Positions 1 through 64,000 of a stretch of DNA of 64,000 bases are shown here, one piece after another. The first letter of the stretch is position 1; each line of letters begins with the position of its first letter. The notes beneath the pieces are model-generated. The model had not been told where the DNA came from and did no database searches. It worked only from the letters and a program-made list of their open reading frames with translations. Both the position numbers and the translations under genes were made by a program. The DNA is from an uncultured Flavobacteriales bacterium. GTDB lineage: Bacteria > Bacteroidota > Bacteroidia > Flavobacteriales_D > Crocinitomicaceae. The stretch lies in assembly GCA_913054135.1 (NCBI GenBank), contig CAJXJK010000003.1, positions 268,491 through 332,490 on the forward strand. The letters are read 5' to 3'.

Positions 1-3000
1 AATTGCTCCATTACATTGTCCGCAATCAGTTGGGGTAACAACTGAAGTTACAATGATTTCACTAGGCTCTACTAAAGTTGTATCGTAGAAATTAATGCAT
101 CCAAGTGCATCAGTTATTTGTAATGTCCAATTTCCAGCAGTTAAACCTGTCGGATCTTCTGCAATAATACCGCCTGGGTTCCATTGATAAACTAGTGGTG
201 GACTAATTGCAGTTGTTGTGATTTCTAAACTTCCGTCTGCAGACCCAAAGCAAGTTGGGTGATTAACAGCATCCCAAGTTAGAGTTGTTGAAGGCACATT
301 GCTTACGTCTGCTTGAAATTGTTGAGTACATCCATTATTGTCTATTACATCAACGAAGTATGTTCCTGCAGCAACATTAAGTAAAACGTTATTAGTTTCA
401 CCTACTAGTGGATTTAACAAGTTGTCATACCACTGATACATGAACGGAGGGTTTCCTCCATTTGCGAATACTGTAGCGTTACCATCAGGGATTCCACAAG
501 TTGCATCATTTGAAAAAATGTTTCCAGTTATTTCTGGGAATCCATTAATAATAACAGGCTCTTGTCCAGAAGTACAGCCATTGTCATCAATAATTTCAAC
601 CGTGTAGTTTCCTTCACATAGATTAATCACTGCCGGATTTGTTCCGCCAACAACAGGGTTTCCTAAAATGTCTAACCATTCATAAGTGTATGGAATTGTT
701 CCGCCTGCACCTACAATATCCGCATCACCATCACACACGCCAAAACAAGACGCATCATTCGAGTTAATTACATAGGTTAGTTCTAATGGTTCTCCAATGG
801 TTACTGTTGCAGATTGAAAACTACATCCGTTATTATCTGTAATTACCGCGTGGTAATCTCCAGGGCATAATGCTGATGCGCTAGGGCCAGTTTGACCTAT
901 CAATAAGCCAGTAGTGGAATTAAACCAGTTCACAGTGTATGGAGGAAATCCTCCAGCAGGTGTTACATCTGCTGTTCCACTACAATCACCAAAACAAAGA
1001 ACGTCTGTACCAACAATTGGTGCGCTAATAGCACTAGGCTCAGTGAGTGTAATTAACATTGGAATAGTACATCCGCCAAGATCAGTTACTTCCACCGTAT
1101 AGTTACCAGAGCATAATCCTGAAATTAATGGGTTTGTCTCTCCTGGTATTGGAGTTAAAGAAGCGTCTAACCATTGGTAGGTATAAGTTCCGTATCCGCC
1201 AGTAACAACCACACTGATAATTCCATTACAATCTCCATTACATGATGGGTCAGTAGGAGTTGGAGTAATAACAATTGGAGTAGGCTCAACAATATCAAAA
1301 CAATAATTTTGAACACACGCATCTCCATCTGTAATATCAACACACCAAGTTCCGGCACCAATACCAGTTGCATCATTGTTGCCTTGTCCATTTGTTGGGA
1401 CTGGGCTCCATACGTAAGTGTAGCCTGCGCCAGAACCTCCACTAGGTGCTAATGTGATAGAACCGTCGTTGGCACCATTACATGTTATTTGTGTGGTAAC
1501 CTCGTTTGCTAAAATTTGTGTTGGGCCTACTATTTCAGTGAGACCAACAGAAATACATCCTGAAGCATTCGTAACTTCAACATAGTATTCACCGGCACAT
1601 TGACCTGTGATAGAAGTTCCTGTTTGACCTACTAACATTGTTCCCGTTAATCCTTCAAACCATTGATTTGTACAAGCAGGGTCTCCACAGACATAAGTTA
1701 CGTCAGCGGATCCATCACACAATCCAAAACAAGAGACATCTGTAGAGTCCATTGTTAATGTTTCCGCGTTTACGTCAGAAATAGGAAATACTTCAGTTAA
1801 GTTACATCCATTTTGATCAGTTACTAATACTGAGATAACGCCAGGGCATAAGCCAGTTGCATTATTTGTGCCTTCTCCAAACGCAGGGTCAGGAGACCAA
1901 TCATAAATATATGGTCCAACTCCGCCAAGCATATTTACAGTGGCTGAACCATTGCATGTACCACAAGTGGCATTATTTGAGAATGTAGAGTTGGCAATTA
2001 ATTCTGTAGGTTCGGTAATGTTAATGGTAGTGTCTATGAAACATCCGGCTCCATCCGTAACAGTGGCTGTTATAGCTCCGACACATAAATTACTCGCAGT
2101 ATTACCAGTTTGTAAATCAGACCAGTTTACCGTATAAGTTCCATCACCACCAGTAGGGGCCACAACAATTTCTCCACTGCAATCTCCGAAACATAAGATG
2201 TTTGTGATTGCTGCATTTGCTAAAATTGGATTGGCATCCAAAATAGTAAACGAAATAGTCGTATCACAAATACTTGCATCTGAAATTGTTACAGTATATG
2301 TGCCAGGAGGTAAGTTAGTTGCGGTTGGTGTTGTTTGTAATAATGGATCATCCCATTGATATCCGTATGGTGGATTATTTCCTCCAATTACCGTAACAGA
2401 AGCTGTTCCGTTATTACTCCCTGAACAAGTTACATCTGTTTGACCGATAGTAACATTCCAAGGGTCAGTAGGAGCTGTCATATCAACAGGTCCAAATGTA
2501 ATTGCACAGCCATTAATGTCAGTAACAACCACATTATATATCCCCTGACACACGTTATTCAAAGTGTCATTGGTTTGTCCCGCGATATCAACGAAAAATT
2601 CATCTTGCCATTGAAAGAAGTAAGGAGCTGATCCGCCACCAGGCACGATATCAATTAATCCATCACAAAAACCAAAACAATTGACAGGTGAGATGTTGAA
2701 GTTACCTGTAAGCCCAAGGGGCTCAATTACTGGTAAACAAGAACTTGTAACTGTACAACCATTGTCATCAGTAATCACTACTTGATAATCTCCCGGGGGT
2801 AAATTGTTTGCTATTTGAGTTGTTTGTCCAATTGGCAACCCTGTGTTACAATCAATCCAATCGTATTGATATGGAGGAATACCACCTACATGTATAATTG
2901 TTGCTGTTCCGTCATTTGCTCCGAAACAAGAAATGTCAGTTGATGATTCAGTGTTTATCACCATTAGAGTAGGCTCTGCAATGGTAGTTGTGAATATTTC

Positions 3001-6000
3001 AGAACATCCTTGATCATCAGTCACAGTTACATTCCAGTTTCCTGCGCATAATCCGCCTGCATTTGTTGTTCCCTGTCCTGTTCCTGGTAAGCCTGGCCCC
3101 CAGTTAAAAACTAGTGTGCCGGTTCCACCAGCAGCTGTCAGCACTGCTGAACCGTTACAGTCTCCATTACAAACCACATCTGTTGGCACTACACTTCCAG
3201 TAATTTCAGGCGGCTCATTTACCACTATAGTATCTGAAGTTACACAACCTGAAGCGTTAGTCAATACGGCTAGGTATTCACCTGCACAAAGTCCAGTTGC
3301 TGTTGAAGGTTGTGATGCAGGATTGTCAATAATTCCAATAGGAAGTCCAGTTAAGTTATCAAACCATTCTACCACGTAAGGTGCATCTAAAATGTTATAG
3401 TTAATTGTAGCCGTTCCGTCGCACAGTCCAAAACAAGTAATGTCTGTAGAGTCCATTGTGGTTACTTCTAAAGCTACACTGTTGATAGCTACAGCAATGT
3501 TAGCAGTACAGCCTGATCCATCAGTTGCGGCAACATTATATGCTCCAGCACAAAGCCCTGTTGCAATTGCTGTTCCCTGTCCTGCTCCTGGTGCTGGAGT
3601 CCAGATATATGTGAATGCACCAGTACCGCCTGTTGCAAGTACCTCTGCGTTTCCATCACAAACACCACAAGTAGCATCACCTTCAGTAATTACTTGAGTG
3701 AATATTTCAGGTAATTCAGTAATAGTCATTGTATCCGAATTAACCTGACAAAGAGCTGCATCAGTGATTTGAGCATAATAGTCACCTGGACAAAGGTTAG
3801 TGATTGAATCATTATTAACTCCAAGTGGTAGACCAGTGATTGCGTCAAACCATTCGAAAGTGTAGGCCCCGGTACCGCCTACTGCCGTAATGTAAGCTTG
3901 GCCTGAACACGACCCGAAGCATGATGAATTGATTACGTTAGTATCAATAACAATTTCAAGAGGTTCAAGAATGTTGTAAGAAATTATTGTATCACATAAA
4001 TTTTGATCAGTTACCGTTACTGTTACAGGTCCTGCACAAAGTCCAATTGCTGTAGGTGTAGTTTGTAATAATGGATCGTCCCATTGGTAATTGTACGCTG
4101 GAGTTCCTCCTGAATTCATGGTCACAGTTGCGTCTCCGTTACAATCACCGAAACACACAATATCAGTTTGTGAGAAAGTTAAGTCAAATTGATTTGGCTC
4201 ATTTATGGTGATGTCGTCGGTAACGACACAATTGTTGTCATCAGTAACCGTAACTGTGTGCAGACCTTGGCAAAGTCCACTGGCAACTAAGTTGGTTCCA
4301 CCTGTTGGCGCCCAACTTATATCGTAAGGAGCTGTTCCGCCGTTAACTACAACCTGACCAGATCCATTACAATCTCCGAAACAAGTAGCATGAGAAATAA
4401 CACTAGCATTAGCTGTTAAAGGGTTTGGTTCAATTATTTCTATGCACAAAGTTGTGTCACAACCAATATTATCGGCAATGGTAACACACCAAAATCCTGC
4501 AGACAATCCAGATACATTTGGAGTTCCATCTCCTACTGGTGGTGCTGGTGCCCAGCTGTAAACATACCCCACTCCAGATCCACCAGAGTTAACAGTGACA
4601 TCAATAGTACCGTTGACATCTCCAGCACAGATAAGGTCTGTTTTTACAAAAGTTATGTCATATTGAGGAGGGCTGTTCAGTGTAGTTTGGTCGTTAACTG
4701 TACACCCTTGATCATCAGTTACGATTACGTCATAAACTCCTGCGCACAATAGTGTCGGGTTAGCGGTTCCTTGTCCTGCTCCTGGTGCTGGAGACCATGT
4801 GTGGGTATAGGGTGGAGTTCCACCTCCTGGTGTAGCTGCAATGGATCCATCACAGAGATCGTAACAAGTAGGGTCTGTAGGAATTAAACTTGATGTTACT
4901 GGCGTTGGTTCAATCACCTCAACAGTGTCTGCTGTCGAATTACAACCATTGTCATCAGTCACAATAATTTCATAAAAGCCAGGGCACAATCCGTCAAGTG
5001 TGTCTGTTGCTCCAACTCCGGCACCACCTGGAACAGTTGTCCAAGCGAACTGGTATGGGAAAGTTCCACCTACAACATCTACATCTACCGATCCATCACA
5101 AACTCCGAAGCATGAAACCTGATATCCATCTGCTGTGGCGTCAATTTCGGTAGGCTCGTTAATTGTTATACATGGACTTTGGAAAGAACATCCTGCTCCA
5201 TTTAAATCCGTTACAACCACAAAGTAGTCCCCAGCACACAGAGTAGTGGGGTTTTCATCAGTAATTCCTGTACTAACTCCTAAGCAAGTGAACCATTCAA
5301 AAGTATTTTGACCAGCTCCACCAAAAGGGTTCGCAGATGCTTCACCATCACAAGAACCAAAACAACTTGCGTCTTGGTCGGATGTCGGTATTACGCCTAA
5401 AACAGGAGGCTCAGTCATTGTTATCAAAGTATCAAATTGACAAGTACCCGTGTTGTCAAATATCGATAATGTCACTGGTCCTACGCAAAATCCTATACCT
5501 GGCATAGTTCCTTGTCCTGAGGCAGGTGCCGTACTCCATAAAAAAGTATACGGGCCTCCATTTCCTCCACCAGGAACCACATCTATTTCACCATCACAGT
5601 CACCATTACATGTAGGCTCAGTAATTGTCACTGTTGCAGTAAAGTCAGGTGGACCCGGAACAGAAAAAGTAGTATCTAAAGTACATCCATTGACATCTGT
5701 CACTGTTACAGTATTTACACCTTGGCATAAGTTCGTTGGGTTTTCAGTAACCTGCAGTGAAGGATTCCAAGTAACCAAATAGTCTGGATTCCCTGTTATT
5801 GTATCAGAAACCCCACCTACTGCGTTTGTAAAAAGGAAACCATCACAAGCTCCAGGACAAGTTTCAGGAATTGTACCTAAAAGGTTAAGTTGTAAGTTTG
5901 AAGGAGTTTTTAATTCTTCTGATACAGAACATTGGTAAAAAATACCAGATCCAGGAGGTCCAACCTCGTTTGATAAATCTTGAATAGTAATGATATAGTT

Positions 6001-6957
6001 GTCAGCACATAGGTTATCATAGAAGTTTGCAGCTACGAAACCTTGATTGTTGAAATTATACATATAAGGCCCTGCAGATCCGGTAACATTAATTGTTAAT
6101 TCTCCATCACAAACTCCATTACAACTTACTTGTTTAGGCATGTCAGGTTGGTTGTCTCCGATATAGTCGAGCGTAATAATTTCTATTGTTAGAATAAGGT
6201 TATCACATAAAGTAACTTGATCTTTTGTGAAATTTGAATTTGAATAAGCGCCTTTTGAAACGTCAGTCGGTTCTTGAACATTCGTCCAGAAGTCAGCATC
6301 ACCGCCAACTTTTTTAGAAGACGACAAATCTAATTCATTTACAGCATAAATTACGGAACCATCAAAATCGAATTTATAAGTTTCTTGATTTGAAATTATT
6401 CTATCTGCAGTTACAGTTTTTCCATTGGTACTTATTTGTCCATCATTAAAATAGATGTCTTTTTGCCATGTAGTAGACATGATTGATGACAGATTCCATT
6501 TACCAGCATTGAACTTAAGGTCGGCATTAATTAATTCATCATGAAATTTGAGCTCGTTAACACTTGATGAAAGATTCTCAAAAATTACAGATTGAATATC
6601 TAAATTGAATTTTTTAGTCGCAATGAAATCTCCATGCACTGTGATAGAGTGGTCAGGGCCTATTACACTCAAAGGGAATTCACTTTCAATATAAATGTTG
6701 TTTATTTCAACATTTGTGTTCAGGATTACTTTCGTGTATTCTGAGTTGAATGAATGATTGTCGAAGTGCACATTGTCTTCGGAGCTTGGAATTGAATTTG
6801 CTGATTGTCCGCCCGAGGTCAATGACCAATGACTAACATCTGTCCAATTTCCGGCACCACCAATCCAATAGTAGTCAGCACCAAAAGCAAAGTTGGTTGT
6901 TGTGAAAGCGATAAGAACTACAAGTCTTTTGAAAAATGAGGACTTCATTTTTTTCAT
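1..6957 (-). CDS. Giant SprB-repeat cell-surface adhesin, T9SS substrate (partial; C-terminus beyond left edge)
   Basis: The frame is open from an ATG at 6957 (alternative ATG 6948) to base 1, 2319 codons with no stop seen on reading through most of it; the gene is cut by the window edge. Residues 1-27 form a signal peptide. A 'WIGGAGNW' motif follows (about residues 31-38), typical of N-terminal domains of Bacteroidota adhesins. From about residue 277 onward lie some 26 tandem units of about 80 residues, each with 'CxGxCDG', then 'GGxxPYxxxW' and 'LCxGxYxVxVTD', the SprB-repeat pattern. In the family SprB is a motile surface adhesin that gliding cells export through the T9SS. A C-terminal sorting domain is expected outside the window. 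It lies 99 bp downstream of the PorP/SprF gene on the same strand, the usual partner for outer-membrane attachment. Its role in gliding versus static adhesion cannot be read from sequence. Confidence 0.9.
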   Translation of the reverse strand, partial: MKKMKSSFFKRLVVLIAFTTTNFAFGADYYWIGGAGNWTDVSHWSLTSGGQSANSIPSSEDNVHFDNHSFNSEYTKVILNTNVEINNIYIESEFPLSVIGPDHSITVHGDFIATKKFNLDIQSVIFENLSSSVNELKFHDELINADLKFNAGKWNLSSIMSTTWQKDIYFNDGQISTNGKTVTADRIISNQETYKFDFDGSVIYAVNELDLSSSKKVGGDADFWTNVQEPTDVSKGAYSNSNFTKDQVTLCDNLILTIEIITLDYIGDNQPDMPKQVSCNGVCDGELTINVTGSAGPYMYNFNNQGFVAANFYDNLCADNYIITIQDLSNEVGPPGSGIFYQCSVSEELKTPSNLQLNLLGTIPETCPGACDGFLFTNAVGGVSDTITGNPDYLVTWNPSLQVTENPTNLCQGVNTVTVTDVNGCTLDTTFSVPGPPDFTATVTITEPTCNGDCDGEIDVVPGGGNGGPYTFLWSTAPASGQGTMPGIGFCVGPVTLSIFDNTGTCQFDTLITMTEPPVLGVIPTSDQDASCFGSCDGEASANPFGGAGQNTFEWFTCLGVSTGITDENPTTLCAGDYFVVVTDLNGAGCSFQSPCITINEPTEIDATADGYQVSCFGVCDGSVDVDVVGGTFPYQFAWTTVPGGAGVGATDTLDGLCPGFYEIIVTDDNGCNSTADTVEVIEPTPVTSSLIPTDPTCYDLCDGSIAATPGGGTPPYTHTWSPAPGAGQGTANPTLLCAGVYDVIVTDDQGCTVNDQTTLNSPPQYDITFVKTDLICAGDVNGTIDVTVNSGGSGVGYVYSWAPAPPVGDGTPNVSGLSAGFWCVTIADNIGCDTTLCIEIIEPNPLTANASVISHATCFGDCNGSGQVVVNGGTAPYDISWAPTGGTNLVASGLCQGLHTVTVTDDNNCVVTDDITINEPNQFDLTFSQTDIVCFGDCNGDATVTMNSGGTPAYNYQWDDPLLQTTPTAIGLCAGPVTVTVTDQNLCDTIISYNILEPLEIVIDTNVINSSCFGSCSGQAYITAVGGTGAYTFEWFDAITGLPLGVNNDSITNLCPGDYYAQITDAALCQVNSDTMTITELPEIFTQVITEGDATCGVCDGNAEVLATGGTGAFTYIWTPAPGAGQGTAIATGLCAGAYNVAATDGSGCTANIAVAINSVALEVTTMDSTDITCFGLCDGTATINYNILDAPYVVEWFDNLTGLPIGIIDNPASQPSTATGLCAGEYLAVLTNASGCVTSDTIVVNEPPEITGSVVPTDVVCNGDCNGSAVLTAAGGTGTLVFNWGPGLPGTGQGTTNAGGLCAGNWNVTVTDDQGCSEIFTTTIAEPTLMVINTESSTDISCFGANDGTATIIHVGGIPPYQYDWIDCNTGLPIGQTTQIANNLPPGDYQVVITDDNGCTVTSSCLPVIEPLGLTGNFNISPVNCFGFCDGLIDIVPGGGSAPYFFQWQDEFFVDIAGQTNDTLNNVCQGIYNVVVTDINGCAITFGPVDMTAPTDPWNVTIGQTDVTCSGSNNGTASVTVIGGNNPPYGYQWDDPLLQTTPTATNLPPGTYTVTISDASICDTTISFTILDANPILANAAITNILCFGDCSGEIVVAPTGGDGTYTVNWSDLQTGNTASNLCVGAITATVTDGAGCFIDTTINITEPTELIANSTFSNNATCGTCNGSATVNMLGGVGPYIYDWSPDPAFGEGTNNATGLCPGVISVLVTDQNGCNLTEVFPISDVNAETLTMDSTDVSCFGLCDGSADVTYVCGDPACTNQWFEGLTGTMLVGQTGTSITGQCAGEYYVEVTNASGCISVGLTEIVGPTQILANEVTTQITCNGANDGSITLAPSGGSGAGYTYVWSPVPTNGQGNNDATGIGAGTWCVDITDGDACVQNYCFDIVEPTPIVITPTPTDPSCNGDCNGIISVVVTGGYGTYTYQWLDASLTPIPGETNPLISGLCSGNYTVEVTDLGGCTIPMLITLTEPSAISAPIVGTDVLCFGDCSGTADVTPAGGFPPYTVNWFNSTTGLLIGQTGPSASALCPGDYHAVITDNNGCSFQSATVTIGEPLELTYVINSNDASCFGVCDGDADIVGAGGTIPYTYEWLDILGNPVVGGTNPAVINLCEGNYTVEIIDDNGCTSGQEPVIINGFPEITGNIFSNDATCGIPDGNATVFANGGNPPFMYQWYDNLLNPLVGETNNVLLNVAAGTYFVDVIDNNGCTQQFQADVSNVPSTTLTWDAVNHPTCFGSADGSLEITTTAISPPLVYQWNPGGIIAEDPTGLTAGNWTLQITDALGCINFYDTTLVEPSEIIVTSVVTPTDCGQCNGAI
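13..6125 (-). repeat. Tandem SprB-type protein repeats, about 26 units of roughly 235-260 bp
   Basis: On the minus strand a block coding for the cysteine pair 'CxGxCDG' recurs about every 240 bp (for example near 6100, 5850, 5600, 5350, 5100, 4860, 4620, 4370 and so on down to about 20). Units are diverged at DNA level, unlike the near-identical repeats in the gene at the right edge, so this array is old or under diversifying drift. Unit count is by eye and may be off by one or two. Confidence 0.8.
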
Positions 6958-7056
6958 AGTTTCTGTTGTTATAATTGTCATAGTTCAGTACAAATAGTCT
7001 TTGCGAAACTTTTTGTTGTATAATGTTAAACGCAATGTTTTGTTCAAAGGTTGTTT

Positions 7057-7998
7057 CTATTCAAAAGTTGGACACTCAGTTGTACTAGAGTTTCCGTAGT
7101 TTGAACATGAATTAAAACCACCAGTAATTTCATGTGTATAAAACATGTTTCCTTTCAATTTTGAAATTACAAAATCAAATGAATATCCTAATGAAATCCA
7201 ATTAAAGAACTTTACTCTTACCTGTGCAGTAATTGCGTCTGTTCTTCTCAGGCCTAGGCCAAAAGCAAACTTGTTATCCAGGTCGACTAAAGCACTCAGA
7301 TGAAAATCAATGGGTGTCGCTTTCGTCCAAAGGACGAAAACAGAAGGGATTACAGACCACTTTTTTTCTAAAGTGAATGCGCGCCCAGCGGTTGCATATA
7401 TGTGTCTTTGTGCCTTTGTTTCAGGTCCAATTTGGTTCAAGGTGTTTCCAAAAATGTTGTGTACCGAAAGTCCGAAGTAAGTTCTTTTATCATTCACCCA
7501 AGCTCCAATTTTTGCATCTGGAAAAGTTATAAAGCTTAGGCTTGATGCTGGTACAGATGGGTCTGCTAATTCGGTTGTGATGGCTGCTGCATCAAATGCT
7601 GTTTGTTTAAAACCAAAAGATGTTCCGAATGATAGGTCCCAGCTTCTGCTCACCGGAATATGAATGGCGTATGCAACATGTAAGTTTAAAAAAGAGTAAG
7701 GGCCAAAGGCATCTCTCTTAATCTGACCACCGATTCCATGTTTAGGACCAAAGGCATTTCTGTTTTTCTTGCCAAATCTAAGTGGAGCATGCGCATTAAT
7801 AAACCCGGTTTGTGGAGCTCCATCAACACCAACCCATTGGAATCTATATCCAGTTCGGATATCAATACAATTTTTTGTTCCAGCCACGGCAGGATTAAAA
7901 GCAAATTGGTTGAATTGATACTGAGTATAATGCTCAAGCTGCTGGCCAATAGATGTTTGACTAGTAATAATAAGAGCTAGAAATAGTATTTTTTTCAT
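7057..7998 (-). CDS. PorP/SprF family type IX secretion system membrane protein
   Basis: The 313-residue product has a signal peptide (residues 1-18, ending 'SIGQQ') followed by the family hallmark 'HYTQYQFNQFAFNPAVAGT' and a predicted outer-membrane beta-barrel, at the usual family length of about 300-330. PorP/SprF proteins sit in the outer membrane and are linked to secretion or attachment of specific T9SS adhesins; SprF is needed for SprB. I chose the ATG at 7998 over a GTG at 8001: this ATG shares one base with the TGA stop of the upstream gene (TGATG), implying translational coupling. With the CTD protein upstream and the SprB-repeat adhesin downstream it forms a classic three-gene T9SS adhesin locus. 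Confidence 0.92.
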   Translation of the reverse strand: MKKILFLALIITSQTSIGQQLEHYTQYQFNQFAFNPAVAGTKNCIDIRTGYRFQWVGVDGAPQTGFINAHAPLRFGKKNRNAFGPKHGIGGQIKRDAFGPYSFLNLHVAYAIHIPVSRSWDLSFGTSFGFKQTAFDAAAITTELADPSVPASSLSFITFPDAKIGAWVNDKRTYFGLSVHNIFGNTLNQIGPETKAQRHIYATAGRAFTLEKKWSVIPSVFVLWTKATPIDFHLSALVDLDNKFAFGLGLRRTDAITAQVRVKFFNWISLGYSFDFVISKLKGNMFYTHEITGGFNSCSNYGNSSTTECPTFE

Positions 7999-9275
7999 CA
8001 CTTAATTATATTTACTTGTCCTTTAAAAATTCCTTCTTCACCAATCTTTAGGTCAACCACGTAAAAGTAAGTTGAAACAGGCAATGCCTTTCCTTTGTAG
8101 GTGCCATCCCACCATTTGTCTTGTGTACTATAGCCAGTTGTTTGAAATACTTTTTGTCCAGATCGGTCATAAACCAGGACTTCCATGTCAGGATATTGAG
8201 CACTATTTCTAATCACCCACTTGTCATTGATATCGTCTGCATTTGGAGAAAAACCTGAATATATCGTAACGACCTCACCGACAAAGACATTCACACTATC
8301 TGAAGCATTGCACGAGCCGTTAGTGACGGTCAAAAAGTAGGTGGTGGTTGAGGTAGGGTTAGCCGTAGGTGTAAAACTTGTTGCATCAGTAAGTGTGTTT
8401 GCCGGACTCCAAAGGGCATTTCCTGAACCAGAACCCTCTAAGTTGGCAACATCACCGGTTTGAATGAATTTGTCTGGTCCGGCGGCCGCGGATATTGGAG
8501 TCACTTGAAAAAGTATACTATCGGTTGTGTCTGAATAAACGCAAAGCTCTCCACAGTTAATGATTAACCACAAATTGCCTTCTGCAGAAAGTTGAGCTGT
8601 TGAGAATTGATTTGTTGAGGTGCTTTCGAGTAATACGTCATCATAGTACCAGTCAAAACTGGCGGTATCACTGCAGTTTGAAATAATGGCTTCAATCGGT
8701 TCGTCATCTCCCTCGCATAATGTCGTATTCATTGCAGAAATTGTTGCTGTCGGAAAGGTGGCGTCTACTGCGGGACCTGAAATTTCAATTTGATAGTCAC
8801 ATTCTGCCGAGTTCGTAACACCACCACCAGTATTTGATCCATTGACCATTACGTAATAGGTAGTATTGGCGCTTAAGGCTACTGCGCTTGTGATGTTGAA
8901 GTCAACCCCAGAATTCCCACAAGCTGAATAAGGGGTATAAGATGTTTCAACACAAGGAGTTGTAGCACTGAACATTACGGCGTCTATTTCTTGACCAAAA
9001 GTTGGATCAGTGTTGAAACTAAGCGAAGTGAAGTCTACAGTTGCGTTTCCTCCTACAGAGTTTGTAGTAAACACATACCAAACGGTGGCACTGTTGATGG
9101 TGCAGAAGTTGTCATCTGAACCCGCGTCAAAAGTAGCGTCTGTTGTGGTTCCTTGCAGAGGTTGCTCTGCACAGAGTCTCATTGCATTTGTACATTCATC
9201 ATTCGAAGGCTGACTAAAGCCAGAGACTCCAATTAAGCAAGTCGAAAATAAGATAAGCAGTTTTGTTGCTTTCAT
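7998..9275 (-). CDS. Secreted protein with T9SS type-B (gliding-motility-associated) C-terminal sorting domain
   Basis: The product of 425 residues has a signal peptide (ending 'GVSGFSQ'), an N-terminal beta-rich domain starting 'CTNAMRLC' and carrying several cysteines, a middle immunoglobulin-like segment, and a C-terminal module beginning 'YSGFSPNADDINDKW' with 'VYDRSGQKVF', 'WWDGTYKGK', 'YFYVV' and 'GQVNIIK', the type-B CTD recognised by the T9SS. It is therefore exported across the outer membrane and probably cell-surface attached. ATG 9275 is preferred over ATG 9281 because it gives a normal 'MKxTKLL' signal peptide. Its stop overlaps the start of the PorP/SprF gene. The binding target of the ectodomain is unknown. 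Confidence 0.88.
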   Translation of the reverse strand: MKATKLLILFSTCLIGVSGFSQPSNDECTNAMRLCAEQPLQGTTTDATFDAGSDDNFCTINSATVWYVFTTNSVGGNATVDFTSLSFNTDPTFGQEIDAVMFSATTPCVETSYTPYSACGNSGVDFNITSAVALSANTTYYVMVNGSNTGGGVTNSAECDYQIEISGPAVDATFPTATISAMNTTLCEGDDEPIEAIISNCSDTASFDWYYDDVLLESTSTNQFSTAQLSAEGNLWLIINCGELCVYSDTTDSILFQVTPISAAAGPDKFIQTGDVANLEGSGSGNALWSPANTLTDATSFTPTANPTSTTTYFLTVTNGSCNASDSVNVFVGEVVTIYSGFSPNADDINDKWVIRNSAQYPDMEVLVYDRSGQKVFQTTGYSTQDKWWDGTYKGKALPVSTYFYVVDLKIGEEGIFKGQVNIIK

Positions 9276-9401
9276 ATACATGTGAAACGTTTGAGCTATG
9301 CTAAATATACGTAAATAATCGTTGAAGATAACTTAAAACCAAAGATTAGGATTTTTGAAGTTAGATATCTTTAAACACTGAAACGTGAATTATTTTACTT
9401 T

Positions 9402-11720
9402 TTAGAACCTCACACCAATGACACAAACATCATCCAGTTGCTCTAAATCACCTTTCCAACTGTTGAAAGTCTCATGTAAAAGATCTCTTTGATTAGCTGG
9501 TGACAAGTCTTGGTTTTCTACCAATAGATTTTTTAAAGTTTTATACTTAAACTTTTTGCCTTTTGGTCCACCGAATTGGTCTACATAACCATCTGAAAAG
9601 ATATAAATTTGATCTCCTTCATCAAGTTCGAAGACATGATTATCGAACGGAACTTTATATTCAAAATCGCCAATAGGTTGCTTGTTCGCTTTAATTTCAA
9701 TGAGTTCGCGAGTTGATTTTTTAATTATCCAAAGAGGGTTATTAGCCCCTGCATATTCTAAGGTTCTCTTATTAACATCAATTAAACAAACTGCCCCGTC
9801 CATTCCATCCTTCACCGAGTCTTCTCCTGATTCAAAGGTTTCAACAACCAAATCAGTAAGCTTATCAAGAATTTCATTAGGTCGGCTTAAATTGAATTCT
9901 TTCACGCATCTGTGAAGCCCATTCGCTCCGACAACACTCACCAAAGCACCAGGTACGCCATGCCCAGTGCAATCAACTGCTGCAATAATTACCTTTCCGT
10001 CAACCTCATTCATCCAATAAAAATCTCCAGAGACAATATCTTTCGGCTTGAAATAGACGAAACTTTGCGGTAGTGCCTTTTGTATTTTTGATTCTGCAGG
10101 GATTATTGCTTTTTGAAGTCTCAAAGCATAGTTTATTGAATCAACAATCTCTCTATTTTTTTCCTCAACTACATCTTTTTGTGTTTGTAGTTCGGACGTT
10201 CTTGCTGCAACCTTATCTTCCAAATTATGAATCAAATCTGAAATGGAATCCTGCATATGAATGAAGCTTTTTGATAAAACTCCAATTTCGTCTTCTCCTC
10301 TTGGATCAATTTTTACTTCAAGGTTACCATCAGCCAATTCTTCGGCTCGGGCCGTAAGTTGTTTGATTGGTTTTGTGATTTTTCGAGAAATGAAAAAGGA
10401 AGCAAAAATTATAGAAATAAGTAAGCCAATGAAAATTACAATGATGTTTCTGCGCAAATCATATACGTGTGAAAAGGCTTCTTCTTTATCAATTTCACTC
10501 ATTATGACCCAATGCATGTCCTTGATTTCAAGCGGTTTGTATGAAGATAGAACGGGCACGCCGCGGTAGTCATTGAAAATTTTGGTGTTGGTTTCACCTG
10601 AAAGCGCTTTAATTGTTCCGTCAGTTTTCACGGACTGAAGACCCACTGTGCTCTGAAAGTTTTTGATTTGACTGATTGTTACTTCATCAGTTCCGATTTC
10701 TTCAATCATTTTGAAGTAATTCTCTTTGTCTTCAATAAAAAACCTTGATTGATTTCTTAATGTATAGTCTTCTGCAACAATGTACGTTTCTCCACTTTCA
10801 CCAAGTCCCACATCAGCCCATTCATGACGGTTGGTCATTATGTCATTTATCTTCTTGATTGGCATTTGAAAAATTAGAACTCCTATGTTTTCGTCCCCAT
10901 CAAATACTGGAGATGCCATAAAGGCGGCTGGCGCATTATATGATGGGTGATACGGCTCAAAATCAACAAGTTTTACGAAGTCTTTGTCTGTCGCCTTACT
11001 AGCTTCTTCAAAAGCCTTTGCTAGATTTGAGTTAGCATAAGGTCCATCCCTCAAAGAGGTTCCGAAGTCTACTTCTTTATAAACAGAGTAAATAATGTGA
11101 CCACTAATATTGTCAACTAAGAAAATGTCGTAGTACTCGAATTTCTCCAGATATGATCTAATGAGGGGATGATAAACTTCATGTGACTTGCTGTAAGAGC
11201 TTTCGTCATCTGAATGATTCAAATAGTGTTTGTCCCCTACTGGATTTTCATTTTTTGAAATATATAAGTCTTGTAAAATTATTGATGAAACATGTGCAGG
11301 CCAGTGATGCTCAACATCTTCTGATATTTTCACATTGACATTTAGCCTAGGCATGAACTCATCCTTGTAGTAAGTTCTTAGCCTTTTTTCATAAGTGGCT
11401 ATGTCACTTTTATTATGGTCAAGTTCTAAGGCAATTGTATCAAAACCAGTCTTAAAGGCCTTCATAGCATCAATGATGGTATGGTCCTCAGAAAAAGTGA
11501 CAATCTGGTTTTCAATATCATTGAAATAATCCTCAATTTGACTTGCCTTCATTTCACGAACAGCTGTTAATCTGTTGAAAGACTCTTCCTCTAACGATTT
11601 TTTTCCCTTGAAATAACTGAGAAGACCTATTACAGAAATTGACATAAAGGCAATAACAAAAAAGGCTACGCCTAATTTGAAATTGATTTTAGTATCACTG
11701 AATTTTTTAATGAATGCCAC
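9402..11720 (-). CDS. Membrane-bound SpoIIE-type PP2C protein phosphatase with extracytoplasmic sensor and HAMP
   Basis: The 772-residue product has a TM segment at about residues 17-37, a long periplasmic region of about 385 residues that looks like a Cache-type sensor, a second TM ('IIVIFIGLLISIIFASF', about 425-445), a HAMP linker ('RKITKPIKQLTARAEELADG'), a coiled coil, and from about residue 560 a SpoIIE/PP2C domain with 'SGDFYW', 'DCTGHGVPGA' and 'SDGYVDQFGG', supplying the metal-binding aspartates. Such enzymes dephosphorylate STAS-type anti-anti-sigma proteins or similar targets in response to an external cue. It is divergently arranged with a STAS-like gene and a histidine kinase, which are plausible partners; this link is inferred from position. 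Confidence 0.88.
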   Translation of the reverse strand: MAFIKKFSDTKINFKLGVAFFVIAFMSISVIGLLSYFKGKKSLEEESFNRLTAVREMKASQIEDYFNDIENQIVTFSEDHTIIDAMKAFKTGFDTIALELDHNKSDIATYEKRLRTYYKDEFMPRLNVNVKISEDVEHHWPAHVSSIILQDLYISKNENPVGDKHYLNHSDDESSYSKSHEVYHPLIRSYLEKFEYYDIFLVDNISGHIIYSVYKEVDFGTSLRDGPYANSNLAKAFEEASKATDKDFVKLVDFEPYHPSYNAPAAFMASPVFDGDENIGVLIFQMPIKKINDIMTNRHEWADVGLGESGETYIVAEDYTLRNQSRFFIEDKENYFKMIEEIGTDEVTISQIKNFQSTVGLQSVKTDGTIKALSGETNTKIFNDYRGVPVLSSYKPLEIKDMHWVIMSEIDKEEAFSHVYDLRRNIIVIFIGLLISIIFASFFISRKITKPIKQLTARAEELADGNLEVKIDPRGEDEIGVLSKSFIHMQDSISDLIHNLEDKVAARTSELQTQKDVVEEKNREIVDSINYALRLQKAIIPAESKIQKALPQSFVYFKPKDIVSGDFYWMNEVDGKVIIAAVDCTGHGVPGALVSVVGANGLHRCVKEFNLSRPNEILDKLTDLVVETFESGEDSVKDGMDGAVCLIDVNKRTLEYAGANNPLWIIKKSTRELIEIKANKQPIGDFEYKVPFDNHVFELDEGDQIYIFSDGYVDQFGGPKGKKFKYKTLKNLLVENQDLSPANQRDLLHETFNSWKGDLEQLDDVCVIGVRF

Positions 11721-11778
11721 TGCTCTGATTTAATTTTGTGAAAGATAAGGAAATTGAATAAATTAGGTATATTTCATC

Positions 11779-12177
11779 ATGGAATTGAAAGTGTCGAACA
11801 GTATAGAGTTGAGGTGTTATTAAACTTGGGTAGGTAATGACGGCATTATTAGAACGAAAGTGAAACCCGGGTCAGAGGTTCATTTAGAAGATGTAATAGA
11901 AAACAGTGAATGTGTCAATGCCCTAACTCAAGATGACTTTACATTAATTGTTGATGCACGGGGAGTGAAGTCGATCACGAAAGACGCGAGGGAGCATTTT
12001 TCTGTAAAAGGTCGATCATCAAGATGTTTATCAATTGTCATAATTGTTGATTTTCATTTAAGCCGAATGATCGCTAATTTTTACATTGGCTTTGCTAAGC
12101 CGGCCTTACCAGTAAAATTATTTAATGATGAAACCAATGCGATTGATTGGCCTAATACTTGGGAGGTCACGAAATGA
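11779..12177 (+). pseudogene. STAS/SEC14-like (DUF7793-type) small signalling protein with in-frame TAA at codon 15
   Basis: Residues after the stop match the family pattern: 'DGIIRTKVKPGSEVHLEDV', 'LIVDARGVKSITKDAREHF', 'MIANFYIGFAKP' and 'PVKLFNDETNAIDW'. The first beta strand ('TWVGNDGIIR') lies upstream of the first usable GTG (11860), while an ATG at 11779 in the same frame reads 'MELKVSNSIELRCY' and then hits TAA at 11821-11823 directly before 'TW'. So the natural start seems to be 11779 with a nonsense codon (a CAA-to-TAA change would fit); otherwise a 105-residue product from GTG 11860, or one from an ATT codon, lacks the expected N-terminus. The 3' end overlaps the histidine kinase start (ATGA). 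Possible causes: real nonsense mutation, sequencing error, or non-canonical initiation. Confidence 0.7.
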
Positions 12178-12965
12178 GTTTTGATGACAAGCGAATTCGC
12201 GACATCATGGAACTGTTAATGTCTTACGCCAGGTTGGATTTTGACCAGAAAATTATTATCGATTCAAATCAGGACGAATTAACTGCTATTTCTGCTGGCG
12301 TAAATATCCTCGGTGAAGAACTGAAGGTAAACTCCATTTCTCTTAAAGAAAAAGAACGCTTGTTAAAGGAATTGCACCATAGGGTGAAGAGTAATATGCA
12401 AATTATTACGTCAATTCTGAGACTACAAACCGTTAATGAAACCGACCCTAAGATATTAGCTTTTGTGAGAGACTCAAAGAGTAGAATTGAGTCAATGGCA
12501 CTGGTACATGAAATGCTTTACAGCTCAGACGGCTTTGAGTTTACTCAATTGACAGAATATTTAGATTTCCTTCAGCGATCGATTTTCATGTCATATGCCC
12601 CTCCAAGCCATCACATAGAGGTAGAACAAAAGATTAGTGAAAAATGTTATTTCAATATTGATAAAATGATTCCGCTAGGCTTGGTAATGAACGAGCTGAT
12701 GACAAACTCTTTGAAGCATGCTTTTCCTAATTCCAAGGGGAAAATTAACAATAGTGCTGACAAAATTGGTGAGCGAGGGTTCGTAATTTTATACGAGGAT
12801 GACGGGGTTGGTTTGAAGCCAGACTTCCAGATTGGTGAATCTCAAACACTTGGAATGCAATTGATTGAAATGTTATCAGATCAATTAGATGCCAAAATAA
12901 GTTTCGGTTCCAAAGGAATAATAGAGGGTCAAAAGTTTGGGCTTAGATTTGAATTAACAATTTAA
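12174..12965 (+). CDS. Sensor histidine kinase, HisKA_2 class, cytoplasmic
   Basis: Starting at ATG 12174 the product has 263 residues. A strong SD (GGGAGG, 12161-12166) precedes this ATG, which overlaps the stop of the STAS-like gene as ATGA; a TTG at 12159 is rejected for this reason. There is no signal peptide or TM. Residues 68-69 are the tandem His of 'LHHRVKSNMQII', the HisKA_2 phosphoacceptor, followed by a HATPase_c domain with N-box 'MNELMTNSLKHAFP' and G-box 'DDGVGL'. With no input domain of its own it probably takes its signal from a partner, perhaps the coupled STAS-like protein. No response regulator is adjacent. Confidence 0.88.
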   Translation: MSFDDKRIRDIMELLMSYARLDFDQKIIIDSNQDELTAISAGVNILGEELKVNSISLKEKERLLKELHHRVKSNMQIITSILRLQTVNETDPKILAFVRDSKSRIESMALVHEMLYSSDGFEFTQLTEYLDFLQRSIFMSYAPPSHHIEVEQKISEKCYFNIDKMIPLGLVMNELMTNSLKHAFPNSKGKINNSADKIGERGFVILYEDDGVGLKPDFQIGESQTLGMQLIEMLSDQLDAKISFGSKGIIEGQKFGLRFELTI

Positions 12966-13642
12966 ACGATCAGCTCGCCATTTGAGTTTGTGGTCAACGT
13001 TTCACTCATCAAATCAAAAAATGGTCGCATTGCCTTGAATGTTTCATTTGCCTTTGAAACGAAATCTTCTGCTAGCACCTCTTCCGCCTTGAACTCCTTT
13101 TTAACTAAAAATTGTTTTCTTCTTAAAAGTTCAATCTCGGGATGATCAACTTGGTAACCTTTTGGAGCTGTTTTTAGAGACTCCCCAATTAATTCGCCAA
13201 AGAAAGTTTTGAATTTTTTTGCAGTGAAGACTTTCTTAAAGGCTTCAGCATTCAAGTCAATTTCTTCTCTGATTCTTTTTATATCGTCTGAATTCGGCCC
13301 CCAAAATCCACCCGCAATGAAAGCCGAGTTTGCGTTGATGTGAAAGTAATATCCACCTCTTAAAAGAGCTGTTTCTCTCTTAAACCCTCCGCTCCAGTTC
13401 GTTTTGTACGGAGTTTTGTCTTTTGAAAACCTAGTGTCTCGATAAATTCTATGAAGAGACTTTTTTCCGTTTAGGTTTGCAATATTGTCATGCTTATTCA
13501 TTTCAACTAATAGAGCGTCCGCAAACTCAATCAGGTTTCCATGACAGTCGAGATATTCCTTTTTGTTGGCGTTGAACCAATCTCTGTTATTGTTCTTTTC
13601 AACTTTATTTAGAAAGTCTAAACTGTGTTTTGTAATGCTCAT
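12962..13642 (-). CDS. DUF2461 (TIGR02453) family protein
   Basis: The 226-residue product carries the family signatures 'FLNKVEKNNNRDWFNANKKEY' near the N-terminus, 'RIYRDTRFSKDKTPYKTN' and 'GGYYFHINANSAFIAGG', and is full length for the family. No biochemical function is established for DUF2461; proteins are soluble and common in Bacteroidota. It converges on the histidine kinase with a 4-bp stop overlap (12962-12965). It appears to be a single-gene unit with its promoter in the 13643-13730 gap. Confidence 0.85.
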   Translation of the reverse strand: MSITKHSLDFLNKVEKNNNRDWFNANKKEYLDCHGNLIEFADALLVEMNKHDNIANLNGKKSLHRIYRDTRFSKDKTPYKTNWSGGFKRETALLRGGYYFHINANSAFIAGGFWGPNSDDIKRIREEIDLNAEAFKKVFTAKKFKTFFGELIGESLKTAPKGYQVDHPEIELLRRKQFLVKKEFKAEEVLAEDFVSKANETFKAMRPFFDLMSETLTTNSNGELIV

Positions 13643-13732
13643 TGTCTTGTTCTATTCCTCTAGGAATTCAAATAAACAACAATTTACAGAGAATTAATTC
13701 AACATTAGGCTAAATAGTTCAAAATAGATTAC

Positions 13733-13740
13733 TATATTTG
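13733..13740 (+). promoter_or_regulatory. Bacteroidota -7 box (TATATTTG) upstream of RNA candidate A
   Basis: TATATTTG matches TAnnTTTG. A clear TTTG -33 element is not visible at the usual distance, so promoter strength is uncertain. The expected start of transcription is near 13746, about 75 nt before the hairpin at 13821. Confidence 0.45.
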
Positions 13741-13745
13741 GCTCA

Positions 13746-13853
13746 GAGTTTTTTCATGGTTTTCAGCAAGTAGAAGATAACGATTTTTGAAAGCTGTTGT
13801 AATTCCAAAGTAAGTAGTGTACAAGGCCCAACTTTTGTTGGGCCTTGTTGTTT
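13746..13853 (+). ncRNA. Candidate small RNA (RNA A), about 105 nt, ending in a strong terminator hairpin
   Basis: A -7 box lies just upstream and a 12-bp perfect hairpin with a T-rich tail closes the element, only 18 nt before the ATG at 13866. The 75 nt between holds no credible reading frame. Bases 13809-13827 are complementary (18 Watson-Crick pairs plus one G-U) to 16562-16580 in the second RNA candidate. Alternatives: a leader/attenuator of the gene at 13866, or simply a terminator for read-through. I recognise no known RNA family (not tmRNA, SRP RNA, 6S or RNase P by motif). Confidence 0.4.
13821..13848 (+). terminator. Intrinsic terminator-like hairpin (12-bp stem, TTTT loop)
   Basis: The arms ACAAGGCCCAAC and GTTGGGCCTTGT pair perfectly around a TTTT loop and are followed by TGTTT. 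It sits 17 nt before the start codon at 13866, so it either ends an upstream small RNA or attenuates that gene. Confidence 0.75.
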
Positions 13854-13865
13854 AAAGACATTTTT

Positions 13866-14216
13866 ATGAAATCAATCGCATTATTAACCTTTGTTCTTTT
13901 TGGGTTTAGCAGCTTCAGCCAGTCATACCTTGAAGAGTTAGAGAATTCGTATGAAAGATCTAAGGGTGCATCTGGAGCTAAAATTATTTATAAGATTCAT
14001 CTTAATTCTGGAACAATTAGAACGTATTATGCTTCTGACTTTGACAATGGGAAGCTTATTAAAATGAACGAGAAAGCTATTCACTTCGAATTAACTAAAA
14101 AAGAAGGTGAAGAAAGAATGTCAGTCATCATTAATCTTGAAATGACAAAGATTACTGAGTTTGAGATTAAATATCCTAAAGGTGAATGTCAGTATCATTT
14201 TGATTTCTACTACTAA
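13866..14216 (+). CDS. Small secreted hypothetical protein
   Basis: The ATG at 13866 gives a 116-residue protein with a good signal peptide ('MKSIALLTFVLFGFSSFSQS'); an in-frame TTG at 13845 lies inside the terminator hairpin and would spoil the signal sequence, so it is rejected. The mature part is about 97 residues, beta-rich and hydrophilic, with one late cysteine ('GECQYHFDFYY'). I do not recognise the family. It is 12 nt upstream of the 14229 gene and may be cotranscribed. Confidence 0.65.
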   Translation: MKSIALLTFVLFGFSSFSQSYLEELENSYERSKGASGAKIIYKIHLNSGTIRTYYASDFDNGKLIKMNEKAIHFELTKKEGEERMSVIINLEMTKITEFEIKYPKGECQYHFDFYY

Positions 14217-14228
14217 ATAAGGGCTTTA

Positions 14229-14573
14229 ATGACAAAGAACTTGCTTCTTGTTTATAATGCAAATTCAGATTTCAAAAGCAAAATGTTTGACTACATGCAT
14301 AAAGCTATAAGTCCTTCCTCCTATGACTGTCAACTTTGCTCTCTGACCCACACTAATCTTGGCCAAAAAAAAGAATGGTCAGAATTTATTGAGTCTATTG
14401 ACGCCAATCTTACAGTTCTTTATAAAGATCAATTTCTCGCACAAAGAAAAGAGCAACACTTTGATTTTCCGTTAATCATTTATCGAGAAAATGTCGTCTT
14501 GAATAAAGATGGTTTTGAAACTATGGACTTAGAAGGTCTTAAGATTTTTATCAACGACTTGATTTCAAAATGA
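14229..14573 (+). CDS. Conserved hypothetical protein with C-x2-C motif (Bacteroidota family, sometimes labelled GTPase without support)
   Basis: The 114-residue soluble protein begins 'LLLVYNANSDFKSKMFDYMHKAISPSSYDCQLCSLTH', which I recognise as the conserved block of a small family widespread in this phylum: 'YNANS', 'HK..SP..Y.C.LC.LT', then 'W..F'. The overall alternating beta/alpha layout and the C-x2-C pair resemble a thioredoxin-like fold, but that is inference. No P-loop is visible, so a GTPase label would be unsupported. Its 3' end overlaps the convergent gene at 14551 by 23 bp. Confidence 0.7.
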   Translation: MTKNLLLVYNANSDFKSKMFDYMHKAISPSSYDCQLCSLTHTNLGQKKEWSEFIESIDANLTVLYKDQFLAQRKEQHFDFPLIIYRENVVLNKDGFETMDLEGLKIFINDLISK

Positions 14574-14772
14574 GTTCACATTTATAACCAAACTCCTTAA
14601 TGAGCGAGATAATTTTCAAGTTTGTAGATTGATCGGTCGAAATCACATACTTGGCGCCTGCTTTTTCTTTGATCAATTTAACTTCAGAAATTGAAAAATA
14701 AGTTTTTAAAAGCGCATTAATATTGTATGCGCGTTTGTTACTTTTGATATCAGTTTGAAAAATTTGTTCCAT
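14551..14772 (-). CDS. Small hypothetical protein, ferredoxin-like (HMA-like without metal cysteines)
   Basis: The 73-residue product shows a beta-alpha-beta-beta-alpha-beta pattern ('RAYNINALLKTYFSISEVKL', 'AKYVISTD', 'LKIISLIKEFGYKCEL') like heavy-metal-associated domains, but the N-terminal CxxC is absent; one Cys is near the C-terminus. Metal binding is therefore doubtful. ATG at 14772. It converges with the 14229 gene over 23 bp, which weakens the case, but its codon use and fold-like pattern look genuine. Confidence 0.5.
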   Translation of the reverse strand: MEQIFQTDIKSNKRAYNINALLKTYFSISEVKLIKEKAGAKYVISTDQSTNLKIISLIKEFGYKCELILKSSR

Positions 14773-14834
14773 CTTGTCTTAGTAAGTCGATTGACAACAA
14801 CTAATATTTTTAATCTCAAAAAAATTTTGAAACC

Positions 14835-15416
14835 ATGTTAGGATTAAAGTTAAAAACCGACCCTCGGTGGGCAAGAATTGCTGAGGATAATCTTGAGGAA
14901 ATATTGTCAGACCACGCCTGGTGTGAGCAAAAAGCTACGACAAATGCTATTTCACTGATTACCCTAAATTCAGAAAAAACTGACATGGTGGATGCCTTGG
15001 TAGAAGTCGCTTTTGAAGAACTCACTCATTTCAAACAAGTAAGAGAAATCATTAAAGAAAGAGGATTGTATTTTGGTAGAGAGCGAAAGGATGACTATGT
15101 CAATCAACTATATAAATTTTGTCAAAAGGGTGGAGCTAGAGATGTCGCAATGGTTGATAGATTGCTTTTTTCAGCAATGATTGAAGCCCGAAGTTGTGAA
15201 CGATTCAGAGTTCTTTCAGAAAACTTGAAAGATGAAAAGCTATCTAACTTTTATCGTGAACTAATGATTTCAGAGGCGAATCACTATACCTTGTTTCTTG
15301 GTTTTGCAAAAAAATATGGAGGTGAAGTTGATGTAGAAAAAAGATGGAATGAGTGGTTAGAGTTTGAGGGTGACCTGATTCAATCATACGGTAATAAGGA
15401 GAGCATTCACGGTTAA
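14835..15416 (+). CDS. miaE: tRNA-(ms2io6A)-hydroxylase MiaE
   Basis: The 193-residue protein matches MiaE over its length: 'LGLKLKTDPRW' start, 'LSDHAWCEQKATTNAISLI', 'LVEVAFEELTHFKQV', 'RGLYFGRERKDDYVNQL', 'FSAMIEARSCERF' and 'EANHYTLFLGFAK'. The Glu and His in the 'EExxH', 'EARSCERF' and 'EANHY' blocks are the carboxylate-bridged di-iron ligands. The enzyme hydroxylates the isopentenyl group of modified A37 in tRNAs reading UNN codons, an O2-dependent step in the cytoplasm. No miaA or miaB is in the window. Confidence 0.93.
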   Translation: MLGLKLKTDPRWARIAEDNLEEILSDHAWCEQKATTNAISLITLNSEKTDMVDALVEVAFEELTHFKQVREIIKERGLYFGRERKDDYVNQLYKFCQKGGARDVAMVDRLLFSAMIEARSCERFRVLSENLKDEKLSNFYRELMISEANHYTLFLGFAKKYGGEVDVEKRWNEWLEFEGDLIQSYGNKESIHG

Positions 15417-15439
15417 AAAGCTGCTCTAATTCGGTGACA

Positions 15440-15471
15440 TTTGTTTGCTCGAACAGATTTTGCTACATTTG
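15440..15471 (+). promoter_or_regulatory. Consensus Bacteroidota promoter for the lipoprotein gene at 15494
   Basis: TTTG at 15440-15443, a 20-nt spacer and TACATTTG at 15464-15471 match TTTG-N19/20-TAnnTTTG. Transcription should start near 15477, giving a leader of only about 17 nt. Confidence 0.75.
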
Positions 15472-15493
15472 ATTTACACCTAAACTTCATTTT

Positions 15494-16138
15494 ATGTCTA
15501 AGTCTTACATCTTTATTGCTTCATTATTATTTATTTATTCATGTGGATCATCTTCAGAGGAAGTTGAAGAATCTGAGACAACTGATGTTTCAGAGGTTGT
15601 GGAAGAGCAGGAAGAAGAAGTTGCAATCACCAATTCATTTTTACTTGAAGCAAAAGCTTGCGGAAATTTCATAATTGGAGAAGAAGTACCTACACTGCCT
15701 GAGGGACTCAAAATGAGACATTTTGTTGAAGCCGAACTCACAGACGAGGGACCAGGAGAAGAATTGACACATAATGTAATCTTTAATCAATTAGAAGATG
15801 TTGTTGAGTTAATCATGGACCATCAAATGAATGAAGCACATCATGAAGACAAAGACATTCTTGAAATGTGGGTTCTTTCAAATTATTATGAAACGGCAGA
15901 TGCAATTTCAGTTGGGTCTACTATTGAAGAGTTCGAATCGGCTTATCCTGATGCCAAATTATGGTACACTTATGTTTCTGACAGATACGTTTTAGAAACT
16001 GAAGCTTTGCCTGATGTTCATTTCTTATTGAATGCTGAAGATTGTCTAAAGCCTCCAAAAGGAAATATGGATATGGAAATGATGAAGCTTGAAGACTTTA
16101 AAGAAGGCTCTGAAATTGTTAAAATTAGAATGTTCTAG
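15494..16138 (+). CDS. Hypothetical acidic lipoprotein
   Basis: The 214-residue product begins with a lipoprotein signal ('IFIASLLFIYSCGSSSEEVE', lipobox Cys at residue 17), then a low-complexity Glu-rich tether and an acidic globular part ('EVPTLPEGLKM', 'DADAISVGSTIEEF' type segments, two further cysteines). I recognise no named domain. Expected location is the periplasmic or outer face of a membrane. It is expressed from its own strong promoter and is followed by a 512-bp non-coding stretch. Confidence 0.7.
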   Translation: MSKSYIFIASLLFIYSCGSSSEEVEESETTDVSEVVEEQEEEVAITNSFLLEAKACGNFIIGEEVPTLPEGLKMRHFVEAELTDEGPGEELTHNVIFNQLEDVVELIMDHQMNEAHHEDKDILEMWVLSNYYETADAISVGSTIEEFESAYPDAKLWYTYVSDRYVLETEALPDVHFLLNAEDCLKPPKGNMDMEMMKLEDFKEGSEIVKIRMF

Positions 16139-16145
16139 GTTAAAA

Positions 16146-16616
16146 AGCGTACACTTTTCTGTTGAATTATTTGGAGGCAGTTCTTTAATGTTGTAAATTG
16201 GAGCTGTGCTTTTAGCGATAACCTTGAGAACAGGTTTTAAAATCCTAGTTCGAAACCGTTGAAAGCCTAATTCGATTTCATTTTGAATGCATTTTAGAAA
16301 TACAACACTTTATTTCTCTTCTTTTTTTTCTAGAAGAAAATTTCTTTTTTTATCGGCATTAAATACTTTGATTATATCAAATCGAATTAGACGTATAATG
16401 AGCGTGGCTGTTCTTCCACTTCGCTAAGCGAACGCTTCAAATCTGTCTCAGACTTTATGAAATCTATCTTAAGAATTACATCCAATAAAAATGGGCGTCA
16501 TGGATTTCTCTGCAAAGTCTCAAAACTGTAAACTCTACACATATATATATTAGCGCGCAAAGCCTTGTACGCTACTTACTGTGAAAAAAGGCGCTTAATT
16601 CTAAGCGCCTTTTTTT
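16146..16616 (+). ncRNA. Candidate structured non-coding RNA (RNA B), about 430 nt plus terminator
   Basis: The ends pair: AGCGTACA (16146-16153) with TGTACGCT (16566-16573). Inside are GGTTT/AAACC (16233-16257), a 12-bp perfect long-range helix (16267-16278 with 16379-16390), and neighbouring hairpins GTGG/CCAC (16404-16419) and TTCGC/GCGAA (16420-16432) enclosed by AGC/GCT (16401-16403, 16434-16436). Size and closing stem recall RNase P or similar RNAs, but the RNase P core (GAGGAAAGUCC) and tmRNA ends are absent. Strand is chosen from the terminator position. No confident promoter is visible, so it could be a processed 3' UTR of the lipoprotein transcript. Confidence 0.4.
16584..16616. terminator. 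Bidirectional intrinsic terminator, 14-bp perfect stem
   Basis: AAAAAAGGCGCTTA and TAAGCGCCTTTTTT pair perfectly around an ATTC loop with a T-run on either strand. No minus-strand gene ends here, so it most likely ends the plus-strand transcript crossing 16139-16583. Confidence 0.85.
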
Positions 16617-16650
16617 GTAACTTTTGAGTAGATCAGATTGTTCTACTAAT

Positions 16651-17229
16651 ATGAGCCCAAAACTTTTAATCTTGTTGATCATTTTGCCATATAATGGCCT
16701 AAGTCAAAAAGAGGATTCTACTTTTTTTACAAAGCTTAAGTATAGACAGGGCGTCAGTTTTAAGACAGAGTTAGCTGACCTTCAACTTGGGCTTGATTAC
16801 AACTACAATAATTGGTTTGGACTTGGTTACCGTCATTATCAATCATATAATTTAGGTCTCATTTTTAGACCAGAATCTAAATGGAGTGCTCTAAATGGGA
16901 AAGTGGCCTATGGCGGATTCGAAGTAGGAGTGAGTCAAAACGCACGTTTCAGCCTTAGAAAACCAATATACTTTTCAATGTATGCCTCTTACTATGGCTT
17001 AATCGCACTAGGCCACAGTAATTACAAGCTTTTTGATGATTACATTAATGGTGGCCGAATGTTAATTGGTCTCAGTGGCTTTAAGAATCGGTTTAGAGTC
17101 TCTGCATTGATAGGGGCAGGTGTTCAAGAAAGAAAACAAGACTTGTTTTATTCTGTTCATACTTATGCGGCCTTTTATCCTAATATCATGATTCAATTAG
17201 GATTTTTCTTTGACAAAAAGAAAGACTAA
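16651..17229 (+). CDS. Hypothetical outer-membrane beta-barrel-like protein
   Basis: From ATG 16651 the product has 192 residues; a TTG at 16624 just after the terminator is rejected since the ATG gives a clean signal peptide ('MSPKLLILLIILPYNGLSQ'). The mature sequence is rich in aromatic residues and alternating beta strands ('YNYNNWFGLGYRHYQSYNLGL', 'FSMYASYYGLIALG', 'YPNIMIQLGFFFDKKKD'), as in small outer-membrane barrels. No family name is recognised. It stands 31 nt before pepT and may share its transcript. Confidence 0.65.
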   Translation: MSPKLLILLIILPYNGLSQKEDSTFFTKLKYRQGVSFKTELADLQLGLDYNYNNWFGLGYRHYQSYNLGLIFRPESKWSALNGKVAYGGFEVGVSQNARFSLRKPIYFSMYASYYGLIALGHSNYKLFDDYINGGRMLIGLSGFKNRFRVSALIGAGVQERKQDLFYSVHTYAAFYPNIMIQLGFFFDKKKD

Positions 17230-17260
17230 TTATCTTAGTGCTTCCTAAAAAATTGAAAGC

Positions 17261-18511
17261 ATGAACATCAAAGATTACATCCACACAGTATCAGATCGAT
17301 TTATTAAGTATGCCAAGATAGATACAGAGGCAGACCCGAACTCTACGACTTTTCCATCTTCAATGAAACAAAAAGATTTAGGAAAAGTCTTGGTTCAAGA
17401 ACTTCTTGATATTGGTGTCTCTGATGCCGAAATGGATGAGTGGGGTTATGTTTATGCAACAATTCCGGCTAACTCATCTAAGGACATACCGACAATTTGT
17501 TTTTGTGCACATATGGACACAGCCCCTGATTGCTCAGGTAAAGATGTAAAACCGATTTTGCACAAGAATTATGATGGTAACCCTATTACTTTGCCAGACG
17601 ACAATTCTCAGGTAATTACTACTGACAAACATCCTTACTTGAAAGAGAAAATTGGAGATGATTTGATTACAGCATCTGGGTTAACATTGCTTGGTGCAGA
17701 TGATAAAGCTGGGGTCGCCTGCATAATGGATTTCACAAACTTTATGATGAATAATCCAGGCTTTGAACATGGAAAAATCAGAGTGCTTTTTACTCCAGAT
17801 GAGGAGATTGGAAGAGGAGTAGACCACATTGATATGGAAAGGTTGAATGCCGATTACGGATACACTTTAGATGGAGGAGTTTTAGGCTCAATTGAGGATG
17901 AAAGTTTTTCGGCAGATGCTGTTGAGATCATTATTCACGGAATATCAGCACATCCAGGCTATGCTAAAAATAAATTGGTTCATTCAATTAAAGTTGCAAG
18001 TGATTTCATTGATGAATTACCAAAAGATTCGTGGTCACCAGAAACAACTTCTCATAGAGAAGGGTTTGTTCACCCAACTTCAATAGACGGGGCTTTAGAA
18101 AAAACAACAGTTAAGTTCATTATTAGAGATCACATAACGTCGAAACTGGCTGAATATGAAGAAAGACTTAAAGGTATTTTAGATACTGTGGTTGCTAAGT
18201 ACCCAGGGGTGACTTGTGAGTTCAAAATTACTGAACAGTATAGAAACATGAAAGAGGTCATTAAAGAAGTGCCGTTTGTTACGGATAATGCCATTGACGC
18301 AATGAAAAGAGCGGGTGTTGAGCCTAGACCAGTGATTATTAGAGGCGGAACTGATGGCTCGCGTCTATCATTTATGGGTCTACCTTGTCCAAATCTTTTT
18401 ACTGGTGAAATGGGTATTCATTCTAAGCACGAATATGTTAGTGTTCAGGATATGCAGAAGGCAGTTCAAACAATGGCTCACCTAACTCAAATTTGGGAAG
18501 AAAACGCTTAA
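17261..18511 (+). CDS. pepT: Peptidase T (tripeptide aminopeptidase)
   Basis: The 416-residue protein is full length for PepT of the M20 zinc peptidases. Visible motifs are 'DTEADPNSTTFPSS' near the N-terminus, metal-ligand blocks 'FCAHMDTAPDCSG', 'LLGADDKAGVA' and 'FTPDEEIGRGVDHID', the dimerisation segment around 'ISAHPGYAKNKLVHSIK', and C-terminal 'GGTDGSRLS' and 'GIHSKHEYVSVQDM'. It removes N-terminal residues from tripeptides in the cytoplasm. Spacing of 31 nt to the upstream barrel-protein gene suggests one transcript. It converges with the PLP enzyme with a 4-bp overlap. Confidence 0.95.
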   Translation: MNIKDYIHTVSDRFIKYAKIDTEADPNSTTFPSSMKQKDLGKVLVQELLDIGVSDAEMDEWGYVYATIPANSSKDIPTICFCAHMDTAPDCSGKDVKPILHKNYDGNPITLPDDNSQVITTDKHPYLKEKIGDDLITASGLTLLGADDKAGVACIMDFTNFMMNNPGFEHGKIRVLFTPDEEIGRGVDHIDMERLNADYGYTLDGGVLGSIEDESFSADAVEIIIHGISAHPGYAKNKLVHSIKVASDFIDELPKDSWSPETTSHREGFVHPTSIDGALEKTTVKFIIRDHITSKLAEYEERLKGILDTVVAKYPGVTCEFKITEQYRNMKEVIKEVPFVTDNAIDAMKRAGVEPRPVIIRGGTDGSRLSFMGLPCPNLFTGEMGIHSKHEYVSVQDMQKAVQTMAHLTQIWEENA

Positions 18512-19665
18512 GATATTAAAGCCGATTTAGACTTAATTGACCTAACTGCGTCTATCAATGTTTCAATCTCTTTTTCATTATTGTATGGTTGAAAAGACAC
18601 ACGCATAAATGTGTTTTTACCGTCATAGTTAAATACAGGAATCTCAATTTTGTAATCATTGAAAAGCGTTTCTTTAAGTAAGGCTGGGTCAGGAGTGTTA
18701 ACTGGTATGCTACAAATTTGACCAAGAAATTCAGGACATACAGTACAAATTGGCGCACTGTTTAATTCTTCTGAGATAATTGGGTAGAAGTGTTGAAGCT
18801 CTTTCTTGGATACCGCGGTTTTAGCCATCCAATCATACTTTTCCATAAAACTCAAACAATCTGGTGTCGTTAAAAAGGCCGAGAAATCTCGCGTGCCTTG
18901 ATATTGATGATAATCTTGAAATTGAGATTCAGAAGGGAATTGAGCTTCATATCCCCATGAAATAATCAACGGGTCAAAACTGTTTTGCACTTCTTTTGAA
19001 GCATATAAGAAAGAGCTTCCTTTCGGAGCCAAAACCCATTTGTGAAGGGCGCCTGTATAAACATCAGCCTTGAGCTCTGAAAGGTCTAATGGAATATGTG
19101 CAGGAACGTGTGCTCCGTCAATTATTGTCATCAAGCCAAGCTCTTTTGCTCGCTCGCAGATCTCTTTTACTGGGTAAATTAAGGCAGTAGAACTTGTGAT
19201 TTGTGAAAGGCAAATAATTTTTGTTTTTGACGTAAGACCCGCCCAAAATTCTTCTATAAACTGCTCTTTACTTTTTAAAGGAAGTGTAATTTGTTGTCGA
19301 ACATATTTCGCGCCAGCTTTACCACAGTAGTAATTCCATGCCCTATCAACAGCCCCATATTCTTGATTGGTCGAAAGGACTTCATCACCTTCTTCTAAGT
19401 TCAAACTCTTAATTACAATATTCATTGCTGTTGAAGGGTTTGTGACATAAATCAAATCTTCTTTTGGAGCATTAATGAAATTAGCCAAGGCCTGTTTTGA
19501 TTTGTCTTGAAGTTCAACACCAGTTTTGGTAACGAACTGAACTGGGTCAGATTCGAGCATTCTTTGATATCCTTGATAGGCGTCAAAAACCTCTTTTGGA
19601 CAGGCGCCAAATGAACCATGATTTAAATAGGTAATTTCAGGATTGAGTAAAAAATGCTCTTTCAT
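18508..19665 (-). CDS. Aminotransferase class V-fold PLP enzyme (isopenicillin-N-epimerase-like)
   Basis: ATG 19665 gives 385 residues starting 'MKEHFLLNPEITYLNHGSFGACP', the usual opening of this subfamily; an upstream TTG (19683) is less likely. Other landmarks are 'YVTNPSTAMNIVIKSL', 'QEYGAVDRAW', the PLP-contacting Asp in 'TIIDGAHVPAHIPLDL', and 'DVYTGALHKWVLAPKGSSFLY', where the Lys of 'HKW' is the Schiff-base lysine. Relatives include cysteine desulfurase-like and racemase-like enzymes; substrate cannot be told from sequence. The position is downstream and convergent to pepT, with no pathway neighbours. Confidence 0.87.
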   Translation of the reverse strand: MKEHFLLNPEITYLNHGSFGACPKEVFDAYQGYQRMLESDPVQFVTKTGVELQDKSKQALANFINAPKEDLIYVTNPSTAMNIVIKSLNLEEGDEVLSTNQEYGAVDRAWNYYCGKAGAKYVRQQITLPLKSKEQFIEEFWAGLTSKTKIICLSQITSSTALIYPVKEICERAKELGLMTIIDGAHVPAHIPLDLSELKADVYTGALHKWVLAPKGSSFLYASKEVQNSFDPLIISWGYEAQFPSESQFQDYHQYQGTRDFSAFLTTPDCLSFMEKYDWMAKTAVSKKELQHFYPIISEELNSAPICTVCPEFLGQICSIPVNTPDPALLKETLFNDYKIEIPVFNYDGKNTFMRVSFQPYNNEKEIETLIDAVRSIKSKSALIS

Positions 19666-19746
19666 AAATATTCGTTTTCTCAAATATAGACAACAAATAT
19701 TTCAGATGTAAAGGTCGTTTAGGGGAATTAGTTTTATTTTCACAAC

Positions 19747-20130
19747 ATGATCTTTTTTCTTGCTTGTGGTTTAATATTAGCATCACTCATATTGTTTGCG
19801 AGAATTGCAATGCTGTCTATGAGGCCCAGAGTAGAAGCAGTTATTGATGAGGTTGTTGATGAAGAAAAGCACTGGTGGGCGAAAACGACATCCAAGATTG
19901 TAACACTCACGTTTACATATGAAAGCCAACTTTTTGAGAAAAAGAGAAGTTACTTGATGAGCTCTAAAGCAAAGGCGGGAGACAAAGTGGTCTTATCTAT
20001 AAATCCAAAGAAAACGACAGATTATGATCCACATAATTTGAAATTACCAATCATTGGAGCAATTATTTTGGGAGTGGCCGGTTTCGGATTGTTGTACTTT
20101 TGTCTCTTCATGATTGAATGGCTTGATTAA
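19747..20130 (+). CDS. DUF3592-like small membrane protein
   Basis: The 127-residue protein has an N-terminal TM (about 2-21), a soluble beta-rich segment of some 70 residues ('VTLTFTYESQLFEKKRSYLMSSKAKAGDKVVLSINP') and a C-terminal TM (about 100-122). This TM-beta domain-TM plan with 'GDKVxVxxNPxxPxD'-type ending is that of DUF3592 proteins, whose function is unknown. It begins 64 nt after the divergent PLP gene and precedes the glutathione peroxidase by 45 nt. Confidence 0.6.
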   Translation: MIFFLACGLILASLILFARIAMLSMRPRVEAVIDEVVDEEKHWWAKTTSKIVTLTFTYESQLFEKKRSYLMSSKAKAGDKVVLSINPKKTTDYDPHNLKLPIIGAIILGVAGFGLLYFCLFMIEWLD

Positions 20131-20175
20131 AGTCGAACAAACCGTCTACAAAGAATGTTATTAAAATAAAAAATT

Positions 20176-20697
20176 ATGAAAAAATCACTTTTAGTATTAT
20201 CCGTTATCATTAGTTCTTTAGCAATAGGACAGAAGTCTATTCACGATTTTAGCTTCGAAACTTTAGATGGACAAACAATGAGTTTTGCTGACTTTAAAGG
20301 GAAGAAAATCTTGATTGTTAACACTGCTTCTGAATGCGGGTTCACTCCTCAATATGAAGGGCTGCAGAAACTTCATGAAGAAATGGGTGACAAAGTGGCT
20401 ATCATTGGTTTTCCGGCAAATAACTTTGGTAAACAAGAGCCGGGTAAAAATGAAGAAATAGCGACTTTTTGCAAAGTGAATTACGGGGTAACTTTTACAA
20501 TGGCATCAAAAGTCTCTGTAAAGGGGGATGACATTAATGAAATATTTGCTTGGCTTATCAAACAGAAGAATCCAGATCATAAAGGAGACATTAAATGGAA
20601 TTTTGAGAAGTTCTTGTTAAATGAAGAGGGTGAGCTAACCAATAGATTCAGAAGCGGAGCAAAGCCTATGTCCGATAAAATCACATCAAAAATCTAG
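20176..20697 (+). CDS. Glutathione peroxidase family thiol peroxidase (Cys type), secreted
   Basis: The 173-residue product has a signal peptide ('LLVLSVIISSLAIGQK'), then the GPx fold. The catalytic set is visible: peroxidatic Cys54 ('NTASECGFTPQ'), Gln87 ('FPANNFGKQEP'), Trp141 and Asn142 ('KWNFEKFLL'). A second Cys in 'FCKVNYGVTF' could resolve the oxidised Cys54, as in thioredoxin-dependent GPx. It reduces hydroperoxides, here in the periplasm or at the envelope. It stands alone between DUF3592-like and etf genes. Confidence 0.92.
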   Translation: MKKSLLVLSVIISSLAIGQKSIHDFSFETLDGQTMSFADFKGKKILIVNTASECGFTPQYEGLQKLHEEMGDKVAIIGFPANNFGKQEPGKNEEIATFCKVNYGVTFTMASKVSVKGDDINEIFAWLIKQKNPDHKGDIKWNFEKFLLNEEGELTNRFRSGAKPMSDKITSKI

Positions 20698-20741
20698 ACG
20701 CATTTTATTACGCGCGCATAATAAAAAAAGCAAAATTCTCT

Positions 20742-20772
20742 GTTGGACGTCCTCATATTTTTGGTAAATTTG
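20742..20772 (+). promoter_or_regulatory. Promoter of the etfB-etfA operon
   Basis: TTGG (20742-20745) and TAAATTTG (20765-20772) are spaced 19 nt apart, matching the Bacteroidota sigma consensus. The roughly 95-nt leader that follows has two direct AACTGTT copies (20789-20795, 20807-20813) flanking a small TTTCT/AGAAA hairpin; its meaning is unknown. Confidence 0.7.
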
Positions 20773-20873
20773 CGCCCTGAATTAGATGAACTGTTTTCTA
20801 AATAGAAACTGTTCAATTAGATAATTAGGGTTAAAGGGGAGTTTGACCTCTTAAATCCAATAAATAGACAAAT

Positions 20874-21614
20874 ATGAAATTTTTAGTTTGTATCAGTAAA
20901 GCTCCAGATACAACAAGTAAAATTGAATTCACTGATGGTGACACAAAATTCAATGAAGCTGGAGTTCAATATATTGTAAATCCATATGACGAGTGGTACG
21001 CATTGGTTCGTGCACTTGAGTTGAAAGAATCTTTAGGAGGTTCGGTTACGACAATCACAGTTGGTGAGGTTGGTGATGAATCTATCATCAGAAAAGCTTT
21101 AGCAATTGGAGCAGATAATGCGGTTAGAGTAAACGCTGAAGCTAATGATGCTTATTTCACAGCATTTCAAATAGCAGAGTACGCGAAGGCTAATGGATTT
21201 GATATTGTTTTCACAGGAAAAGAAACTATTAACTATAATGGTTCACAAGTTGGTGGTATGGTTGCAGAAATGTTAAACCAACCATTCGTTTCTCTTGCTT
21301 CTAAGCTAGAGTTAAACGGAGGTGCTGCAACAATTAATAGAGAAATGACAGGTGGTGTTGAGGTAGTTGAGGTGAATACTCCATTCGTAGTTAGTTCTGC
21401 AAAAGGAATGGCAGAGCAAAGAATTCCGAACATGAGAGGAATTATGGCTGCAAGAACAAAGCCTCTTGAGGTAATTGAGCCAGCTGCATGTGAAGATTTA
21501 ACTTCTTTTGCGACCTATTCTTTACCAGAAGCAAAGTCGGCATGTAAGTATGTTGAAGCAGATAACATTGCAGAATTAGTAAACCTGTTGCACACAGAAG
21601 CAAAGGTAATTTAA
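20874..21614 (+). CDS. etfB: Electron transfer flavoprotein beta subunit
   Basis: The 246-residue protein opens with 'MKFLVCISKAPDTTSKIEF' and carries 'NPYDEWYALVRALELKE', 'AKANGFDIVFTGKETINYNGSQVGGMVAEML' and 'REMTGGVEVVEVNTPFVV', the standard EtfB landmarks including the AMP-binding region. With EtfA it forms a FAD/AMP heterodimer that collects electrons from acyl-CoA dehydrogenases and passes them to the respiratory quinone pool. EtfA follows after 19 nt under one promoter. Confidence 0.95.
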   Translation: MKFLVCISKAPDTTSKIEFTDGDTKFNEAGVQYIVNPYDEWYALVRALELKESLGGSVTTITVGEVGDESIIRKALAIGADNAVRVNAEANDAYFTAFQIAEYAKANGFDIVFTGKETINYNGSQVGGMVAEMLNQPFVSLASKLELNGGAATINREMTGGVEVVEVNTPFVVSSAKGMAEQRIPNMRGIMAARTKPLEVIEPAACEDLTSFATYSLPEAKSACKYVEADNIAELVNLLHTEAKVI

Positions 21615-21633
21615 CCCATTTTAATATTTAGAT

Positions 21634-22575
21634 ATGTCAGTATTAGTTTATATAGATACATTAAACGGTTCGGTTGCAAAGAATGCAATGGAGGCCGTGA
21701 ATTACGGGAGTAAAATTGGGTCAACAACTGTTGTTACCAATGGATCAATTTCAGAAGAAGATTTAGCAGCATTAGGAAACGTAGGAGCAACAAAAGTTTT
21801 GGTAAATAGAGCTGTGACTACGAATGATGCTTCTCAAATTACAAACATTGTTGCTGCAGCTGCAGATTCTTGTGGAGCATCTACAATTGTTTTTTCTCAA
21901 GATTTAACTGGTAGAGCTGTCGCACCAAGATTGTCGGCAAAATTGAAAGCGGGATTAGCATCAGGTGCAATCGCCTTGCCTTCAGCAGATGGTTCTGTTA
22001 AAGTGAATGTGTTTTCAGGAAAAGCTTTCGGAAACGTTTCTTTTAACTCAGATAAAAAAATTATCTCATTAACTCCAAACTCAATTCAAATTGAAGAAAC
22101 AGGTGGTTCAGCTGCCGTTGAAGAGTTTAATGCAGATGCTGGTTCAGCTTCACTTACAGTGAAAGATGTTCAAAAGCAAGAAGGTGATGTATTGTTGCCA
22201 GAAGCAGAATTGGTTGTTTCAGCAGGTAGAGGATTGAAAGGACCAGAGAATTGGGGAATGGTAGAAGATTTGGCTAAAACTCTTGGAGCTGCAACTGCAT
22301 GTTCAAGACCAGTTGCTGATATCGGATGGAGACCTCATCACGAACACGTAGGTCAAACAGGTGTTGCAATTAGACCTAACTTATATATTGCTGCCGGAAT
22401 TTCAGGAGCGATTCAACATCTTGCTGGTGTGAATGGTTCTAAAGTAATTGTAGTAATCAACACTGATCCTGAAGCGCCTTTCTTTAAAGCTGCTGATTAT
22501 GGGATAGTTGGAGATGCATTTGAAGTTCTTCCTAAATTAAAAGAAGAAATTGAGAAATTAAAAGCTCAAAATTAG
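21634..22575 (+). CDS. etfA: Electron transfer flavoprotein alpha subunit
   Basis: The 313-residue product has an N-terminal Rossmann-like ETF domain and the C-terminal FAD-binding region with 'AGRGLKGPENWGM', 'CSRPVADIGWRPHHEHVGQTG', 'PNLYIAAGISGAIQHLAG' and 'INTDPEAPFFKAADYGIVGD'. These bind FAD as in other EtfA. It acts with the adjacent EtfB in beta-oxidation electron transfer. The operon ends at a hairpin terminator (22598-22626), so the next gene is a separate unit or read-through. Confidence 0.95.
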   Translation: MSVLVYIDTLNGSVAKNAMEAVNYGSKIGSTTVVTNGSISEEDLAALGNVGATKVLVNRAVTTNDASQITNIVAAAADSCGASTIVFSQDLTGRAVAPRLSAKLKAGLASGAIALPSADGSVKVNVFSGKAFGNVSFNSDKKIISLTPNSIQIEETGGSAAVEEFNADAGSASLTVKDVQKQEGDVLLPEAELVVSAGRGLKGPENWGMVEDLAKTLGAATACSRPVADIGWRPHHEHVGQTGVAIRPNLYIAAGISGAIQHLAGVNGSKVIVVINTDPEAPFFKAADYGIVGDAFEVLPKLKEEIEKLKAQN

Positions 22576-22597
22576 TACTTTAGTATAAAGCTAAAAT

Positions 22598-22627
22598 AAA
22601 GGTTCCGCTAGCTTAGCGGAATCTTTT
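22598..22627 (+). terminator. Terminator of the etf operon
   Basis: AAAGGTTCCGCTA and TAGCGGAATCTTT pair (one G-U) around a GCT loop, followed by TTGTTTTTT. It ends only 7 nt before the ATG at 22635, so read-through rather than a separate promoter may supply that gene. Confidence 0.8.
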
Positions 22628-22634
22628 GTTTTTT

Positions 22635-23231
22635 ATGGATAAGATTGAATTAAAAATCATTGGTCTCTCATATAGCCAGACACAATCTGGGGCTTATGCC
22701 TTGGTGTTGTCTGAGAAACAAGGTGTTAGACGTTTGCCAATAATAATTGGTGGTTTCGAAGCTCAATCTATCGCGATCGAATTAGAGAACATGAAGCCTT
22801 CTCGCCCGCTCACGCATGACCTATTTAAAGCCTTTGCTGAATCATTCAAAGTGACAATTAAAGAAGTAATTATTTACAATTTAATTGAAGGTGTTTTTTA
22901 TTCAAAACTAGTTTGTGATAAAGATGGTGAAGAGGTAGAGATAGATGCAAGAACGTCTGACGCTATTGCAATTGGTATTCGTTGCGCTTGTCCTGTTTAT
23001 ACATTTGAACACATTTTAAGTTCTGCTGGTATCCAATTAGAAGAAGAAATGGAAGAAGGCGGGGCAGTTCAGGTTGAAAGTGAAGGTGAAGCTGTAGCGG
23101 CCGAAGCTGACACTAATGAATTGGGCGCTATGTCCACTGAAGATCTAAATAGTCTTTTGCAAGAAGCATTGGATAATGAAGATTATGAGAGAGCATCTGA
23201 AATTAGAGATGAACTCAACAAACGAAACTAA
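22635..23231 (+). CDS. Bifunctional nuclease family protein (DUF151) with C-terminal UVR motif
   Basis: ATG 22635 ('MDKIELKIIGLSYSQT') gives 198 residues; a TTG at 22626 overlaps the terminator T-tract. The bifunctional-nuclease domain occupies about residues 1-130 ('AYALVLSEKQGVRRLPIIIGGFEAQSIA', 'RPLTHDLFKAFAESF', 'DARTSDAIAIGIRCACPVY'). After an acidic linker a UvrB/UvrC-type helical hairpin is seen ('LNSLLQEALDNEDYERASEIRDELNK'). The domain has been linked to RNase/DNase activity in plant and bacterial members, but its cellular job in this phylum is unsettled. The next gene starts inside it (23 bp overlap). Confidence 0.9.
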   Translation: MDKIELKIIGLSYSQTQSGAYALVLSEKQGVRRLPIIIGGFEAQSIAIELENMKPSRPLTHDLFKAFAESFKVTIKEVIIYNLIEGVFYSKLVCDKDGEEVEIDARTSDAIAIGIRCACPVYTFEHILSSAGIQLEEEMEEGGAVQVESEGEAVAAEADTNELGAMSTEDLNSLLQEALDNEDYERASEIRDELNKRN

Positions 23232-25011
23232 CTCTTTCAACATCCTGAAAAAACTCCACTTCATACTTTTTGCCGGATTATTGGCTCTATTTTCTTCTTG
23301 TGGAACTGAAAAAGCTGATCCAATTGTTGGAAAATGGTTGGTGACTGAAGAACAAGATTCAATTGAACATTTTATATTATTTGCAGGACCTGACCAGAGT
23401 AACTCATTCACTGAATTTGGTTGGTTTAAAGACACCATTAAAGGAAGTTGGAAACGAAACCAAGACACATTAAGACTTACTTATGTTACTCCAGAGTCGG
23501 TTACGGCAGATTCAGTTACTGTTGAAAATGATGCAGACGGCTCAACCATCACTTCATTTTATGCCAATGACAAATTGGTGTCAACTACTAAAGATGGAGA
23601 AGTAGTTGCGGCTTCTAATGAGCAAACAATCATAACGACATCCTTAACTGATCAAAGATTGGTGTTTAACCATCTCAATCAACGAAATGATTACGTTAAA
23701 GAGGTTAAAGTTCAAAAAGGAATTTCATTCATGTCTGTTATAAGGGGTGTGCTCGGAATGGCTTTTTTACTGGTTTTGACTTTTCTCTTCTCTGCAGATA
23801 AAAAACGAATTGATTGGGGACTTGTTATTAAGGGAACCCTGCTGCAAGTTGTTATTGCCATTTTGGTTTTAAAGGTGCCATTTATAGAGCAAGGCTTCAA
23901 GTTTGTTAGTGATGGATTTGTTACCGTCATAGAGTATACAGATGAAGGAACTGATTTCTTATTTGGACAAATGGGAATTGGTGTTGTTCAGGCTCCACTT
24001 TTAACTTTCGCAATTAAAGTATTACCAACAATTATATTCTTCTCCGCCTTAATGAGCATCTTCTATTATTTAGGGATAGTGCAAAAGGTTGTTTTTGTTT
24101 TTGCTTGGGTGATGAAGAAGTTCATGAAATTATCAGGAGCTGAATCACTGGCTGCAGCCGGAAATGTATTTTTAGGACAAACTGAGTCGCCACTATTAGT
24201 GAAGCCTTATTTATTAGGGATGACCAAGTCAGAGCTGATGTGCTTAATGACTGGTGGAATGGCAACCATTGCTGGAGGTGTATTAGCAGCTTATGTTTTC
24301 TTTTTAGGAGGAGACGACCCAGTTGAAAGAGCCTTTTTTGCCAAGCATCTATTAACGGCATCAATTATTTCTGCGCCAGCAGCTGTCGTAGCTGCCAAAA
24401 TATTAATTCCTGAAACTGAAGAGATTAATAAAGACCTTACGATTAACAAAGAGAAGCTAGGAACGAATCTTTTAGAGGCAATTGCTAACGGAACAACAGA
24501 TGGCTTGAAGCTTGCTGTGAATGTTGGAGCAATGTTGCTTGTGTTTACAGCATTAATGGCCATGGGCAATGGAATTCTTGGCTGGATTGGTGAAGCAACC
24601 AATTTGAATGATGTAATTGCAGCCGGTACTCCTTATAAAGATGGATTATCGTTTCAATTTATTCTCGGATATGTAGGAGCCCCAATTGTGTGGATGCTAG
24701 GAGTGGAAAGTGGAGACATGGTGCTTGTTGGAGAATTGTTAGGTCAAAAAACTATCTTGAATGAATTCATTGCCTATCCGCGATTGGGTGAATTGAAAGC
24801 TCAAGGAGCGCTCTCTGAAAAGTCAGTAATCATAGCAACTTATATGCTTTGTGGATTCGCAAACTTTGCTTCAATTGGTATCCAAATTGGTGGTATCGGT
24901 TCATTAGTCCCAAGCCGTAAGGGCTTACTATCTAAGCTCGGAATGCGCGCATTACTAGGCGGAACGATCGCTAGTTTAATGACAGCTGCAATAGTTGGCA
25001 TGATGTATTGA
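23209..25011 (+). CDS. CNT-family (NupC) nucleoside transporter with N-terminal lipoprotein-like domain
   Basis: ATG 23209 gives 600 residues and overlaps the upstream gene by 23 bp. Residues 1-31 resemble a lipoprotein signal ('LFAGLLALFSSC'), followed by a lipocalin-like beta segment of about 140 residues ('VGKWLVTEEQDS', 'GSWKRNQDTLRLTY'). A concentrative nucleoside transporter then runs from about residue 175: 'FLGQTESPLLVKPYL', 'SELMCLMTGGMATIAGG', 'ETEEINKD', 'GFANFASIGIQIGGIGSLVP'. It should import nucleosides with Na+ or H+ across the inner membrane. The N-terminal extension is not part of classical NupC (about 400 residues). Whether the Cys is lipidated is untested. Confidence 0.88.
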   Translation: MNSTNETNSFNILKKLHFILFAGLLALFSSCGTEKADPIVGKWLVTEEQDSIEHFILFAGPDQSNSFTEFGWFKDTIKGSWKRNQDTLRLTYVTPESVTADSVTVENDADGSTITSFYANDKLVSTTKDGEVVAASNEQTIITTSLTDQRLVFNHLNQRNDYVKEVKVQKGISFMSVIRGVLGMAFLLVLTFLFSADKKRIDWGLVIKGTLLQVVIAILVLKVPFIEQGFKFVSDGFVTVIEYTDEGTDFLFGQMGIGVVQAPLLTFAIKVLPTIIFFSALMSIFYYLGIVQKVVFVFAWVMKKFMKLSGAESLAAAGNVFLGQTESPLLVKPYLLGMTKSELMCLMTGGMATIAGGVLAAYVFFLGGDDPVERAFFAKHLLTASIISAPAAVVAAKILIPETEEINKDLTINKEKLGTNLLEAIANGTTDGLKLAVNVGAMLLVFTALMAMGNGILGWIGEATNLNDVIAAGTPYKDGLSFQFILGYVGAPIVWMLGVESGDMVLVGELLGQKTILNEFIAYPRLGELKAQGALSEKSVIIATYMLCGFANFASIGIQIGGIGSLVPSRKGLLSKLGMRALLGGTIASLMTAAIVGMMY

Positions 25012-25086
25012 TACTTGGTACCCAAGAGCCACTCTCAACCTTAATTAGCTAAGAGATTCTTGGTCAATAGTTTTCTAAATAACCTC

Positions 25087-25179
25087 CTAGTTTTTGTCAG
25101 TTCGTTGTATTGCAAAGAAAAAGCCTATTCCAAAAAGTAAAGTTATTATACCGGCGAATATGGGAATGAAATCAGTCAT
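25087..25179 (-). CDS. Very small membrane protein (30 aa)
   Basis: The frame reads MTDFIPIFAGIITLLFGIGFF and ends FAIQRTDKN: one hydrophobic helix of about 20 residues and a charged tail. Its ATG overlaps the stop of the upstream 61-residue gene by 8 bp, a spacing that implies coupled translation. No family is recognised. The main support is the overlap and the clean single-TM profile, so it remains a prediction. Confidence 0.5.
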   Translation of the reverse strand: MTDFIPIFAGIITLLFGIGFFFAIQRTDKN

Positions 25180-25357
25180 TTTTAGATTTATTTATTAGTT
25201 TGAGATAAATACCAAAGGCTAGAATTGAAGGAACCCAGAGGCCAATGAAAGTTGCTGCTGACTCTTCCCCTTGAAAAAAAAGTATTTCAGAATAGATAAG
25301 CGATAAAATCGCGGCAATAAACAAGAGTTTGTCTGCAATTGAGAATTTTTTGAACAT
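25172..25357 (-). CDS. Small two-helix membrane protein (61 aa)
   Basis: ATG 25357 starts 'MFKKFSIADKLLFIAAILSLIY'; upstream in-frame codons to 25465 run through a terminator and are not credible. Two TM helices (about 9-25 and 36-54) are followed by a short basic/acidic tail ('KLINKSKND'). No family is recognised. It is followed by the 30-residue membrane peptide with an 8-bp overlap, making a tiny two-gene operon between the nucleoside transporter and the Usp gene. Confidence 0.6.
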   Translation of the reverse strand: MFKKFSIADKLLFIAAILSLIYSEILFFQGEESAATFIGLWVPSILAFGIYLKLINKSKND

Positions 25358-25464
25358 AATTTTAATTTGATGTAGTAGATATGTAGTACACCAATAAAAC
25401 AGTGTGAAGCAAACTTTGTTCGAAATTCTGTATTTGCAATTGCCTAGGAGAAAACTTTTAGGCA

Positions 25465-25495
25465 CAAAAAAACCCCCACTTGTGCAGTGGAGGTT
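25465..25495 (-). terminator. Terminator of the universal stress protein gene
   Basis: AACCCCCACT (25471-25480) pairs with AGTGGAGGTT (25486-25495), one mismatch, and on the minus strand the hairpin is followed by a run of seven T. Confidence 0.8.
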
Positions 25496-25519
25496 TCAGT
25501 ATAATTTAAATACTTAATA

Positions 25520-26350
25520 TCAAGTAAATATTGTTTGGTATGAGTTCGTTGCATCAATTGGGTTAACAACCAATACTGGAATTTGAGCTTCATTAGTAAT
25601 CATGTACTGCTCATGGTTAGATCCAAATAAACCTAATAATTGATTTTTCTGAAGGTTCATGATAGCAATTAAATCAGCGTCTACCTTAACAGCATGTTTC
25701 ACTACCTCTTTGTCAAATCCTGAAGATTCAGCAAGTGTAGTTGTAACATCAATTCCTCTTTCATTAAAGAACTTGTTAGCGAAAACAATATTCGCTTTAA
25801 CTGTATGCTTTAAAAACTCATCTGATTCATCCGGAATAATAACGTGAACTCTTGAATCAAAATATTGAGCAATGTTAGCTACTAAAGTTAATTTCTGTTT
25901 CGTTTCTTTATGAAGATCTAAAGGCACAACAATGTCGTCATATCCTGAATCGTTGATGTCGTTCTCTTGAACAATAACAAATGGAGCGGGTGAGCTCGTA
26001 ACAACTTTTAAAGCGTGACTACCTGTGATATGCTGCCATCCTGTAGCACCATGCGTACCCATGAATATTAGTTCTGCACCAATTTCTACTGCGAAATCAG
26101 CTATATCATCAAATATGTTTCCTACCCTTACGTGATTCACTAAATCGCCATCTGGCGCTTTTGATGACGCCTTGGCAGCAGAAGTTGCTGCTTCAAGTTT
26201 ACCTTTTGCCTCTTTAATTTCATCATTTTTTGCAACTACATGCAGTATATGCACCTCAGCATTTACAACTTTTGCTGTAACTAATGCGTGATGTATTGCA
26301 TTGTCGGCAACTTCAGTAAAATCATAGGGAACGATTAATTTCTTCTTCAT
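25520..26350 (-). CDS. Tandem universal stress protein (two UspA domains)
   Basis: The 276-residue protein is a fusion of two Usp domains (about 1-140 and 141-276). The first begins 'MKKKLIVPYDFTEVADNAIHHAL' and ends with the nucleotide-loop-like segment 'GTHGATGWQHITGSHALKVV' then 'PFVIVQE', so ATP binding is likely there; the second ('DIVVPLDLHKETKQKL', 'ADLIAIMNLQKNQLLGLFGSNHEQYMI') has a degenerate loop. Usp proteins help survive starvation and respiratory stress; precise role here is unknown. It is a monocistronic unit closed by a terminator. Confidence 0.92.
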   Translation of the reverse strand: MKKKLIVPYDFTEVADNAIHHALVTAKVVNAEVHILHVVAKNDEIKEAKGKLEAATSAAKASSKAPDGDLVNHVRVGNIFDDIADFAVEIGAELIFMGTHGATGWQHITGSHALKVVTSSPAPFVIVQENDINDSGYDDIVVPLDLHKETKQKLTLVANIAQYFDSRVHVIIPDESDEFLKHTVKANIVFANKFFNERGIDVTTTLAESSGFDKEVVKHAVKVDADLIAIMNLQKNQLLGLFGSNHEQYMITNEAQIPVLVVNPIDATNSYQTIFT

Positions 26351-26438
26351 ACTAAAAGTGGTTTTCTAGGTTTTATTTTATGCAAATCTATTCAAAAATA
26401 GATTTTGGTGCTTTTAATTTAATAATAAATAGCCAAAT

Positions 26439-27380
26439 TCAGCCAAGTATTTGTTCATTATCATCAAGAATGTCATCATTGGCTATTACTTTCTTTGGAT
26501 TCTTTCTCTGTTTAATGTAGCCATTCAAAAATATGGAAGCAATGATAATGACGCCTCCAACATAGAAGCCGGTTGACATATTCTCTTTTGTTGAACCTCT
26601 AACTCCGGCAATAATCAAGGCAATAATAATCGTGTAAATTGGCTCCATGTTTACACTCATGCTAACGGTAAAAGGTGTAACATGTTTCATTACCCAAACG
26701 GACACCATAAAAGCTATGGTAGTGCAAACCACACCTAAAATTGTAAGATAGCCCCAGTCAGTTAATGAAACATTCATTATTTCACCATTAATTTGACCAC
26801 CAATGGCGAGAATGACAGCAAGTGTCAAAAAGCCTCCAAGCATTTCATATTTGGTAATTTTAAAAGAGCTGATTTTAGAAATGAACTTCCCGTTTGCCAC
26901 CGTGAAAAACGCAGCAAAAAACGCAGACAACAATCCGTATTTAATGCCTTCGGCATATTGTGTTTCGAATCCAAAAATGATAATGATACCAGCCATTATT
27001 GCAAGACTCAGAATAACCTCACTAAGTAAAACCTTTCGTTTAAAAAGAATGGGTTCTAGAAAAGAAGTAAATAAAGTAGAGCTCGACATACAAACTACCC
27101 CAATTGAAACAGTACTCACTTTGATTGAATAGAAAAAGCAGAACCAATGTAAACCAACTATAACCCCGGTACCTAAAAGAAAAAGTAATTCTTTAGGGCT
27201 CAGCTTCTTACTTTCTTTAATGAAAAGACCGACAAACAAAAGTGAAACAAATGAAATACCAGTTCTGAAGAAAGTAATCTTTTCAGCCGAAACTTCAATC
27301 TCATCACCCAAAATACCCGTGATACCCCAAACGAGGACAATGATGTGAAGTATTAGATAGTATTTAAATTTTCCTTGCAT
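26439..27380 (-). CDS. EamA/DMT-superfamily membrane transporter
   Basis: ATG 27380 gives 313 residues ('MQGKFKYYLILHIIVLVWGITG'); an upstream TTG at 27419 would read through a hairpin. Ten predicted TM helices form two EamA repeats, each of about 140 residues, with 'RTGISFVSLLFVGLFI' in the first and 'PFTVSMSVNMEPIYTIIIALII' in the second. DMT proteins export amino acids, sugars or other metabolites; the substrate cannot be inferred. A hairpin with a GGGGGA arm and T6 tract lies directly before the ATG. Confidence 0.88.
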   Translation of the reverse strand: MQGKFKYYLILHIIVLVWGITGILGDEIEVSAEKITFFRTGISFVSLLFVGLFIKESKKLSPKELLFLLGTGVIVGLHWFCFFYSIKVSTVSIGVVCMSSSTLFTSFLEPILFKRKVLLSEVILSLAIMAGIIIIFGFETQYAEGIKYGLLSAFFAAFFTVANGKFISKISSFKITKYEMLGGFLTLAVILAIGGQINGEIMNVSLTDWGYLTILGVVCTTIAFMVSVWVMKHVTPFTVSMSVNMEPIYTIIIALIIAGVRGSTKENMSTGFYVGGVIIIASIFLNGYIKQRKNPKKVIANDDILDDNEQILG

Positions 27381-27416
27381 AAAAAATCCCCCATCAAGCT
27401 TTAGCCTAATGGGGGA
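27381..27416 (-). terminator. Hairpin plus T6 tract abutting the DMT start codon (terminator or SD-hiding structure)
   Basis: TCCCCCAT (27387-27394) pairs with ATGGGGGA (27409-27416). On the minus strand the second arm is GATGGGGGA followed by TTTTTT and then ATG (27380). It can end the 27446 transcript, and the GGGGGA of its 3' arm is 6 nt from the start codon, so it could also mask a ribosome-binding site. Confidence 0.65.
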
Positions 27417-27445
27417 CAAATATCAATTAAAAAAACTGGGAAGTA

Positions 27446-28102
27446 CTACTTGATTCCTTCTTTTTTCTTAACTACTTCTTGTATGACTCCTTCTTGAGTT
27501 TTAATTTCCTCTTTCTTAGTCTCTTGATCTTTTTTACCTTGTTCTATCGCTTTCTCATTTTCTTCAATCTTTTTCTTGTAATCTTCAATTTCCTTCTCCA
27601 TTTTTTCTTGATCTTTTTCAAGGTCTTCGAGTTCTTTCTCCTTGTCCTTCAAAATCTTCTCTTCTTCCTTCTCCATTTCATAGACAAATACTGTAGCAGT
27701 TTTAACACCCCAAGTTTTGAGTATGCTCTCCATCACCTTAAATTGGCTGCTGTGTTCAGAAGAGCTTAAGTATGCTCCACCTAAATCTACCGCGATCAAT
27801 GCTTTTGAACCGTCTTCACCGTTTTCAACCACGGTTCCGAAAACGTCAAAGGTGTTCTCACCCATTTGTTTATTCTTACAATCATCTGACTTCATTATGC
27901 CCTTTTTGTCAGAATAGCTTCCTTTCCAACTTTTGAATAAGTCTTTCAGTTCCTTTTCGGTTGTTTTTTTATCTGCGTATGGAATTTCTATTTCAAAGCC
28001 ATTTTTTCCTCCATCAATGTTAACGTTCGTTTCAGTAACGCCAACTTGCGCGAATGATCCTAAAGTAAAAAATACGGCTGCTAGTGTAAATAATTTTTTC
28101 AT
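27446..28102 (-). CDS. Secreted hypothetical protein with C-terminal coiled coil
   Basis: The 218-residue protein has a signal peptide ('LFTLAAVFFTLGSFAQ'), a globular domain of about 120 residues with two nearby Cys ('DDCKNKQMG') and 'LIAVDLGGAYLSSSEHSSQF', and a C-terminal Lys/Glu coiled coil of about 75 residues (from 'MEKEEEKILKDKEKELEDLEKDQ' on). I recognise the layout from Bacteroidota but no named function. It probably acts in the periplasm or at the outer membrane. Expressed as a single gene ending near the hairpin at 27387-27416. Confidence 0.75.
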   Translation of the reverse strand: MKKLFTLAAVFFTLGSFAQVGVTETNVNIDGGKNGFEIEIPYADKKTTEKELKDLFKSWKGSYSDKKGIMKSDDCKNKQMGENTFDVFGTVVENGEDGSKALIAVDLGGAYLSSSEHSSQFKVMESILKTWGVKTATVFVYEMEKEEEKILKDKEKELEDLEKDQEKMEKEIEDYKKKIEENEKAIEQGKKDQETKKEEIKTQEGVIQEVVKKKEGIK

Positions 28103-28206
28103 CTTTTGTTTTTCTTTATGAGTCCCAACATGGGGGCTTTGTTTAAAATTAAGAATTTTACACTAATGGGCAAAATCCGTACCATATAATAACTAATTTT
28201 ACTCTC

Positions 28207-29337
28207 TTGCAGTTCAAGGATGTCATATCAAGCGATAAAGTTGTCAAGCTCTTACTCAAAGAAGTGAAGTCTGACCGAGTGAGCCATGCTCAAATGCTAT
28301 TGGGCCCTGAAGGAGCAGCTAAACTTCCTTTGGCAGTTGCATTTAGTCAATATCTGCTTTGCGACAATCCTTCAACAAAAGATTCTTGTGGTGAATGTCC
28401 AAATTGCCAAAAAGTTTCTTCTTTGACACACCCTGACTTGCATTTCGTTTATCCAGTGGTGATTTCGAAAACCGATCACGTCTCTTCATCAGATGATGTT
28501 AGGGCTGAATGGAACGATATCCTCACGAAACAGAAATATTTCAATGTTGATTCATGGTTAGATAAACTAGATAATGCAGGTAAAAACCCAATCATTGGTG
28601 TTGAAGAGAGCAGACAAATCATGAAAAAACTATCTCTAAAAGCTTACGGAGATAAATACAAAATCATGATAATTTGGTTGCCAGAAAGAATGAATGCTCA
28701 GGCTGCCAACAAAATGTTGAAGTTACTTGAAGAACCGCCTGAAAAAACTATTTTCTTGCTAGTTTGTGATAATGCCGAAGCTATTTTGCCCACAATAATC
28801 TCGAGAACACAAATTATTAATGTGCCAGCTGCAGACAATAATCAGATTGCCAAGTTCATCAAGAAAAAATATGGTGTAGATCAATCTATCGCAGAGTCTG
28901 TTTCAGCCCTGAGTCAAGGCAACATTGTTGAGGCAATTAATGCAGTTCAAGGTGATAAGGCTCATCATGCATACTTCGAATTGTTTGTTAAACTTATGCG
29001 ATCTGCATATGCGGCAAATCCGAATGATTTGATTGCCGTTAGTGAAGAAGTGGCTGCAATGGATAAAGAAAAGCAAAAGAACTTCGTTAAATACGGCTTG
29101 CATATTTTCAGAGAAAGCATGATTATGAATTATATGAATGATCAGTTGCTTAATTTGAGAAATGAGGAAAAGGCCTTTTTACAAAAGTTTGCCAAATTCA
29201 TCAATAATCAAAATATCTCAGAACTGATTGAAGAGTTCAACTTGGCTTACTATCATCTTGAAAGAAATGCGAATTCGAAAATTCTGTTTACTGATTTAGT
29301 CATCAAGCTAACAAAACTAGTACGTAAAGGCGTGTAA
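28207..29337 (+). CDS. holB: DNA polymerase III delta' subunit
   Basis: The 376-residue clamp-loader subunit starts with TTG at 28207: 'QFKDVISSDKVVKLLLKEV' is the normal family N-terminus and no ATG is available upstream in frame. Zinc-module cysteines are present ('LLCDNPSTKDSCGECPNC'), followed by 'HPDLHFVYPV', 'GVEESRQIMKKLSLKAYGDKYKIMIIW', 'NAQAANKMLKLLEEPPEKTIFLL' and 'LPTIISRTQ' (the SRC-like segment). The Walker A site is degenerate ('GPEGAAKLPLA'), as usual for delta'. It helps load the sliding clamp at the replication fork. Confidence 0.9.
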   Translation: MQFKDVISSDKVVKLLLKEVKSDRVSHAQMLLGPEGAAKLPLAVAFSQYLLCDNPSTKDSCGECPNCQKVSSLTHPDLHFVYPVVISKTDHVSSSDDVRAEWNDILTKQKYFNVDSWLDKLDNAGKNPIIGVEESRQIMKKLSLKAYGDKYKIMIIWLPERMNAQAANKMLKLLEEPPEKTIFLLVCDNAEAILPTIISRTQIINVPAADNNQIAKFIKKKYGVDQSIAESVSALSQGNIVEAINAVQGDKAHHAYFELFVKLMRSAYAANPNDLIAVSEEVAAMDKEKQKNFVKYGLHIFRESMIMNYMNDQLLNLRNEEKAFLQKFAKFINNQNISELIEEFNLAYYHLERNANSKILFTDLVIKLTKLVRKGV

Positions 29338-29376
29338 CCTTTGGCTCACATTTTGGTAAACTACTAAAAACAAACA

Positions 29377-30579
29377 GTGAGAAAACTCTTATTATTCTTT
29401 CTATTACTAAGTGTTCAAATTTCATTATTTGCGCAATTGCTTTCTGAAGCTGAATTGAAGAATCAGAAGGTTTATAAGAGTTTGACTGAGGCGCTAAAAG
29501 AACCAGAATTGGTAGTTGTTTTAGACCTTTCTTCTAAAGATCTTAAAAGCTTGCCCCCAGCAATTGAGAAATTTAAAAACTTACAATGGTTAGATGTCTC
29601 GAAGAATGATCTAATTGACGTTCCAAATGAAATCACATCATTCACAAAGCTTCAGGTGCTAAGGCTGAATGATAATGCTATAGCGCAATTACCTGCAGAT
29701 ATCGGAAACCTTTCAACCCTACGTGAGCTAAGCTTGCACAAAAACAAACTAACAGTTTTGCCTGAAAGTATTGGCAAACTCCATGGTCTCAGTAAACTTG
29801 ATGCCTATGTGAATAATCTTACCAAGTTGCCTGAGTCAATTGGAGATTTAGAGAATTTGATAGTTGTAGATTTATATGTCAACGATCTTTCAAAACTGCC
29901 TGAATCTTTTCAAAACCTAGACAATTTAGAAGCCCTTTATTTGGGCTCAAATCGTATTAAACAATTTCCTAAAGTATTGTATTCTTTGAAAGAGCTGGCA
30001 ATTCTTGACTTAGGCGATAATCAAATAAAAAAATTACCAAGAGAAATTTCAAACCTAAATCAGCTTGAGTTTGCTTTTTTTTACGAGAATAAAATGAAGA
30101 AACTACCTACTGAAATAGGTGCCCTAGAGTCTTTGGTAGAAATTGATTTGAGTGATAACAAGATTACTAAACTACCCGCTTCAATTGGTGATCTTCAGTC
30201 TCTAAAAGAACTTAATTTAGATTACAACAAGCTGCGTGAAATTCCGAAAGAGATAGGAAAAATTAAAGACATAGAGTCCGTTCATTTGTCATCAAACAGA
30301 ATTCAGGTGATTCCTGATGAAATTGGAGAAATGAACAGTTTAATGCAAATAACTTTGGATGAAAATCCAATAACCATTTTGCCTGAAGCACTTTTTAAGT
30401 TGTCATCCCTTCGACTACTAGATATCTCAGGAACCTCAATACTTTCAGTGCCCTCAGCAGTTGGAGAATTGGAGAATTTAGAGATTCTCAATCTAGGAGA
30501 TTTAGGATTCGACCAGACTCAAATTAATGCTATAAAGTCTTACTTACCAAGAGCTAACAGAGTTCAAGTTGTCTTCTGA
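29377..30579 (+). CDS. Secreted leucine-rich-repeat protein
   Basis: A GTG start at 29377 gives 400 residues with a signal peptide ('LLLFFLLLSVQISLFAQ'), then about fourteen tandem 23-residue LRRs of the pattern 'LPxxIGxLxxLxxLxLxxNxL' from about residue 60 to the end. LRR arcs bind proteins or carbohydrates; nothing identifies the ligand. No T9SS C-terminal domain is seen, so it probably stays in the periplasm or on the outer-membrane inner face. It follows holB by 39 bp and precedes ricT by 59 bp. Confidence 0.85.
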   Translation: MRKLLLFFLLLSVQISLFAQLLSEAELKNQKVYKSLTEALKEPELVVVLDLSSKDLKSLPPAIEKFKNLQWLDVSKNDLIDVPNEITSFTKLQVLRLNDNAIAQLPADIGNLSTLRELSLHKNKLTVLPESIGKLHGLSKLDAYVNNLTKLPESIGDLENLIVVDLYVNDLSKLPESFQNLDNLEALYLGSNRIKQFPKVLYSLKELAILDLGDNQIKKLPREISNLNQLEFAFFYENKMKKLPTEIGALESLVEIDLSDNKITKLPASIGDLQSLKELNLDYNKLREIPKEIGKIKDIESVHLSSNRIQVIPDEIGEMNSLMQITLDENPITILPEALFKLSSLRLLDISGTSILSVPSAVGELENLEILNLGDLGFDQTQINAIKSYLPRANRVQVVF

Positions 30580-30638
30580 TTGAAAAAGACAAAATCCTCA
30601 AGCAAAAATCGTAACTTTGGTACACAAATATTTTTACA

Positions 30639-32087
30639 ATGGGATGCACAAATTGTTCAACAGGGAACGGAGTGCCGAATGGATGTAAAAGTAATGGTGC
30701 TTGTGGCACTGGCGGATGTGATAAATTAGCAGTATACGACTGGTTGGCTGATGTAGAATTACCAAACGGTTTAAGTACTTACGATATAATAGAAGTAAGA
30801 TTCAAGAGTTCAAGAAAGGCTTTTTTTAGAAATTTAAAAGCTGTGAATCTTCAAGTAGGAGACGTGGTAGTTGTAGAGGCGAGCCCAGGACATGATGTCG
30901 GGATTGTATCTGTAGCAGGCGAATTAGCTAGAATTCAAGTCAGAAAAAAGGCACCAAACTTTAAAGCTCATGAGGCAAGAAACGTAGTTAGAAAGGCAAC
31001 TGCCGAAGACGTTTCTAAGTGGAAAGATTATAGAGAACGTGAGAAAAAAACCATGTTCAAGTCAAGAGAGATTGCTTCTCAATTGGCTTTGAAGATGAAA
31101 ATTTCTGACATAGAATATCAGGGAGACGGTAATAAAGCCACCTTCTATTATACTGCTGAAGACAGAGTAGATTTCAGACAACTTATTAGAGAATTAGCAG
31201 ACGAATTCAAGGTTAGAGTTGAAATGAAACAAATTGGTGTTCGTCAAGAAGCTGCCCGTTTAGGCGGAATCGGTTCTTGCGGACGTGAATTATGCTGCTC
31301 AACTTGGTTGACAGATTTTAGGTCTGTTTCAACTGCTTCTGCTAGGTATCAGCAACTTTCACTAAACCCGCAAAAACTTGCAGGTCAATGCGGAAAATTA
31401 AAATGTTGCTTGAACTATGAGTTAGACGCTTATGTTGATGCACTCAAGAAATTCCCGAAGGCGGACATAAAACTACATACCGAAAAAGGAGTTGCTTTTC
31501 ATGCGAAAACGGATGTTTTCAAAGAGCAAATGTGGTACATTCAACAAGATAAAGATTCAAAAGTTCCAGGAACATTTGTACCCTTATCGCCAGAACGCGT
31601 TAAAGAAATAATCGCCCTCAACAAAGAAGGAAAAAAACCTACAGATCTTAAAGACTTTATGGTTGAAATAGTTGAGGCTGAGCCTGACTATACAAATGTT
31701 GTAGGTCAAGATAGCTTGAATCGTTTTGACAATGTTTTCAAGAGAAAGAAAAAGAAGAAGAAAAAAGGAGGCAATAGAAATAATCCTCAAAATAAGCACC
31801 AAAACGCTAAAGGTAAAAAGCCACAAAACAATAACAAACCTGGCGAAAAGAAGCAAGACGGACAGAAGAAACAGGGAGGACAGCAAAACAAGAACTTCAA
31901 GAAAAAGAACAACAATAATCGCGGAAAGAATAACGGCCCTAAGAAGGAAGGTTCAAACCAAAACAAGAATAATCCTCAAGGAAACAAGCCAAATAACAAC
32001 AAGAATAGACCGCCAAAAAAGAATAACAATAACCGTCCGAAAAAGCAGAATAACAACAAGCCAAATAATGATAAAAAGGAAGACTAA
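30639..32087 (+). CDS. ricT: RicT/YaaT-like PSP1 domain protein with long Asn/Lys-rich tail
   Basis: The 482-residue product begins with a Cys-rich segment ('MGCTNCSTGNG', 'CKSNGACGTGGCDKL'), followed by the PSP1 domain (to about residue 270) with the iron-sulfur cysteines 'CGRELCCSTWL' and 'CGKLKCCLNYE'. In Bacillus, RicT with RicA and RicF binds Fe-S clusters and steers RNase Y; the role in Bacteroidota is less clear. From about residue 365 the protein becomes a repetitive Asn/Lys/Gln/Gly tail of over 110 residues, probably disordered and RNA- or polyanion-binding. The next gene (gldH) starts inside its last 20 bp, a conserved pairing in Flavobacteriia. A -7-like TAACTTTG lies at 30612-30619. 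Confidence 0.88.
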   Translation: MGCTNCSTGNGVPNGCKSNGACGTGGCDKLAVYDWLADVELPNGLSTYDIIEVRFKSSRKAFFRNLKAVNLQVGDVVVVEASPGHDVGIVSVAGELARIQVRKKAPNFKAHEARNVVRKATAEDVSKWKDYREREKKTMFKSREIASQLALKMKISDIEYQGDGNKATFYYTAEDRVDFRQLIRELADEFKVRVEMKQIGVRQEAARLGGIGSCGRELCCSTWLTDFRSVSTASARYQQLSLNPQKLAGQCGKLKCCLNYELDAYVDALKKFPKADIKLHTEKGVAFHAKTDVFKEQMWYIQQDKDSKVPGTFVPLSPERVKEIIALNKEGKKPTDLKDFMVEIVEAEPDYTNVVGQDSLNRFDNVFKRKKKKKKKGGNRNNPQNKHQNAKGKKPQNNNKPGEKKQDGQKKQGGQQNKNFKKKNNNNRGKNNGPKKEGSNQNKNNPQGNKPNNNKNRPPKKNNNNRPKKQNNNKPNNDKKED

Positions 32088-32553
32088 AATAGCCACATTG
32101 CTTTTGTTTTCATTGTTTGCGTTTGCTTCATGTGATAGCAATCGCATCTATGATGAGAATTTTGAAGTTGGTGATGATGGTTGGGATAATGAAGACATCA
32201 AAACTTTTGAAATTGATATCTCAGATACAATTAGTGCTTTAGATCTTTACATCAATTTTAGAACGACAAGTGATTATCCTTACTCTAATATTTACTTGTT
32301 TTTGCACAGTGAATATCCTGACGGTTATACTGATAAAGATACGATTGAATATATCTTGGCGGCACCAGACGGTGAATGGTATGGTGAAAGTACAGGAACA
32401 GTGGTTGAGAACAAAATGCTCATCTCAAGGGGAGGAAGGTTTGCAACTGCCGGTAAGTATATTTTCAAGGTTGAACATGCAATGAGAGAAGATGTTTTAC
32501 CCGAAGTTCTTGATGTCGGCTTCACAGTTCAGTTGATGGAAATTGAAGAATAA
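32068..32553 (+). CDS. gldH: Gliding motility lipoprotein GldH
   Basis: ATG 32068 gives 161 residues: lipoprotein signal ('TLLLFSLFAFASC', Cys about residue 22), 'DSNRIYDENFEV', 'LYINFRTTSDYPYSNIYLFL', 'DTIEYILAAPDGEWYGESTGTV' and 'YIFKVEHAMREDVLPEVLDVGF', which are GldH landmarks. A longer in-frame stretch runs back to 31726 but there it merely shadows the Lys/Asn-rich ricT tail. GldH is an envelope lipoprotein needed for gliding in Flavobacterium. The 20-bp overlap with ricT suggests coupled translation. Confidence 0.88.
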   Translation: MIKRKTKIATLLLFSLFAFASCDSNRIYDENFEVGDDGWDNEDIKTFEIDISDTISALDLYINFRTTSDYPYSNIYLFLHSEYPDGYTDKDTIEYILAAPDGEWYGESTGTVVENKMLISRGGRFATAGKYIFKVEHAMREDVLPEVLDVGFTVQLMEIEE

Positions 32554-32559
32554 TTGATC

Positions 32560-33705
32560 ATGAAAAAACTGCATTTTCATTCATTTGATGCGTTTCGTTT
32601 TTTCGCTTTTCTTAAAGTTTTTTTATTGCATGCGCCGTTAGTAATGGCGGCTTCAAACCCTGAATGGATTTCTTGGGCTAAAGAATACATCACTTATGGG
32701 GGTGGAATTGGTGTTAGCTTTTTCTTTGTATTAAGCGGTTTTCTGATCACCTATATTTTGACCTTCGATAAGATTCATCAAGGCAACATTAGTCCCAAAC
32801 GTTTTTTCATTAGAAGGGCATTTAGAATTTGGCCGCTATTTTATTTGATGGTTATAATTGCTATGATTATTCCGCCAGATTTTGCCGAGCACATTGGGTT
32901 TTATATGAATGGCGGAGGATATGAACCTGACTGGCGTTACTCCTTTACGTTCACAGAGAATATTCATATGATAATGCAAGATAATGTGCCAAAGACAACA
33001 CCCCTTTCGGTTTTTTGGTCGCTTTGCATTGAAGAACAGTTCTATATATTGTGGATGATCGTTTTCTTCTTCGTAAAACGAAAATGGATTCCAGTATTCT
33101 TGATTACTAGTGTACTATTTGCAATCGGATGGAGAGTTGCTGAACCTTATATCTATCAAAATGACCGAGTGACTTGGCACGGCTTGTTCTCAAACCTTGA
33201 TTACTTTGCCGTGAGTGGTTTGCTTGGTTTCTACGTGGCCACGAGTTATGAAAAAATCGCCGCCTTTGTAAGTAAAATTCCACTTTGGGTAAGATGGTCA
33301 TACGTCATTGGCGTAGTATTAATGATCATCTTTCTTGCAAAGATATTTGAACATGACATTTACATTTTAAAAGTCCTTTATTATACAATAACAGCCTTAG
33401 TTTTCACCGGTTTGCTTTTGGTCTTTGTTCCTCAAGACTCGAAGATCAGATTTTCAGATAAAAATGTGTTCACTAAACTCGGAAAGATAAGTTATGGTTT
33501 ATATGTATACCACATTATTTGGATACATGTGGTGTACAAGTTTTACAGAGATTATAGTATTGAGGTAGACAACATAAGAAATTACTTGCTATTCTTAATG
33601 ATCACCTTTTCATTGACTGTTGTGACAAGTTATTTGTCATACAAGTTTTTTGAGATGCCAATATTGAGGGTCCGAGACAAACTCTTCCCAAACAAGAAGA
33701 GTTAA
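32560..33705 (+). CDS. Acyltransferase 3 family (OafA/YrhL-like) membrane O-acyltransferase
   Basis: ATG 32560 gives 381 residues, six bases after the gldH stop. Ten or so TM helices are visible. Family signatures include the N-terminal 'HSFDAFRFFAFLKVFLLHAPL' (normally with a catalytic His), 'GVSFFFVLSGFLITYIL', 'FFIRRAFRIWPLFY' and 'VFWSLCIEEQFYILW'. Such enzymes add acetyl or other acyl groups to surface glycans, LPS or peptidoglycan. The target is unknown; the DUF2723/deacetylase cluster at 54-60 kb is another glycan-related locus. It converges with blaI-like gene, 4-bp overlap. Confidence 0.9.
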   Translation: MKKLHFHSFDAFRFFAFLKVFLLHAPLVMAASNPEWISWAKEYITYGGGIGVSFFFVLSGFLITYILTFDKIHQGNISPKRFFIRRAFRIWPLFYLMVIIAMIIPPDFAEHIGFYMNGGGYEPDWRYSFTFTENIHMIMQDNVPKTTPLSVFWSLCIEEQFYILWMIVFFFVKRKWIPVFLITSVLFAIGWRVAEPYIYQNDRVTWHGLFSNLDYFAVSGLLGFYVATSYEKIAAFVSKIPLWVRWSYVIGVVLMIIFLAKIFEHDIYILKVLYYTITALVFTGLLLVFVPQDSKIRFSDKNVFTKLGKISYGLYVYHIIWIHVVYKFYRDYSIEVDNIRNYLLFLMITFSLTVVTSYLSYKFFEMPILRVRDKLFPNKKS

Positions 33706-34025
33706 AGCAATTCGTCTAAGCTTTTAGTTTGATTGTAATGATTGATGGCATCTTGATTACAACCTTCAAAGTAGTTTTCAAGTAACCACTTCGCTAAATA
33801 TTCGCGATAGGCAACTTTGCTTATTTTTGGCAAGTAAATGTATCCTCTTCCTTTTTTCTTGTGCTTAATGTATCCTTTTTTTTCAAGGATTCGCACAATG
33901 GTAGAGGTAGTATTGTAGGCAGGCTTTGGGGCAGGGTAAAAATTAATTATATCCTGAACCGTGGCCTCTTGTAATCCCCACAGTCTTAACATGACTTGCT
34001 CCTCTGCAGGAGTCAGTCTTTGCAT
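33702..34025 (-). CDS. BlaI/MecI/CopY family transcriptional repressor
   Basis: The 107-residue winged-helix protein matches the family: 'LTPAEEQVMLRLWGLQEATVQDI', 'YNTTSTIVRILEKKGYIKHKKKGRGYIYLP' (recognition helix and wing) and a short C-terminal dimerisation helix. In relatives the repressor is cleaved by an M56 metallopeptidase (BlaR1) encoded next door; no such gene is adjacent here, so it is an orphan in this window. A 10-bp inverted repeat 42 bp upstream (34067-34100) could be an operator or a hairpin. Confidence 0.87.
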   Translation of the reverse strand: MQRLTPAEEQVMLRLWGLQEATVQDIINFYPAPKPAYNTTSTIVRILEKKGYIKHKKKGRGYIYLPKISKVAYREYLAKWLLENYFEGCNQDAINHYNQTKSLDELL

Positions 34026-34066
34026 AGTAAATTGATTAATAAATAGTTCTTTTCAATGTATAAGTT

Positions 34067-34100
34067 ACGGATGTTTGGCCATATAACCTAAAACATCCGT
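34067..34100. promoter_or_regulatory. Perfect 10-bp inverted repeat between the blaI-like and caspase genes
   Basis: ACGGATGTTT and AAACATCCGT are separated by 14 nt in the divergent 252-bp gap. No T-run follows on either strand, so it is not a terminator. It may be an operator for the adjacent repressor or another regulator; its sequence does not match the TACA-TGTA dyad known for BlaI. Nothing else is evident in 34101-34277 except a -7-like TATTTTTG at 34254-34261. Confidence 0.45.
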
Positions 34101-34277
34101 TCAAATTTAAACAAAAACAACGGTCAATTGAAATAAAATTGAACAAAAGGCGTAAAAAAAAGTTTATAACGATCTTATTTTCAGGACATATTGATTTTGA
34201 TTTTTTTGAAAAATTACGGGATTTACCCTAAGAAATTTTAAGTGGTGTCCCTCTATTTTTGAGCAAAACAGATTGTC

Positions 34278-37274
34278 ATGAAGTTATTTTTATTGCTCGG
34301 CGTCCTTTTCGGGACTACATTATTGTTCTCACAAAAGTCTAACCAGCACTTGGTAATTAATCCAAGAGGTCACAAAAGTTTAATATATGATGTGGCTATT
34401 GATGCAAAGCAAAATATCATAACTGGATCCTTTGATAAAACATGCATTGTATGGAATCCTGATAACGGAAGAATTGAGAAAGATTTTTTGGGTAACATTG
34501 GAGTGGGTTCAGAAGGAATGATTTATGCTGTTGATGTCTCTCCAGACAACAAATATTTAGCAGTAGCTGGTTGGATGGGAAAAGATGACGAATCTGAAGA
34601 TTTAGGAGACATTAGACTATATGATTATCAATCTAAGCGAATGTTGGGCTTAATGAGATTTCATGCTGACGCCGTTTTTGATATAAAATTTACCAAAGAC
34701 AGTAAGTCATTAATCTCTGGTGATGCATCAGGGTATGTAATCAAATGGGATGTTGCGAGCAGAACACCAACTTTTCAGTATAAATCAGAAAATGAAAGTT
34801 TCTCCAATATAGCCGTATCCCAAGATTACTTTTGCACAGGTCATCCTGACGGAATGGTTTATAAGTGGGATTTTGAAAAAGAGAAACCTATCAAAGAACT
34901 CAAATTCTTTAAAAAACTTAAAAGTATTGTTGTTGGATCTAAAGTCCAGATTTCTCAGGATGGAGAAATGATTGTTGTTTCGGGAAAAGAAGTTGGAATG
35001 ATGCTCGTTCTTGATGCAAAGTTCAAGTTGAAACAACATTTTTTCACAGGAGATAATCGCATCATAAATATGGATATCTCGCCTGATAATCAAAGCCTCT
35101 CTATAGCCATTGATGAAGGAGGTGACAACTATTTGGCGCTTTACCGAAAATTAGGAAAAGAATGGACACTTGCTGATACCTATAAGCACGATAATTTAGT
35201 GAGCTGCACGGCTTTTTTGAGTAATGAAAGAGTGGCCAGCATTGGAGGAAAAGCAAATGAAATTGCTGTTCTTGAAATAGCAGATGGTAAACTCAAACCT
35301 CAAAGAGTGATAAAAGGGGTAGGAACGAATTATTATTCTGCTGGCCTAAAAAATCATGAATTAGCTTTTTCTAATAATGCAACAAAATCGTACGGAAATG
35401 CGACTTATGACGAAGTTTTTGACCTTTTTGATCGAAAAATCGTCAAAAAACCAAAAATAAATGGGTTTAATTATCCTCTGAGAACAGACGGAAAAATGAA
35501 ATTAATGGAGTATCAATTCCTTCGAAAAACTCAAAACGATCCTTCTGAAGTTTTGCTAATTGAAAAAGATGGAAAGATTAATGACTCAATTGTATTTTAT
35601 CCTTGGGACGGAAATAATTTTTACTCTTATTCTTTTGTCAAGCATAAATATATTGTCGCGGCAGGATCATATGGCATTTTACAGGCCTATGATTTGAATG
35701 GAAATTTGAAAACGCAGCTCGTTGGTCATGAGGGCGGATTAAGAAGTGTTTCGGTTTCGTCTGATGAAAAATTTTTAGTAACGGCGGGAGTTGACATGAC
35801 GGTGAGGTTTTGGTCATTGGATGAAATTGGCGCGGGAGCAAATGGTGCTCCAAACAGAATTAAGCCAGTCGCCTCTCTATTTATTTCTGAAGATAATGAG
35901 TGGGTTTTGTGGAATCCGGATGGTTACTTTACCTCTTCAAAAAAAGGAGCCAAATATGTTGGGTATCATATAAATCAGGGAAAAACAAAAGAGGCCAAGT
36001 TTTACCCATTTGATCAGTTTGATTTAAAATTTAATCGTCCCGATATATTGCTCAAGGATTTAGATATGGCAGATGCCGATATTATCGATCTATATAGAAA
36101 AGCCTATGAAAAAAGATTAAAGAGAATGGGAATTAATGAAGATGATTTATCTGAAGAAATTCATGCGCCAGAAATTAAAAAGTTCAAAACTGAGGTCAGT
36201 GGTAATGAAGTGAATCTATCATTTCAAGCAGTTGATGAGAAATATGACCTTAAAAGCGTTAACGTTTTCATTAATGACGTTCCACTTTTCGGACGTTCAG
36301 GTAAAAAGATCCAATCTAAACTTAAATTATATGAAGACGATTTCTCATTTGATTTAATTGATGGGGAGAATAAGATCGAAATCTCGGTTTTAAATAAAGT
36401 AGGCGTTGAGTCATTGAGAGAGACTGTCTATATAAAACATGAGGCCGAAAATCAAGGTGACCTGTACATAGTGGGGCTGGGAGTTTCTAATTATGAAAAC
36501 GAGAACTTCAACTTGCAGTATGCGGCAAAAGATGCTGAAGATGTTGTGGGGTTATTTGAGTCACACAATATCTATCAAGAAGTCCACTCTGAAATTTTGA
36601 CAAATGAAAAGGTCACAAAAGAGAACATTTTAAACCTGAAGTCATTCTTTGCAAAAGCAAAAGCAAATGATGTTGTGTTGTTGTTCATTGCCGGTCACGG
36701 GGTGTTAGACGTTGACTTCGATTATTATTATTGCACCCATAATATGGATTTTAATGAACCTTCTAAATTCGGAATCAGTTATGCCGAACTTGAGCAGCTG
36801 TTTGATGGGATTAAGGCGGTTCGAAAATTGCTGATTATGGATACTTGTCATAGTGGAGAATTATTTAAAGACGAAGTAGAAGAAGTTGAAAAAACTGAAA
36901 ATACTGAAGAAGACGTGGTTTTTAGATCTACAAACGCCACGACCGAGCTAAGAGAGAGAAAAGGCTTGAAGGCTACGAATGAAGCCGTAAAAGAAATGTT
37001 TAATGATTTAAATAGAGGTACTGGGACAACTGTGATTTCATCATCCGGCGGGGTGGAGTATGCCATGGAAAGTGAGAACTGGAAAAATGGACTTTTTACC
37101 TATTCCCTTTTAGAAGGAATAACAACTCTCAAGGCTGATTTGAACAAGGACGGCAAAGTCTATTTGTCTGAGATCCAAGAGTTCGTTCATCTCCAAGTAA
37201 GTAAAATCTCTGGTGGTAAGCAAAAGCCAACTTCGCGATACGAAAACATATCTTTAGATTACAGGCTTTGGTAG
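34278..37274 (+). CDS. WD40 repeat - caspase (peptidase C14) fusion protein
   Basis: The 998-residue protein has a signal peptide ('LLLGVLFGTTLLFSQ'), WD40/quinoprotein-like repeats over about residues 25-530 (for example 'DVSPDNKYLAVAGW', 'GHEGGLRSVSVSSDEKFLVTAGVDMTVRFWSLDE'), a middle segment with an Ig-like part around 640-720, and a C-terminal caspase-like domain from about 728: 'LYIVGLGVSNYENENFNLQYAAKDAEDV', catalytic His807 in 'FIAGHGVLD' and Cys857 in 'MDTCHSGE'. Caspase homologues in bacteria cut after basic or acidic residues and are linked to stress, defence or cell death. The signal peptide argues for action outside the cytoplasm. Confidence 0.9.
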   Translation: MKLFLLLGVLFGTTLLFSQKSNQHLVINPRGHKSLIYDVAIDAKQNIITGSFDKTCIVWNPDNGRIEKDFLGNIGVGSEGMIYAVDVSPDNKYLAVAGWMGKDDESEDLGDIRLYDYQSKRMLGLMRFHADAVFDIKFTKDSKSLISGDASGYVIKWDVASRTPTFQYKSENESFSNIAVSQDYFCTGHPDGMVYKWDFEKEKPIKELKFFKKLKSIVVGSKVQISQDGEMIVVSGKEVGMMLVLDAKFKLKQHFFTGDNRIINMDISPDNQSLSIAIDEGGDNYLALYRKLGKEWTLADTYKHDNLVSCTAFLSNERVASIGGKANEIAVLEIADGKLKPQRVIKGVGTNYYSAGLKNHELAFSNNATKSYGNATYDEVFDLFDRKIVKKPKINGFNYPLRTDGKMKLMEYQFLRKTQNDPSEVLLIEKDGKINDSIVFYPWDGNNFYSYSFVKHKYIVAAGSYGILQAYDLNGNLKTQLVGHEGGLRSVSVSSDEKFLVTAGVDMTVRFWSLDEIGAGANGAPNRIKPVASLFISEDNEWVLWNPDGYFTSSKKGAKYVGYHINQGKTKEAKFYPFDQFDLKFNRPDILLKDLDMADADIIDLYRKAYEKRLKRMGINEDDLSEEIHAPEIKKFKTEVSGNEVNLSFQAVDEKYDLKSVNVFINDVPLFGRSGKKIQSKLKLYEDDFSFDLIDGENKIEISVLNKVGVESLRETVYIKHEAENQGDLYIVGLGVSNYENENFNLQYAAKDAEDVVGLFESHNIYQEVHSEILTNEKVTKENILNLKSFFAKAKANDVVLLFIAGHGVLDVDFDYYYCTHNMDFNEPSKFGISYAELEQLFDGIKAVRKLLIMDTCHSGELFKDEVEEVEKTENTEEDVVFRSTNATTELRERKGLKATNEAVKEMFNDLNRGTGTTVISSSGGVEYAMESENWKNGLFTYSLLEGITTLKADLNKDGKVYLSEIQEFVHLQVSKISGGKQKPTSRYENISLDYRLW

Positions 37275-37275
37275 T

Positions 37276-37872
37276 TTAAACCATTCCTAATATTCGCTTT
37301 CTGCAAGTTGAAACTCTGTAAGGATCAAATACTTCTGTGACTGATTTCTTTCTAAGCTTTTTTATCAAAACTGTGTGAGAATTTCTGAGCTTAAAATCAA
37401 CTTCTAATTGAAAAAGTACCATAACTGCCATCATTTCAAATCCTGATTTCATCCACTCTTCTCCTGAGAAGGTGTCTTGTAAATGATCGGGCTTACAAAT
37501 CATGAAATGATTACCCAAGAAAGCTTCGTGCAAATATTCAGGAGGGTTCCCAGCCGGTATTGTGTCTCCATGCCCAAACCAGGTGCTGTTTTTTTGAGGG
37601 ATGCATGCAATGCGTTCCAACCAATTCACTGGCCAGTTATGGTTCTTGATATTCCAAAAAGGCGGGAGAGCGAAATAGAGTTCTATTTTTTCAAAACCTT
37701 CATTTGAACTGTCTACATCTTGAACATTTTTGCTCAAACCAACGGTATAAAGTATTTGATATGATAGATTGTCATTAGAATAGTGATAGATTTCAAAACC
37801 AAATTCTGAATTTGTTTTCATTAATTCAGATTCTTTAGCTCCTATCGCCTTCTCTATATGCTCCTTGATCAT
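37276..37872 (-). CDS. Suppressor-of-fused (SUFU) domain protein
   Basis: The 198-residue soluble protein matches the bacterial SUFU family: 'YHYSNDNLSYQILYTVGLSK', 'EKIELYFALPPFWN', 'WPVNWLERIACIPQKNSTWFGHGDTI' and 'MICKPDHLQDTF'. In animals SUFU binds Gli factors; in bacteria these domains occur as stand-alone proteins, often as immunity partners of toxins. It ends 2 bp from the stop of the caspase-WD40 gene (convergent). No toxin gene is adjacent. Function here is unknown. Confidence 0.88.
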   Translation of the reverse strand: MIKEHIEKAIGAKESELMKTNSEFGFEIYHYSNDNLSYQILYTVGLSKNVQDVDSSNEGFEKIELYFALPPFWNIKNHNWPVNWLERIACIPQKNSTWFGHGDTIPAGNPPEYLHEAFLGNHFMICKPDHLQDTFSGEEWMKSGFEMMAVMVLFQLEVDFKLRNSHTVLIKKLRKKSVTEVFDPYRVSTCRKRILGMV

Positions 37873-37920
37873 AATGCAAAACTACAAATTCAAATGTTTA
37901 GTGGGGATGAAATCATAAAA

Positions 37921-37953
37921 AAAGCCCGTCTAGAAATTATCTAAACGGGCTTT
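37921..37953 (-). terminator. Terminator of the tandem lipoprotein genes
   Basis: AAAGCCCGT pairs with ACGGGCTTT, extended by TAGA/TCTA across an AATTA loop; on the minus strand a T-run (37915-37923) follows. Confidence 0.8.
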
Positions 37954-37971
37954 CAGTAATTATAAATGAAT

Positions 37972-38361
37972 CTATGGCTGTAAAACAACCGTTTCTTCAG
38001 TAACAGATTCTTCAATTATCTTGATAATTCCTTCACCATATAATGTATCTCCACTTCTCACTTCAATATCAAGAACCGCAAATCCTGCTTGTCCTAAGTT
38101 GAACATCTCAGTGTAATCGAAAGTAGCAAACCCATCAATGTCTGTCCACATAGTGTCATCAATGATGATTGCACCATGTTCTACTACAGTTGGTGTTGGG
38201 TAAAGTCTCACCATTGCTTCAGGAAACTCAGTTCCAGAGGTGTCAACAACTCTAATTTTAGCAACAGTTGGCTGCTCTTTTCTACAAGACTGTAAGGTAG
38301 CTAATCCTAAGACTGCTACAAGCATTACTGCCATTCCAACTTTAGTGTAAATTTTATTCAT
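37972..38361 (-). CDS. Small lipoprotein, paralogue of the 38486 gene
   Basis: The 129-residue protein has a lipoprotein signal ('LVAVLGLATLQSC', Cys about residue 26) and then a beta-sandwich-like domain: 'AKIRVVDTSGTEFPEAMVRLYP', 'DIDGFATFDYTEMFNLGQAGFAVLDIEV', 'GEGIIKIIEESVTEETVVLQP'. It is roughly 55 percent identical by eye to its upstream neighbour. The fold resembles carboxypeptidase-regulatory/transthyretin-like domains of surface lipoproteins. Function is unknown. Confidence 0.75.
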   Translation of the reverse strand: MNKIYTKVGMAVMLVAVLGLATLQSCRKEQPTVAKIRVVDTSGTEFPEAMVRLYPTPTVVEHGAIIIDDTMWTDIDGFATFDYTEMFNLGQAGFAVLDIEVRSGDTLYGEGIIKIIEESVTEETVVLQP

Positions 38362-38485
38362 TTCAGTTTTTTTAAAAGTGATTTAACTCACCGTCTCTAA
38401 CAAAAATACGACAATTTTCTAAAAAAGTTCGCTTTTGTTGACTTACAAACGTCTGTTAAACCTCTTTGGTTGGTTATTTATTAAT

Positions 38486-38866
38486 TTAAGGTTGACTAAT
38501 GACAACCGTGTTTTCGGTAATTTCTTCTTCAATTATTTTAATCAATCCTATTCCGTAATAGTCATCTGACCTTACTTCAATGTCTAATATTCTAAACCCG
38601 GCTTGACCCAAATTAAAGTCGTTCGTGTAATCAAAATAGGCATATCCTTCGTCATTCGTGTATGCTGTATCTGCCGGTATCATTGCTCCTAGCACAGGGT
38701 CTGGGTTTGGCCACAACCTAACCATGGCGTCTTCAACCACTTCGTTTTGATCATTTAGCACTCTAATTTTTGCAACCGTGTCCTTTTCTTTTTTGCATGC
38801 AAAAGAGAAGGAAATAATAACGAGCCCAACCGTCAATAATTGCAGGCTTTTTGATAAAGATTTCAT
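38486..38866 (-). CDS. Small lipoprotein, first of a tandem paralogous pair
   Basis: The 126-residue protein has a lipoprotein signal ('VGLVIISFSFAC', Cys about residue 24, followed by KKEKD) and the shared domain 'VAKIRVLNDQNEVVEDAMVRLWPNPDP', 'DEGYAYFDYTNDFNLGQAGFRILDIEVRSDD', 'GIGLIKIIEEEITENTVVISQP'. A transthyretin/CarboxypepD_reg-like beta sandwich is plausible. The 124-bp gap to the paralogue holds no terminator that I can see, so both may be one transcript from a promoter near 38880. Confidence 0.75.
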   Translation of the reverse strand: MKSLSKSLQLLTVGLVIISFSFACKKEKDTVAKIRVLNDQNEVVEDAMVRLWPNPDPVLGAMIPADTAYTNDEGYAYFDYTNDFNLGQAGFRILDIEVRSDDYYGIGLIKIIEEEITENTVVISQP

Positions 38867-38937
38867 AAATTATTTTTTGTAATTTCGTACTATAAAATCT
38901 TTGCTTGGTTGATAGTAAAACAATCACGAAGGCCAAA

Positions 38938-39984
38938 ATGTTACAATCACCAATGGAATTGAAGGAAACTATTTCAAATTTGTCAGCTGAAATCAAGGCG
39001 ACCACTATTAAAACTGCAGAAGATCTTGAGACTTTTAGGATTAAGTTCTTGGGGAGTAAAAATTGCCTCAAAGATTTATACAAAGAGCTGAAAAATGTTC
39101 CAAACGAAAATAAAAAAGAAGTTGGGCAGTTAATTAACGGGCTCAAAGGAGAGGCTGAATCAAAGTTTGAAGAATCAAAAAAGTATGTGGCTAGTAAGAA
39201 TCAAACGTTCTCTTCTGGGATTGATTTAACAAGACCAGCAGAGCAGCTAGAGCTTGGTTCGAGACATCCACTTGCCGTAATTCGAAATGAAATAATAGAA
39301 ATTTTTAGCCGTATAGGTTTTTCAGTTTCTGAGGGACCTGAAATTGAAGATGATTGGCATAACTTTTCGGCATTAAATTTTCCGCCTGAGCATCCTGCAA
39401 GAGATATGCAAGACACTTTTTTCATTGAAAAAGGAGCTAATGAAATGGCTTTGAGAACACATACCTCTTCTGTGCAAGTGAGAGTGATGGAAAACGAAAA
39501 GCCACCAATCAGAACTATTTCACCTGGAAGAGTTTATAGAAATGAAGCAATTTCGGCAAGAGCGCATTGCTTTTTTCATCAAGTAGAAGGATTATATATC
39601 GACAAAAATGTTTCGTTTGCCGATTTGAAACAAACACTTTTATATTTCGCTCAAGAAATGTTTGGTGGAGACGCAAAAATCAGACTAAGACCTTCATATT
39701 TTCCATTTACAGAACCTTCGGCTGAGGTAGATGTGTCTTGTACCATTTGTAAGTCAGAAGGTTGTAATGTTTGTAAGTATACCGGTTGGTTAGAGATATT
39801 AGGATGTGGAATGGTAGATCCGAATGTATTAAAATCGGCGAAAATAGATCATAATGTTTATTCTGGATATGCATTCGGAATGGGAGTAGAAAGAATTGCT
39901 CAATTGAAATATAGAGTCGGCGATTTACGTCTGTACTCTGAGAATGATGTGCGTTTCTTGAATCAATTTAAATCAGCATTCTAA
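38938..39984 (+). CDS. pheS: Phenylalanyl-tRNA synthetase alpha subunit
   Basis: ATG 38938 gives 348 residues (ATG 38953 is possible; a TTG at 38905 is unlikely). An N-terminal coiled-coil of about 90 residues contacts tRNA. The class II core has 'RPAEQLELGSRHPLAVIRNEIIEIFSRIGF', motif 2 'TISPGRVYRNEAISARAHCFFHQVEGLYI', and motif 3 'GMGVERIAQLKYRVGDLR'. A four-cysteine insert ('CTICKSEGCNVCKYTGW') is common in Bacteroidota PheS. It charges tRNA-Phe together with PheT, which is not in the window. It heads a six-gene run with almost no gaps. Confidence 0.95.
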   Translation: MLQSPMELKETISNLSAEIKATTIKTAEDLETFRIKFLGSKNCLKDLYKELKNVPNENKKEVGQLINGLKGEAESKFEESKKYVASKNQTFSSGIDLTRPAEQLELGSRHPLAVIRNEIIEIFSRIGFSVSEGPEIEDDWHNFSALNFPPEHPARDMQDTFFIEKGANEMALRTHTSSVQVRVMENEKPPIRTISPGRVYRNEAISARAHCFFHQVEGLYIDKNVSFADLKQTLLYFAQEMFGGDAKIRLRPSYFPFTEPSAEVDVSCTICKSEGCNVCKYTGWLEILGCGMVDPNVLKSAKIDHNVYSGYAFGMGVERIAQLKYRVGDLRLYSENDVRFLNQFKSAF

Positions 39985-39985
39985 A

Positions 39986-40354
39986 ATGGGGTTATTCTCT
40001 TTCGGTTCTAAAAGTCATCAAAATGTGAAATGGGTTCATTTTTCTGATGAACAACAATTAAGTCAGTTTATTGAAGAATCTAATCACAAAACTGTTATGT
40101 TTTTTAAGCATAGCACTCGTTGTTCTATTTCATCAATGGCCAAAAGTCGATTAGAAAATGATTGGGATTTAGACGAAGAAGTTACTCCAATTTATGTAGA
40201 TTTAATTGCACACAGAAATATCTCCAACTTATTGGCCGATAAATTTGCTGTGCAGCACGAGTCTCCACAAATTATTTTAGTGAAAGACGGAATTAGTATT
40301 TATGACACCTCTCACAACCAGATAAGTGTGGGAGATATTAAAAACCAATTGTAA
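39986..40354 (+). CDS. ytxJ: Bacillithiol-system redox protein YtxJ family
   Basis: The 122-residue thioredoxin-fold protein carries the family active site 'FFKHSTRCSISSMAKSRLE' with a single catalytic Cys, plus 'PIYVDLIAHRNISNLLADKFAVQHESPQIIL'. YtxJ proteins are monothiol bacilliredoxin-like factors that reverse mixed disulfides of bacillithiol in the cytoplasm. It begins 2 nt after pheS and ends 2 nt before the LytTR regulator, so it is certainly cotranscribed. Confidence 0.88.
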   Translation: MGLFSFGSKSHQNVKWVHFSDEQQLSQFIEESNHKTVMFFKHSTRCSISSMAKSRLENDWDLDEEVTPIYVDLIAHRNISNLLADKFAVQHESPQIILVKDGISIYDTSHNQISVGDIKNQL

Positions 40355-40355
40355 G

Positions 40356-41081
40356 ATGATAAGAGCAGTAATAATTGATGACATTCCAGAAGCGATTACA
40401 GTATTAACTTCTGACTTAGAGAATTACTGTGTCAATATTGAAGTAGTCGGTTCGGCCGAAGGTGTCGTGACTGGTGCAAAAGCTATCAAAGAATTGAAGC
40501 CTGACTTGGTTTTTCTCGATATTCAAATGCAAGATGGAACTGGTTTTGATTTACTTCAGATTCTGCCGGACACTCAGTTCAAACTGATTTTCACAACTGC
40601 CTCTGATGAGTTTGCCGTAAAAGCATTCAAGTTTTCGGCTGTAGATTACCTGTTGAAGCCAATTGATCCGGATGAATTAATGGATGCTGTTTCAAAAATT
40701 GAAAAGCAAGATAGACCTGCAGAGCGTATTGAATTGTTAAAGGAAAACTTTAACCAGCCTAAGCGAATCGCCCTAAACACCTTAGAAAAAATCCACATTG
40801 TTAATGTTGATGAGATTTTAAGATGTGAGTCAAACATAAATTACACCATGTTCTATTTTGTTGACGGAACTAAATTACTAGTTACAAAAACACTAAAAGA
40901 ATTTGATAAGTTATTAGGTGATCACTCATTCATTAGAGTGCATCAATCACACCTGATTAATACCGTTTTTATAAAGGAGTTCATCAAGTCTGATGGATAC
41001 ATCATTATGAAAGATGGAACAAGAGTGCCTGTTTCTACTAGAAAGAAACAAGTTTTAATGGAAATGATCGCAAATTTCTAA
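40356..41081 (+). CDS. LytTR-family response regulator
   Basis: ATG 40356 gives 241 residues: a receiver domain (1-120) with phospho-acceptor Asp55 in 'PDLVFLDIQM', Lys in 'LLKPIDPDEL', and a LytTR DNA-binding domain (about 140-241; 'RIALNTLEKIHIVNVDEILRCESNINYTMF', 'FIRVHQSHLINTVFIKEF', 'VPVSTRKKQVL'). Such regulators usually pair with a 7TM or LytS-like histidine kinase; none is next to it. The start lies just after the ytxJ stop. Confidence 0.92.
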   Translation: MIRAVIIDDIPEAITVLTSDLENYCVNIEVVGSAEGVVTGAKAIKELKPDLVFLDIQMQDGTGFDLLQILPDTQFKLIFTTASDEFAVKAFKFSAVDYLLKPIDPDELMDAVSKIEKQDRPAERIELLKENFNQPKRIALNTLEKIHIVNVDEILRCESNINYTMFYFVDGTKLLVTKTLKEFDKLLGDHSFIRVHQSHLINTVFIKEFIKSDGYIIMKDGTRVPVSTRKKQVLMEMIANF

Positions 41082-41084
41082 TTG

Positions 41085-42176
41085 ATGAATAAAATTAATA
41101 CCAAAAGTTTATTTCGTGCCACCTTATTCGTGTTCGCGACAGGAATATTTCTTTTTGCTTTTAACAGATGCGGAGGAGATACTCCACCAGATGATGTAGC
41201 TGAGGATTCTAAAAGTGCGGTAGAGATCATGGCTCCTGCTAATAATGAAATGTTCACCCTTGGCGATCAGGTTGAGGTGGAGCTAAAAGTGAATGATGCG
41301 GCAGAGGCATCAGAAATGAAGTTGTATGTTTCAGATATTCTGGTTTCAGATAACATTTCAGCCGACCAAACTTCATTCACATTTGATTCTAAAGACTTGC
41401 CGGTAGGAAATCTATTACTGAAGTTAACTTATACATCTTCAACAGGTGAAGAACTTTCAAAAGAACAAAAGATTACTTTCTTCTCAGACATAGATCCAGT
41501 GCGCAAGACAGTAAAAATAATCGAGCAATTGCCTCATGACCCTGAAGCATACACACAAGGTCTTGAGTTTTACAAGGGTGTGATGTATGAAAGCACAGGC
41601 CAATATGGGACTTCGTACTTAGGAGAAATTAACCCAGAGAGCGGCACGATTATCAGAAAAAAAGATTTGTCATCTGAATATTTTGGTGAGGGAATTACGA
41701 TTCTAGATAGCACGATTTATCAGCTCACATATCAAGCAAGAAAGTGTTTCAAATATGACATGGATTTCAATTTGATTGGTGAATTCCCTTATAGTGGACA
41801 AGGTTGGGGTCTTACTAATGATGGCAAGCACCTTATTATGAGCAATGGTTCAGATAAAATCTTTTGGAGAGATCCTGAAACCTTTGATATCGTTAGAGAA
41901 ATGTATGTTTTTGATGATCAAACATCTGCTACGCAAATGAATGAATTGGAGTTAATAGATGGTAATCTTTTTGCGAACATCTATACTACAACCGAGATTA
42001 TTGAAATTGATACCTCTAATGGAAAAATTCTATCACACATTGATTGTTCTGAAATTGCGAGATTACAGCCCGCAGGTGTAGACCATTTTAATGGTATTGC
42101 TTACAATGAAGAAGATGGCAAAACCTATTTGACTGGTAAATGGTATCCCTATAAGTATGTTGTAAAATTCGAATAA
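41085..42176 (+). CDS. Glutaminyl-peptide cyclotransferase (bacterial type), lipoprotein
   Basis: ATG 41085 gives 363 residues with a lipoprotein signal ('ATGIFLFAFNRC', Cys about residue 28), an Ig-like domain to about residue 140, and a beta-propeller domain: 'YTQGLEFYKGVMYESTGQYGTSYLGEI', 'GWGLTNDGKHLIMSNGSDKIFWRDPET', 'NELELIDGNLFANIY', 'FNGIAYNEEDGKTYLTGKWYP'. These match plant/bacterial-type glutamine cyclotransferase, which makes pyroglutamate at peptide N-termini. T9SS cargo in this phylum often starts with Gln after signal peptidase, so it may process exported proteins (inference). Confidence 0.9.
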   Translation: MNKINTKSLFRATLFVFATGIFLFAFNRCGGDTPPDDVAEDSKSAVEIMAPANNEMFTLGDQVEVELKVNDAAEASEMKLYVSDILVSDNISADQTSFTFDSKDLPVGNLLLKLTYTSSTGEELSKEQKITFFSDIDPVRKTVKIIEQLPHDPEAYTQGLEFYKGVMYESTGQYGTSYLGEINPESGTIIRKKDLSSEYFGEGITILDSTIYQLTYQARKCFKYDMDFNLIGEFPYSGQGWGLTNDGKHLIMSNGSDKIFWRDPETFDIVREMYVFDDQTSATQMNELELIDGNLFANIYTTTEIIEIDTSNGKILSHIDCSEIARLQPAGVDHFNGIAYNEEDGKTYLTGKWYPYKYVVKFE

Positions 42177-42177
42177 T

Positions 42178-42846
42178 ATGGGAAAGCTCTATGTTATCCC
42201 TACACCAATCGGTAATCTTGAAGACATCACCTTCAGAGCAATTCGTCTTCTAAAAGAAGTTGACGCAGTTTTAGCAGAAGATACTCGAACTACAAAAAAT
42301 CTATTTGCAAAGTACGAGATTGAGAATAAACTCATTGCTTATCATCTTAATAATGAACATAAAGTCGTAGCACGAATTGTTGAGGAAATTCAGAACGGAT
42401 TGAATTACGGGCTAGTGTCAGATGCAGGTACTCCTGGTATTTCTGATCCTGGTTTTCTTTTAGTTAGAGAGTGCATTAAAGAAGGGATTGAAGTAGATTG
42501 TTTGCCAGGTGCAACAGCCTTTGTCCCCGCATTGGTTAACTCTGGCTTTCCTACTGAAAAATTTATTTACGAAGGATTTTTACCTCATAAAAAAGGGAGG
42601 CAAACCCGCCTTCAAAAGATTGCAGATGAAGAGAGAACAGTCGTTTTTTACGAATCGCCTCACCGAATCATGAAAGCTTTAGCACAACTTAAAGAACTCA
42701 TTTCAGAAGACCGTCAAATTGCTGTTTGCCGCGAAATCTCTAAAAAGTTTGAGGAAACCGTGAGAGGAAATGCTACCGAATTGATAGCTCATTTTGAAAG
42801 CAATCCCATCAAAGGAGAATTCGTAGTAGTTGTCAGTGGCAAATAG
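42178..42846 (+). CDS. rsmI: 16S rRNA (cytidine1402-2'-O)-methyltransferase
   Basis: The 222-residue protein has the tetrapyrrole methylase fold signatures 'PTPIGNLEDITFRAIRLLKEVD', 'AEDTRTTKNLF', 'LVSDAGTPGISDPGFLLVREC', 'LPGATAFVPALVNSGFP' and 'FYESPHRIMKAL'. RsmI methylates the ribose of C1402 at the P-site of 16S rRNA. It begins 1 bp after the cyclotransferase stop. RsmH, its partner modification enzyme, is not in the window. Confidence 0.95.
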   Translation: MGKLYVIPTPIGNLEDITFRAIRLLKEVDAVLAEDTRTTKNLFAKYEIENKLIAYHLNNEHKVVARIVEEIQNGLNYGLVSDAGTPGISDPGFLLVRECIKEGIEVDCLPGATAFVPALVNSGFPTEKFIYEGFLPHKKGRQTRLQKIADEERTVVFYESPHRIMKALAQLKELISEDRQIAVCREISKKFEETVRGNATELIAHFESNPIKGEFVVVVSGK

Positions 42847-42860
42847 TTTAAATTCAAATC

Positions 42861-43889
42861 ATGAAAGCAGCTGTATTAATCAAAAAAGGATCTTCAAAAG
42901 ATGCCCTTAAGATTCAAGAAGTTCCTGATGTCCATCCAACACAGGGACAAGTTAGAATAAAAGTGGAATGCTTTGGCTTAAATTATGCTGACGTCATGGC
43001 CCGAAATGGCTTGTATGATGCGGCCCCTAAAATGCCATGTGTAGTTGGTTATGAAGTTGTTGGTATAATTGATGAAATTGGTCAAGACGTTCCGAAAGAT
43101 ATGATGTCTAAGCGTGTCGTGGCCTTTACACGATTTGGTGGTTATGCTGAATATGCGGTGACATCATGGGAGGCCTGCGCAGAAATTGGAGACATGAATG
43201 CAGGTGAAGCTTGTGCTATAGCTGTGCAATATGCGACTGCTTATTATATGTCGTGGGACGCAGTGAACTTGCATGCAGGAGACAAGGTGATGATTCATGC
43301 TGGTGCTGGCGGAGTAGGAACTGCCCTTATTCAATTATGCAAACTCAAAGATTGTACAGTTTTTGCGAATGCCGGTTCTCAAGAAAAATTAGAATACATG
43401 AAATCTCAAGGTGCTGATCACGTGATCAATTATCGCGAGAAAGATTATGCTACTGAGATACCAAAAATATTGGGCGATCAAAAATTGCAAGCGACCTTCA
43501 ATCCAATTGCTGGTTCTACTTTTAAAAAAGATTTAAAGCTACTCGGTTCGGGCGGTAAGCTCCTCCTGTTTGGTGGTTCTGAAAGGTCAGGAAAGAAATG
43601 GGGGATTTTGTCTTCATTGAATTTTGTGAGAAAAATGGGCTTAATGATTCCAATCGGTCTAGTGATGTCTTCAAAATCTGTGATGGGAGTTAATATGTTG
43701 AATATTGGAGATGACGAACCTAAGATTTTGCAAAGATGCATGACTGAAGTCGTAAAGCTCGTTCTTGAAGGAAAACTAAAGCCGCATATAGGCGGAGAAT
43801 TCAGTGCAGAAAACATTGCTGATGCCCATGATCTTCTTGAGTCAAGAAAATCAATTGGCAAGATTGTTGTTTACTGGAGCAATAACTAA
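42861..43889 (+). CDS. Zinc-less MDR oxidoreductase (quinone oxidoreductase/VAT1-like)
   Basis: The 342-residue NADPH-dependent protein has the MDR fold with N-terminal catalytic domain ('FGLNYADVMARNGLYD', 'CVVGYEVVGIIDEIG') and the Rossmann segment 'GDKVMIHAGAGGVGTALIQLCK', followed by 'GADHVINYREKDY'. It lacks the zinc-ligand pattern of alcohol dehydrogenases and most resembles QOR/VAT1 enzymes that reduce quinones or enones. It is the last of the pheS run, 14 nt after rsmI. Confidence 0.88.
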   Translation: MKAAVLIKKGSSKDALKIQEVPDVHPTQGQVRIKVECFGLNYADVMARNGLYDAAPKMPCVVGYEVVGIIDEIGQDVPKDMMSKRVVAFTRFGGYAEYAVTSWEACAEIGDMNAGEACAIAVQYATAYYMSWDAVNLHAGDKVMIHAGAGGVGTALIQLCKLKDCTVFANAGSQEKLEYMKSQGADHVINYREKDYATEIPKILGDQKLQATFNPIAGSTFKKDLKLLGSGGKLLLFGGSERSGKKWGILSSLNFVRKMGLMIPIGLVMSSKSVMGVNMLNIGDDEPKILQRCMTEVVKLVLEGKLKPHIGGEFSAENIADAHDLLESRKSIGKIVVYWSNN

Positions 43890-43926
43890 TCAATATTTAT
43901 ATCTTTAATATTTAAATACACCTCCT

Positions 43927-45129
43927 ATGAAAAGAGTTTTACTATTAATGATGGCCGGTTTTTCAACCCTCGCTATCTCACAGAACGTGACAGAAAATAA
44001 ACTATCATTTAGCTATACTCAATTACCTCTTAACCCTCTTGACAAGTCAGTATCCACTTATAAAATTGTGGTTGAAAGAAATTTTGAGCAAGCAAATGAA
44101 GACAGTCTTATTGCTTACCAAGCAAGGTTAGAAGCCGCGACATTAGCCTATGATGCTGAGGTATTAGCTTGGCAAGTTAAGAAAGATGCTGTTGACAGAG
44201 ATTACTTTACGAAGATGGCCGCTTGGCAAAAAGCAGTGAATGCTGCAACACCAGCTACTAAACCATCTGACCCTATCATTCCTCCGGCACCAGTGATGAA
44301 AAAAGTTATGGATCCACAAATGCATTCGGAAATCGAAGATTCTTTTGTTTCAAATGCTATCAATTTTTACGGATACGATCAGGGTGAAGGTGGAGCAACA
44401 GTTACAATTGGAATTAATCCAATTTCGAATATGCAAATTGTTATGAAACCAAGCGGAACTGGTGCGCAAACGAAGTATAATTATACTATACAATATAGAA
44501 TGCCTGTTAACATCAAAGTTGAAGATGGAAACGGTATTGTTTGGCAAACAATTTTAATGAACAATCAGAGAAATTATAAGATCAACACCTACGCTTCGCA
44601 ATATGAGCATGACTTATGGTGGATTGATAACAAAGATTTATACTGGGCCAAGTTCGAGAAATCTGCAAGACAAACTGCCTTGGCTGAAATCCAAAGACAA
44701 TTAAATGATCAATGTGGATTCCCAGTGAAGACAAGATCAGTTGAGATCTTTACGGTTAAGAAGTTTAAAGACCACCAATACAATGACCTTGTGAATGCTT
44801 ATACAGCTGCAACTCAAGGATATCAAAAAGTTGGTTCAGAGCTTGATCATTCAGGAGCATCTACCAAATTGAATGAAGCAATTAAAGTATGGAAACAAGC
44901 TTTAACTGAGAGCAACCTTTCAGATAAGAAATCAAGAGTAAATGATAAGGTGACTGCTTTATTATACTGTAATCTATCTGAAGCTTATTTATGGTTAAAT
45001 GACTTTGATCAGTCTGAGTCATACGGAAATCTTGCAAAGAATTCAGGCGTTGGAAAATTCAAAAGAGCGGCTGCAGGAATTGATGGCATGAGAAACACCA
45101 ACAAAACGAGATACCAAGCTAATCAATAG
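43927..45129 (+). CDS. Secreted hypothetical protein with C-terminal TPR-like region
   Basis: The 400-residue protein has a signal peptide ('LLLMMAGFSTLAISQN'), a central Ala/Lys coiled coil (about 55-115, with 'PSDPIIPPAPV' Pro-rich end), a beta-rich domain ('EGGATVTIGINPISNMQIVM') and a C-terminal helical region (about 285-395: 'LNEAIKVWKQALTESN', 'ALLYCNLSEAYLWLNDFDQSESYGNLAKN') resembling TPRs. I recognise no named family. It is 6 nt before the flippase-like gene, so likely cotranscribed. The 5' leader ends with CACCTCCT just before ATG, the sequence of the 16S 3' tail rather than its complement. Confidence 0.7.
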   Translation: MKRVLLLMMAGFSTLAISQNVTENKLSFSYTQLPLNPLDKSVSTYKIVVERNFEQANEDSLIAYQARLEAATLAYDAEVLAWQVKKDAVDRDYFTKMAAWQKAVNAATPATKPSDPIIPPAPVMKKVMDPQMHSEIEDSFVSNAINFYGYDQGEGGATVTIGINPISNMQIVMKPSGTGAQTKYNYTIQYRMPVNIKVEDGNGIVWQTILMNNQRNYKINTYASQYEHDLWWIDNKDLYWAKFEKSARQTALAEIQRQLNDQCGFPVKTRSVEIFTVKKFKDHQYNDLVNAYTAATQGYQKVGSELDHSGASTKLNEAIKVWKQALTESNLSDKKSRVNDKVTALLYCNLSEAYLWLNDFDQSESYGNLAKNSGVGKFKRAAAGIDGMRNTNKTRYQANQ

Positions 45130-45135
45130 GCGTAA

Positions 45136-46068
45136 TTGCAATCGAAAAAAAGAAATAAAAAATTGATAATAAAGCTAGTCTTCGGGCTGGCTTTATTGTT
45201 GTTTATATGTTTCAAGGTCTATTCGTCTTTATCTAATGAAGAGTTTGAGGAGCTCGTTTTTTCAAAGCAAGCTAGAGTATTAATTTTTACTGCATGTTTG
45301 CTAATGCCAGTGAACTGGTTGCTTGAAACCATAAAATGGCATGTGCTTGTAAATCGATTAGAAAAGCATTCGTTCAAGCACACAATTAGAGATGTTTTGG
45401 CTGGAATTTCAACCAGTATCTTGACGCCCAATAGAATAGGGAACTTTATTGGTAGAACTATCAATCTTAATAAAGAGATTAGAACTAAGGCTGTAGTTTC
45501 AACGATTCATTCAAACTTAGCCCAATTTACGGCAAGCATTTTCTTTGGCTTGGCGGGCCTCTTTTTAGTAGTGTTTGATGAAAGTGTAGTAGATCTAGTT
45601 ATGGTAAGATGGTCTACTTTACTTGTGCTATCAATTGGACTTACGATATATTTTTTTCCTAAAATCATTGATTTCAATCCACTCTCTAAACTCTATTCAG
45701 AGCAAATGAAAGAGAGCATAACTGAAGTTCAAAAAGAAGCTTTTGGCTTAAAATGTGGCATTTTAGCTTTAAGCTTGCTACGCTACTGTGTTTTTTTATT
45801 TCAGTTTTATTTGTGCTTGAGTTGCTTTCAGTCAGGTTTGAATATTGAACTTATATTGCCGGCAATTGCGGTGGTATTTCTGATTACCACAATTATTCCA
45901 TCATTTTTATTTGGAAAACTCTTTATTAGAGAGGCATCTGCATTATTTGTTTTGACAGCCTTTGGTATTTCTACCCCAGCCATTCTATATTCTGTTTTTA
46001 TACTATGGTTTCTTAACTTGGCTATACCATCAATGCTTGGTGGTCTCATTTTAATGAAATCAAAATGA
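45136..46068 (+). CDS. Lysylphosphatidylglycerol synthase-TM/UPF0104-like integral membrane protein (flippase-like)
   Basis: A TTG start at 45136 gives 310 residues; no ATG is available before the first helix. About eight TM helices are seen with family landmarks 'TACLLMPVNWLLETIKWHVLV', 'LAGISTSILTPNRIGNFIGRTINL' and 'FLITTIIPSFLFGKLFIREASALFV'. Relatives include the flippase part of MprF and many glycolipid-linked proteins. Its stop overlaps the GT2 start (ATGA), implying both act on the same lipid or glycan. Confidence 0.8.
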   Translation: MQSKKRNKKLIIKLVFGLALLLFICFKVYSSLSNEEFEELVFSKQARVLIFTACLLMPVNWLLETIKWHVLVNRLEKHSFKHTIRDVLAGISTSILTPNRIGNFIGRTINLNKEIRTKAVVSTIHSNLAQFTASIFFGLAGLFLVVFDESVVDLVMVRWSTLLVLSIGLTIYFFPKIIDFNPLSKLYSEQMKESITEVQKEAFGLKCGILALSLLRYCVFLFQFYLCLSCFQSGLNIELILPAIAVVFLITTIIPSFLFGKLFIREASALFVLTAFGISTPAILYSVFILWFLNLAIPSMLGGLILMKSK

Positions 46069-47132
46069 TTGTACTTCTAAGTTTTGTCTGCTTTTTGTAT
46101 TTCGCTCAGGTGATGATGGTTTGGTGGTTCATAGATGATGGTAGATCAAATAAATCAGTAGATGAAGGAGATTCAATTTCTCAACTAAGTGTCATCATTC
46201 CTTTCAAAAATGAAAGAGATAGAATTCCCGAATTGATCTCAAGCATTAATGAATTGAGCATACCCTCTCATCTTAATGTGGAATTTATTTTTGTAGATGA
46301 CTCTTCTACAGATCAAACATCAAATTTCATTGAAAAAAATCTGAAGATTCAACATCTGATTCTTCAGAGCACGGGCAAAGGGAAAAAGGATGCAATACAT
46401 GTTGGTATACAGGCCTCTAAGTTGGATTTTATATTGACTTGGGATGCTGATATTAAGGTGAAGAAGAATTATTTTACTGAAATTTCAAAGCTACCTCAAT
46501 GCGACTTGTGGGTGTTAGGAGTAGAAATGGTTGGAAAAGACATCTTTCAAGAATTAGGATCTATTGAGTTTTCATGGCTTCAGATATTAACTTTTAATGA
46601 CGCCCAAAACAAGAAAGCGGGATTGTGCAATGGTGCGAATCTATTGTTTAAAAAATCGGTTTATGAGCATTTCAGTAGCGTTCGTGAAGACATCTTGATT
46701 TTAAGCGGAGATGATTTTTATTTGTTAAAATGGATGCGCGCCAATGATAAAGATATAAGAGCCTATTATTCTAAAGACTCAGAAGTACAAACCGAGTCGC
46801 CTTCGACCTTTAAAGACCTCCTCAATCAAAGAAAAAGATGGATTTCTAAAATGGGAGCAGGTGATAGCTTTCCGTTTTTTATTGGAATCATTTCTCTGCT
46901 GATATTTGCCTTCTTAAATTACTTTTGCTTGATTGCTGTTGAGGGAAGGCCTGCTATTCTCATATTGTTTCTCGTGAAGTTTGCGGCAGATATTACAATC
47001 AGTTCTTTATACAAATCTCGAATGCTAAAAAGTGAGGAATATACTGCTGTTTTTTTCCATCAATTTTGGTATCCATTCTACTTAGTGCGATTGTTATTTC
47101 ACCAGATTAAGGATGAAAAATGGGTGCCTTAA
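46065..47132 (+). CDS. Glycosyltransferase family 2 membrane protein
   Basis: The 355-residue protein has an N-terminal TM, a GT-A domain ('LSVIIPFKNERDRIPELISSI', 'FIFVDDSSTDQT', 'LTWDADIKV' with the DxD metal motif, 'LCNGANLLFKKSVYE', acceptor-side 'LNQRKRWISKMGAG' corresponding to the QxxRW motif), and C-terminal TM helices. It resembles processive or lipid-linked GT2 enzymes. Coupling to the flippase-like protein suggests glycolipid synthesis. It converges with the fatty-acid transporter (4-bp overlap). Confidence 0.88.
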   Translation: MIVLLSFVCFLYFAQVMMVWWFIDDGRSNKSVDEGDSISQLSVIIPFKNERDRIPELISSINELSIPSHLNVEFIFVDDSSTDQTSNFIEKNLKIQHLILQSTGKGKKDAIHVGIQASKLDFILTWDADIKVKKNYFTEISKLPQCDLWVLGVEMVGKDIFQELGSIEFSWLQILTFNDAQNKKAGLCNGANLLFKKSVYEHFSSVREDILILSGDDFYLLKWMRANDKDIRAYYSKDSEVQTESPSTFKDLLNQRKRWISKMGAGDSFPFFIGIISLLIFAFLNYFCLIAVEGRPAILILFLVKFAADITISSLYKSRMLKSEEYTAVFFHQFWYPFYLVRLLFHQIKDEKWVP

Positions 47133-48505
47133 AAGATGAGCAGTCCAAGAAGGAAAATGAAAAGACCGGCTATGAATAGGATTAAGGTGTAAGGCAATAT
47201 TTCTTTGGCCTTTAATCCAGTAATCCCTAATAATGGTAGAGCCCAGAAAGGTTGTATCATGTTTGTTAATTGATCTCCATAAGATAGAGCCATAATGGCT
47301 TTGGGATAAGAAACGCCTAACTCACTTGCAGCCTTTATAATAATAGGACCTTGTACCGCCCATTGTCCACCACCACTTGGTACGAAAATGTTTACTAATC
47401 CAGCTGAGAAGAAAGAGTAAATAGGAAAAGAGTTTTCAGTACTCACCTGTACAAACCAATCTGATATCTGACCAATTAAACCTGAGCCCACCATAATGCC
47501 TAATATTCCAAAATAAAGTGGAAATTGAATAAGGATGCCTGTGGCTCCTGAGATAGCTGAGCCTGCCGCCTTTGTGAATTTGGCAAAGTTCATGTGAAAG
47601 GCAATTCCTAATCCTAGTAAAGTAAAGTTGATGAAGTTCGGGTTCAGAAATTCAAGCGTTATCTTTTCTGGAAGGATGAAGGCTTTGTAAATGGCATAAA
47701 GAATAATAAGTGAGCCAAAAATTATTGCAAAAATTGCTGAATTGTCTAATCTTTCGGCTCCTTCAACAACCTCAGTTTTAGATTCAATTACTTCTTTTTG
47801 AGGGAGGTTAGAGAAAGGTTTCTCTTTCTTACCTATGTAATAAAAGATGGCGGGCAATATGATGAGTAGAAGTAAGCTTACCACTATGTTCATAGTTGAG
47901 AAAATAGTTGATGACATATCAATTCGTTCTGGTAAGCTGCCAACATTTTCAACCATGCTTTGAAGGTTTCCTTCTTCAGCTGCTTTAATTGGTGCTGAGC
48001 CCGAAAGTCCACCATGCCATACCATGAGGCCTGAGTAAGCTGCCGCACCAATTAATGGATAGTTCAATGTTTTGCCTTCTGCTCTAAATTTTTCACCGAC
48101 TTTTCTAGCTAATATCGCTCCGAATATTAAACCTAATCCCCAATTAAAAAGGCTCACAAATATTGTGGCAAAAGTGATAATCATGGCCGTGTTTGCACTG
48201 TTGGTACAAATTATTGTAATGCGATCAATGAGCTTGGATACTGGCTTTGAGAGAGCTAGTATGTGTCCTAACACTAACATGAGCATCATTTGAAAAGCAA
48301 AGTATAATCCGCCAGGACCTTCTTTCCATAGGCCCGATTCCCAATCACCTGCAAGTTTTAAGATGTAAGTGCCACTTGATGTTCCCTCTGGTTTTGTAAA
48401 GATCAGGGCTAACAAAAATGTAAGAAGGGTTAAGAGAATTGCAATCGTAAACGGACTTGGTAAAATGCGTTTATAGAAGTTGGCATATTTCTCTGCGAAA
48501 CTCAT
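47129..48505 (-). CDS. Short-chain fatty acid transporter (AtoE/TIGR00366 family)
   Basis: The 458-residue protein has about 12 TM helices and the family landmarks 'YKRILPSPFTIAILLTLLTF', 'GGLYFAFQMMLMLVLGHILA', 'FNWGLGLIFGAILARKVGEK', 'AAYSGLMVWHGGLSGSAPIKAAE' and 'NIFVPSGGGQWAVQGPIII'. AtoE imports short-chain fatty acids such as butyrate or acetoacetate. Its ATG overlaps the stop of the upstream secreted protein (ATGA). No ato catabolic genes are near. Confidence 0.92.
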   Translation of the reverse strand: MSFAEKYANFYKRILPSPFTIAILLTLLTFLLALIFTKPEGTSSGTYILKLAGDWESGLWKEGPGGLYFAFQMMLMLVLGHILALSKPVSKLIDRITIICTNSANTAMIITFATIFVSLFNWGLGLIFGAILARKVGEKFRAEGKTLNYPLIGAAAYSGLMVWHGGLSGSAPIKAAEEGNLQSMVENVGSLPERIDMSSTIFSTMNIVVSLLLLIILPAIFYYIGKKEKPFSNLPQKEVIESKTEVVEGAERLDNSAIFAIIFGSLIILYAIYKAFILPEKITLEFLNPNFINFTLLGLGIAFHMNFAKFTKAAGSAISGATGILIQFPLYFGILGIMVGSGLIGQISDWFVQVSTENSFPIYSFFSAGLVNIFVPSGGGQWAVQGPIIIKAASELGVSYPKAIMALSYGDQLTNMIQPFWALPLLGITGLKAKEILPYTLILFIAGLFIFLLGLLIF

Positions 48506-49014
48506 TTCTTACTTCTTTTCAGAAATGCTGATTGAAATGCGATTGTTTTGTAGGTGTAAACTGTTTGAACTTTCTGCCCTTCTATCTTGCCACCGCCTGT
48601 TTCTGCTTTGGCATTAGAACTTGTTAGTTCATACATTATTCCCTTTTTTGATAAGGTGTATTTCACATGCAGCAAATTACCTTGGACGTCAAAAACACTA
48701 GTAATTGAATTGTCAGAGTGACTCATGTGTAGTTCAATTCCGTTTTGTTCGTCTAGTAAAAAATGATTGTTCCCATCTGGTTTTAAAACGTAGTTTCTTT
48801 CCTGTCTAGTACTGTCTTTACCATAAACTATTGTCCAGTTATAAGTGTAGTCAGTGTTCAGTTTGATATGAAGTTCCATTTCATAATCAGTCACTGTGTT
48901 TTCGAGATTAGTAGAGAAAAGGGTCCCTATAAATTTACCTTCCCACTTTTCAGATAGCTGGGCGTGCGATTGAGATGTAAGAATGAGAATGAATAATAGA
49001 GAGAGGACGCGCAT
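48502..49014 (-). CDS. Secreted hypothetical protein (lipocalin-like)
   Basis: The 170-residue protein has a signal peptide ('LSLLFILILTSQSHAQ') and a beta-rich body ('KWEGKFIGTLFS', 'YEMELHIKLNTDYTYNWTIVYG', 'FLLDEQNGIELHMSHSDN', 'LLHVKYTLSKKGIMYEL') that resembles small calycin-type barrels. No family name is recognised. Its stop overlaps the start of the fatty-acid transporter, so the two are translated together and may cooperate, perhaps in substrate binding (inference). Confidence 0.65.
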   Translation of the reverse strand: MRVLSLLFILILTSQSHAQLSEKWEGKFIGTLFSTNLENTVTDYEMELHIKLNTDYTYNWTIVYGKDSTRQERNYVLKPDGNNHFLLDEQNGIELHMSHSDNSITSVFDVQGNLLHVKYTLSKKGIMYELTSSNAKAETGGGKIEGQKVQTVYTYKTIAFQSAFLKRSKK

Positions 49015-49045
49015 ATAAATAGTTTTATATGCTAATCTAGGAATT

Positions 49046-49708
49046 TTACTGCTTTTCTAACTCACAATAGAAATTCAATGTCACTTCATTACCCGCACCT
49101 GATGATTCTTCTTGACCATATTGAGTTCTGTCAAAGATGACCGTCCCCTCGAAAGCTTCAAAAGGAATTAGATCTTTTTCTCCACCTCCTTTATGTAAGA
49201 ATGGTACGTCTAATTCTTTTGTGGTTCCATTTAAAGTCAAAGATCCTTTCGCGATATATGAAGTGTCTCCAAAATCTATAGCGTTTGCTTGATAGATGAT
49301 CGTAGGAAATTCACTGGCATAAAAAAAGTCTTCTTCTAACAAATGTTCGTCTCTCATGACGTTACCCGTGTTAATACTTTTCGTTTGAATTTCAACTGAT
49401 AGTTCAGAAGACATAAAATCCTCTGCAACATTGAATGAGATAGTGAACTCTTCAAAGCCTCCCTTGGTGTCTTTCAAGCCAGAAGTCAAGAACAGAATTT
49501 CTGCTCCGTCAGATGTTTTAGAAGAAACGCTATACGCTCCTTCATCAATTGAAGGCGCCGTTATTTCTTCGTTCTCATCATAAACAACTTCTGTATCTAA
49601 TTCCGTTTTCTCTAAATTGCTTTCATACTCACCCCAAGGGATAGCGAAGATGACAACTACGCCTATTACGACAAGAACGGTTCCTATAATGAGAATTTTT
49701 TTGACCAT
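49046..49708 (-). CDS. YceI-family protein with N-terminal membrane anchor
   Basis: The 220-residue protein has an N-terminal uncleaved TM ('KILIIGTVLVVIGVVVIFAI') and a YceI lipocalin-like domain ('EEFTISFNVAEDFMSSELSVEIQTKSINTG', 'EDFFYASEFPTIIYQANAI', 'YIAKGSLTLNGTTKELDVPF', 'TVIFDRTQYG'). YceI proteins bind polyisoprenoids or other lipids in the periplasm. It is 31 bp upstream of the 48502 gene and on the same strand, probably in one transcript. Confidence 0.87.
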   Translation of the reverse strand: MVKKILIIGTVLVVIGVVVIFAIPWGEYESNLEKTELDTEVVYDENEEITAPSIDEGAYSVSSKTSDGAEILFLTSGLKDTKGGFEEFTISFNVAEDFMSSELSVEIQTKSINTGNVMRDEHLLEEDFFYASEFPTIIYQANAIDFGDTSYIAKGSLTLNGTTKELDVPFLHKGGGEKDLIPFEAFEGTVIFDRTQYGQEESSGAGNEVTLNFYCELEKQ

Positions 49709-49776
49709 TTCATTTCTTTTTTACAAACATAGATAAAAATAGATGTTTAAACAAATAAATTATAAATGAATAAAAA

Positions 49777-49806
49777 AAAGGTTCCAATCATTTGACCAGA
49801 ACCTTT
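49777..49806 (-). terminator. Terminator downstream of the DUF3127 gene
   Basis: AAAGGTTC (49777-49784) pairs with GAACCTTT (49799-49806); on the minus strand a run of eight T follows. It lies after the duplicated SSB-like tail. Confidence 0.75.
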
Positions 49807-49823
49807 CGAATTTTTTATTCAGC

Positions 49824-49960
49824 TTTTACTAGAATGGTAAATCATCATCACCTTCAGCCACCCTTCGACAAGTTCAGGATAAACTTCTTATCGGAATCTG
49901 ATTACTTTTCTTTCTTAAGACGTTTTATTAAAATGGTAAATCATCATCACCTTCAGCCAC
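49824..49960 (-). repeat. 99-bp-offset duplication of the 3' end of the DUF3127 gene with a REP-like insert
   Basis: About 38 bp covering the last codons and stop of the DUF3127 gene (49923-49960) recur at 49824-49861 with 3 differences; the offset is 99 bp, a multiple of three. The copy still spells 'VAEGDDDLPF' and stop on the minus strand but has no start. Between them is CCTTCGACAAGTTCAGGATAAAC-like sequence (49862-49884), similar to short dispersed repeats I know from flavobacterial genomes. No second copy of that short repeat was seen in the window. Confidence 0.8.
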
Positions 49961-50287
49961 GAAAGTTTCAGCATTGTCAGCTGAAGCTGGCGTTCCAGTT
50001 GCCGATCCTAGCGGCTCAATTTTCCAAGCATCCAATGAGTTAAAAAATCTAACTGCACCATCTTTAGGGTTAGTCCATTCTCTTCCTCTTAAGAAAAATG
50101 TTACTTCAACATTATCTCCTACTTTGAAATTGTTTAATAAGTCACATCTGTCTTGAACAGCTTGAAACAAAATTGTTTGTGCATATTGACCCGAAGCGTC
50201 AACTACTACAAATTCTCTCTTCTTGAATGAATCAGATATTTGTTGAACATCATTGATTACTTTCAATTCTCCTTTTAAAGTATACAT
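49928..50287 (-). CDS. DUF3127 OB-fold protein with SSB-like acidic C-terminal tip
   Basis: The 119-residue protein matches DUF3127: 'LKVINDVQQISDSFKKREFVVVDASGQY', 'ILFQAVQDRCDLLNNFKVGDNVEVTFFLRGREW', 'FNSLDAWKIEPL'. The fold is an OB-type barrel and the C-terminus ends 'EGDDDLPF', the same acidic-hydrophobic tip by which SSB recruits replication and repair proteins. Function in Bacteroidota is not firmly established; single-stranded nucleic acid binding is likely (inference). It follows the flavin reductase by 20 bp. Confidence 0.88.
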   Translation of the reverse strand: MYTLKGELKVINDVQQISDSFKKREFVVVDASGQYAQTILFQAVQDRCDLLNNFKVGDNVEVTFFLRGREWTNPKDGAVRFFNSLDAWKIEPLGSATGTPASADNAETFVAEGDDDLPF

Positions 50288-50307
50288 CTTTTGGTTTATT
50301 ATTGTTG

Positions 50308-51201
50308 TTAATTATTGAATGACAAAAGAGTCATCCAAGCTTCTTCTAATTTATTTTCTTTCAGTAGTCCTTGCGCTAATTTGTGCAATTCTACCTCTAA
50401 TTTTGTTTGTTCGTCTTCCAAAGAAACGAATAAATCACTTAACTCAATCAATTTATAATCATTGACATCCGTTTCATTTGGTAATTCTACGATTCCGGCA
50501 AGGTGACCCAAATCATTTCCGGTTAATATGTTTGAGTTTCTAACGTCCTCTGGTAGTTCATCAAACCCAATGCCCTTGGTAACGATTGGCTTATTGATTT
50601 CAAACATTGAGTTTTCATCTGCTCTGCAATACCAATTACCTCCCATTCGTGAAACCAAATCAATTTTGTGTTGATCTATTTTTCCGTCTTCACCAATTAC
50701 CCTTTCATCAATGTGTATTTTGGTGACTTCACAAATGACTAAATTACCCGCACCACCTTCATTGCCTAATTCAATCACTTCATTTACTTTACACTCAAAT
50801 TGTACAGGAGACTCCGCAACCCTGAAAGGCCTAATTGTCTCAGATGCCAATTTTGTGAATCCCGCTTTTTCAAACTCATCTACACCAGCTTCATAAGGAG
50901 AGCTGGCTAATGACATTTGATGAACAATATCATGCGTAACGACATTAATTACAACTTCTGCAATCTTCTTTACATTATTATAAGTGTCTTTTGTGGTATT
51001 GGTGCGGCCCGATCTAGCTGGGGAAAAAATCATTATCGGCGGATTAGCCGAAAAAACATTGAAAAAACTGAAGGGAGCAAGATTTGCATTTCCGTCTTCA
51101 TCAATGGTGCTTGCAAAAGCTATTGGCCTTGGGCCAACGGCACCTAAGAGGTAGCCATGTAATTGTGGAATTGCAAGTGATTTAGGGTCTAAACTCAACA
51201 T
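50308..51201 (-). CDS. Flavin reductase family protein (FMN-binding split barrel)
   Basis: ATG 51201 gives 297 residues; the TTG at 51210 is not needed. The first 200 residues are the FMN-binding split barrel ('LLGAVGPRPIAFASTIDEDGNANLAPFSFFNVFSANPPIMIFS', 'KDTYNNVKKIAEVVINVV', 'ESPVQFECKVNEVIEL', 'SRMGGNWYC'). The extra C-terminal 90 residues are helical. Members reduce FMN or act as oxidoreductases; substrate unknown. It shares a transcript with the DUF3127 gene. Confidence 0.88.
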   Translation of the reverse strand: MLSLDPKSLAIPQLHGYLLGAVGPRPIAFASTIDEDGNANLAPFSFFNVFSANPPIMIFSPARSGRTNTTKDTYNNVKKIAEVVINVVTHDIVHQMSLASSPYEAGVDEFEKAGFTKLASETIRPFRVAESPVQFECKVNEVIELGNEGGAGNLVICEVTKIHIDERVIGEDGKIDQHKIDLVSRMGGNWYCRADENSMFEINKPIVTKGIGFDELPEDVRNSNILTGNDLGHLAGIVELPNETDVNDYKLIELSDLFVSLEDEQTKLEVELHKLAQGLLKENKLEEAWMTLLSFNN

Positions 51202-51285
51202 AGGCCACAAAGGTATTTAAAATAACCTCTGCAGCCTATGCTTGTTAATAGATTGTAGATAAGTAAACTCTAAATAGAGTTTTGT

Positions 51286-51801
51286 TTATCTTCCGAAGAA
51301 TCCTCCGCCACTGATGTTACCACCCAATCCTTGAGGGCAACATTTCATTGTATCCGGCTCAGATCTGAAGTTTTCATATTTGGCTCCATAACCTTTAACT
51401 TCAATTTCATATTTAGTTCCAAAAAAGAACCATTGTCTAGAAACAGTGTAAGTTGGGTGAACTAAAACGTCCCAGTCTCCGCCTTCTAAAGCCTTATAAG
51501 CAGCTGCAGCTTTGATACCACCTTCTCTGAAACCTCTGATGCTATTTGTGCTGTAGTTAATTCCATCTGCATATTTGTCATCACCTTTTACTCTAATTCC
51601 AAATATATAGGTAGCACTACTTTTTCCTTCTAATTTTTTTGTCTCATCAACTTTGATGTCAGCTTTGATCGGGTCTAATTGAACATCTCTTGACCTCACG
51701 GTAGATGAATGATAACTTTTAGAAGTTGATTTACATGATTGAAAACCAAATGCTACCGCTAAAAGGGCAACAAATAGTCCAACTTTAATTTCATTTTTCA
51801 T
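51286..51801 (-). CDS. Hypothetical lipoprotein
   Basis: The 171-residue protein has a lipoprotein signal ('LFVALLAVAFGFQSC', Cys about residue 23), a domain containing 'ATYIFGIRVKGDDKYADGINY', 'GGIKAAAAYKALEGGDWDVLVHPTYTVSRQWFFFGTKYEIEVKGYGAKY', and a Gly-rich C-terminus with a CC pair ('MKCCPQGLGGNISGGGFFGR'). The layout resembles TRL-like or related outer-membrane lipoproteins of this phylum, but I cannot assign a function. It diverges from the ECF sigma gene. Confidence 0.7.
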   Translation of the reverse strand: MKNEIKVGLFVALLAVAFGFQSCKSTSKSYHSSTVRSRDVQLDPIKADIKVDETKKLEGKSSATYIFGIRVKGDDKYADGINYSTNSIRGFREGGIKAAAAYKALEGGDWDVLVHPTYTVSRQWFFFGTKYEIEVKGYGAKYENFRSEPDTMKCCPQGLGGNISGGGFFGR

Positions 51802-51842
51802 AATAATTAGGTTTTGTTAATGATGCGAATTTATGTCTTGTT

Positions 51843-51873
51843 TTTGAAGCTGTTATAACTAAAATTATATTTG
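51843..51873 (+). promoter_or_regulatory. Consensus promoter for the ECF sigma operon
   Basis: TTTG (51843-51846) and TATATTTG (51866-51873) are 19 nt apart, an exact match to the Bacteroidota primary-sigma consensus. The operon therefore seems to be served by the housekeeping sigma factor, not only by its own ECF product. Confidence 0.78.
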
Positions 51874-51925
51874 TGTTGTAACTTTTCAACAAATGGAGCG
51901 TCCTATCAATAACCCTACGTGAAAA

Positions 51926-52414
51926 ATGACTGCTAAAGAGTACAATTCTTGTGTTGAGCAATATGCTGATAATATTTATCGGTTTGTATTGAAACACCTC
52001 AAAAATGAGGATGAAGCAAAGGATGTTGTGCAAGATACTTTTACGAAAGTGTGGGTTAAAAAGGACACAATTGATGCGAAAAAAGCGAAGTCATATTTGT
52101 TTACAACTGCACACCACACTTTAATTGATGTTGTAAGAAGAAGTAAGCCAAAGGATGACATTGAAGTTCTAGACAAAACACATTTTGAGCGACCGCTTGA
52201 AAACATGGATTTGCAAGAGATTTTAGACGAAGCCCTAAATCAATTGCCAGAAATTCAGAAAACAGTGGTTTTGTTGAGAGATTATGAAGGATACGGCTAT
52301 GATGAGATTGGAGATATTACCGGATTGAAAGAGAGTCAGGTGAAGGTTTACATTTTTAGAGCTCGAAAAAAATTAAAAGAAATATTAGTAAGTATAGAAG
52401 CAGTAATTGAATAA
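51926..52414 (+). CDS. ECF-type RNA polymerase sigma factor
   Basis: The 162-residue protein has region 2 ('YADNIYRFVLKHLKNEDEAKDVVQDTFTKVWVKKD', 'KAKSYLFTTAHHTLIDVVRRSK') and region 4 ('EILDEALNQLPEIQKTVVLLRDYEGYGYDEIGDITGLKESQVKVYIFRARKKLKEIL'). No extra C-terminal domain is present. Its stop overlaps the start of the membrane anti-sigma-like gene by one base. The regulon is unknown. Confidence 0.92.
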   Translation: MTAKEYNSCVEQYADNIYRFVLKHLKNEDEAKDVVQDTFTKVWVKKDTIDAKKAKSYLFTTAHHTLIDVVRRSKPKDDIEVLDKTHFERPLENMDLQEILDEALNQLPEIQKTVVLLRDYEGYGYDEIGDITGLKESQVKVYIFRARKKLKEILVSIEAVIE

Positions 52415-53421
52415 TGGAGAGAATAGATTTACATAACTATGAAGCCTTTTTTCTAGATCATCTAGAAGGAAACTTGTCTGAAGAAGGACAGGCTGAATTG
52501 TCTATGTTTTTATCTGAAAACCCTCAATTGGCTGCCGAATTAGAAGAAATAGGAGATATTAGTGAGTTAAACTTTGTTGGAGCAGAGGCTTCATTAGACA
52601 AAGAGTTCTTAAAGGCAAACCCTTCAGTGATTTCTGCTTTAACTGTTGATGATTGGATGATTGATTCAGTTGAAGGAAATTTGAGTGAATCACAACAATT
52701 GCAGTTAGACACTTATGTTTCTCAAAATGGTTTGCAAAATAGTTTCAAGGTTTATCAAAACACAATTTTAAATGCAGACGAATCTTTAACTTTTGGTGCC
52801 AAAGCCGATTTGAAAAGAAAAGATGGTTTCGTTATTCCTTTTTATGCGAAATGGATGGCTGCGGCGGCAATCATTTTACTAATTGCTAATACTGTAGACT
52901 TTTCATCATCTGAAGAAATTGTGACAAACAATGAAGTTTTTGTTGCCGGTACTATTTTAGATAAGAAGTCAAATGGAAATGCCGCGACAAGAAAAATCAA
53001 TCATAAAATTGAAGAGCCAAATTCATTAGAAAATCCTTTTGTAATTATAAAAGATGAAAACTTAGTTGATGTCGTAGTTCCAGATGAAATTATGAAAGAC
53101 ACCATTGACAATATGAAAGTTGATATCTATCAAGAAGATCCTATTGTAAACAATGTCCCAGAGGTAGACACAACCACACTTCCTAAAATCACACCTAAAG
53201 TTATCCCTGAAGATGATCAAAACATTAGTGTGATAGAAGTTCCGACAAAAGAGAATGAAGTAGTCGTTGAAGAACCTTTTAAGGTGTTAACTAATAGAAC
53301 AGGAAATCTATTAAATCGAGATATTAGTTTCACTCGTGATAGAAAGAAAGAAACAGACGATTATGTCGCTTATCACTTTAAGATAGGCCGTTTCGAGTTT
53401 GACCGAAAAAAATCCAAATAA
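52414..53421 (+). CDS. Membrane anti-sigma-factor-like protein
   Basis: The 335-residue product starts on the last A of the sigma stop codon. The cytoplasmic N-terminus repeats a motif ('YEAFFLDHLEGNLSEEGQAEL' and 'IDSVEGNLSESQQLQL'), like the short zinc-less anti-sigma segments of Bacteroidota; a single TM is at about 147-163 ('AKWMAAAAIILLIANTV'); a long disordered acidic periplasmic part follows, ending in a basic segment ('SFTRDRKKE', 'YHFKIGRFEFDRKKSK'). It presumably holds the sigma factor inactive until an envelope signal arrives (inference). Confidence 0.75.
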   Translation: MERIDLHNYEAFFLDHLEGNLSEEGQAELSMFLSENPQLAAELEEIGDISELNFVGAEASLDKEFLKANPSVISALTVDDWMIDSVEGNLSESQQLQLDTYVSQNGLQNSFKVYQNTILNADESLTFGAKADLKRKDGFVIPFYAKWMAAAAIILLIANTVDFSSSEEIVTNNEVFVAGTILDKKSNGNAATRKINHKIEEPNSLENPFVIIKDENLVDVVVPDEIMKDTIDNMKVDIYQEDPIVNNVPEVDTTTLPKITPKVIPEDDQNISVIEVPTKENEVVVEEPFKVLTNRTGNLLNRDISFTRDRKKETDDYVAYHFKIGRFEFDRKKSK

Positions 53422-53524
53422 AATTTATTGAACTGTAACTATAGGATGATTAGTCCGTCCTACAATTAACAACACTTAAAGATTGAATTAGGCCTTTTCA
53501 TCTTGAGTATAAAAACAAAGAAAA

Positions 53525-54370
53525 ATGAAAAAGAAATTTACAATAATTGCAATGCTAGCTTTAGCAAACTTAGGTCTTGCACAAGAAGAAGGCGGGCCAG
53601 ACACGACAAGATTCAAAGTGGGATCTATGGAGTTTATTATCATAGATAATGATACTTCTTTCGTTGATTCAGACAAAGATATGGAAGCTGGAGATGAGGA
53701 TCCGAAAGACAAAGATAATTTCGGAATGAATTATGACTCCAAAGATTTGACTTATTGGTCAGGTTTTGATGTTGGAGTGAACATTTTGATGAACAACCAG
53801 TTTCAACCTTCTTTTACAGAAGAGCATTTAATTATGGATCCAGCTAAGTCTTTCTCATACAGTTTCAATTTCTTTGAAAAGAGATTGAAATTCGGAACTG
53901 AACATGTTGGTTTAGTTACCGGATTAGGTTTCACTAATTCGAGATTTGGTTTCTCAAATGATCGATTAAGACTGGATTCAAATGCCGATTCAACTTTTGG
54001 TATCGTAGATTCTTCTTTGACAAATGGATTTAACTTAAACCAATTGAGAGTGAGCTACTTTAATATTCCGGTCTTACTTCACTTTAACACTTCAAAAGAC
54101 CATAAAAAGAACTTTCACATTTCTTTAGGTATAATCGGTGGTGTGAGAATTGGTTCAAAAATGAAGTATAAGTATGATGTGCTTGGAGGTGAATCAAAAG
54201 ATAAGACTTCAGCTCGTTATAACTTAAATGCTTTTCAAGCTTCATTGACAGCTAGAATGGGATACAGAAATTTTGGAGTGTTTGCGAACTTTGATATGCT
54301 TCCTTTATTTCAAAACGGAACATCAACAGTTGCTAAGCCACTAACATTTGGGGCGAGCTTCAACTTTTAA
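53525..54370 (+). CDS. Outer-membrane beta-barrel protein (PorT/OmpW-like)
   Basis: The 281-residue protein has a signal peptide ('TIIAMLALANLGLAQ'), an acidic linker to about residue 75 and then an eight-strand-type barrel ('YWSGFDVGVNILMNNQFQPSF', 'FNFFEKRLKFGTEHVGLVTGLGFTNSRFGF', 'LRVSYFNIPVLLHFNTS', 'NFHISLGIIGGVRIGSKMKY', 'ASLTARMGYRNFGVFANFDMLPLFQ') ending in a phenylalanine ('TFGASFNF'). It follows the sigma/anti-sigma pair by 103 bp and may be the envelope output or sensor of that system. Confidence 0.8.
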   Translation: MKKKFTIIAMLALANLGLAQEEGGPDTTRFKVGSMEFIIIDNDTSFVDSDKDMEAGDEDPKDKDNFGMNYDSKDLTYWSGFDVGVNILMNNQFQPSFTEEHLIMDPAKSFSYSFNFFEKRLKFGTEHVGLVTGLGFTNSRFGFSNDRLRLDSNADSTFGIVDSSLTNGFNLNQLRVSYFNIPVLLHFNTSKDHKKNFHISLGIIGGVRIGSKMKYKYDVLGGESKDKTSARYNLNAFQASLTARMGYRNFGVFANFDMLPLFQNGTSTVAKPLTFGASFNF

Positions 54371-54389
54371 GTAAGATAATAGTAGATAG

Positions 54390-54420
54390 AAAGCCAGTTC
54401 CTTTTTGGGGCTGGCTTTTT
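54390..54420. terminator. Bidirectional terminator between convergent genes
   Basis: AAAGCCAGTTCC and GGGGCTGGCTTT pair (two G-U) around TTTTT, with T-rich tails on either strand. It touches the stop codon of the methyltransferase gene on the minus strand. Confidence 0.82.
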
Positions 54421-55313
54421 TATTTATGCTTTAACACATATATCTGACTAGAATAAGATCTTTTATCGGCTTTCATATTAGAGATGAAACCTCTCCAAAA
54501 TCCTTTAATCATTAAACCTAAAGAAAGTTTTTCTTTTTTAGCCTTGTACTTTTCGCTGAGCATGCTGACGTAATAACTATCGAATTTCATTGGCAAAATA
54601 TCTACCACTTTCATTTCAAATTTGTCAGCTAACTTTTCAATGTCTTGAGGTCTGAAATGATAAAGATGGATAGGTAAATCATAAGCCGCCCATTCTTCTT
54701 TGTAGTGCGAAGCATCATGTGAGGCGCAGTTAGGAACAGCAATAAAGAAAGTTCCATCTGGCTTTAATATCCTTTTGAAATCTGCAAAATCAGCATTCAA
54801 GTTATATACATGCTCGAGAACGTGCCACATTGAAATAGCACCTACACTATCGGTAGTTTGATTTGGAAGTTCAGCAGTTGATTCAACCTCAACTTTGTTT
54901 CTCTCAATGGCCATTTTACGAGCGTCCTCACTAGGCTCTAAACCTTTGGTTTTCCAACCTTGCTCTTTTACGTATCCCAAAAAGTCACCAGTACCACAAC
55001 CTATGTCTAAAAGACTTTGATCATTGGCGTGTTTTTGAACAAGCTTAAACTTCTTTTTAATGGTGTGCTTTCTAACCCTGTGATAGAGTTTCTCGAACAT
55101 CCCCTTTTTGGATGAGGTATGTGAAATGTAATTGTCAGCCTTATAATATTCACCAATTTTATCTTCGGTTGGTATCGGAGACGTAAAGCGAAATGAACAG
55201 TCGCCGCATTCAACAATTGTGAATTCTTCTTTAGTGTAATTGTAATCAATACTCTTTAAAAAAGTTGATTGCTTTTCGCTATTACATATCGGACAGTGGC
55301 TGATGGTATTCAT
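54420..55313 (-). CDS. SAM-dependent methyltransferase with N-terminal Cys4 motif
   Basis: The 297-residue protein has a zinc-ribbon-like start ('HCPICNSEKQ', 'VECGDCSFRFTSPIP'), then a class I methyltransferase fold: SAM motif I 'LLDIGCGTGDFLGYVKEQGW', 'GLEPSEDARKMA', 'ISMWHVLEHVYNL', 'LKPDGTFFIAVPN'. This architecture is common in O-antigen and capsule loci, methylating sugars or related acceptors. It lies at the end of the DUF2723/deacetylase operon, 41 bp after the deacetylase. Confidence 0.9.
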   Translation of the reverse strand: MNTISHCPICNSEKQSTFLKSIDYNYTKEEFTIVECGDCSFRFTSPIPTEDKIGEYYKADNYISHTSSKKGMFEKLYHRVRKHTIKKKFKLVQKHANDQSLLDIGCGTGDFLGYVKEQGWKTKGLEPSEDARKMAIERNKVEVESTAELPNQTTDSVGAISMWHVLEHVYNLNADFADFKRILKPDGTFFIAVPNCASHDASHYKEEWAAYDLPIHLYHFRPQDIEKLADKFEMKVVDILPMKFDSYYVSMLSEKYKAKKEKLSLGLMIKGFWRGFISNMKADKRSYSSQIYVLKHK

Positions 55314-55354
55314 GTGTCTTTATTACGCTCTAAAGGTATCAATTTTTGTTCTAC

Positions 55355-55978
55355 TTATTTAGGCGGGATGGCTTCAAATATATATCCTTCGTCTTTCCAG
55401 AACTGCATTAGCTTAGGAAGTTCATTTTTTAATACCGGAACTGCTTTTGGATTATCATGAAATACAAAGACCGCGCCTTTGTGAGTAAGCTTTTTCATTT
55501 TTCTGATGAGGTCTTTTTTTCTCAATGCCGGATCAAAGTCATATGATACTACCGACCAAAAGATTATGTGGTAGCCTTGTTTTTTGAGTGCTCTAAATTG
55601 AGGGTGACTAATTTTGCCATAAGGTGGCCTAAAGAGCTTTGACTTAATCAACTTTGAAGCCTCTTCAATATCAGAGAGATATTTTTTCTTTGAGGTAAAC
55701 CATCCATTTGGATGGGTCATACTGTGATTACCAATTGTATGTCCTCTATCCTGAATTTCTTGGTATATATCAGGGTGTTTTTCAACTTGTTCTCCAAGGC
55801 AAAAGAAAGTTCCTTTAGCATTGAATTGCTCTAACAAACCTAAAATGTAGTGAGTGATTTCTGGGTTGGGACCATCATCAAATGTCAGGTAGATGGTCTT
55901 TTTCTTGTGATGAGAAAATTCCCAAATGGCTCCTGGATATAACTTTTGAAGCCATTTGGGAAATGTGTATAATCTCAT
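55355..55978 (-). CDS. Polysaccharide deacetylase (NodB/CE4) family protein
   Basis: The 207-residue protein has the CE4 motifs: 'YLTFDDGPNPEIT' (general base Asp and metal Asp), 'GHTIGNHSMTHPNGW' (metal His pair), 'LFRPPYGKIS' and 'FWSVVSYDFDP', 'VFVFHDNPK'. It should remove N- or O-acetyl groups from a polysaccharide. No signal peptide is evident, so an inner-face or cytoplasmic step is possible. Only 3 bp separate it from the DUF2723 gene. Confidence 0.92.
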   Translation of the reverse strand: MRLYTFPKWLQKLYPGAIWEFSHHKKKTIYLTFDDGPNPEITHYILGLLEQFNAKGTFFCLGEQVEKHPDIYQEIQDRGHTIGNHSMTHPNGWFTSKKKYLSDIEEASKLIKSKLFRPPYGKISHPQFRALKKQGYHIIFWSVVSYDFDPALRKKDLIRKMKKLTHKGAVFVFHDNPKAVPVLKNELPKLMQFWKDEGYIFEAIPPK

Positions 55979-55981
55979 TGT

Positions 55982-58900
55982 TTATTGTTGAAACATCATG
56001 TCCATCTGTTGGAAGATTGCTCCGAATGTTCCTTTCATATTAGCTTTATCTGAAGCAGAACCTTCTTTACTCATTTTAATCATGTGCGCTTCAATTGACG
56101 CTCTATAATTAACCAAGTTCTCTGTCATCTTCGTAGTGTATGCTTCGTCTTCATTATGAACTTGAGCTGATTGCCATAGAGAGAAAATACCTCTATAAGA
56201 ATCATACATACTAAAGATTAGTGCATTTGAGAACTGCGGCTCAAGGCTTAGGTAGTAATCTAATTCTTCTGTGCACTTGTCAAGAACCAAATCAGAATAC
56301 ATTACCGCTTTGTCATCAGCTCCTGCTACGTAATAAGCTTGAACATATGAAGGCATTACTCTTCCGAAAGGAACATTGAATTCAGGCATAATTTCAAAGC
56401 TTCTATCTAAAATAGCAACAACTTTTGGTGAGTTCTCTTCAATGGTCTTCTTAGCCTTAGCTCTTTCTGCTGGGATTTCACTTCTTACGAAATCTCCCAT
56501 TGGAGTTTTAACAACTTGCTCGGGCGGTCCGTCTTGAGTTTCGATTTGATTAAGAACACTTAAGATTTGTTCAGCTTCTTCAATCTCTTCAGTATAAGCA
56601 TCTGCTAATACACTAAATTGAACTCTGTAGTTGTTTGTTAACCTTCTTGTATAGTAATCAACTAAGACTTCTTCTTTCTCCATGTTACCCCAGTTGAAAT
56701 TCTCAACTAAGTTTTCATACATCTTGTCTTTGTTAACCTCACCCAAAGAGTTAGGGTTTCTGTTTTTATCTGCTTCAATAGGAACCAGTTTATAGACTAA
56801 TCCTTCAGCAAAGAAATATTTATCTAAACCTAGATAAGTTGATTTACTTGCAGAACTTGCGAAGTAGATATTTCTATCCCAATTAAAGTGAGCAGCTATA
56901 TCAACGATTAAAAGATCAGCTTTATAAAGTCCTTGTTTAGGAAGCGTCCATTCTAATCTATCAACCATTCTGTCTAAGTCTTCAGCAGAAACAACATCAT
57001 TTGAAGGGTCGTCATCATTTGCTAAAGCAGCAATTTTATCTTTATCAACGTCAACTGTTAACCCTTTTGCAGGCAAGAACCAGTATTCTTGATCACTATT
57101 TGGATTCCTTTCAATGTTGCTCTCGTCTCTTAAGAATGCCATAGCTGCGTCAGCTGGCATAAAGTCAAAGGCATCATTGAATGTGATCATTACATTCATA
57201 ACAGCTGAAATGTGATTGCCATTCAATCCAAACTCATTAACTAACATAGGCTCTTGTCCTATAGCTTTAGCCTGTTGGATTATTGCTTGGTTCACATCTG
57301 TGCTTGGGTCAGGATCAGCCTTCAATTTCATTACCAAGTTTCTAAATTGATAGTACGTATTCGTGCTGTCAAAATTTGGTAAGATTGAATGAAGCTCTTC
57401 GTGAGTTTGTGCAAATGGAGTTTGACCTAAAACCAAGTAAAGATCTTTTGATGCTTTAGCAAAAGCAGGTTCAAATTTCTCAGGGTTGTGAGCAATTTTC
57501 AAATCAATTACTGGTTTGTACTTAGCGTCAATTTCTTTTTTGCTCAAAGAAATTTCATTTGTTCCCATTACATAAACGTAATCTCTAGTTCCGTTTTGTC
57601 TGTATTGTTCTTCAGTGAACGAAATTGGTAACGGCTCAGAGTCATAAGCTTTTCTTGTCATTTGCTCTGTATACCAATCTGTATTTAATAAGCTCAAGTT
57701 ACAAACACGAACAGATGTTTTGTATCCTTCAACTTCTTGTAAATACCAAAGAGGGAATGTATCGTTATCTCCGTTCGTATAAACGATTGAATTATCACTA
57801 CAAGACATCAAGTAATTCTGAGCTAATGCTTGCGCAGTATATCTATCACTTCTATCGTGGTCATCCCATCCTTGCATTCCCATAATAATTGGAACAGGTA
57901 ACAAGATTATGGTGGCTAACATACCAGCCATTTTATCATTGAGACCATTTCTGAGGACAATCATTAATCCTAATAAGGCTGTAAAGATTCCACCAATATA
58001 TAAGAAGCTAACTCCTCCTGTTGTTGATCCGAATACTAAGAAAACAAGACCGATACCAATCAAGGTTCCACCAGTTGCAAGCAACTCTTTCCATTGCATA
58101 TTTTTGAACGCATCATATAATGCGAGCACTGCAAATCCAATGAAAATTGAGAAGGCATAGAAGGAGGCGGCATAGGCATAATCTCTTTCTCTCGGCTCTA
58201 CTGGTTTTTGATTCAGATAGATAATAATGGCAAATCCGGTTAATAGGAATAGCAACATTACAGTCCACCAGCCCTTAGTGGCCTTGGTAGCCATGAATAT
58301 GAAGCCAATTAAACCTAAGATAAGTGGTAACATATAAAATTTGTTGTGAGACGGATTCTCTGTAATAACAGAAGGTGCTAATGTTTGATCACCTATGTGG
58401 TGTTTATCAATGAAATTAAATCCTGAGATCCAGTTACCATCTTTAGGGTTACCATCACCTTGTTCATCACTCTGTCTACCTGAGAAGTTCCACATGAAAT
58501 ATCTCCAATACATCCAATTCACTTGATAGTTGAACATATAAGAGAAGTTTTCTCCCATTGAAGGTAATTGAGCTACTTGTATCAGCTCCATTTTTTCTCT
58601 CGGGTCTGTCGTTTTCTTGTAAGCTCTAGATTTTTTCATCTGCTTAACACGATCAGAGGCATCATAACCTGACCACGACTTATATCCATCAACATGTCTT
58701 GCTTCTGAACTATACATTCTAGGGAAGAACATGGTGTGGCTAGCCTTATAGGTTGGCTTTTTATGAGTTCCGTCAAAGGTTTGGAAGTATTTCTCAACTA
58801 CGTCTCCATTTACAGTTGCAGCATAAGCTTTAGCTTCTTCAATGGTTTTGTATCCTTTATATTCAGTTTTCCCATCTTTTGATTGAACAACAAATCTTCT

Positions 58901-60286
58901 TAAATAAACATCTGACCTGTTATCCCAATAGCTGTAATCAATGTTTCCAGCTTGATCTCTTTCAAAGTCAGAGTTAAATGCTTGACCTTTTAAAATTGGC
59001 CAATCACCATATTGCTCTCTTTGAAGATAAGATTGAAGTGATACTAAGTTTTCAGGATCATTTTCATCTAATGGAGTGTTTGCATTTGATCTAATAACGA
59101 TCATGGCGAAACAAGAGTATCCAATGAAAAGCATAGTTGCCGACCAGGCAACAGTTTCGTATGCTTCTTTTCTATGTTTAGAGAATAAGTAAGCTCCTAC
59201 TGCTAATGCGCCTCCTAAGAAAATAAATCGTACAACTGCTGCAACAGTTCCGGCATTTACCGCCGTGAACACAACAATTAAAATAACAAGTAAACCGCTA
59301 ATTCCTAAGAATGCATACTTTAATCCGTCTGAAAGGTTTTTCTTTCTTGTGACCATTACTCCAGTAATAAGAGTTCCGGCAAGAAGCATTAAGAAAACCA
59401 TTGCTCCACTATTGAATGGCATACCCATGTCATTCACAAAATATCTTTCAAACCAACCAGCAATTTCAACTGTTTTCGGGATAATCACAGCTTGAATAAT
59501 TCCAAGAGCTGCAATTCCAATTACACCTGTTAAAATGAATCCGCCAATAGTTGGTTTTTTGAATTTTCTAAAATAGATAACGTAAGCAAGTACAGGAATA
59601 CAAAGTAAGTTCAGAAGGTGAACTCCAATTGAAAGACCAATCATGAAGAAGATAAACACCAACCAACGATTTTCGTTTTTTGATTGAACTTCTAGATTAT
59701 CTGGCTCATCTTCTTTGTCTTGAGATTCACTATCCCATTTCAAAATCGCCCAAAAAACAATGGCTGTAAAGAAAGATGACATGGCATAAACCTCACCCTC
59801 TACGGCTGAGAACCAAAATGAATCGGTAAATGTATATGCCAATGCACCAATTAAACCAGAACCTAAAATGGCCCATTTATAGCCGTCGGTCATTGTTCTT
59901 TTTTCAGTTGTTGGCCCGTCTAAGGTGTCAGAAACCGACTCTGAACCAAATAATTTTACTTCAGGATGAAGAACAATTTTCTTTCCTAACATTGTAATCG
60001 ACCAGAAAAGGAATAATATGGTGAATGCACTGCAAAGCGCAGACATCCCGTTTATCATATATGCGGCCGTCTCAGGATTGTCTCCTCCGATCCAGATAAA
60101 TAATCTACCAAGCATCATGAATAAAGGCGCCCCAGGAGGGTGACCTACTTCTAATTTGTAAGCAGTAGTGATGTACTCACCACAATCCCATAAACTAGTG
60201 GTTGGTTCGAGGGTCATAAAATATACTGCAATTGCAGTAGCTAATACCATCCAACCTATGTAATTATTCAGTCTTTTGTAGTCCAT
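55982..60286 (-). CDS. DUF2723 giant membrane glycosyltransferase-like protein (PMT-type)
   Basis: ATG 60286 gives 1434 residues (an upstream TTG at 60295 is unlikely). The N-terminal DUF2723 block is clear ('TSLWDCGEYITTAYKLEVGHPPGAPLFMMLGRLF'), followed by many TM helices to about residue 830, and a periplasmic C-terminal part that is largely alpha-helical ('NGDNDTFPLWYLQEVEGYKTSVRVCNLSLLN', 'EPRERDYAYAASFYAFSIFIGF' in a loop). DUF2723 proteins are GT-C/PMT-like and are thought to transfer mannose or other sugars from a polyprenyl carrier onto proteins. It heads the operon with the deacetylase and methyltransferase. Confidence 0.9.
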   Translation of the reverse strand: MDYKRLNNYIGWMVLATAIAVYFMTLEPTTSLWDCGEYITTAYKLEVGHPPGAPLFMMLGRLFIWIGGDNPETAAYMINGMSALCSAFTILFLFWSITMLGKKIVLHPEVKLFGSESVSDTLDGPTTEKRTMTDGYKWAILGSGLIGALAYTFTDSFWFSAVEGEVYAMSSFFTAIVFWAILKWDSESQDKEDEPDNLEVQSKNENRWLVFIFFMIGLSIGVHLLNLLCIPVLAYVIYFRKFKKPTIGGFILTGVIGIAALGIIQAVIIPKTVEIAGWFERYFVNDMGMPFNSGAMVFLMLLAGTLITGVMVTRKKNLSDGLKYAFLGISGLLVILIVVFTAVNAGTVAAVVRFIFLGGALAVGAYLFSKHRKEAYETVAWSATMLFIGYSCFAMIVIRSNANTPLDENDPENLVSLQSYLQREQYGDWPILKGQAFNSDFERDQAGNIDYSYWDNRSDVYLRRFVVQSKDGKTEYKGYKTIEEAKAYAATVNGDVVEKYFQTFDGTHKKPTYKASHTMFFPRMYSSEARHVDGYKSWSGYDASDRVKQMKKSRAYKKTTDPREKMELIQVAQLPSMGENFSYMFNYQVNWMYWRYFMWNFSGRQSDEQGDGNPKDGNWISGFNFIDKHHIGDQTLAPSVITENPSHNKFYMLPLILGLIGFIFMATKATKGWWTVMLLFLLTGFAIIIYLNQKPVEPRERDYAYAASFYAFSIFIGFAVLALYDAFKNMQWKELLATGGTLIGIGLVFLVFGSTTGGVSFLYIGGIFTALLGLMIVLRNGLNDKMAGMLATIILLPVPIIMGMQGWDDHDRSDRYTAQALAQNYLMSCSDNSIVYTNGDNDTFPLWYLQEVEGYKTSVRVCNLSLLNTDWYTEQMTRKAYDSEPLPISFTEEQYRQNGTRDYVYVMGTNEISLSKKEIDAKYKPVIDLKIAHNPEKFEPAFAKASKDLYLVLGQTPFAQTHEELHSILPNFDSTNTYYQFRNLVMKLKADPDPSTDVNQAIIQQAKAIGQEPMLVNEFGLNGNHISAVMNVMITFNDAFDFMPADAAMAFLRDESNIERNPNSDQEYWFLPAKGLTVDVDKDKIAALANDDDPSNDVVSAEDLDRMVDRLEWTLPKQGLYKADLLIVDIAAHFNWDRNIYFASSASKSTYLGLDKYFFAEGLVYKLVPIEADKNRNPNSLGEVNKDKMYENLVENFNWGNMEKEEVLVDYYTRRLTNNYRVQFSVLADAYTEEIEEAEQILSVLNQIETQDGPPEQVVKTPMGDFVRSEIPAERAKAKKTIEENSPKVVAILDRSFEIMPEFNVPFGRVMPSYVQAYYVAGADDKAVMYSDLVLDKCTEELDYYLSLEPQFSNALIFSMYDSYRGIFSLWQSAQVHNEDEAYTTKMTENLVNYRASIEAHMIKMSKEGSASDKANMKGTFGAIFQQMDMMFQQ

Positions 60287-60425
60287 ATCTTTCAATTAAG
60301 CGCTACGAATTTAAAAATATATTTCGAGCAATTTCTTAAAAAACTCTAAAAGGAAAGAAGAGGTTGTTTCAGAAGTGAAAAATTAAGTTTTTTTATGAAA
60401 ATATGTTGGAATAAAAAAAAAGGAT

Positions 60426-60433
60426 TAAATTTG
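60426..60433 (+). promoter_or_regulatory. Promoter -7 box of the tRNA-Gln gene
   Basis: TAAATTTG matches TAnnTTTG, about 40 nt before the tRNA. The upstream -33 element is less clear. Confidence 0.6.
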
Positions 60434-60473
60434 CCATCCCGTTAGCAATAACGTTTGCTAATGAAGTATAAAT

Positions 60474-60546
60474 TGTCCCATGGTGTAACTGGCAACACGT
60501 CTGTTTTTGGTACAGAAGAGTCCAGGTTCGAGCCCTGGTGGGACAA
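60474..60546 (+). tRNA. tRNA-Gln (anticodon TTG)
   Basis: A 73-nt cloverleaf: acceptor stem TGTCCCA/TGGGACA, D-arm with GGTGTAACTGGCAACA, anticodon stem TCTGT/ACAGA with loop TTTTGGT (anticodon TTG), T-arm CCAGG-TTCGAGC-CCTGG, discriminator A. CCA is not encoded. It reads CAA and, by wobble, CAG. Confidence 0.97.
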
Positions 60547-60551
60547 CACTG

Positions 60552-60580
60552 AAAGAGAGTTCATTTTGAGCTCTCTTTTT
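60552..60580 (+). terminator. Terminator of the tRNA-Gln transcript
   Basis: AGAGAGTTC pairs with GAGCTCTCT (one G-U) around ATTTT, followed by TTTTTTT. Confidence 0.85.
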
Positions 60581-60613
60581 TTATGTTCAAACTTTTGGAT
60601 TAATTATTCTGAC

Positions 60614-61129
60614 TTAGAGTTTCTCTCCTACTATTCTCCAATCTTTATAACTCCAACCACCGTAAGGAAGGCTCGGCGTACTGATGTTATTTCCGAGATC
60701 CATGAAATATTCATTTTCAGGAAAAAGCCAGGCCCCATCTGAATAGGCATTGGGAGTAAAAGGAGGGTCTGTCATGTCATCACAATTGTCTTTCACGCAA
60801 TTAATTTCACCTGTAGTTGAAACTTCAATCACAAATTCTTCGCCATTTCCGTAGCTAATTTTTAAACGATCAGATCCACCTTTTTTCTCAATGGTTCCGT
60901 TAGATTGCCAGACAGTATCTTCAGTGTGAGACTCAGTCCATTCAGTATACGGTTCAGTTCCTGGTCCATCAGAGGTCCAAGCGTACCAGCCATCATGATT
61001 ACCTTGAATTTTCGTAAAAGAGTAATCACCTATGTAAGCATTTCTGAAATCAGATTCGTCATTCTTTGAACATGAAACAATACTAATTAAGATTGTTAGA
61101 AATAAGCAAAAACGTTTTAGATGCATCAT
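60614..61129 (-). CDS. Hypothetical lipoprotein
   Basis: ATG 61129 (or 61126) gives 171 residues; a longer in-frame stretch to 61210 would put 27 polar residues before the signal. The lipoprotein signal is 'FCLFLTILISIVSC' followed by SKNDE. The body is an extracellular-type beta domain with 'YIGDYSFTKIQGNHDGWYAWT', 'DRLKISYGNGEEFVIEVS', a Cys pair 'INCVKDNCDDM', and 'GGWSYKDWRIVGEKL', resembling calycin-type lipoproteins of this phylum. Function unknown. It diverges from the giant gene at 61328. Confidence 0.75.
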   Translation of the reverse strand: MMHLKRFCLFLTILISIVSCSKNDESDFRNAYIGDYSFTKIQGNHDGWYAWTSDGPGTEPYTEWTESHTEDTVWQSNGTIEKKGGSDRLKISYGNGEEFVIEVSTTGEINCVKDNCDDMTDPPFTPNAYSDGAWLFPENEYFMDLGNNISTPSLPYGGWSYKDWRIVGEKL

Positions 61130-61327
61130 AATATGATGACGTAGTAAAGATCGGATGTGTTGGTTGAAAATGGGTGTTTGCTTTTTTATACCCCTTTTCT
61201 GCCTGCTCATTGCTGATTAATAGAGAGATGCGTTGGGTTTTAAGACAACCTTTTTGCTTTAACGGAGTCTTATTCTTATATTAAGACAATGTGGCCTTGA
61301 AATTTGGTTATTGAAAAATGCTGACTT

Positions 61328-64000
61328 ATGGTAAGAAAAACTCTCTTTTATCAGAATTCCCTTTTAATATTTTTTCTATTATGCTCAAGTGTTTCTCTTG
61401 CTCAAGAGGCACAAGATGGAATGAAAGTGAAAATACAGAACTATTATTCTTTCAGTAATAGGAATGCCGTGATTACTCCTGAACTCATCTCTGAGACGTC
61501 CACTGCAGGTCAACAACATCCCGAATTTGGGATTCTTCCTTCTGAGGCGCCATGTGATGATTGTTATGAATTATTAGATGAACGAACAGAGTTCACAAGA
61601 AGCTTCGTCAGAAATGGAACTAATGGTTCAGAAATTCTAACTCAATCGGCATTTGCACCTTTAAATTATCAAAAAGATGGTAGATGGAATTCAGTAGATA
61701 GTAGGTTGTCCCCTAGTTCCAGTCAAGCGGGTGTTTACAAAGCGGCTAATCAAATTGCCCCAACAGAAATAAGCATCTCGGGTGAATTTGTACAACTTAA
61801 TTTTAACGGAGAAGAAATCAAGTACAATAATAATTTAAGATTGATTCATGAAGATGTAAATGGAGTTGAAGTTATTACTGAGTTTGCGAATTGGTCTTCT
61901 TATACTGTAGGTGAAGAAGGAGCATACGTAACTAATATTTTCCCTTCCGTTGACATGGAAGTTCGAGTGAGTCGGGGTAAAATAAAAACGAATTTCTTGA
62001 TCACTTCAAACCAGAATTACGCTAACGGTAACATTGTGATTAGAGATGATTTTGAAATGTCATCTGAATTAAAATTTGATCAATTAAATCAAAATGGCCA
62101 AACACATTCGGGTGAGATGGACATCACTAATAATTCAGGACTAGTATATTTTCAGCTCGGTGAGGCATACGGCTATGATGCAAATGCCAATAAAGATCTT
62201 GCGGGCAGATTTGATTATAGGATGGATAATCAGTCTCTTGATATTGTGATACCAACTACATGGTTGAATGATGAAAATTTAGAATATCCATTAACTATTG
62301 ACCCTCAATTAACGGCTAATACGACATTGGTTCAAGGAGCAATTACAGGCTCAGGTTATAATGCAACTTGCTTTACAGGTGGATGTAATTTTAATCTAAA
62401 TGCAACCGTTCCGGCTGATGTTCAAATAACAGATGTTCAGTGGTCTTTTGATTACCAGGCCTTAGGGTTGTGTTGGATGTCTGATGGCGCACTTACTTTT
62501 GATATTAACGGTTGTGTAAGTCCAGCAACAGCAGGTTTTTTCTGGTTTTGTAATAACACGAACCCAGGTATTTGTGGAGGTACCAATGTATCATTATTTG
62601 CTGATGTGAGTACTTGTATGCCGGCACCCCAATGTGGCATATCAACCATACCTTGTCAAATGACATTTTATCGTTGTTTTACAGCTGGGGGAGGTTGTAG
62701 TGGAACGTGTATAGGAGCTGCATCTGACTGGATAATGACTGTAATTGGCAATACAGTTGAAGAGCCCGCTCCTCCCACATCAACTGCAGCAGGAAATACT
62801 ATTTGTGAAGGCTTTTCAACAGATTTAAGTGCTACTGGTACATTCGGAGTTCCACCTTATGTGGTGTCTTGGGATAATGGAGGCGGAGTCGGAAATCCGG
62901 TTACCGTGAGCCCAACAGTTAACACAACTTATACAGCAACTATAACTGATGTATGTGGTAATACAGCATCAAATACAATTGCAATTACAGTAGTTCCAGC
63001 ACCAGATTCTGGATTAGATGGAGTTGTTACTTTTTGTCCATCTGACCCAAACTCTAGTCTTTTGGCAGAACTCGGCGGAACGCCAGATGGTGGTGGTTCT
63101 TGGTCGGGTCCTTCTGGATTGACAGGAGGAAGTGCAGGTAATTTTAACCCCGGAACCATGAATGCTGGAGTATACACCTACACTGTAAATGGGTCTGCAC
63201 CTTGTAATAATGTGAGCTCAACAGTGACCGTAACATTAGATGTTCTTCCAGATGCCGGAACCAATGGTGCGATTACCTATTGTCCTGCAGATGCTGCATC
63301 AGATTTATTTGCCCAGTTAGGCGGAACGCCAGATGCCGGTGGAACATGGGCACCAGCTATGACATCAGGAACAGGAGTATTTGATCCTGGTTCAGATGCT
63401 GCAGGTACGTATACTTACACAGTTACAAATCCTTGTGGAACTGCAAGTGCAGATGTGGTCGTAACAATTGACCCAGCGCCAGATGCTGGAACCAATGGTG
63501 CTATTATTTATTGTCCAGCAGATGCATCTTCAGATTTATTTGCAGAGTTAGGCGGAACGCCAGATGCGGTTGGAACATGGGCGCCAGCTATGACGTCAGG
63601 AACAGGAGTATTTGATCCTGGTTCAGATGCGGCAGGTACTTATACTTATACCGTCACGAATTCATGCGGTTCTATTTCAGCAGACGTAGTCGTTACGATT
63701 GATCCGGCACCAGATGCTGGAACCAATGGAGCGATTACTTATTGTCCAGCAGATGCATCTTCAGATTTATTTGCCGAATTGGGTGGAACACCAGACGTAG
63801 GTGGAACATGGGCACCAGCCATGACATCAGGAACGGGAGTATTTGATCCAGGTTCAGATGCTGCAGGTACTTATACTTACACAGTTACAAATCCGTGTGG
63901 AACTGCAAGTGCAGATGTGGTCGTAACAATTGACCCAGCACCAGATGCTGGAACCAATGGAGCGATTACTTATTGTCCAGCAGATGCATCTTCAGATTTA
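61328..64000 (+). CDS. Giant secreted repeat protein (adhesin-like), partial; C-terminus beyond right edge
   Basis: An ATG at 61328 opens a frame of 891 codons that runs off the window. There is a signal peptide ('LLIFFLLCSSVSLAQ'), a unique N-terminal region of about 320 residues ('FGILPSEAPCDDCYELLDERTEFTRSFVRNG', 'LTIDPQL'), a Cys-rich segment of about 150 residues ('GYNATCFTGGCNFNLNATVP', 'MTFYRCFTAGGGCSGTC'), PKD-like Ig domains, and from about codon 642 tandem 77-residue repeats ('DAGTNGAITYCPADA', 'LFAELGGTPD', 'GTWAPAMTSGTGVFDPG', 'TYTYTVTN'). A T9SS sorting domain is expected downstream. It is probably a cell-surface adhesin; the partner is unknown. Confidence 0.9.
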   Translation, partial: MVRKTLFYQNSLLIFFLLCSSVSLAQEAQDGMKVKIQNYYSFSNRNAVITPELISETSTAGQQHPEFGILPSEAPCDDCYELLDERTEFTRSFVRNGTNGSEILTQSAFAPLNYQKDGRWNSVDSRLSPSSSQAGVYKAANQIAPTEISISGEFVQLNFNGEEIKYNNNLRLIHEDVNGVEVITEFANWSSYTVGEEGAYVTNIFPSVDMEVRVSRGKIKTNFLITSNQNYANGNIVIRDDFEMSSELKFDQLNQNGQTHSGEMDITNNSGLVYFQLGEAYGYDANANKDLAGRFDYRMDNQSLDIVIPTTWLNDENLEYPLTIDPQLTANTTLVQGAITGSGYNATCFTGGCNFNLNATVPADVQITDVQWSFDYQALGLCWMSDGALTFDINGCVSPATAGFFWFCNNTNPGICGGTNVSLFADVSTCMPAPQCGISTIPCQMTFYRCFTAGGGCSGTCIGAASDWIMTVIGNTVEEPAPPTSTAAGNTICEGFSTDLSATGTFGVPPYVVSWDNGGGVGNPVTVSPTVNTTYTATITDVCGNTASNTIAITVVPAPDSGLDGVVTFCPSDPNSSLLAELGGTPDGGGSWSGPSGLTGGSAGNFNPGTMNAGVYTYTVNGSAPCNNVSSTVTVTLDVLPDAGTNGAITYCPADAASDLFAQLGGTPDAGGTWAPAMTSGTGVFDPGSDAAGTYTYTVTNPCGTASADVVVTIDPAPDAGTNGAIIYCPADASSDLFAELGGTPDAVGTWAPAMTSGTGVFDPGSDAAGTYTYTVTNSCGSISADVVVTIDPAPDAGTNGAITYCPADASSDLFAELGGTPDVGGTWAPAMTSGTGVFDPGSDAAGTYTYTVTNPCGTASADVVVTIDPAPDAGTNGAITYCPADASSDL
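63251..64000 (+). repeat. Near-identical 231-bp tandem repeats (77 aa) inside the giant gene, continuing past the edge
   Basis: Units begin at 63251, 63482, 63713 and 63944, exactly 231 bp apart, with only scattered base differences, several of them synonymous. A more diverged unit begins at 63005, 246 bp earlier. The array extends beyond the window, so its copy number is unknown. Such identity implies recent duplication or homogenisation and makes the region prone to copy-number change and assembly error. Confidence 0.92.

Follow-up and report, generated by a model that had tools for sequence, protein, structure and literature searches.

Two intergenic gaps of the window (the whole stretch of 64,000 nucleotides that was analyzed) contain 19-nt segments complementary to each other, which raised the question of whether these gaps encode two RNAs that act on one another. 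A sequence-only reading had proposed either a trans-acting RNA pair or an inverted-repeat scar, had cautioned that such a match could arise by chance, and had suggested following the pairing in related genomes. Its description of the locus was accurate: the coordinates and letters of the complementarity were exact (18 Watson-Crick pairs and one G-U pair), the segment in the first gap (RNA A) extends into a terminator stem, and that in the second gap (RNA B) shares bases with the 3' strand of a hairpin, which is itself followed by a terminator. The two segments are the following:

13809-13827, + strand: site in RNA A, AGTAAGTAGTGTACAAGGC, within arm a2
16562-16580, + strand: site in RNA B complementary to RNA A, GCCTTGTACGCTACTTACT, with the invariant core ACGCTACTTACT at 16569-16580

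The significance of the match depended on the space in which it was sought. When the whole window was shuffled 25 times with a Markov model, 3 of the shuffled sequences contained one or more 19-nt matches with no more than one G-U pair, which bears out the caution about chance at this scale. A second comparison was restricted to intergenic DNA (28 stretches of at least 40 nt, 4145 bases, with ORFs of at least 90 aa counted as coding); here the A/B pair was the sole 19-nt match, and 5 of 2000 simulations reached it. The match is thus unremarkable over the whole window and rare between intergenic stretches.

Conservation was followed in four genomes of the genus: that of the window (G000) and the congeners G001, G002, and G003. 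Both sites were syntenic in all four, in the same relative orientation and 2.4-2.75 kb apart, and the two gaps are predicted to hold two structured RNAs kept in every one of these genomes. Near-matches of the 19-mer with at most three mismatches numbered 5, 6, 7, and 6 in G000-G003, against 2, 3, 7, and 2 for a reversed control; apart from A, B, and a further locus C described below, those inspected were read as coding, and no excess over the control pattern was found in the four genomes. A pattern scan of the genome collection returned four single matches in unrelated taxa, taken as chance, and matched two Bacteroidota records (JABURP010000119.1 and JAUHXX010000001.1).

The features of RNA A are listed below:

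13733..13740, + strand: -7 promoter box of RNA A, TATATTTG, identical in all four genomes
13745..13853, + strand: RNA A, a predicted stand-alone small RNA of ~110 nt, its 5' end estimated from the -7 box
13745..13759, + strand: arm a1, AGAGTTTTTTCATGG, identical in the four genomes, complementary to candidates C (G003) and D (G002)
13803..13827, + strand: arm a2, holding the 19-nt site, invariant except for one base in G001
13822..13847, + strand: terminator hairpin, its consensus helix kept in all four genomes

The -7 box of RNA A is of the sigma-A type, for which PMC9723704 gives the flavobacterial consensus TAnnTTTG. RNA A forms an alignable block with 82-87% identity to the three congeners, with unalignable flanks on both sides, and the fold of 13720-13852 gave a z of -4.5. 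Its two arms are nearly invariant around a hairpin, a U-rich terminator lies at the 3' end in all four genomes, and the flanking genes differ between genomes of the genus. Because the -7 box, the near-invariant arms, and the terminator persist beside differing neighbors, RNA A is classed as a predicted stand-alone small RNA; judged by its sequence, it has the promoter and intrinsic terminator of its own, with no fixed adjacent ORF, expected of a trans-acting sRNA. A covariance model of RNA A (R1) scored 140-149 bits in its four source genomes and gave six weak matches among the 236 others (29.5-34.1 bits). These six were rejected, lacking the four short arm strings sought and resembling terminators; convincing matches were therefore confined to the same four genomes among 240 of the family.

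RNA B is longer and composed of several parts:

16171..16201, + strand: predicted promoter of RNA B, TTG at 16171-16173, 20 bases, then TAAATTGG at 16194-16201
16206..16620, + strand: RNA B, a predicted long structured RNA of ~415 nt, with conserved blocks and helices in all four congeners
16206..16268, + strand: 5' domain, a copy of a leader element, with P1 formed by 16208-16217 and 16257-16266
16222-16227 (CCTTGA) and 16252-16256 (GAAAC), + strand: loop strands of the 5' domain
16267..16390, + strand: helix P2 (16267-16275 with 16382-16390), closing a variable domain
16552..16573, + strand: 3' hairpin, overlapping the A site
16584..16616, + strand: terminator, identified by sequence and fold, with a hairpin also there in three congeners

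The promoter has a TTG-N20-TAAWTT layout in all four genomes, which deviates from the flavobacterial sigma-A consensus TAnnTTTG. In P2, 97% of alignment cells were paired, with one unpaired cell, one pair changed on both sides, and two pairs changed on one side only. All lettered cells of the 3' hairpin were paired across the four genomes, and in one pair both partners differed between genomes (U-A to G-U). The helices of RNA B thus covary, which speaks for a structured RNA. Downstream of the B site, each of the four genomes has a hairpin, and its U run is clear in G000 and G003 alone. A blastn search with the 3' part of RNA B among 59 relatives found the same four genomes as RNA A.

The 5' domain of RNA B belongs to a family-wide leader element (78.9 bits with model R3, whose training set includes this sequence), so that the predicted RNA B combines an orphan copy of this element with a stretch complementary to RNA A. 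Of 399 genomes of the order, 49 carry the element; they span 13 genera of a single family, presumed to be Crocinitomicaceae. It spans ~60 nt, with 11 almost invariant loop bases and the invariant loop strands CCUUGA and AAAC inside a strongly covarying stem. Both sides had changed in 15 of 16 pairs over 59 distinct copies, in an alignment fitted to the model, and in 11 of 16 pairs in a hand-made set of ten; for P1, 9 of 10 pairs showed changes on both sides. A -7 box lay 9-16 nt upstream of the element in 54 of 61 cases. In most cases the element lies where transcripts are predicted to begin, ahead of genes encoding lamin-tail-domain (LTD) or type IX secretion proteins; 38 of 54 downstream proteins contained an LTD domain. 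A covarying structure at the predicted 5' end of related genes' mRNAs points to a cis-regulatory leader. Two LTD-bearing nucleases appear in the phosphate-depletion table of Flavobacterium johnsoniae (PMC8115612).

No match of the element to any Rfam family (Rfam 15) was found. When the window, the two gaps, locus C, and six leader loci were scanned against Rfam, a single tRNA exceeded its gathering score and all other matches fell below theirs; 6S-Flavo RNA (RF01685) had no match in A, B, or the genome, the control genomes giving none either. With its compact structure, almost invariant loops, spread over 13 genera, lack of an Rfam 15 match, and secreted LTD-type genes, the element is a concrete candidate for a riboswitch or protein-binding leader; binding of a protein or an effect on RNA stability would fit no less well than metabolite binding.

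For the two RNAs together, we tentatively favor the reading in which RNA A pairs with the 3' end of RNA B, B being a sponge or antisense partner of A. Both RNAs would be transcribed, ACUUACU of RNA B, which lies outside the hairpin, would serve as a toehold for AGUAAGU of RNA A, and the resulting duplex would open the 3' hairpin of RNA B. RNA B would then remove RNA A from its targets, or both would be cleaved. The complementarity common to all four genomes is a 12-bp core without mismatch (11 Watson-Crick pairs and one G-U pair), which may be the conserved A-complementary site that a sponge would carry; an A.A mismatch occupies position 13 of 19 in three genomes. The heptamer ACUUACU is invariant in all four. 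The first 12 nt of the arm a2 site had an unpaired probability of 0.68-0.97 in the RNA of the window, and lower values in the congeners.

Cofolding of A and B chose the 12-bp duplex in three of the four genomes with a gain of 11-14 kcal/mol, and the duplex was unused in the minimum for the window's own genome. The energy of the whole-RNA duplex, a poor measure here, was unremarkable against shuffles (z -0.8 to -2.0). The 12-bp run alone was reached by 28 of 1000 shuffles in G001 and 44 of 1000 in G002; in G003 a different run outscored it and was itself reached by 47 of 1000. The trans-acting pair proposed by the sequence-only reading held up in its sites, synteny, and 12-bp core, but its pairing is not proven, since the comparison with relatives revealed no compensatory change between A and B anywhere. 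As the arms hardly vary, their conservation may have other causes.

One such cause would be that both RNAs are real and their complementarity a chance likeness of independently conserved segments, with other targets accounting for conservation of the A arm and the fold of B for that of its 3' hairpin. We regard this as possible, if less probable than pairing. It agrees with the lack of covariation between the sites, with the whole-window result, and with a contiguous match of only 12 bp in G001-G003, which is within reach of shuffles. It is opposed by the intergenic comparison (5 of 2000), by the inclusion in the complementarity of the ACUUACU heptamer, which has no other evident purpose, and by the finding of A and of the 3' part of B together in these four genomes and in no others (among 240 and 59 searched, respectively).

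RNA B might instead be a cis-acting leader and attenuator of the downstream genes (an outer-membrane-like protein and pepT), in which the element senses, the terminator decides read-through, and pairing with A just ahead of the terminator adjusts the outcome. In G000 and G003 the terminator ends ~35-45 nt ahead of the outer-membrane-like gene, at other loci the element serves as a 5' leader, and genome G035 has, on our reading, the order element, terminator-like hairpin, gene. Nevertheless, G001 keeps B, yet the outer-membrane-like gene was not located there, the terminator of B is ~300 nt away from the element, and a TAACTTTTG box read directly 3' of the terminator suggests a separate gene promoter in G000. 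We regard such an attenuator as unlikely.

Other candidate partners of RNA A bear on its role. Locus C, an intergenic stretch at the same syntenic place in two genomes, is complementary to the RNA A arms over 15 nt and 8 nt in G000 and over 14 nt in G003; it is absent from the syntenic place in G002. Locus D, intergenic in G002, is complementary to the arms over 17 nt. Since the search that revealed both loci was itself one for complementarity, comparison with shuffles makes them look stronger than they are. When at most one mismatch was allowed, the complement of arm a1 gave 2, 8, 4, and 2 matches in G000-G003, A included, against 1, 3, 1, and 1 for the control. The matches in G001 comprised two start codons of signal-peptide genes, with others falling in repeat-protein coding DNA; the match in L080 was exact, and those in L093 and L095, which are alike, carried a mismatch. 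The complement of arm a2 occurred only in A itself and, mismatched, at one place in G002, so a wide target set for this arm was not seen in the four genomes.

A weak candidate target of RNA A is the mRNA of a secreted protein with the leader element in the window's own genome, where CACTGCTTACTT (L150:1221-1232) lies 12 nt before a GTG start. No shuffled leader of 1000 reached the value of this pairing with arm a2, and 13 of 1000 reached it with whole A. Among 70 start regions examined in DNA of the genus, two scored at least 24, namely the L150 site and the B site itself. The pairing is a weak lead, because one leader among 54 taken from genomes that lack A scored as well and because it was first noticed by eye. 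The protein downstream of this leader had no Pfam LTD match, and assignment of its group to LTD was not accepted at an hhalign probability of 78%.

These observations admit a more elaborate scheme, which we consider rather improbable. RNA B would be a two-part decoy whose head copies a new leader class controlling secreted DNA- and phosphate-scavenging genes across Crocinitomicaceae and whose tail copies the A-binding site, with A also hitting the start region of a leader-bearing mRNA for a secreted protein in the same genome; B would titrate both the binding factor of the leader and the sRNA. Model R3 gave one match each in G001-G003, in each case that within RNA B, which counts against this scheme. 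The reverse direction, in which B is destroyed or silenced by A acting as an antisense RNA, is improbable as well: its anatomy is identical to that of the sponge and the sequence is silent on which RNA regulates, but A also has another invariant arm and candidate partners at other loci, as would be expected of a multi-target regulator. The other proposal of the sequence-only reading, an inverted-repeat scar, here taken as that of a mobile element, can be set aside as very improbable together with a DNA-level recombination or protein-binding site, for although the sites are inverted copies 2.75 kb apart, there is no likeness outside them, each has a fixed place in its own conserved structured stretch in all four genomes, the intervening genes are largely syntenic, and few further copies occur in 4 Mb.

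If the favored pairing of RNA A with RNA B is true, an sRNA-sponge pair would be added to Crocinitomicaceae, for which a literature search on small RNAs found no paper, and a leader element would prove reusable at the 5' end of an independent regulatory RNA. Within the phylum, Bacteroides small RNAs (PMC7366714) offer a parallel in sRNA regulation, a likeness in phylum and in kind of regulation. The DUF805 and DUF805b RNAs (RF03081, RF02914), listed in Rfam as cis-regulatory, gave sub-threshold matches in two leader-element loci, but these sit elsewhere in the loci and not on the element. Bacterial sRNA sponges described in PMC8383071 include the ChiX decoy in the chb operon, SroC for GcvB, and the 5'-UTR-derived ChiZ and IspZ. 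RNA B resembles them in its site complementary to an sRNA arm, and sponges derived from 5' UTRs are among those described there. Unlike them, the presumed sponge B has its own predicted promoter and terminator and a structured 5' leader element. A riboswitch-containing sRNA is also said to sequester a response regulator. By analogy, RNA B may likewise be a stand-alone RNA in which a leader-type sensor element is coupled to the sequestering of a regulator; that sRNA sequesters a protein, whereas the 3' part of RNA B instead matches an sRNA.

The window lies at 268491-332490 of contig 3 of the host genome (G000; 4.05 Mb), and the same locus is present in three congeners (G001-G003). The surrounding genes encode a histidine kinase, a DUF2461 protein, two small proteins, MiaE, a lipoprotein, an outer-membrane-like protein and a pepT-type M20 peptidase, the lipoprotein, outer-membrane-like and pepT names being assigned by reading of the sequence. 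The two RNAs considered are as follows.

Window about 13745-13853, plus strand: RNA A, a predicted stand-alone sRNA with arms a1 and a2; site facing RNA B at 13809-13827
Window about 16206-16620, plus strand: RNA B, a predicted long structured RNA, flanked in all four congeners by the lipoprotein gene and the gene that follows it; site facing RNA A at 16562-16580

A further long intergenic stretch (window 32088-32553, 466 nt) was noted, whose size could accommodate an RNA gene.

The 19-nt pairing with one G-U pair described in the sequence-only reading was confirmed on the window sequence at both positions. Its caution about chance was also justified: window-wide, such a match is not rare, at least one being found in 3 of 25 Markov shuffles. 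Between intergenic stretches (28 stretches, 4145 bases) it is rare, with one observed and this number reached in 5 of 2000 simulations.

The A site reads AGTAAGTAGTGTACAAGGC in G000, G002 and G003, and differs in G001 by one change that retains a G-U pair. The B site, as reverse complement, is AGTAAGTAGCGTTCAAGGC in G001-G003 and AGTAAGTAGCGTACAAGGC in G000, a difference that produces an A·A mismatch at position 13 in the three congeners and leaves an invariant 12-bp core. The proposed 19-nt complementarity was therefore maintained in part: the core (11 Watson-Crick pairs, one G-U) is present in all four genomes, while position 13 is mismatched in G001-G003. The G000 base that heals the mismatch also lies within the 3' hairpin of RNA B, where its partner has changed as well (U-A to G-U), so that both the A-B complementarity and the hairpin are retained.

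When RNA A was cofolded with the 3'-terminal 170 nt of RNA B, the core was used in G001, G002 and G003, with a gain of 11-14 kcal/mol, and was not used in G000. Shuffles of B reached the best contiguous run 0, 28, 44 and 47 times per 1000 in G000, G001, G002 and G003, respectively, the best run in G003 being one other than the core. The compensatory changes suggested as a check were not found across A and B in the four genomes compared; pairing of the two RNAs is accordingly regarded as likely, but unproven.

RNA A is preceded in all four genomes by a TATATTTG box, which fits the flavobacterial sigma-A -7 consensus given as TAnnTTTG (PMC9723704). The predicted transcript, with an estimated 5' end, extends about 110 nt after this box to a terminator, also in all four. 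Its first 15 nt, AGAGTTTTTTCATGG (arm a1), are identical throughout, arm a2 (TTCCAAAGTAAGTAGTGTACAAGGC) differs by one base in G001, and the hairpin between the arms contains two pairs with both sides changed. The upstream DUF2461 gene is found in G000 and G003 only, and the downstream small-protein gene in all of the four except G003; since the immediate neighbours differ, RNA A is not the leader or 3' UTR of one fixed gene. At E <= 0.001, the RNA A model (R1) had hits in 10 of 240 family genomes, scoring 140-149 bits in the four congeners from which it was built; the six other matches (29.5-34.1 bits) had none of the arm strings looked for.

RNA B, its 5' end likewise estimated, shows the same order in all four congeners. 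A promoter-like TTG-N20-TAAWTT layout is followed by a 5' structured domain and by P2, a long-range helix that encloses a variable domain; then come a 3' hairpin, ACTTACT and one more hairpin. The U run of this last hairpin is clear in G000 and G003 and not clear in G001 and G002. In the 5' stem P1, both-side changes were present in 4 of 8 pairs, and 98% of cells across that structure were paired, compared with at most 63% in slid controls; P2 and the 3' hairpin each have one pair changed in this way. A blastn search of 59 genomes with the 261-nt 3' stretch recovered it in 4, namely the four congeners.

The 5' domain of RNA B is one copy of a more widespread leader element of about 60 nt. Of 240 family genomes, 10 gave a match to the model of this domain (R2); besides the four congeners, two scored 56 bits and four 33-37 bits. 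Each of the six non-congener matches is upstream of a gene for a 348-1228 aa protein with a type IX secretion C-terminus, and five of them lie immediately 3' of a TAAATTT[GA] box. In the compact model built from these ten copies (R3), 9 of 10 P1 pairs carry both-side changes, and the covariation score was reached by none of 500 shuffles. At E <= 0.001, R3 matched 49 of 399 genomes of the order, all in the window's family; the matches fell in 13 of 70 genera. Two copies deserve individual mention.

L150:1104-1161 (G000:C12:106603-106660): second copy in G000, upstream of a large secreted-type protein (>1600 aa, seemingly GTG start)
L172:3587-3646 (G152): copy with a long P1, 104 nt upstream of a gene read from its sequence as a PstS-like phosphate-binding protein

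When 61 copies (E <= 0.05, from 57 sources comprising the window and fetched loci) were aligned by fitting to the model, both-side changes appeared in 15 of 16 pairs, and 85% of cells were paired versus at most 50% in slid controls. CCUUGA is identical in all copies, as is AAAC except for one T at its first A (60/61). In 54 of 61 copies a -7 box, TAnnTTT[GA], starts 9-16 nt upstream, which would place the stem right at the transcript's 5' end. A 28-bit copy at L176 is probably a false hit. No Rfam family matched the element, and the paper library searched yielded nothing on a lamin tail domain with a riboswitch or on Bacteroidetes candidate structured RNAs with lamin, although large published sets may hold unnamed motifs.

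Downstream proteins were read for 54 copies, leaving out those in RNA B (four) and another three, including the second G000 copy, for which no ATG gene was within reach. At E <= 0.001, a lamin tail domain was detected in 38, a Por secretion tail in 37 and CHU_C in 10; NCBIfam ExeM matched 38, its cut-off not being applied. One of the 54 is a PstS-like phosphate-binding protein, taken to be the one encoded at L172.

Separately, GTTAAYAATT, perhaps a response-regulator operator, occurs within 100 nt upstream of 22 of the 59 leader copies with enough flank (e.g., L178, L152, L153) and is absent from the four RNA B copies. Sub-threshold DUF805 and DUF805b RNA matches lie side by side near leader-bearing genes (L110:1934-2061, L113:1064-1191).

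Other candidate partners of RNA A were found by complementarity search. On contig 7 of G000, an intergenic gap that follows a gene read as OmpA-type contains a third site, GGCCTTGTACACTAC-GTATT-AAAACTCTA, which complements the two arms in antiparallel order. The same place in G003 holds a related gap (82% over 54 nt), in which GCATGAAAAAACTCTA matches the first arm instead; the gap is absent at its syntenic place in G002, but elsewhere in that genome AACCATGAAAAAACTCT lies in a different intergenic gap, which also has a terminator-like hairpin. Shuffles reached the G000, G003 and G002 sites 0, 2 and 0 times per 1000, the sites having been picked by complementarity.

L003:1480-1700 (G000:C7) and L073 (G003:C68): candidate RNA C, intergenic, conserved around GGGCAAAAGGGTGGTC and GGCCACTACTTT, with a terminator-like hairpin
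L085:1460-1600 (G002:C116): candidate RNA D, carrying a 17-nt complement of the 5' arm (a1) of A and a terminator-like hairpin

The G000 copy of candidate C had no Rfam match above gathering score. Several hits of the AGAGTTTTTTCATGG arm are explained by its match to ATGAAAAAACTC, the start of signal-peptide genes; for arm a2, the four genomes contained no other exact complement.

The leader-bearing mRNA of G000 contains a 12-nt match to RNA A just upstream of its start codon. This match would close the circle, but is only a lead, because about 2% of leaders (1/54) carry such a match as background and the R3 matches listed for G001-G003 include no second leader copy. The most economical reading is that RNA B is an orphan leader copy with a tail complementary to the genus-specific sRNA A. 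Given the second arm of A and its other candidate partners, A would resemble a regulator with targets, and B its sponge.
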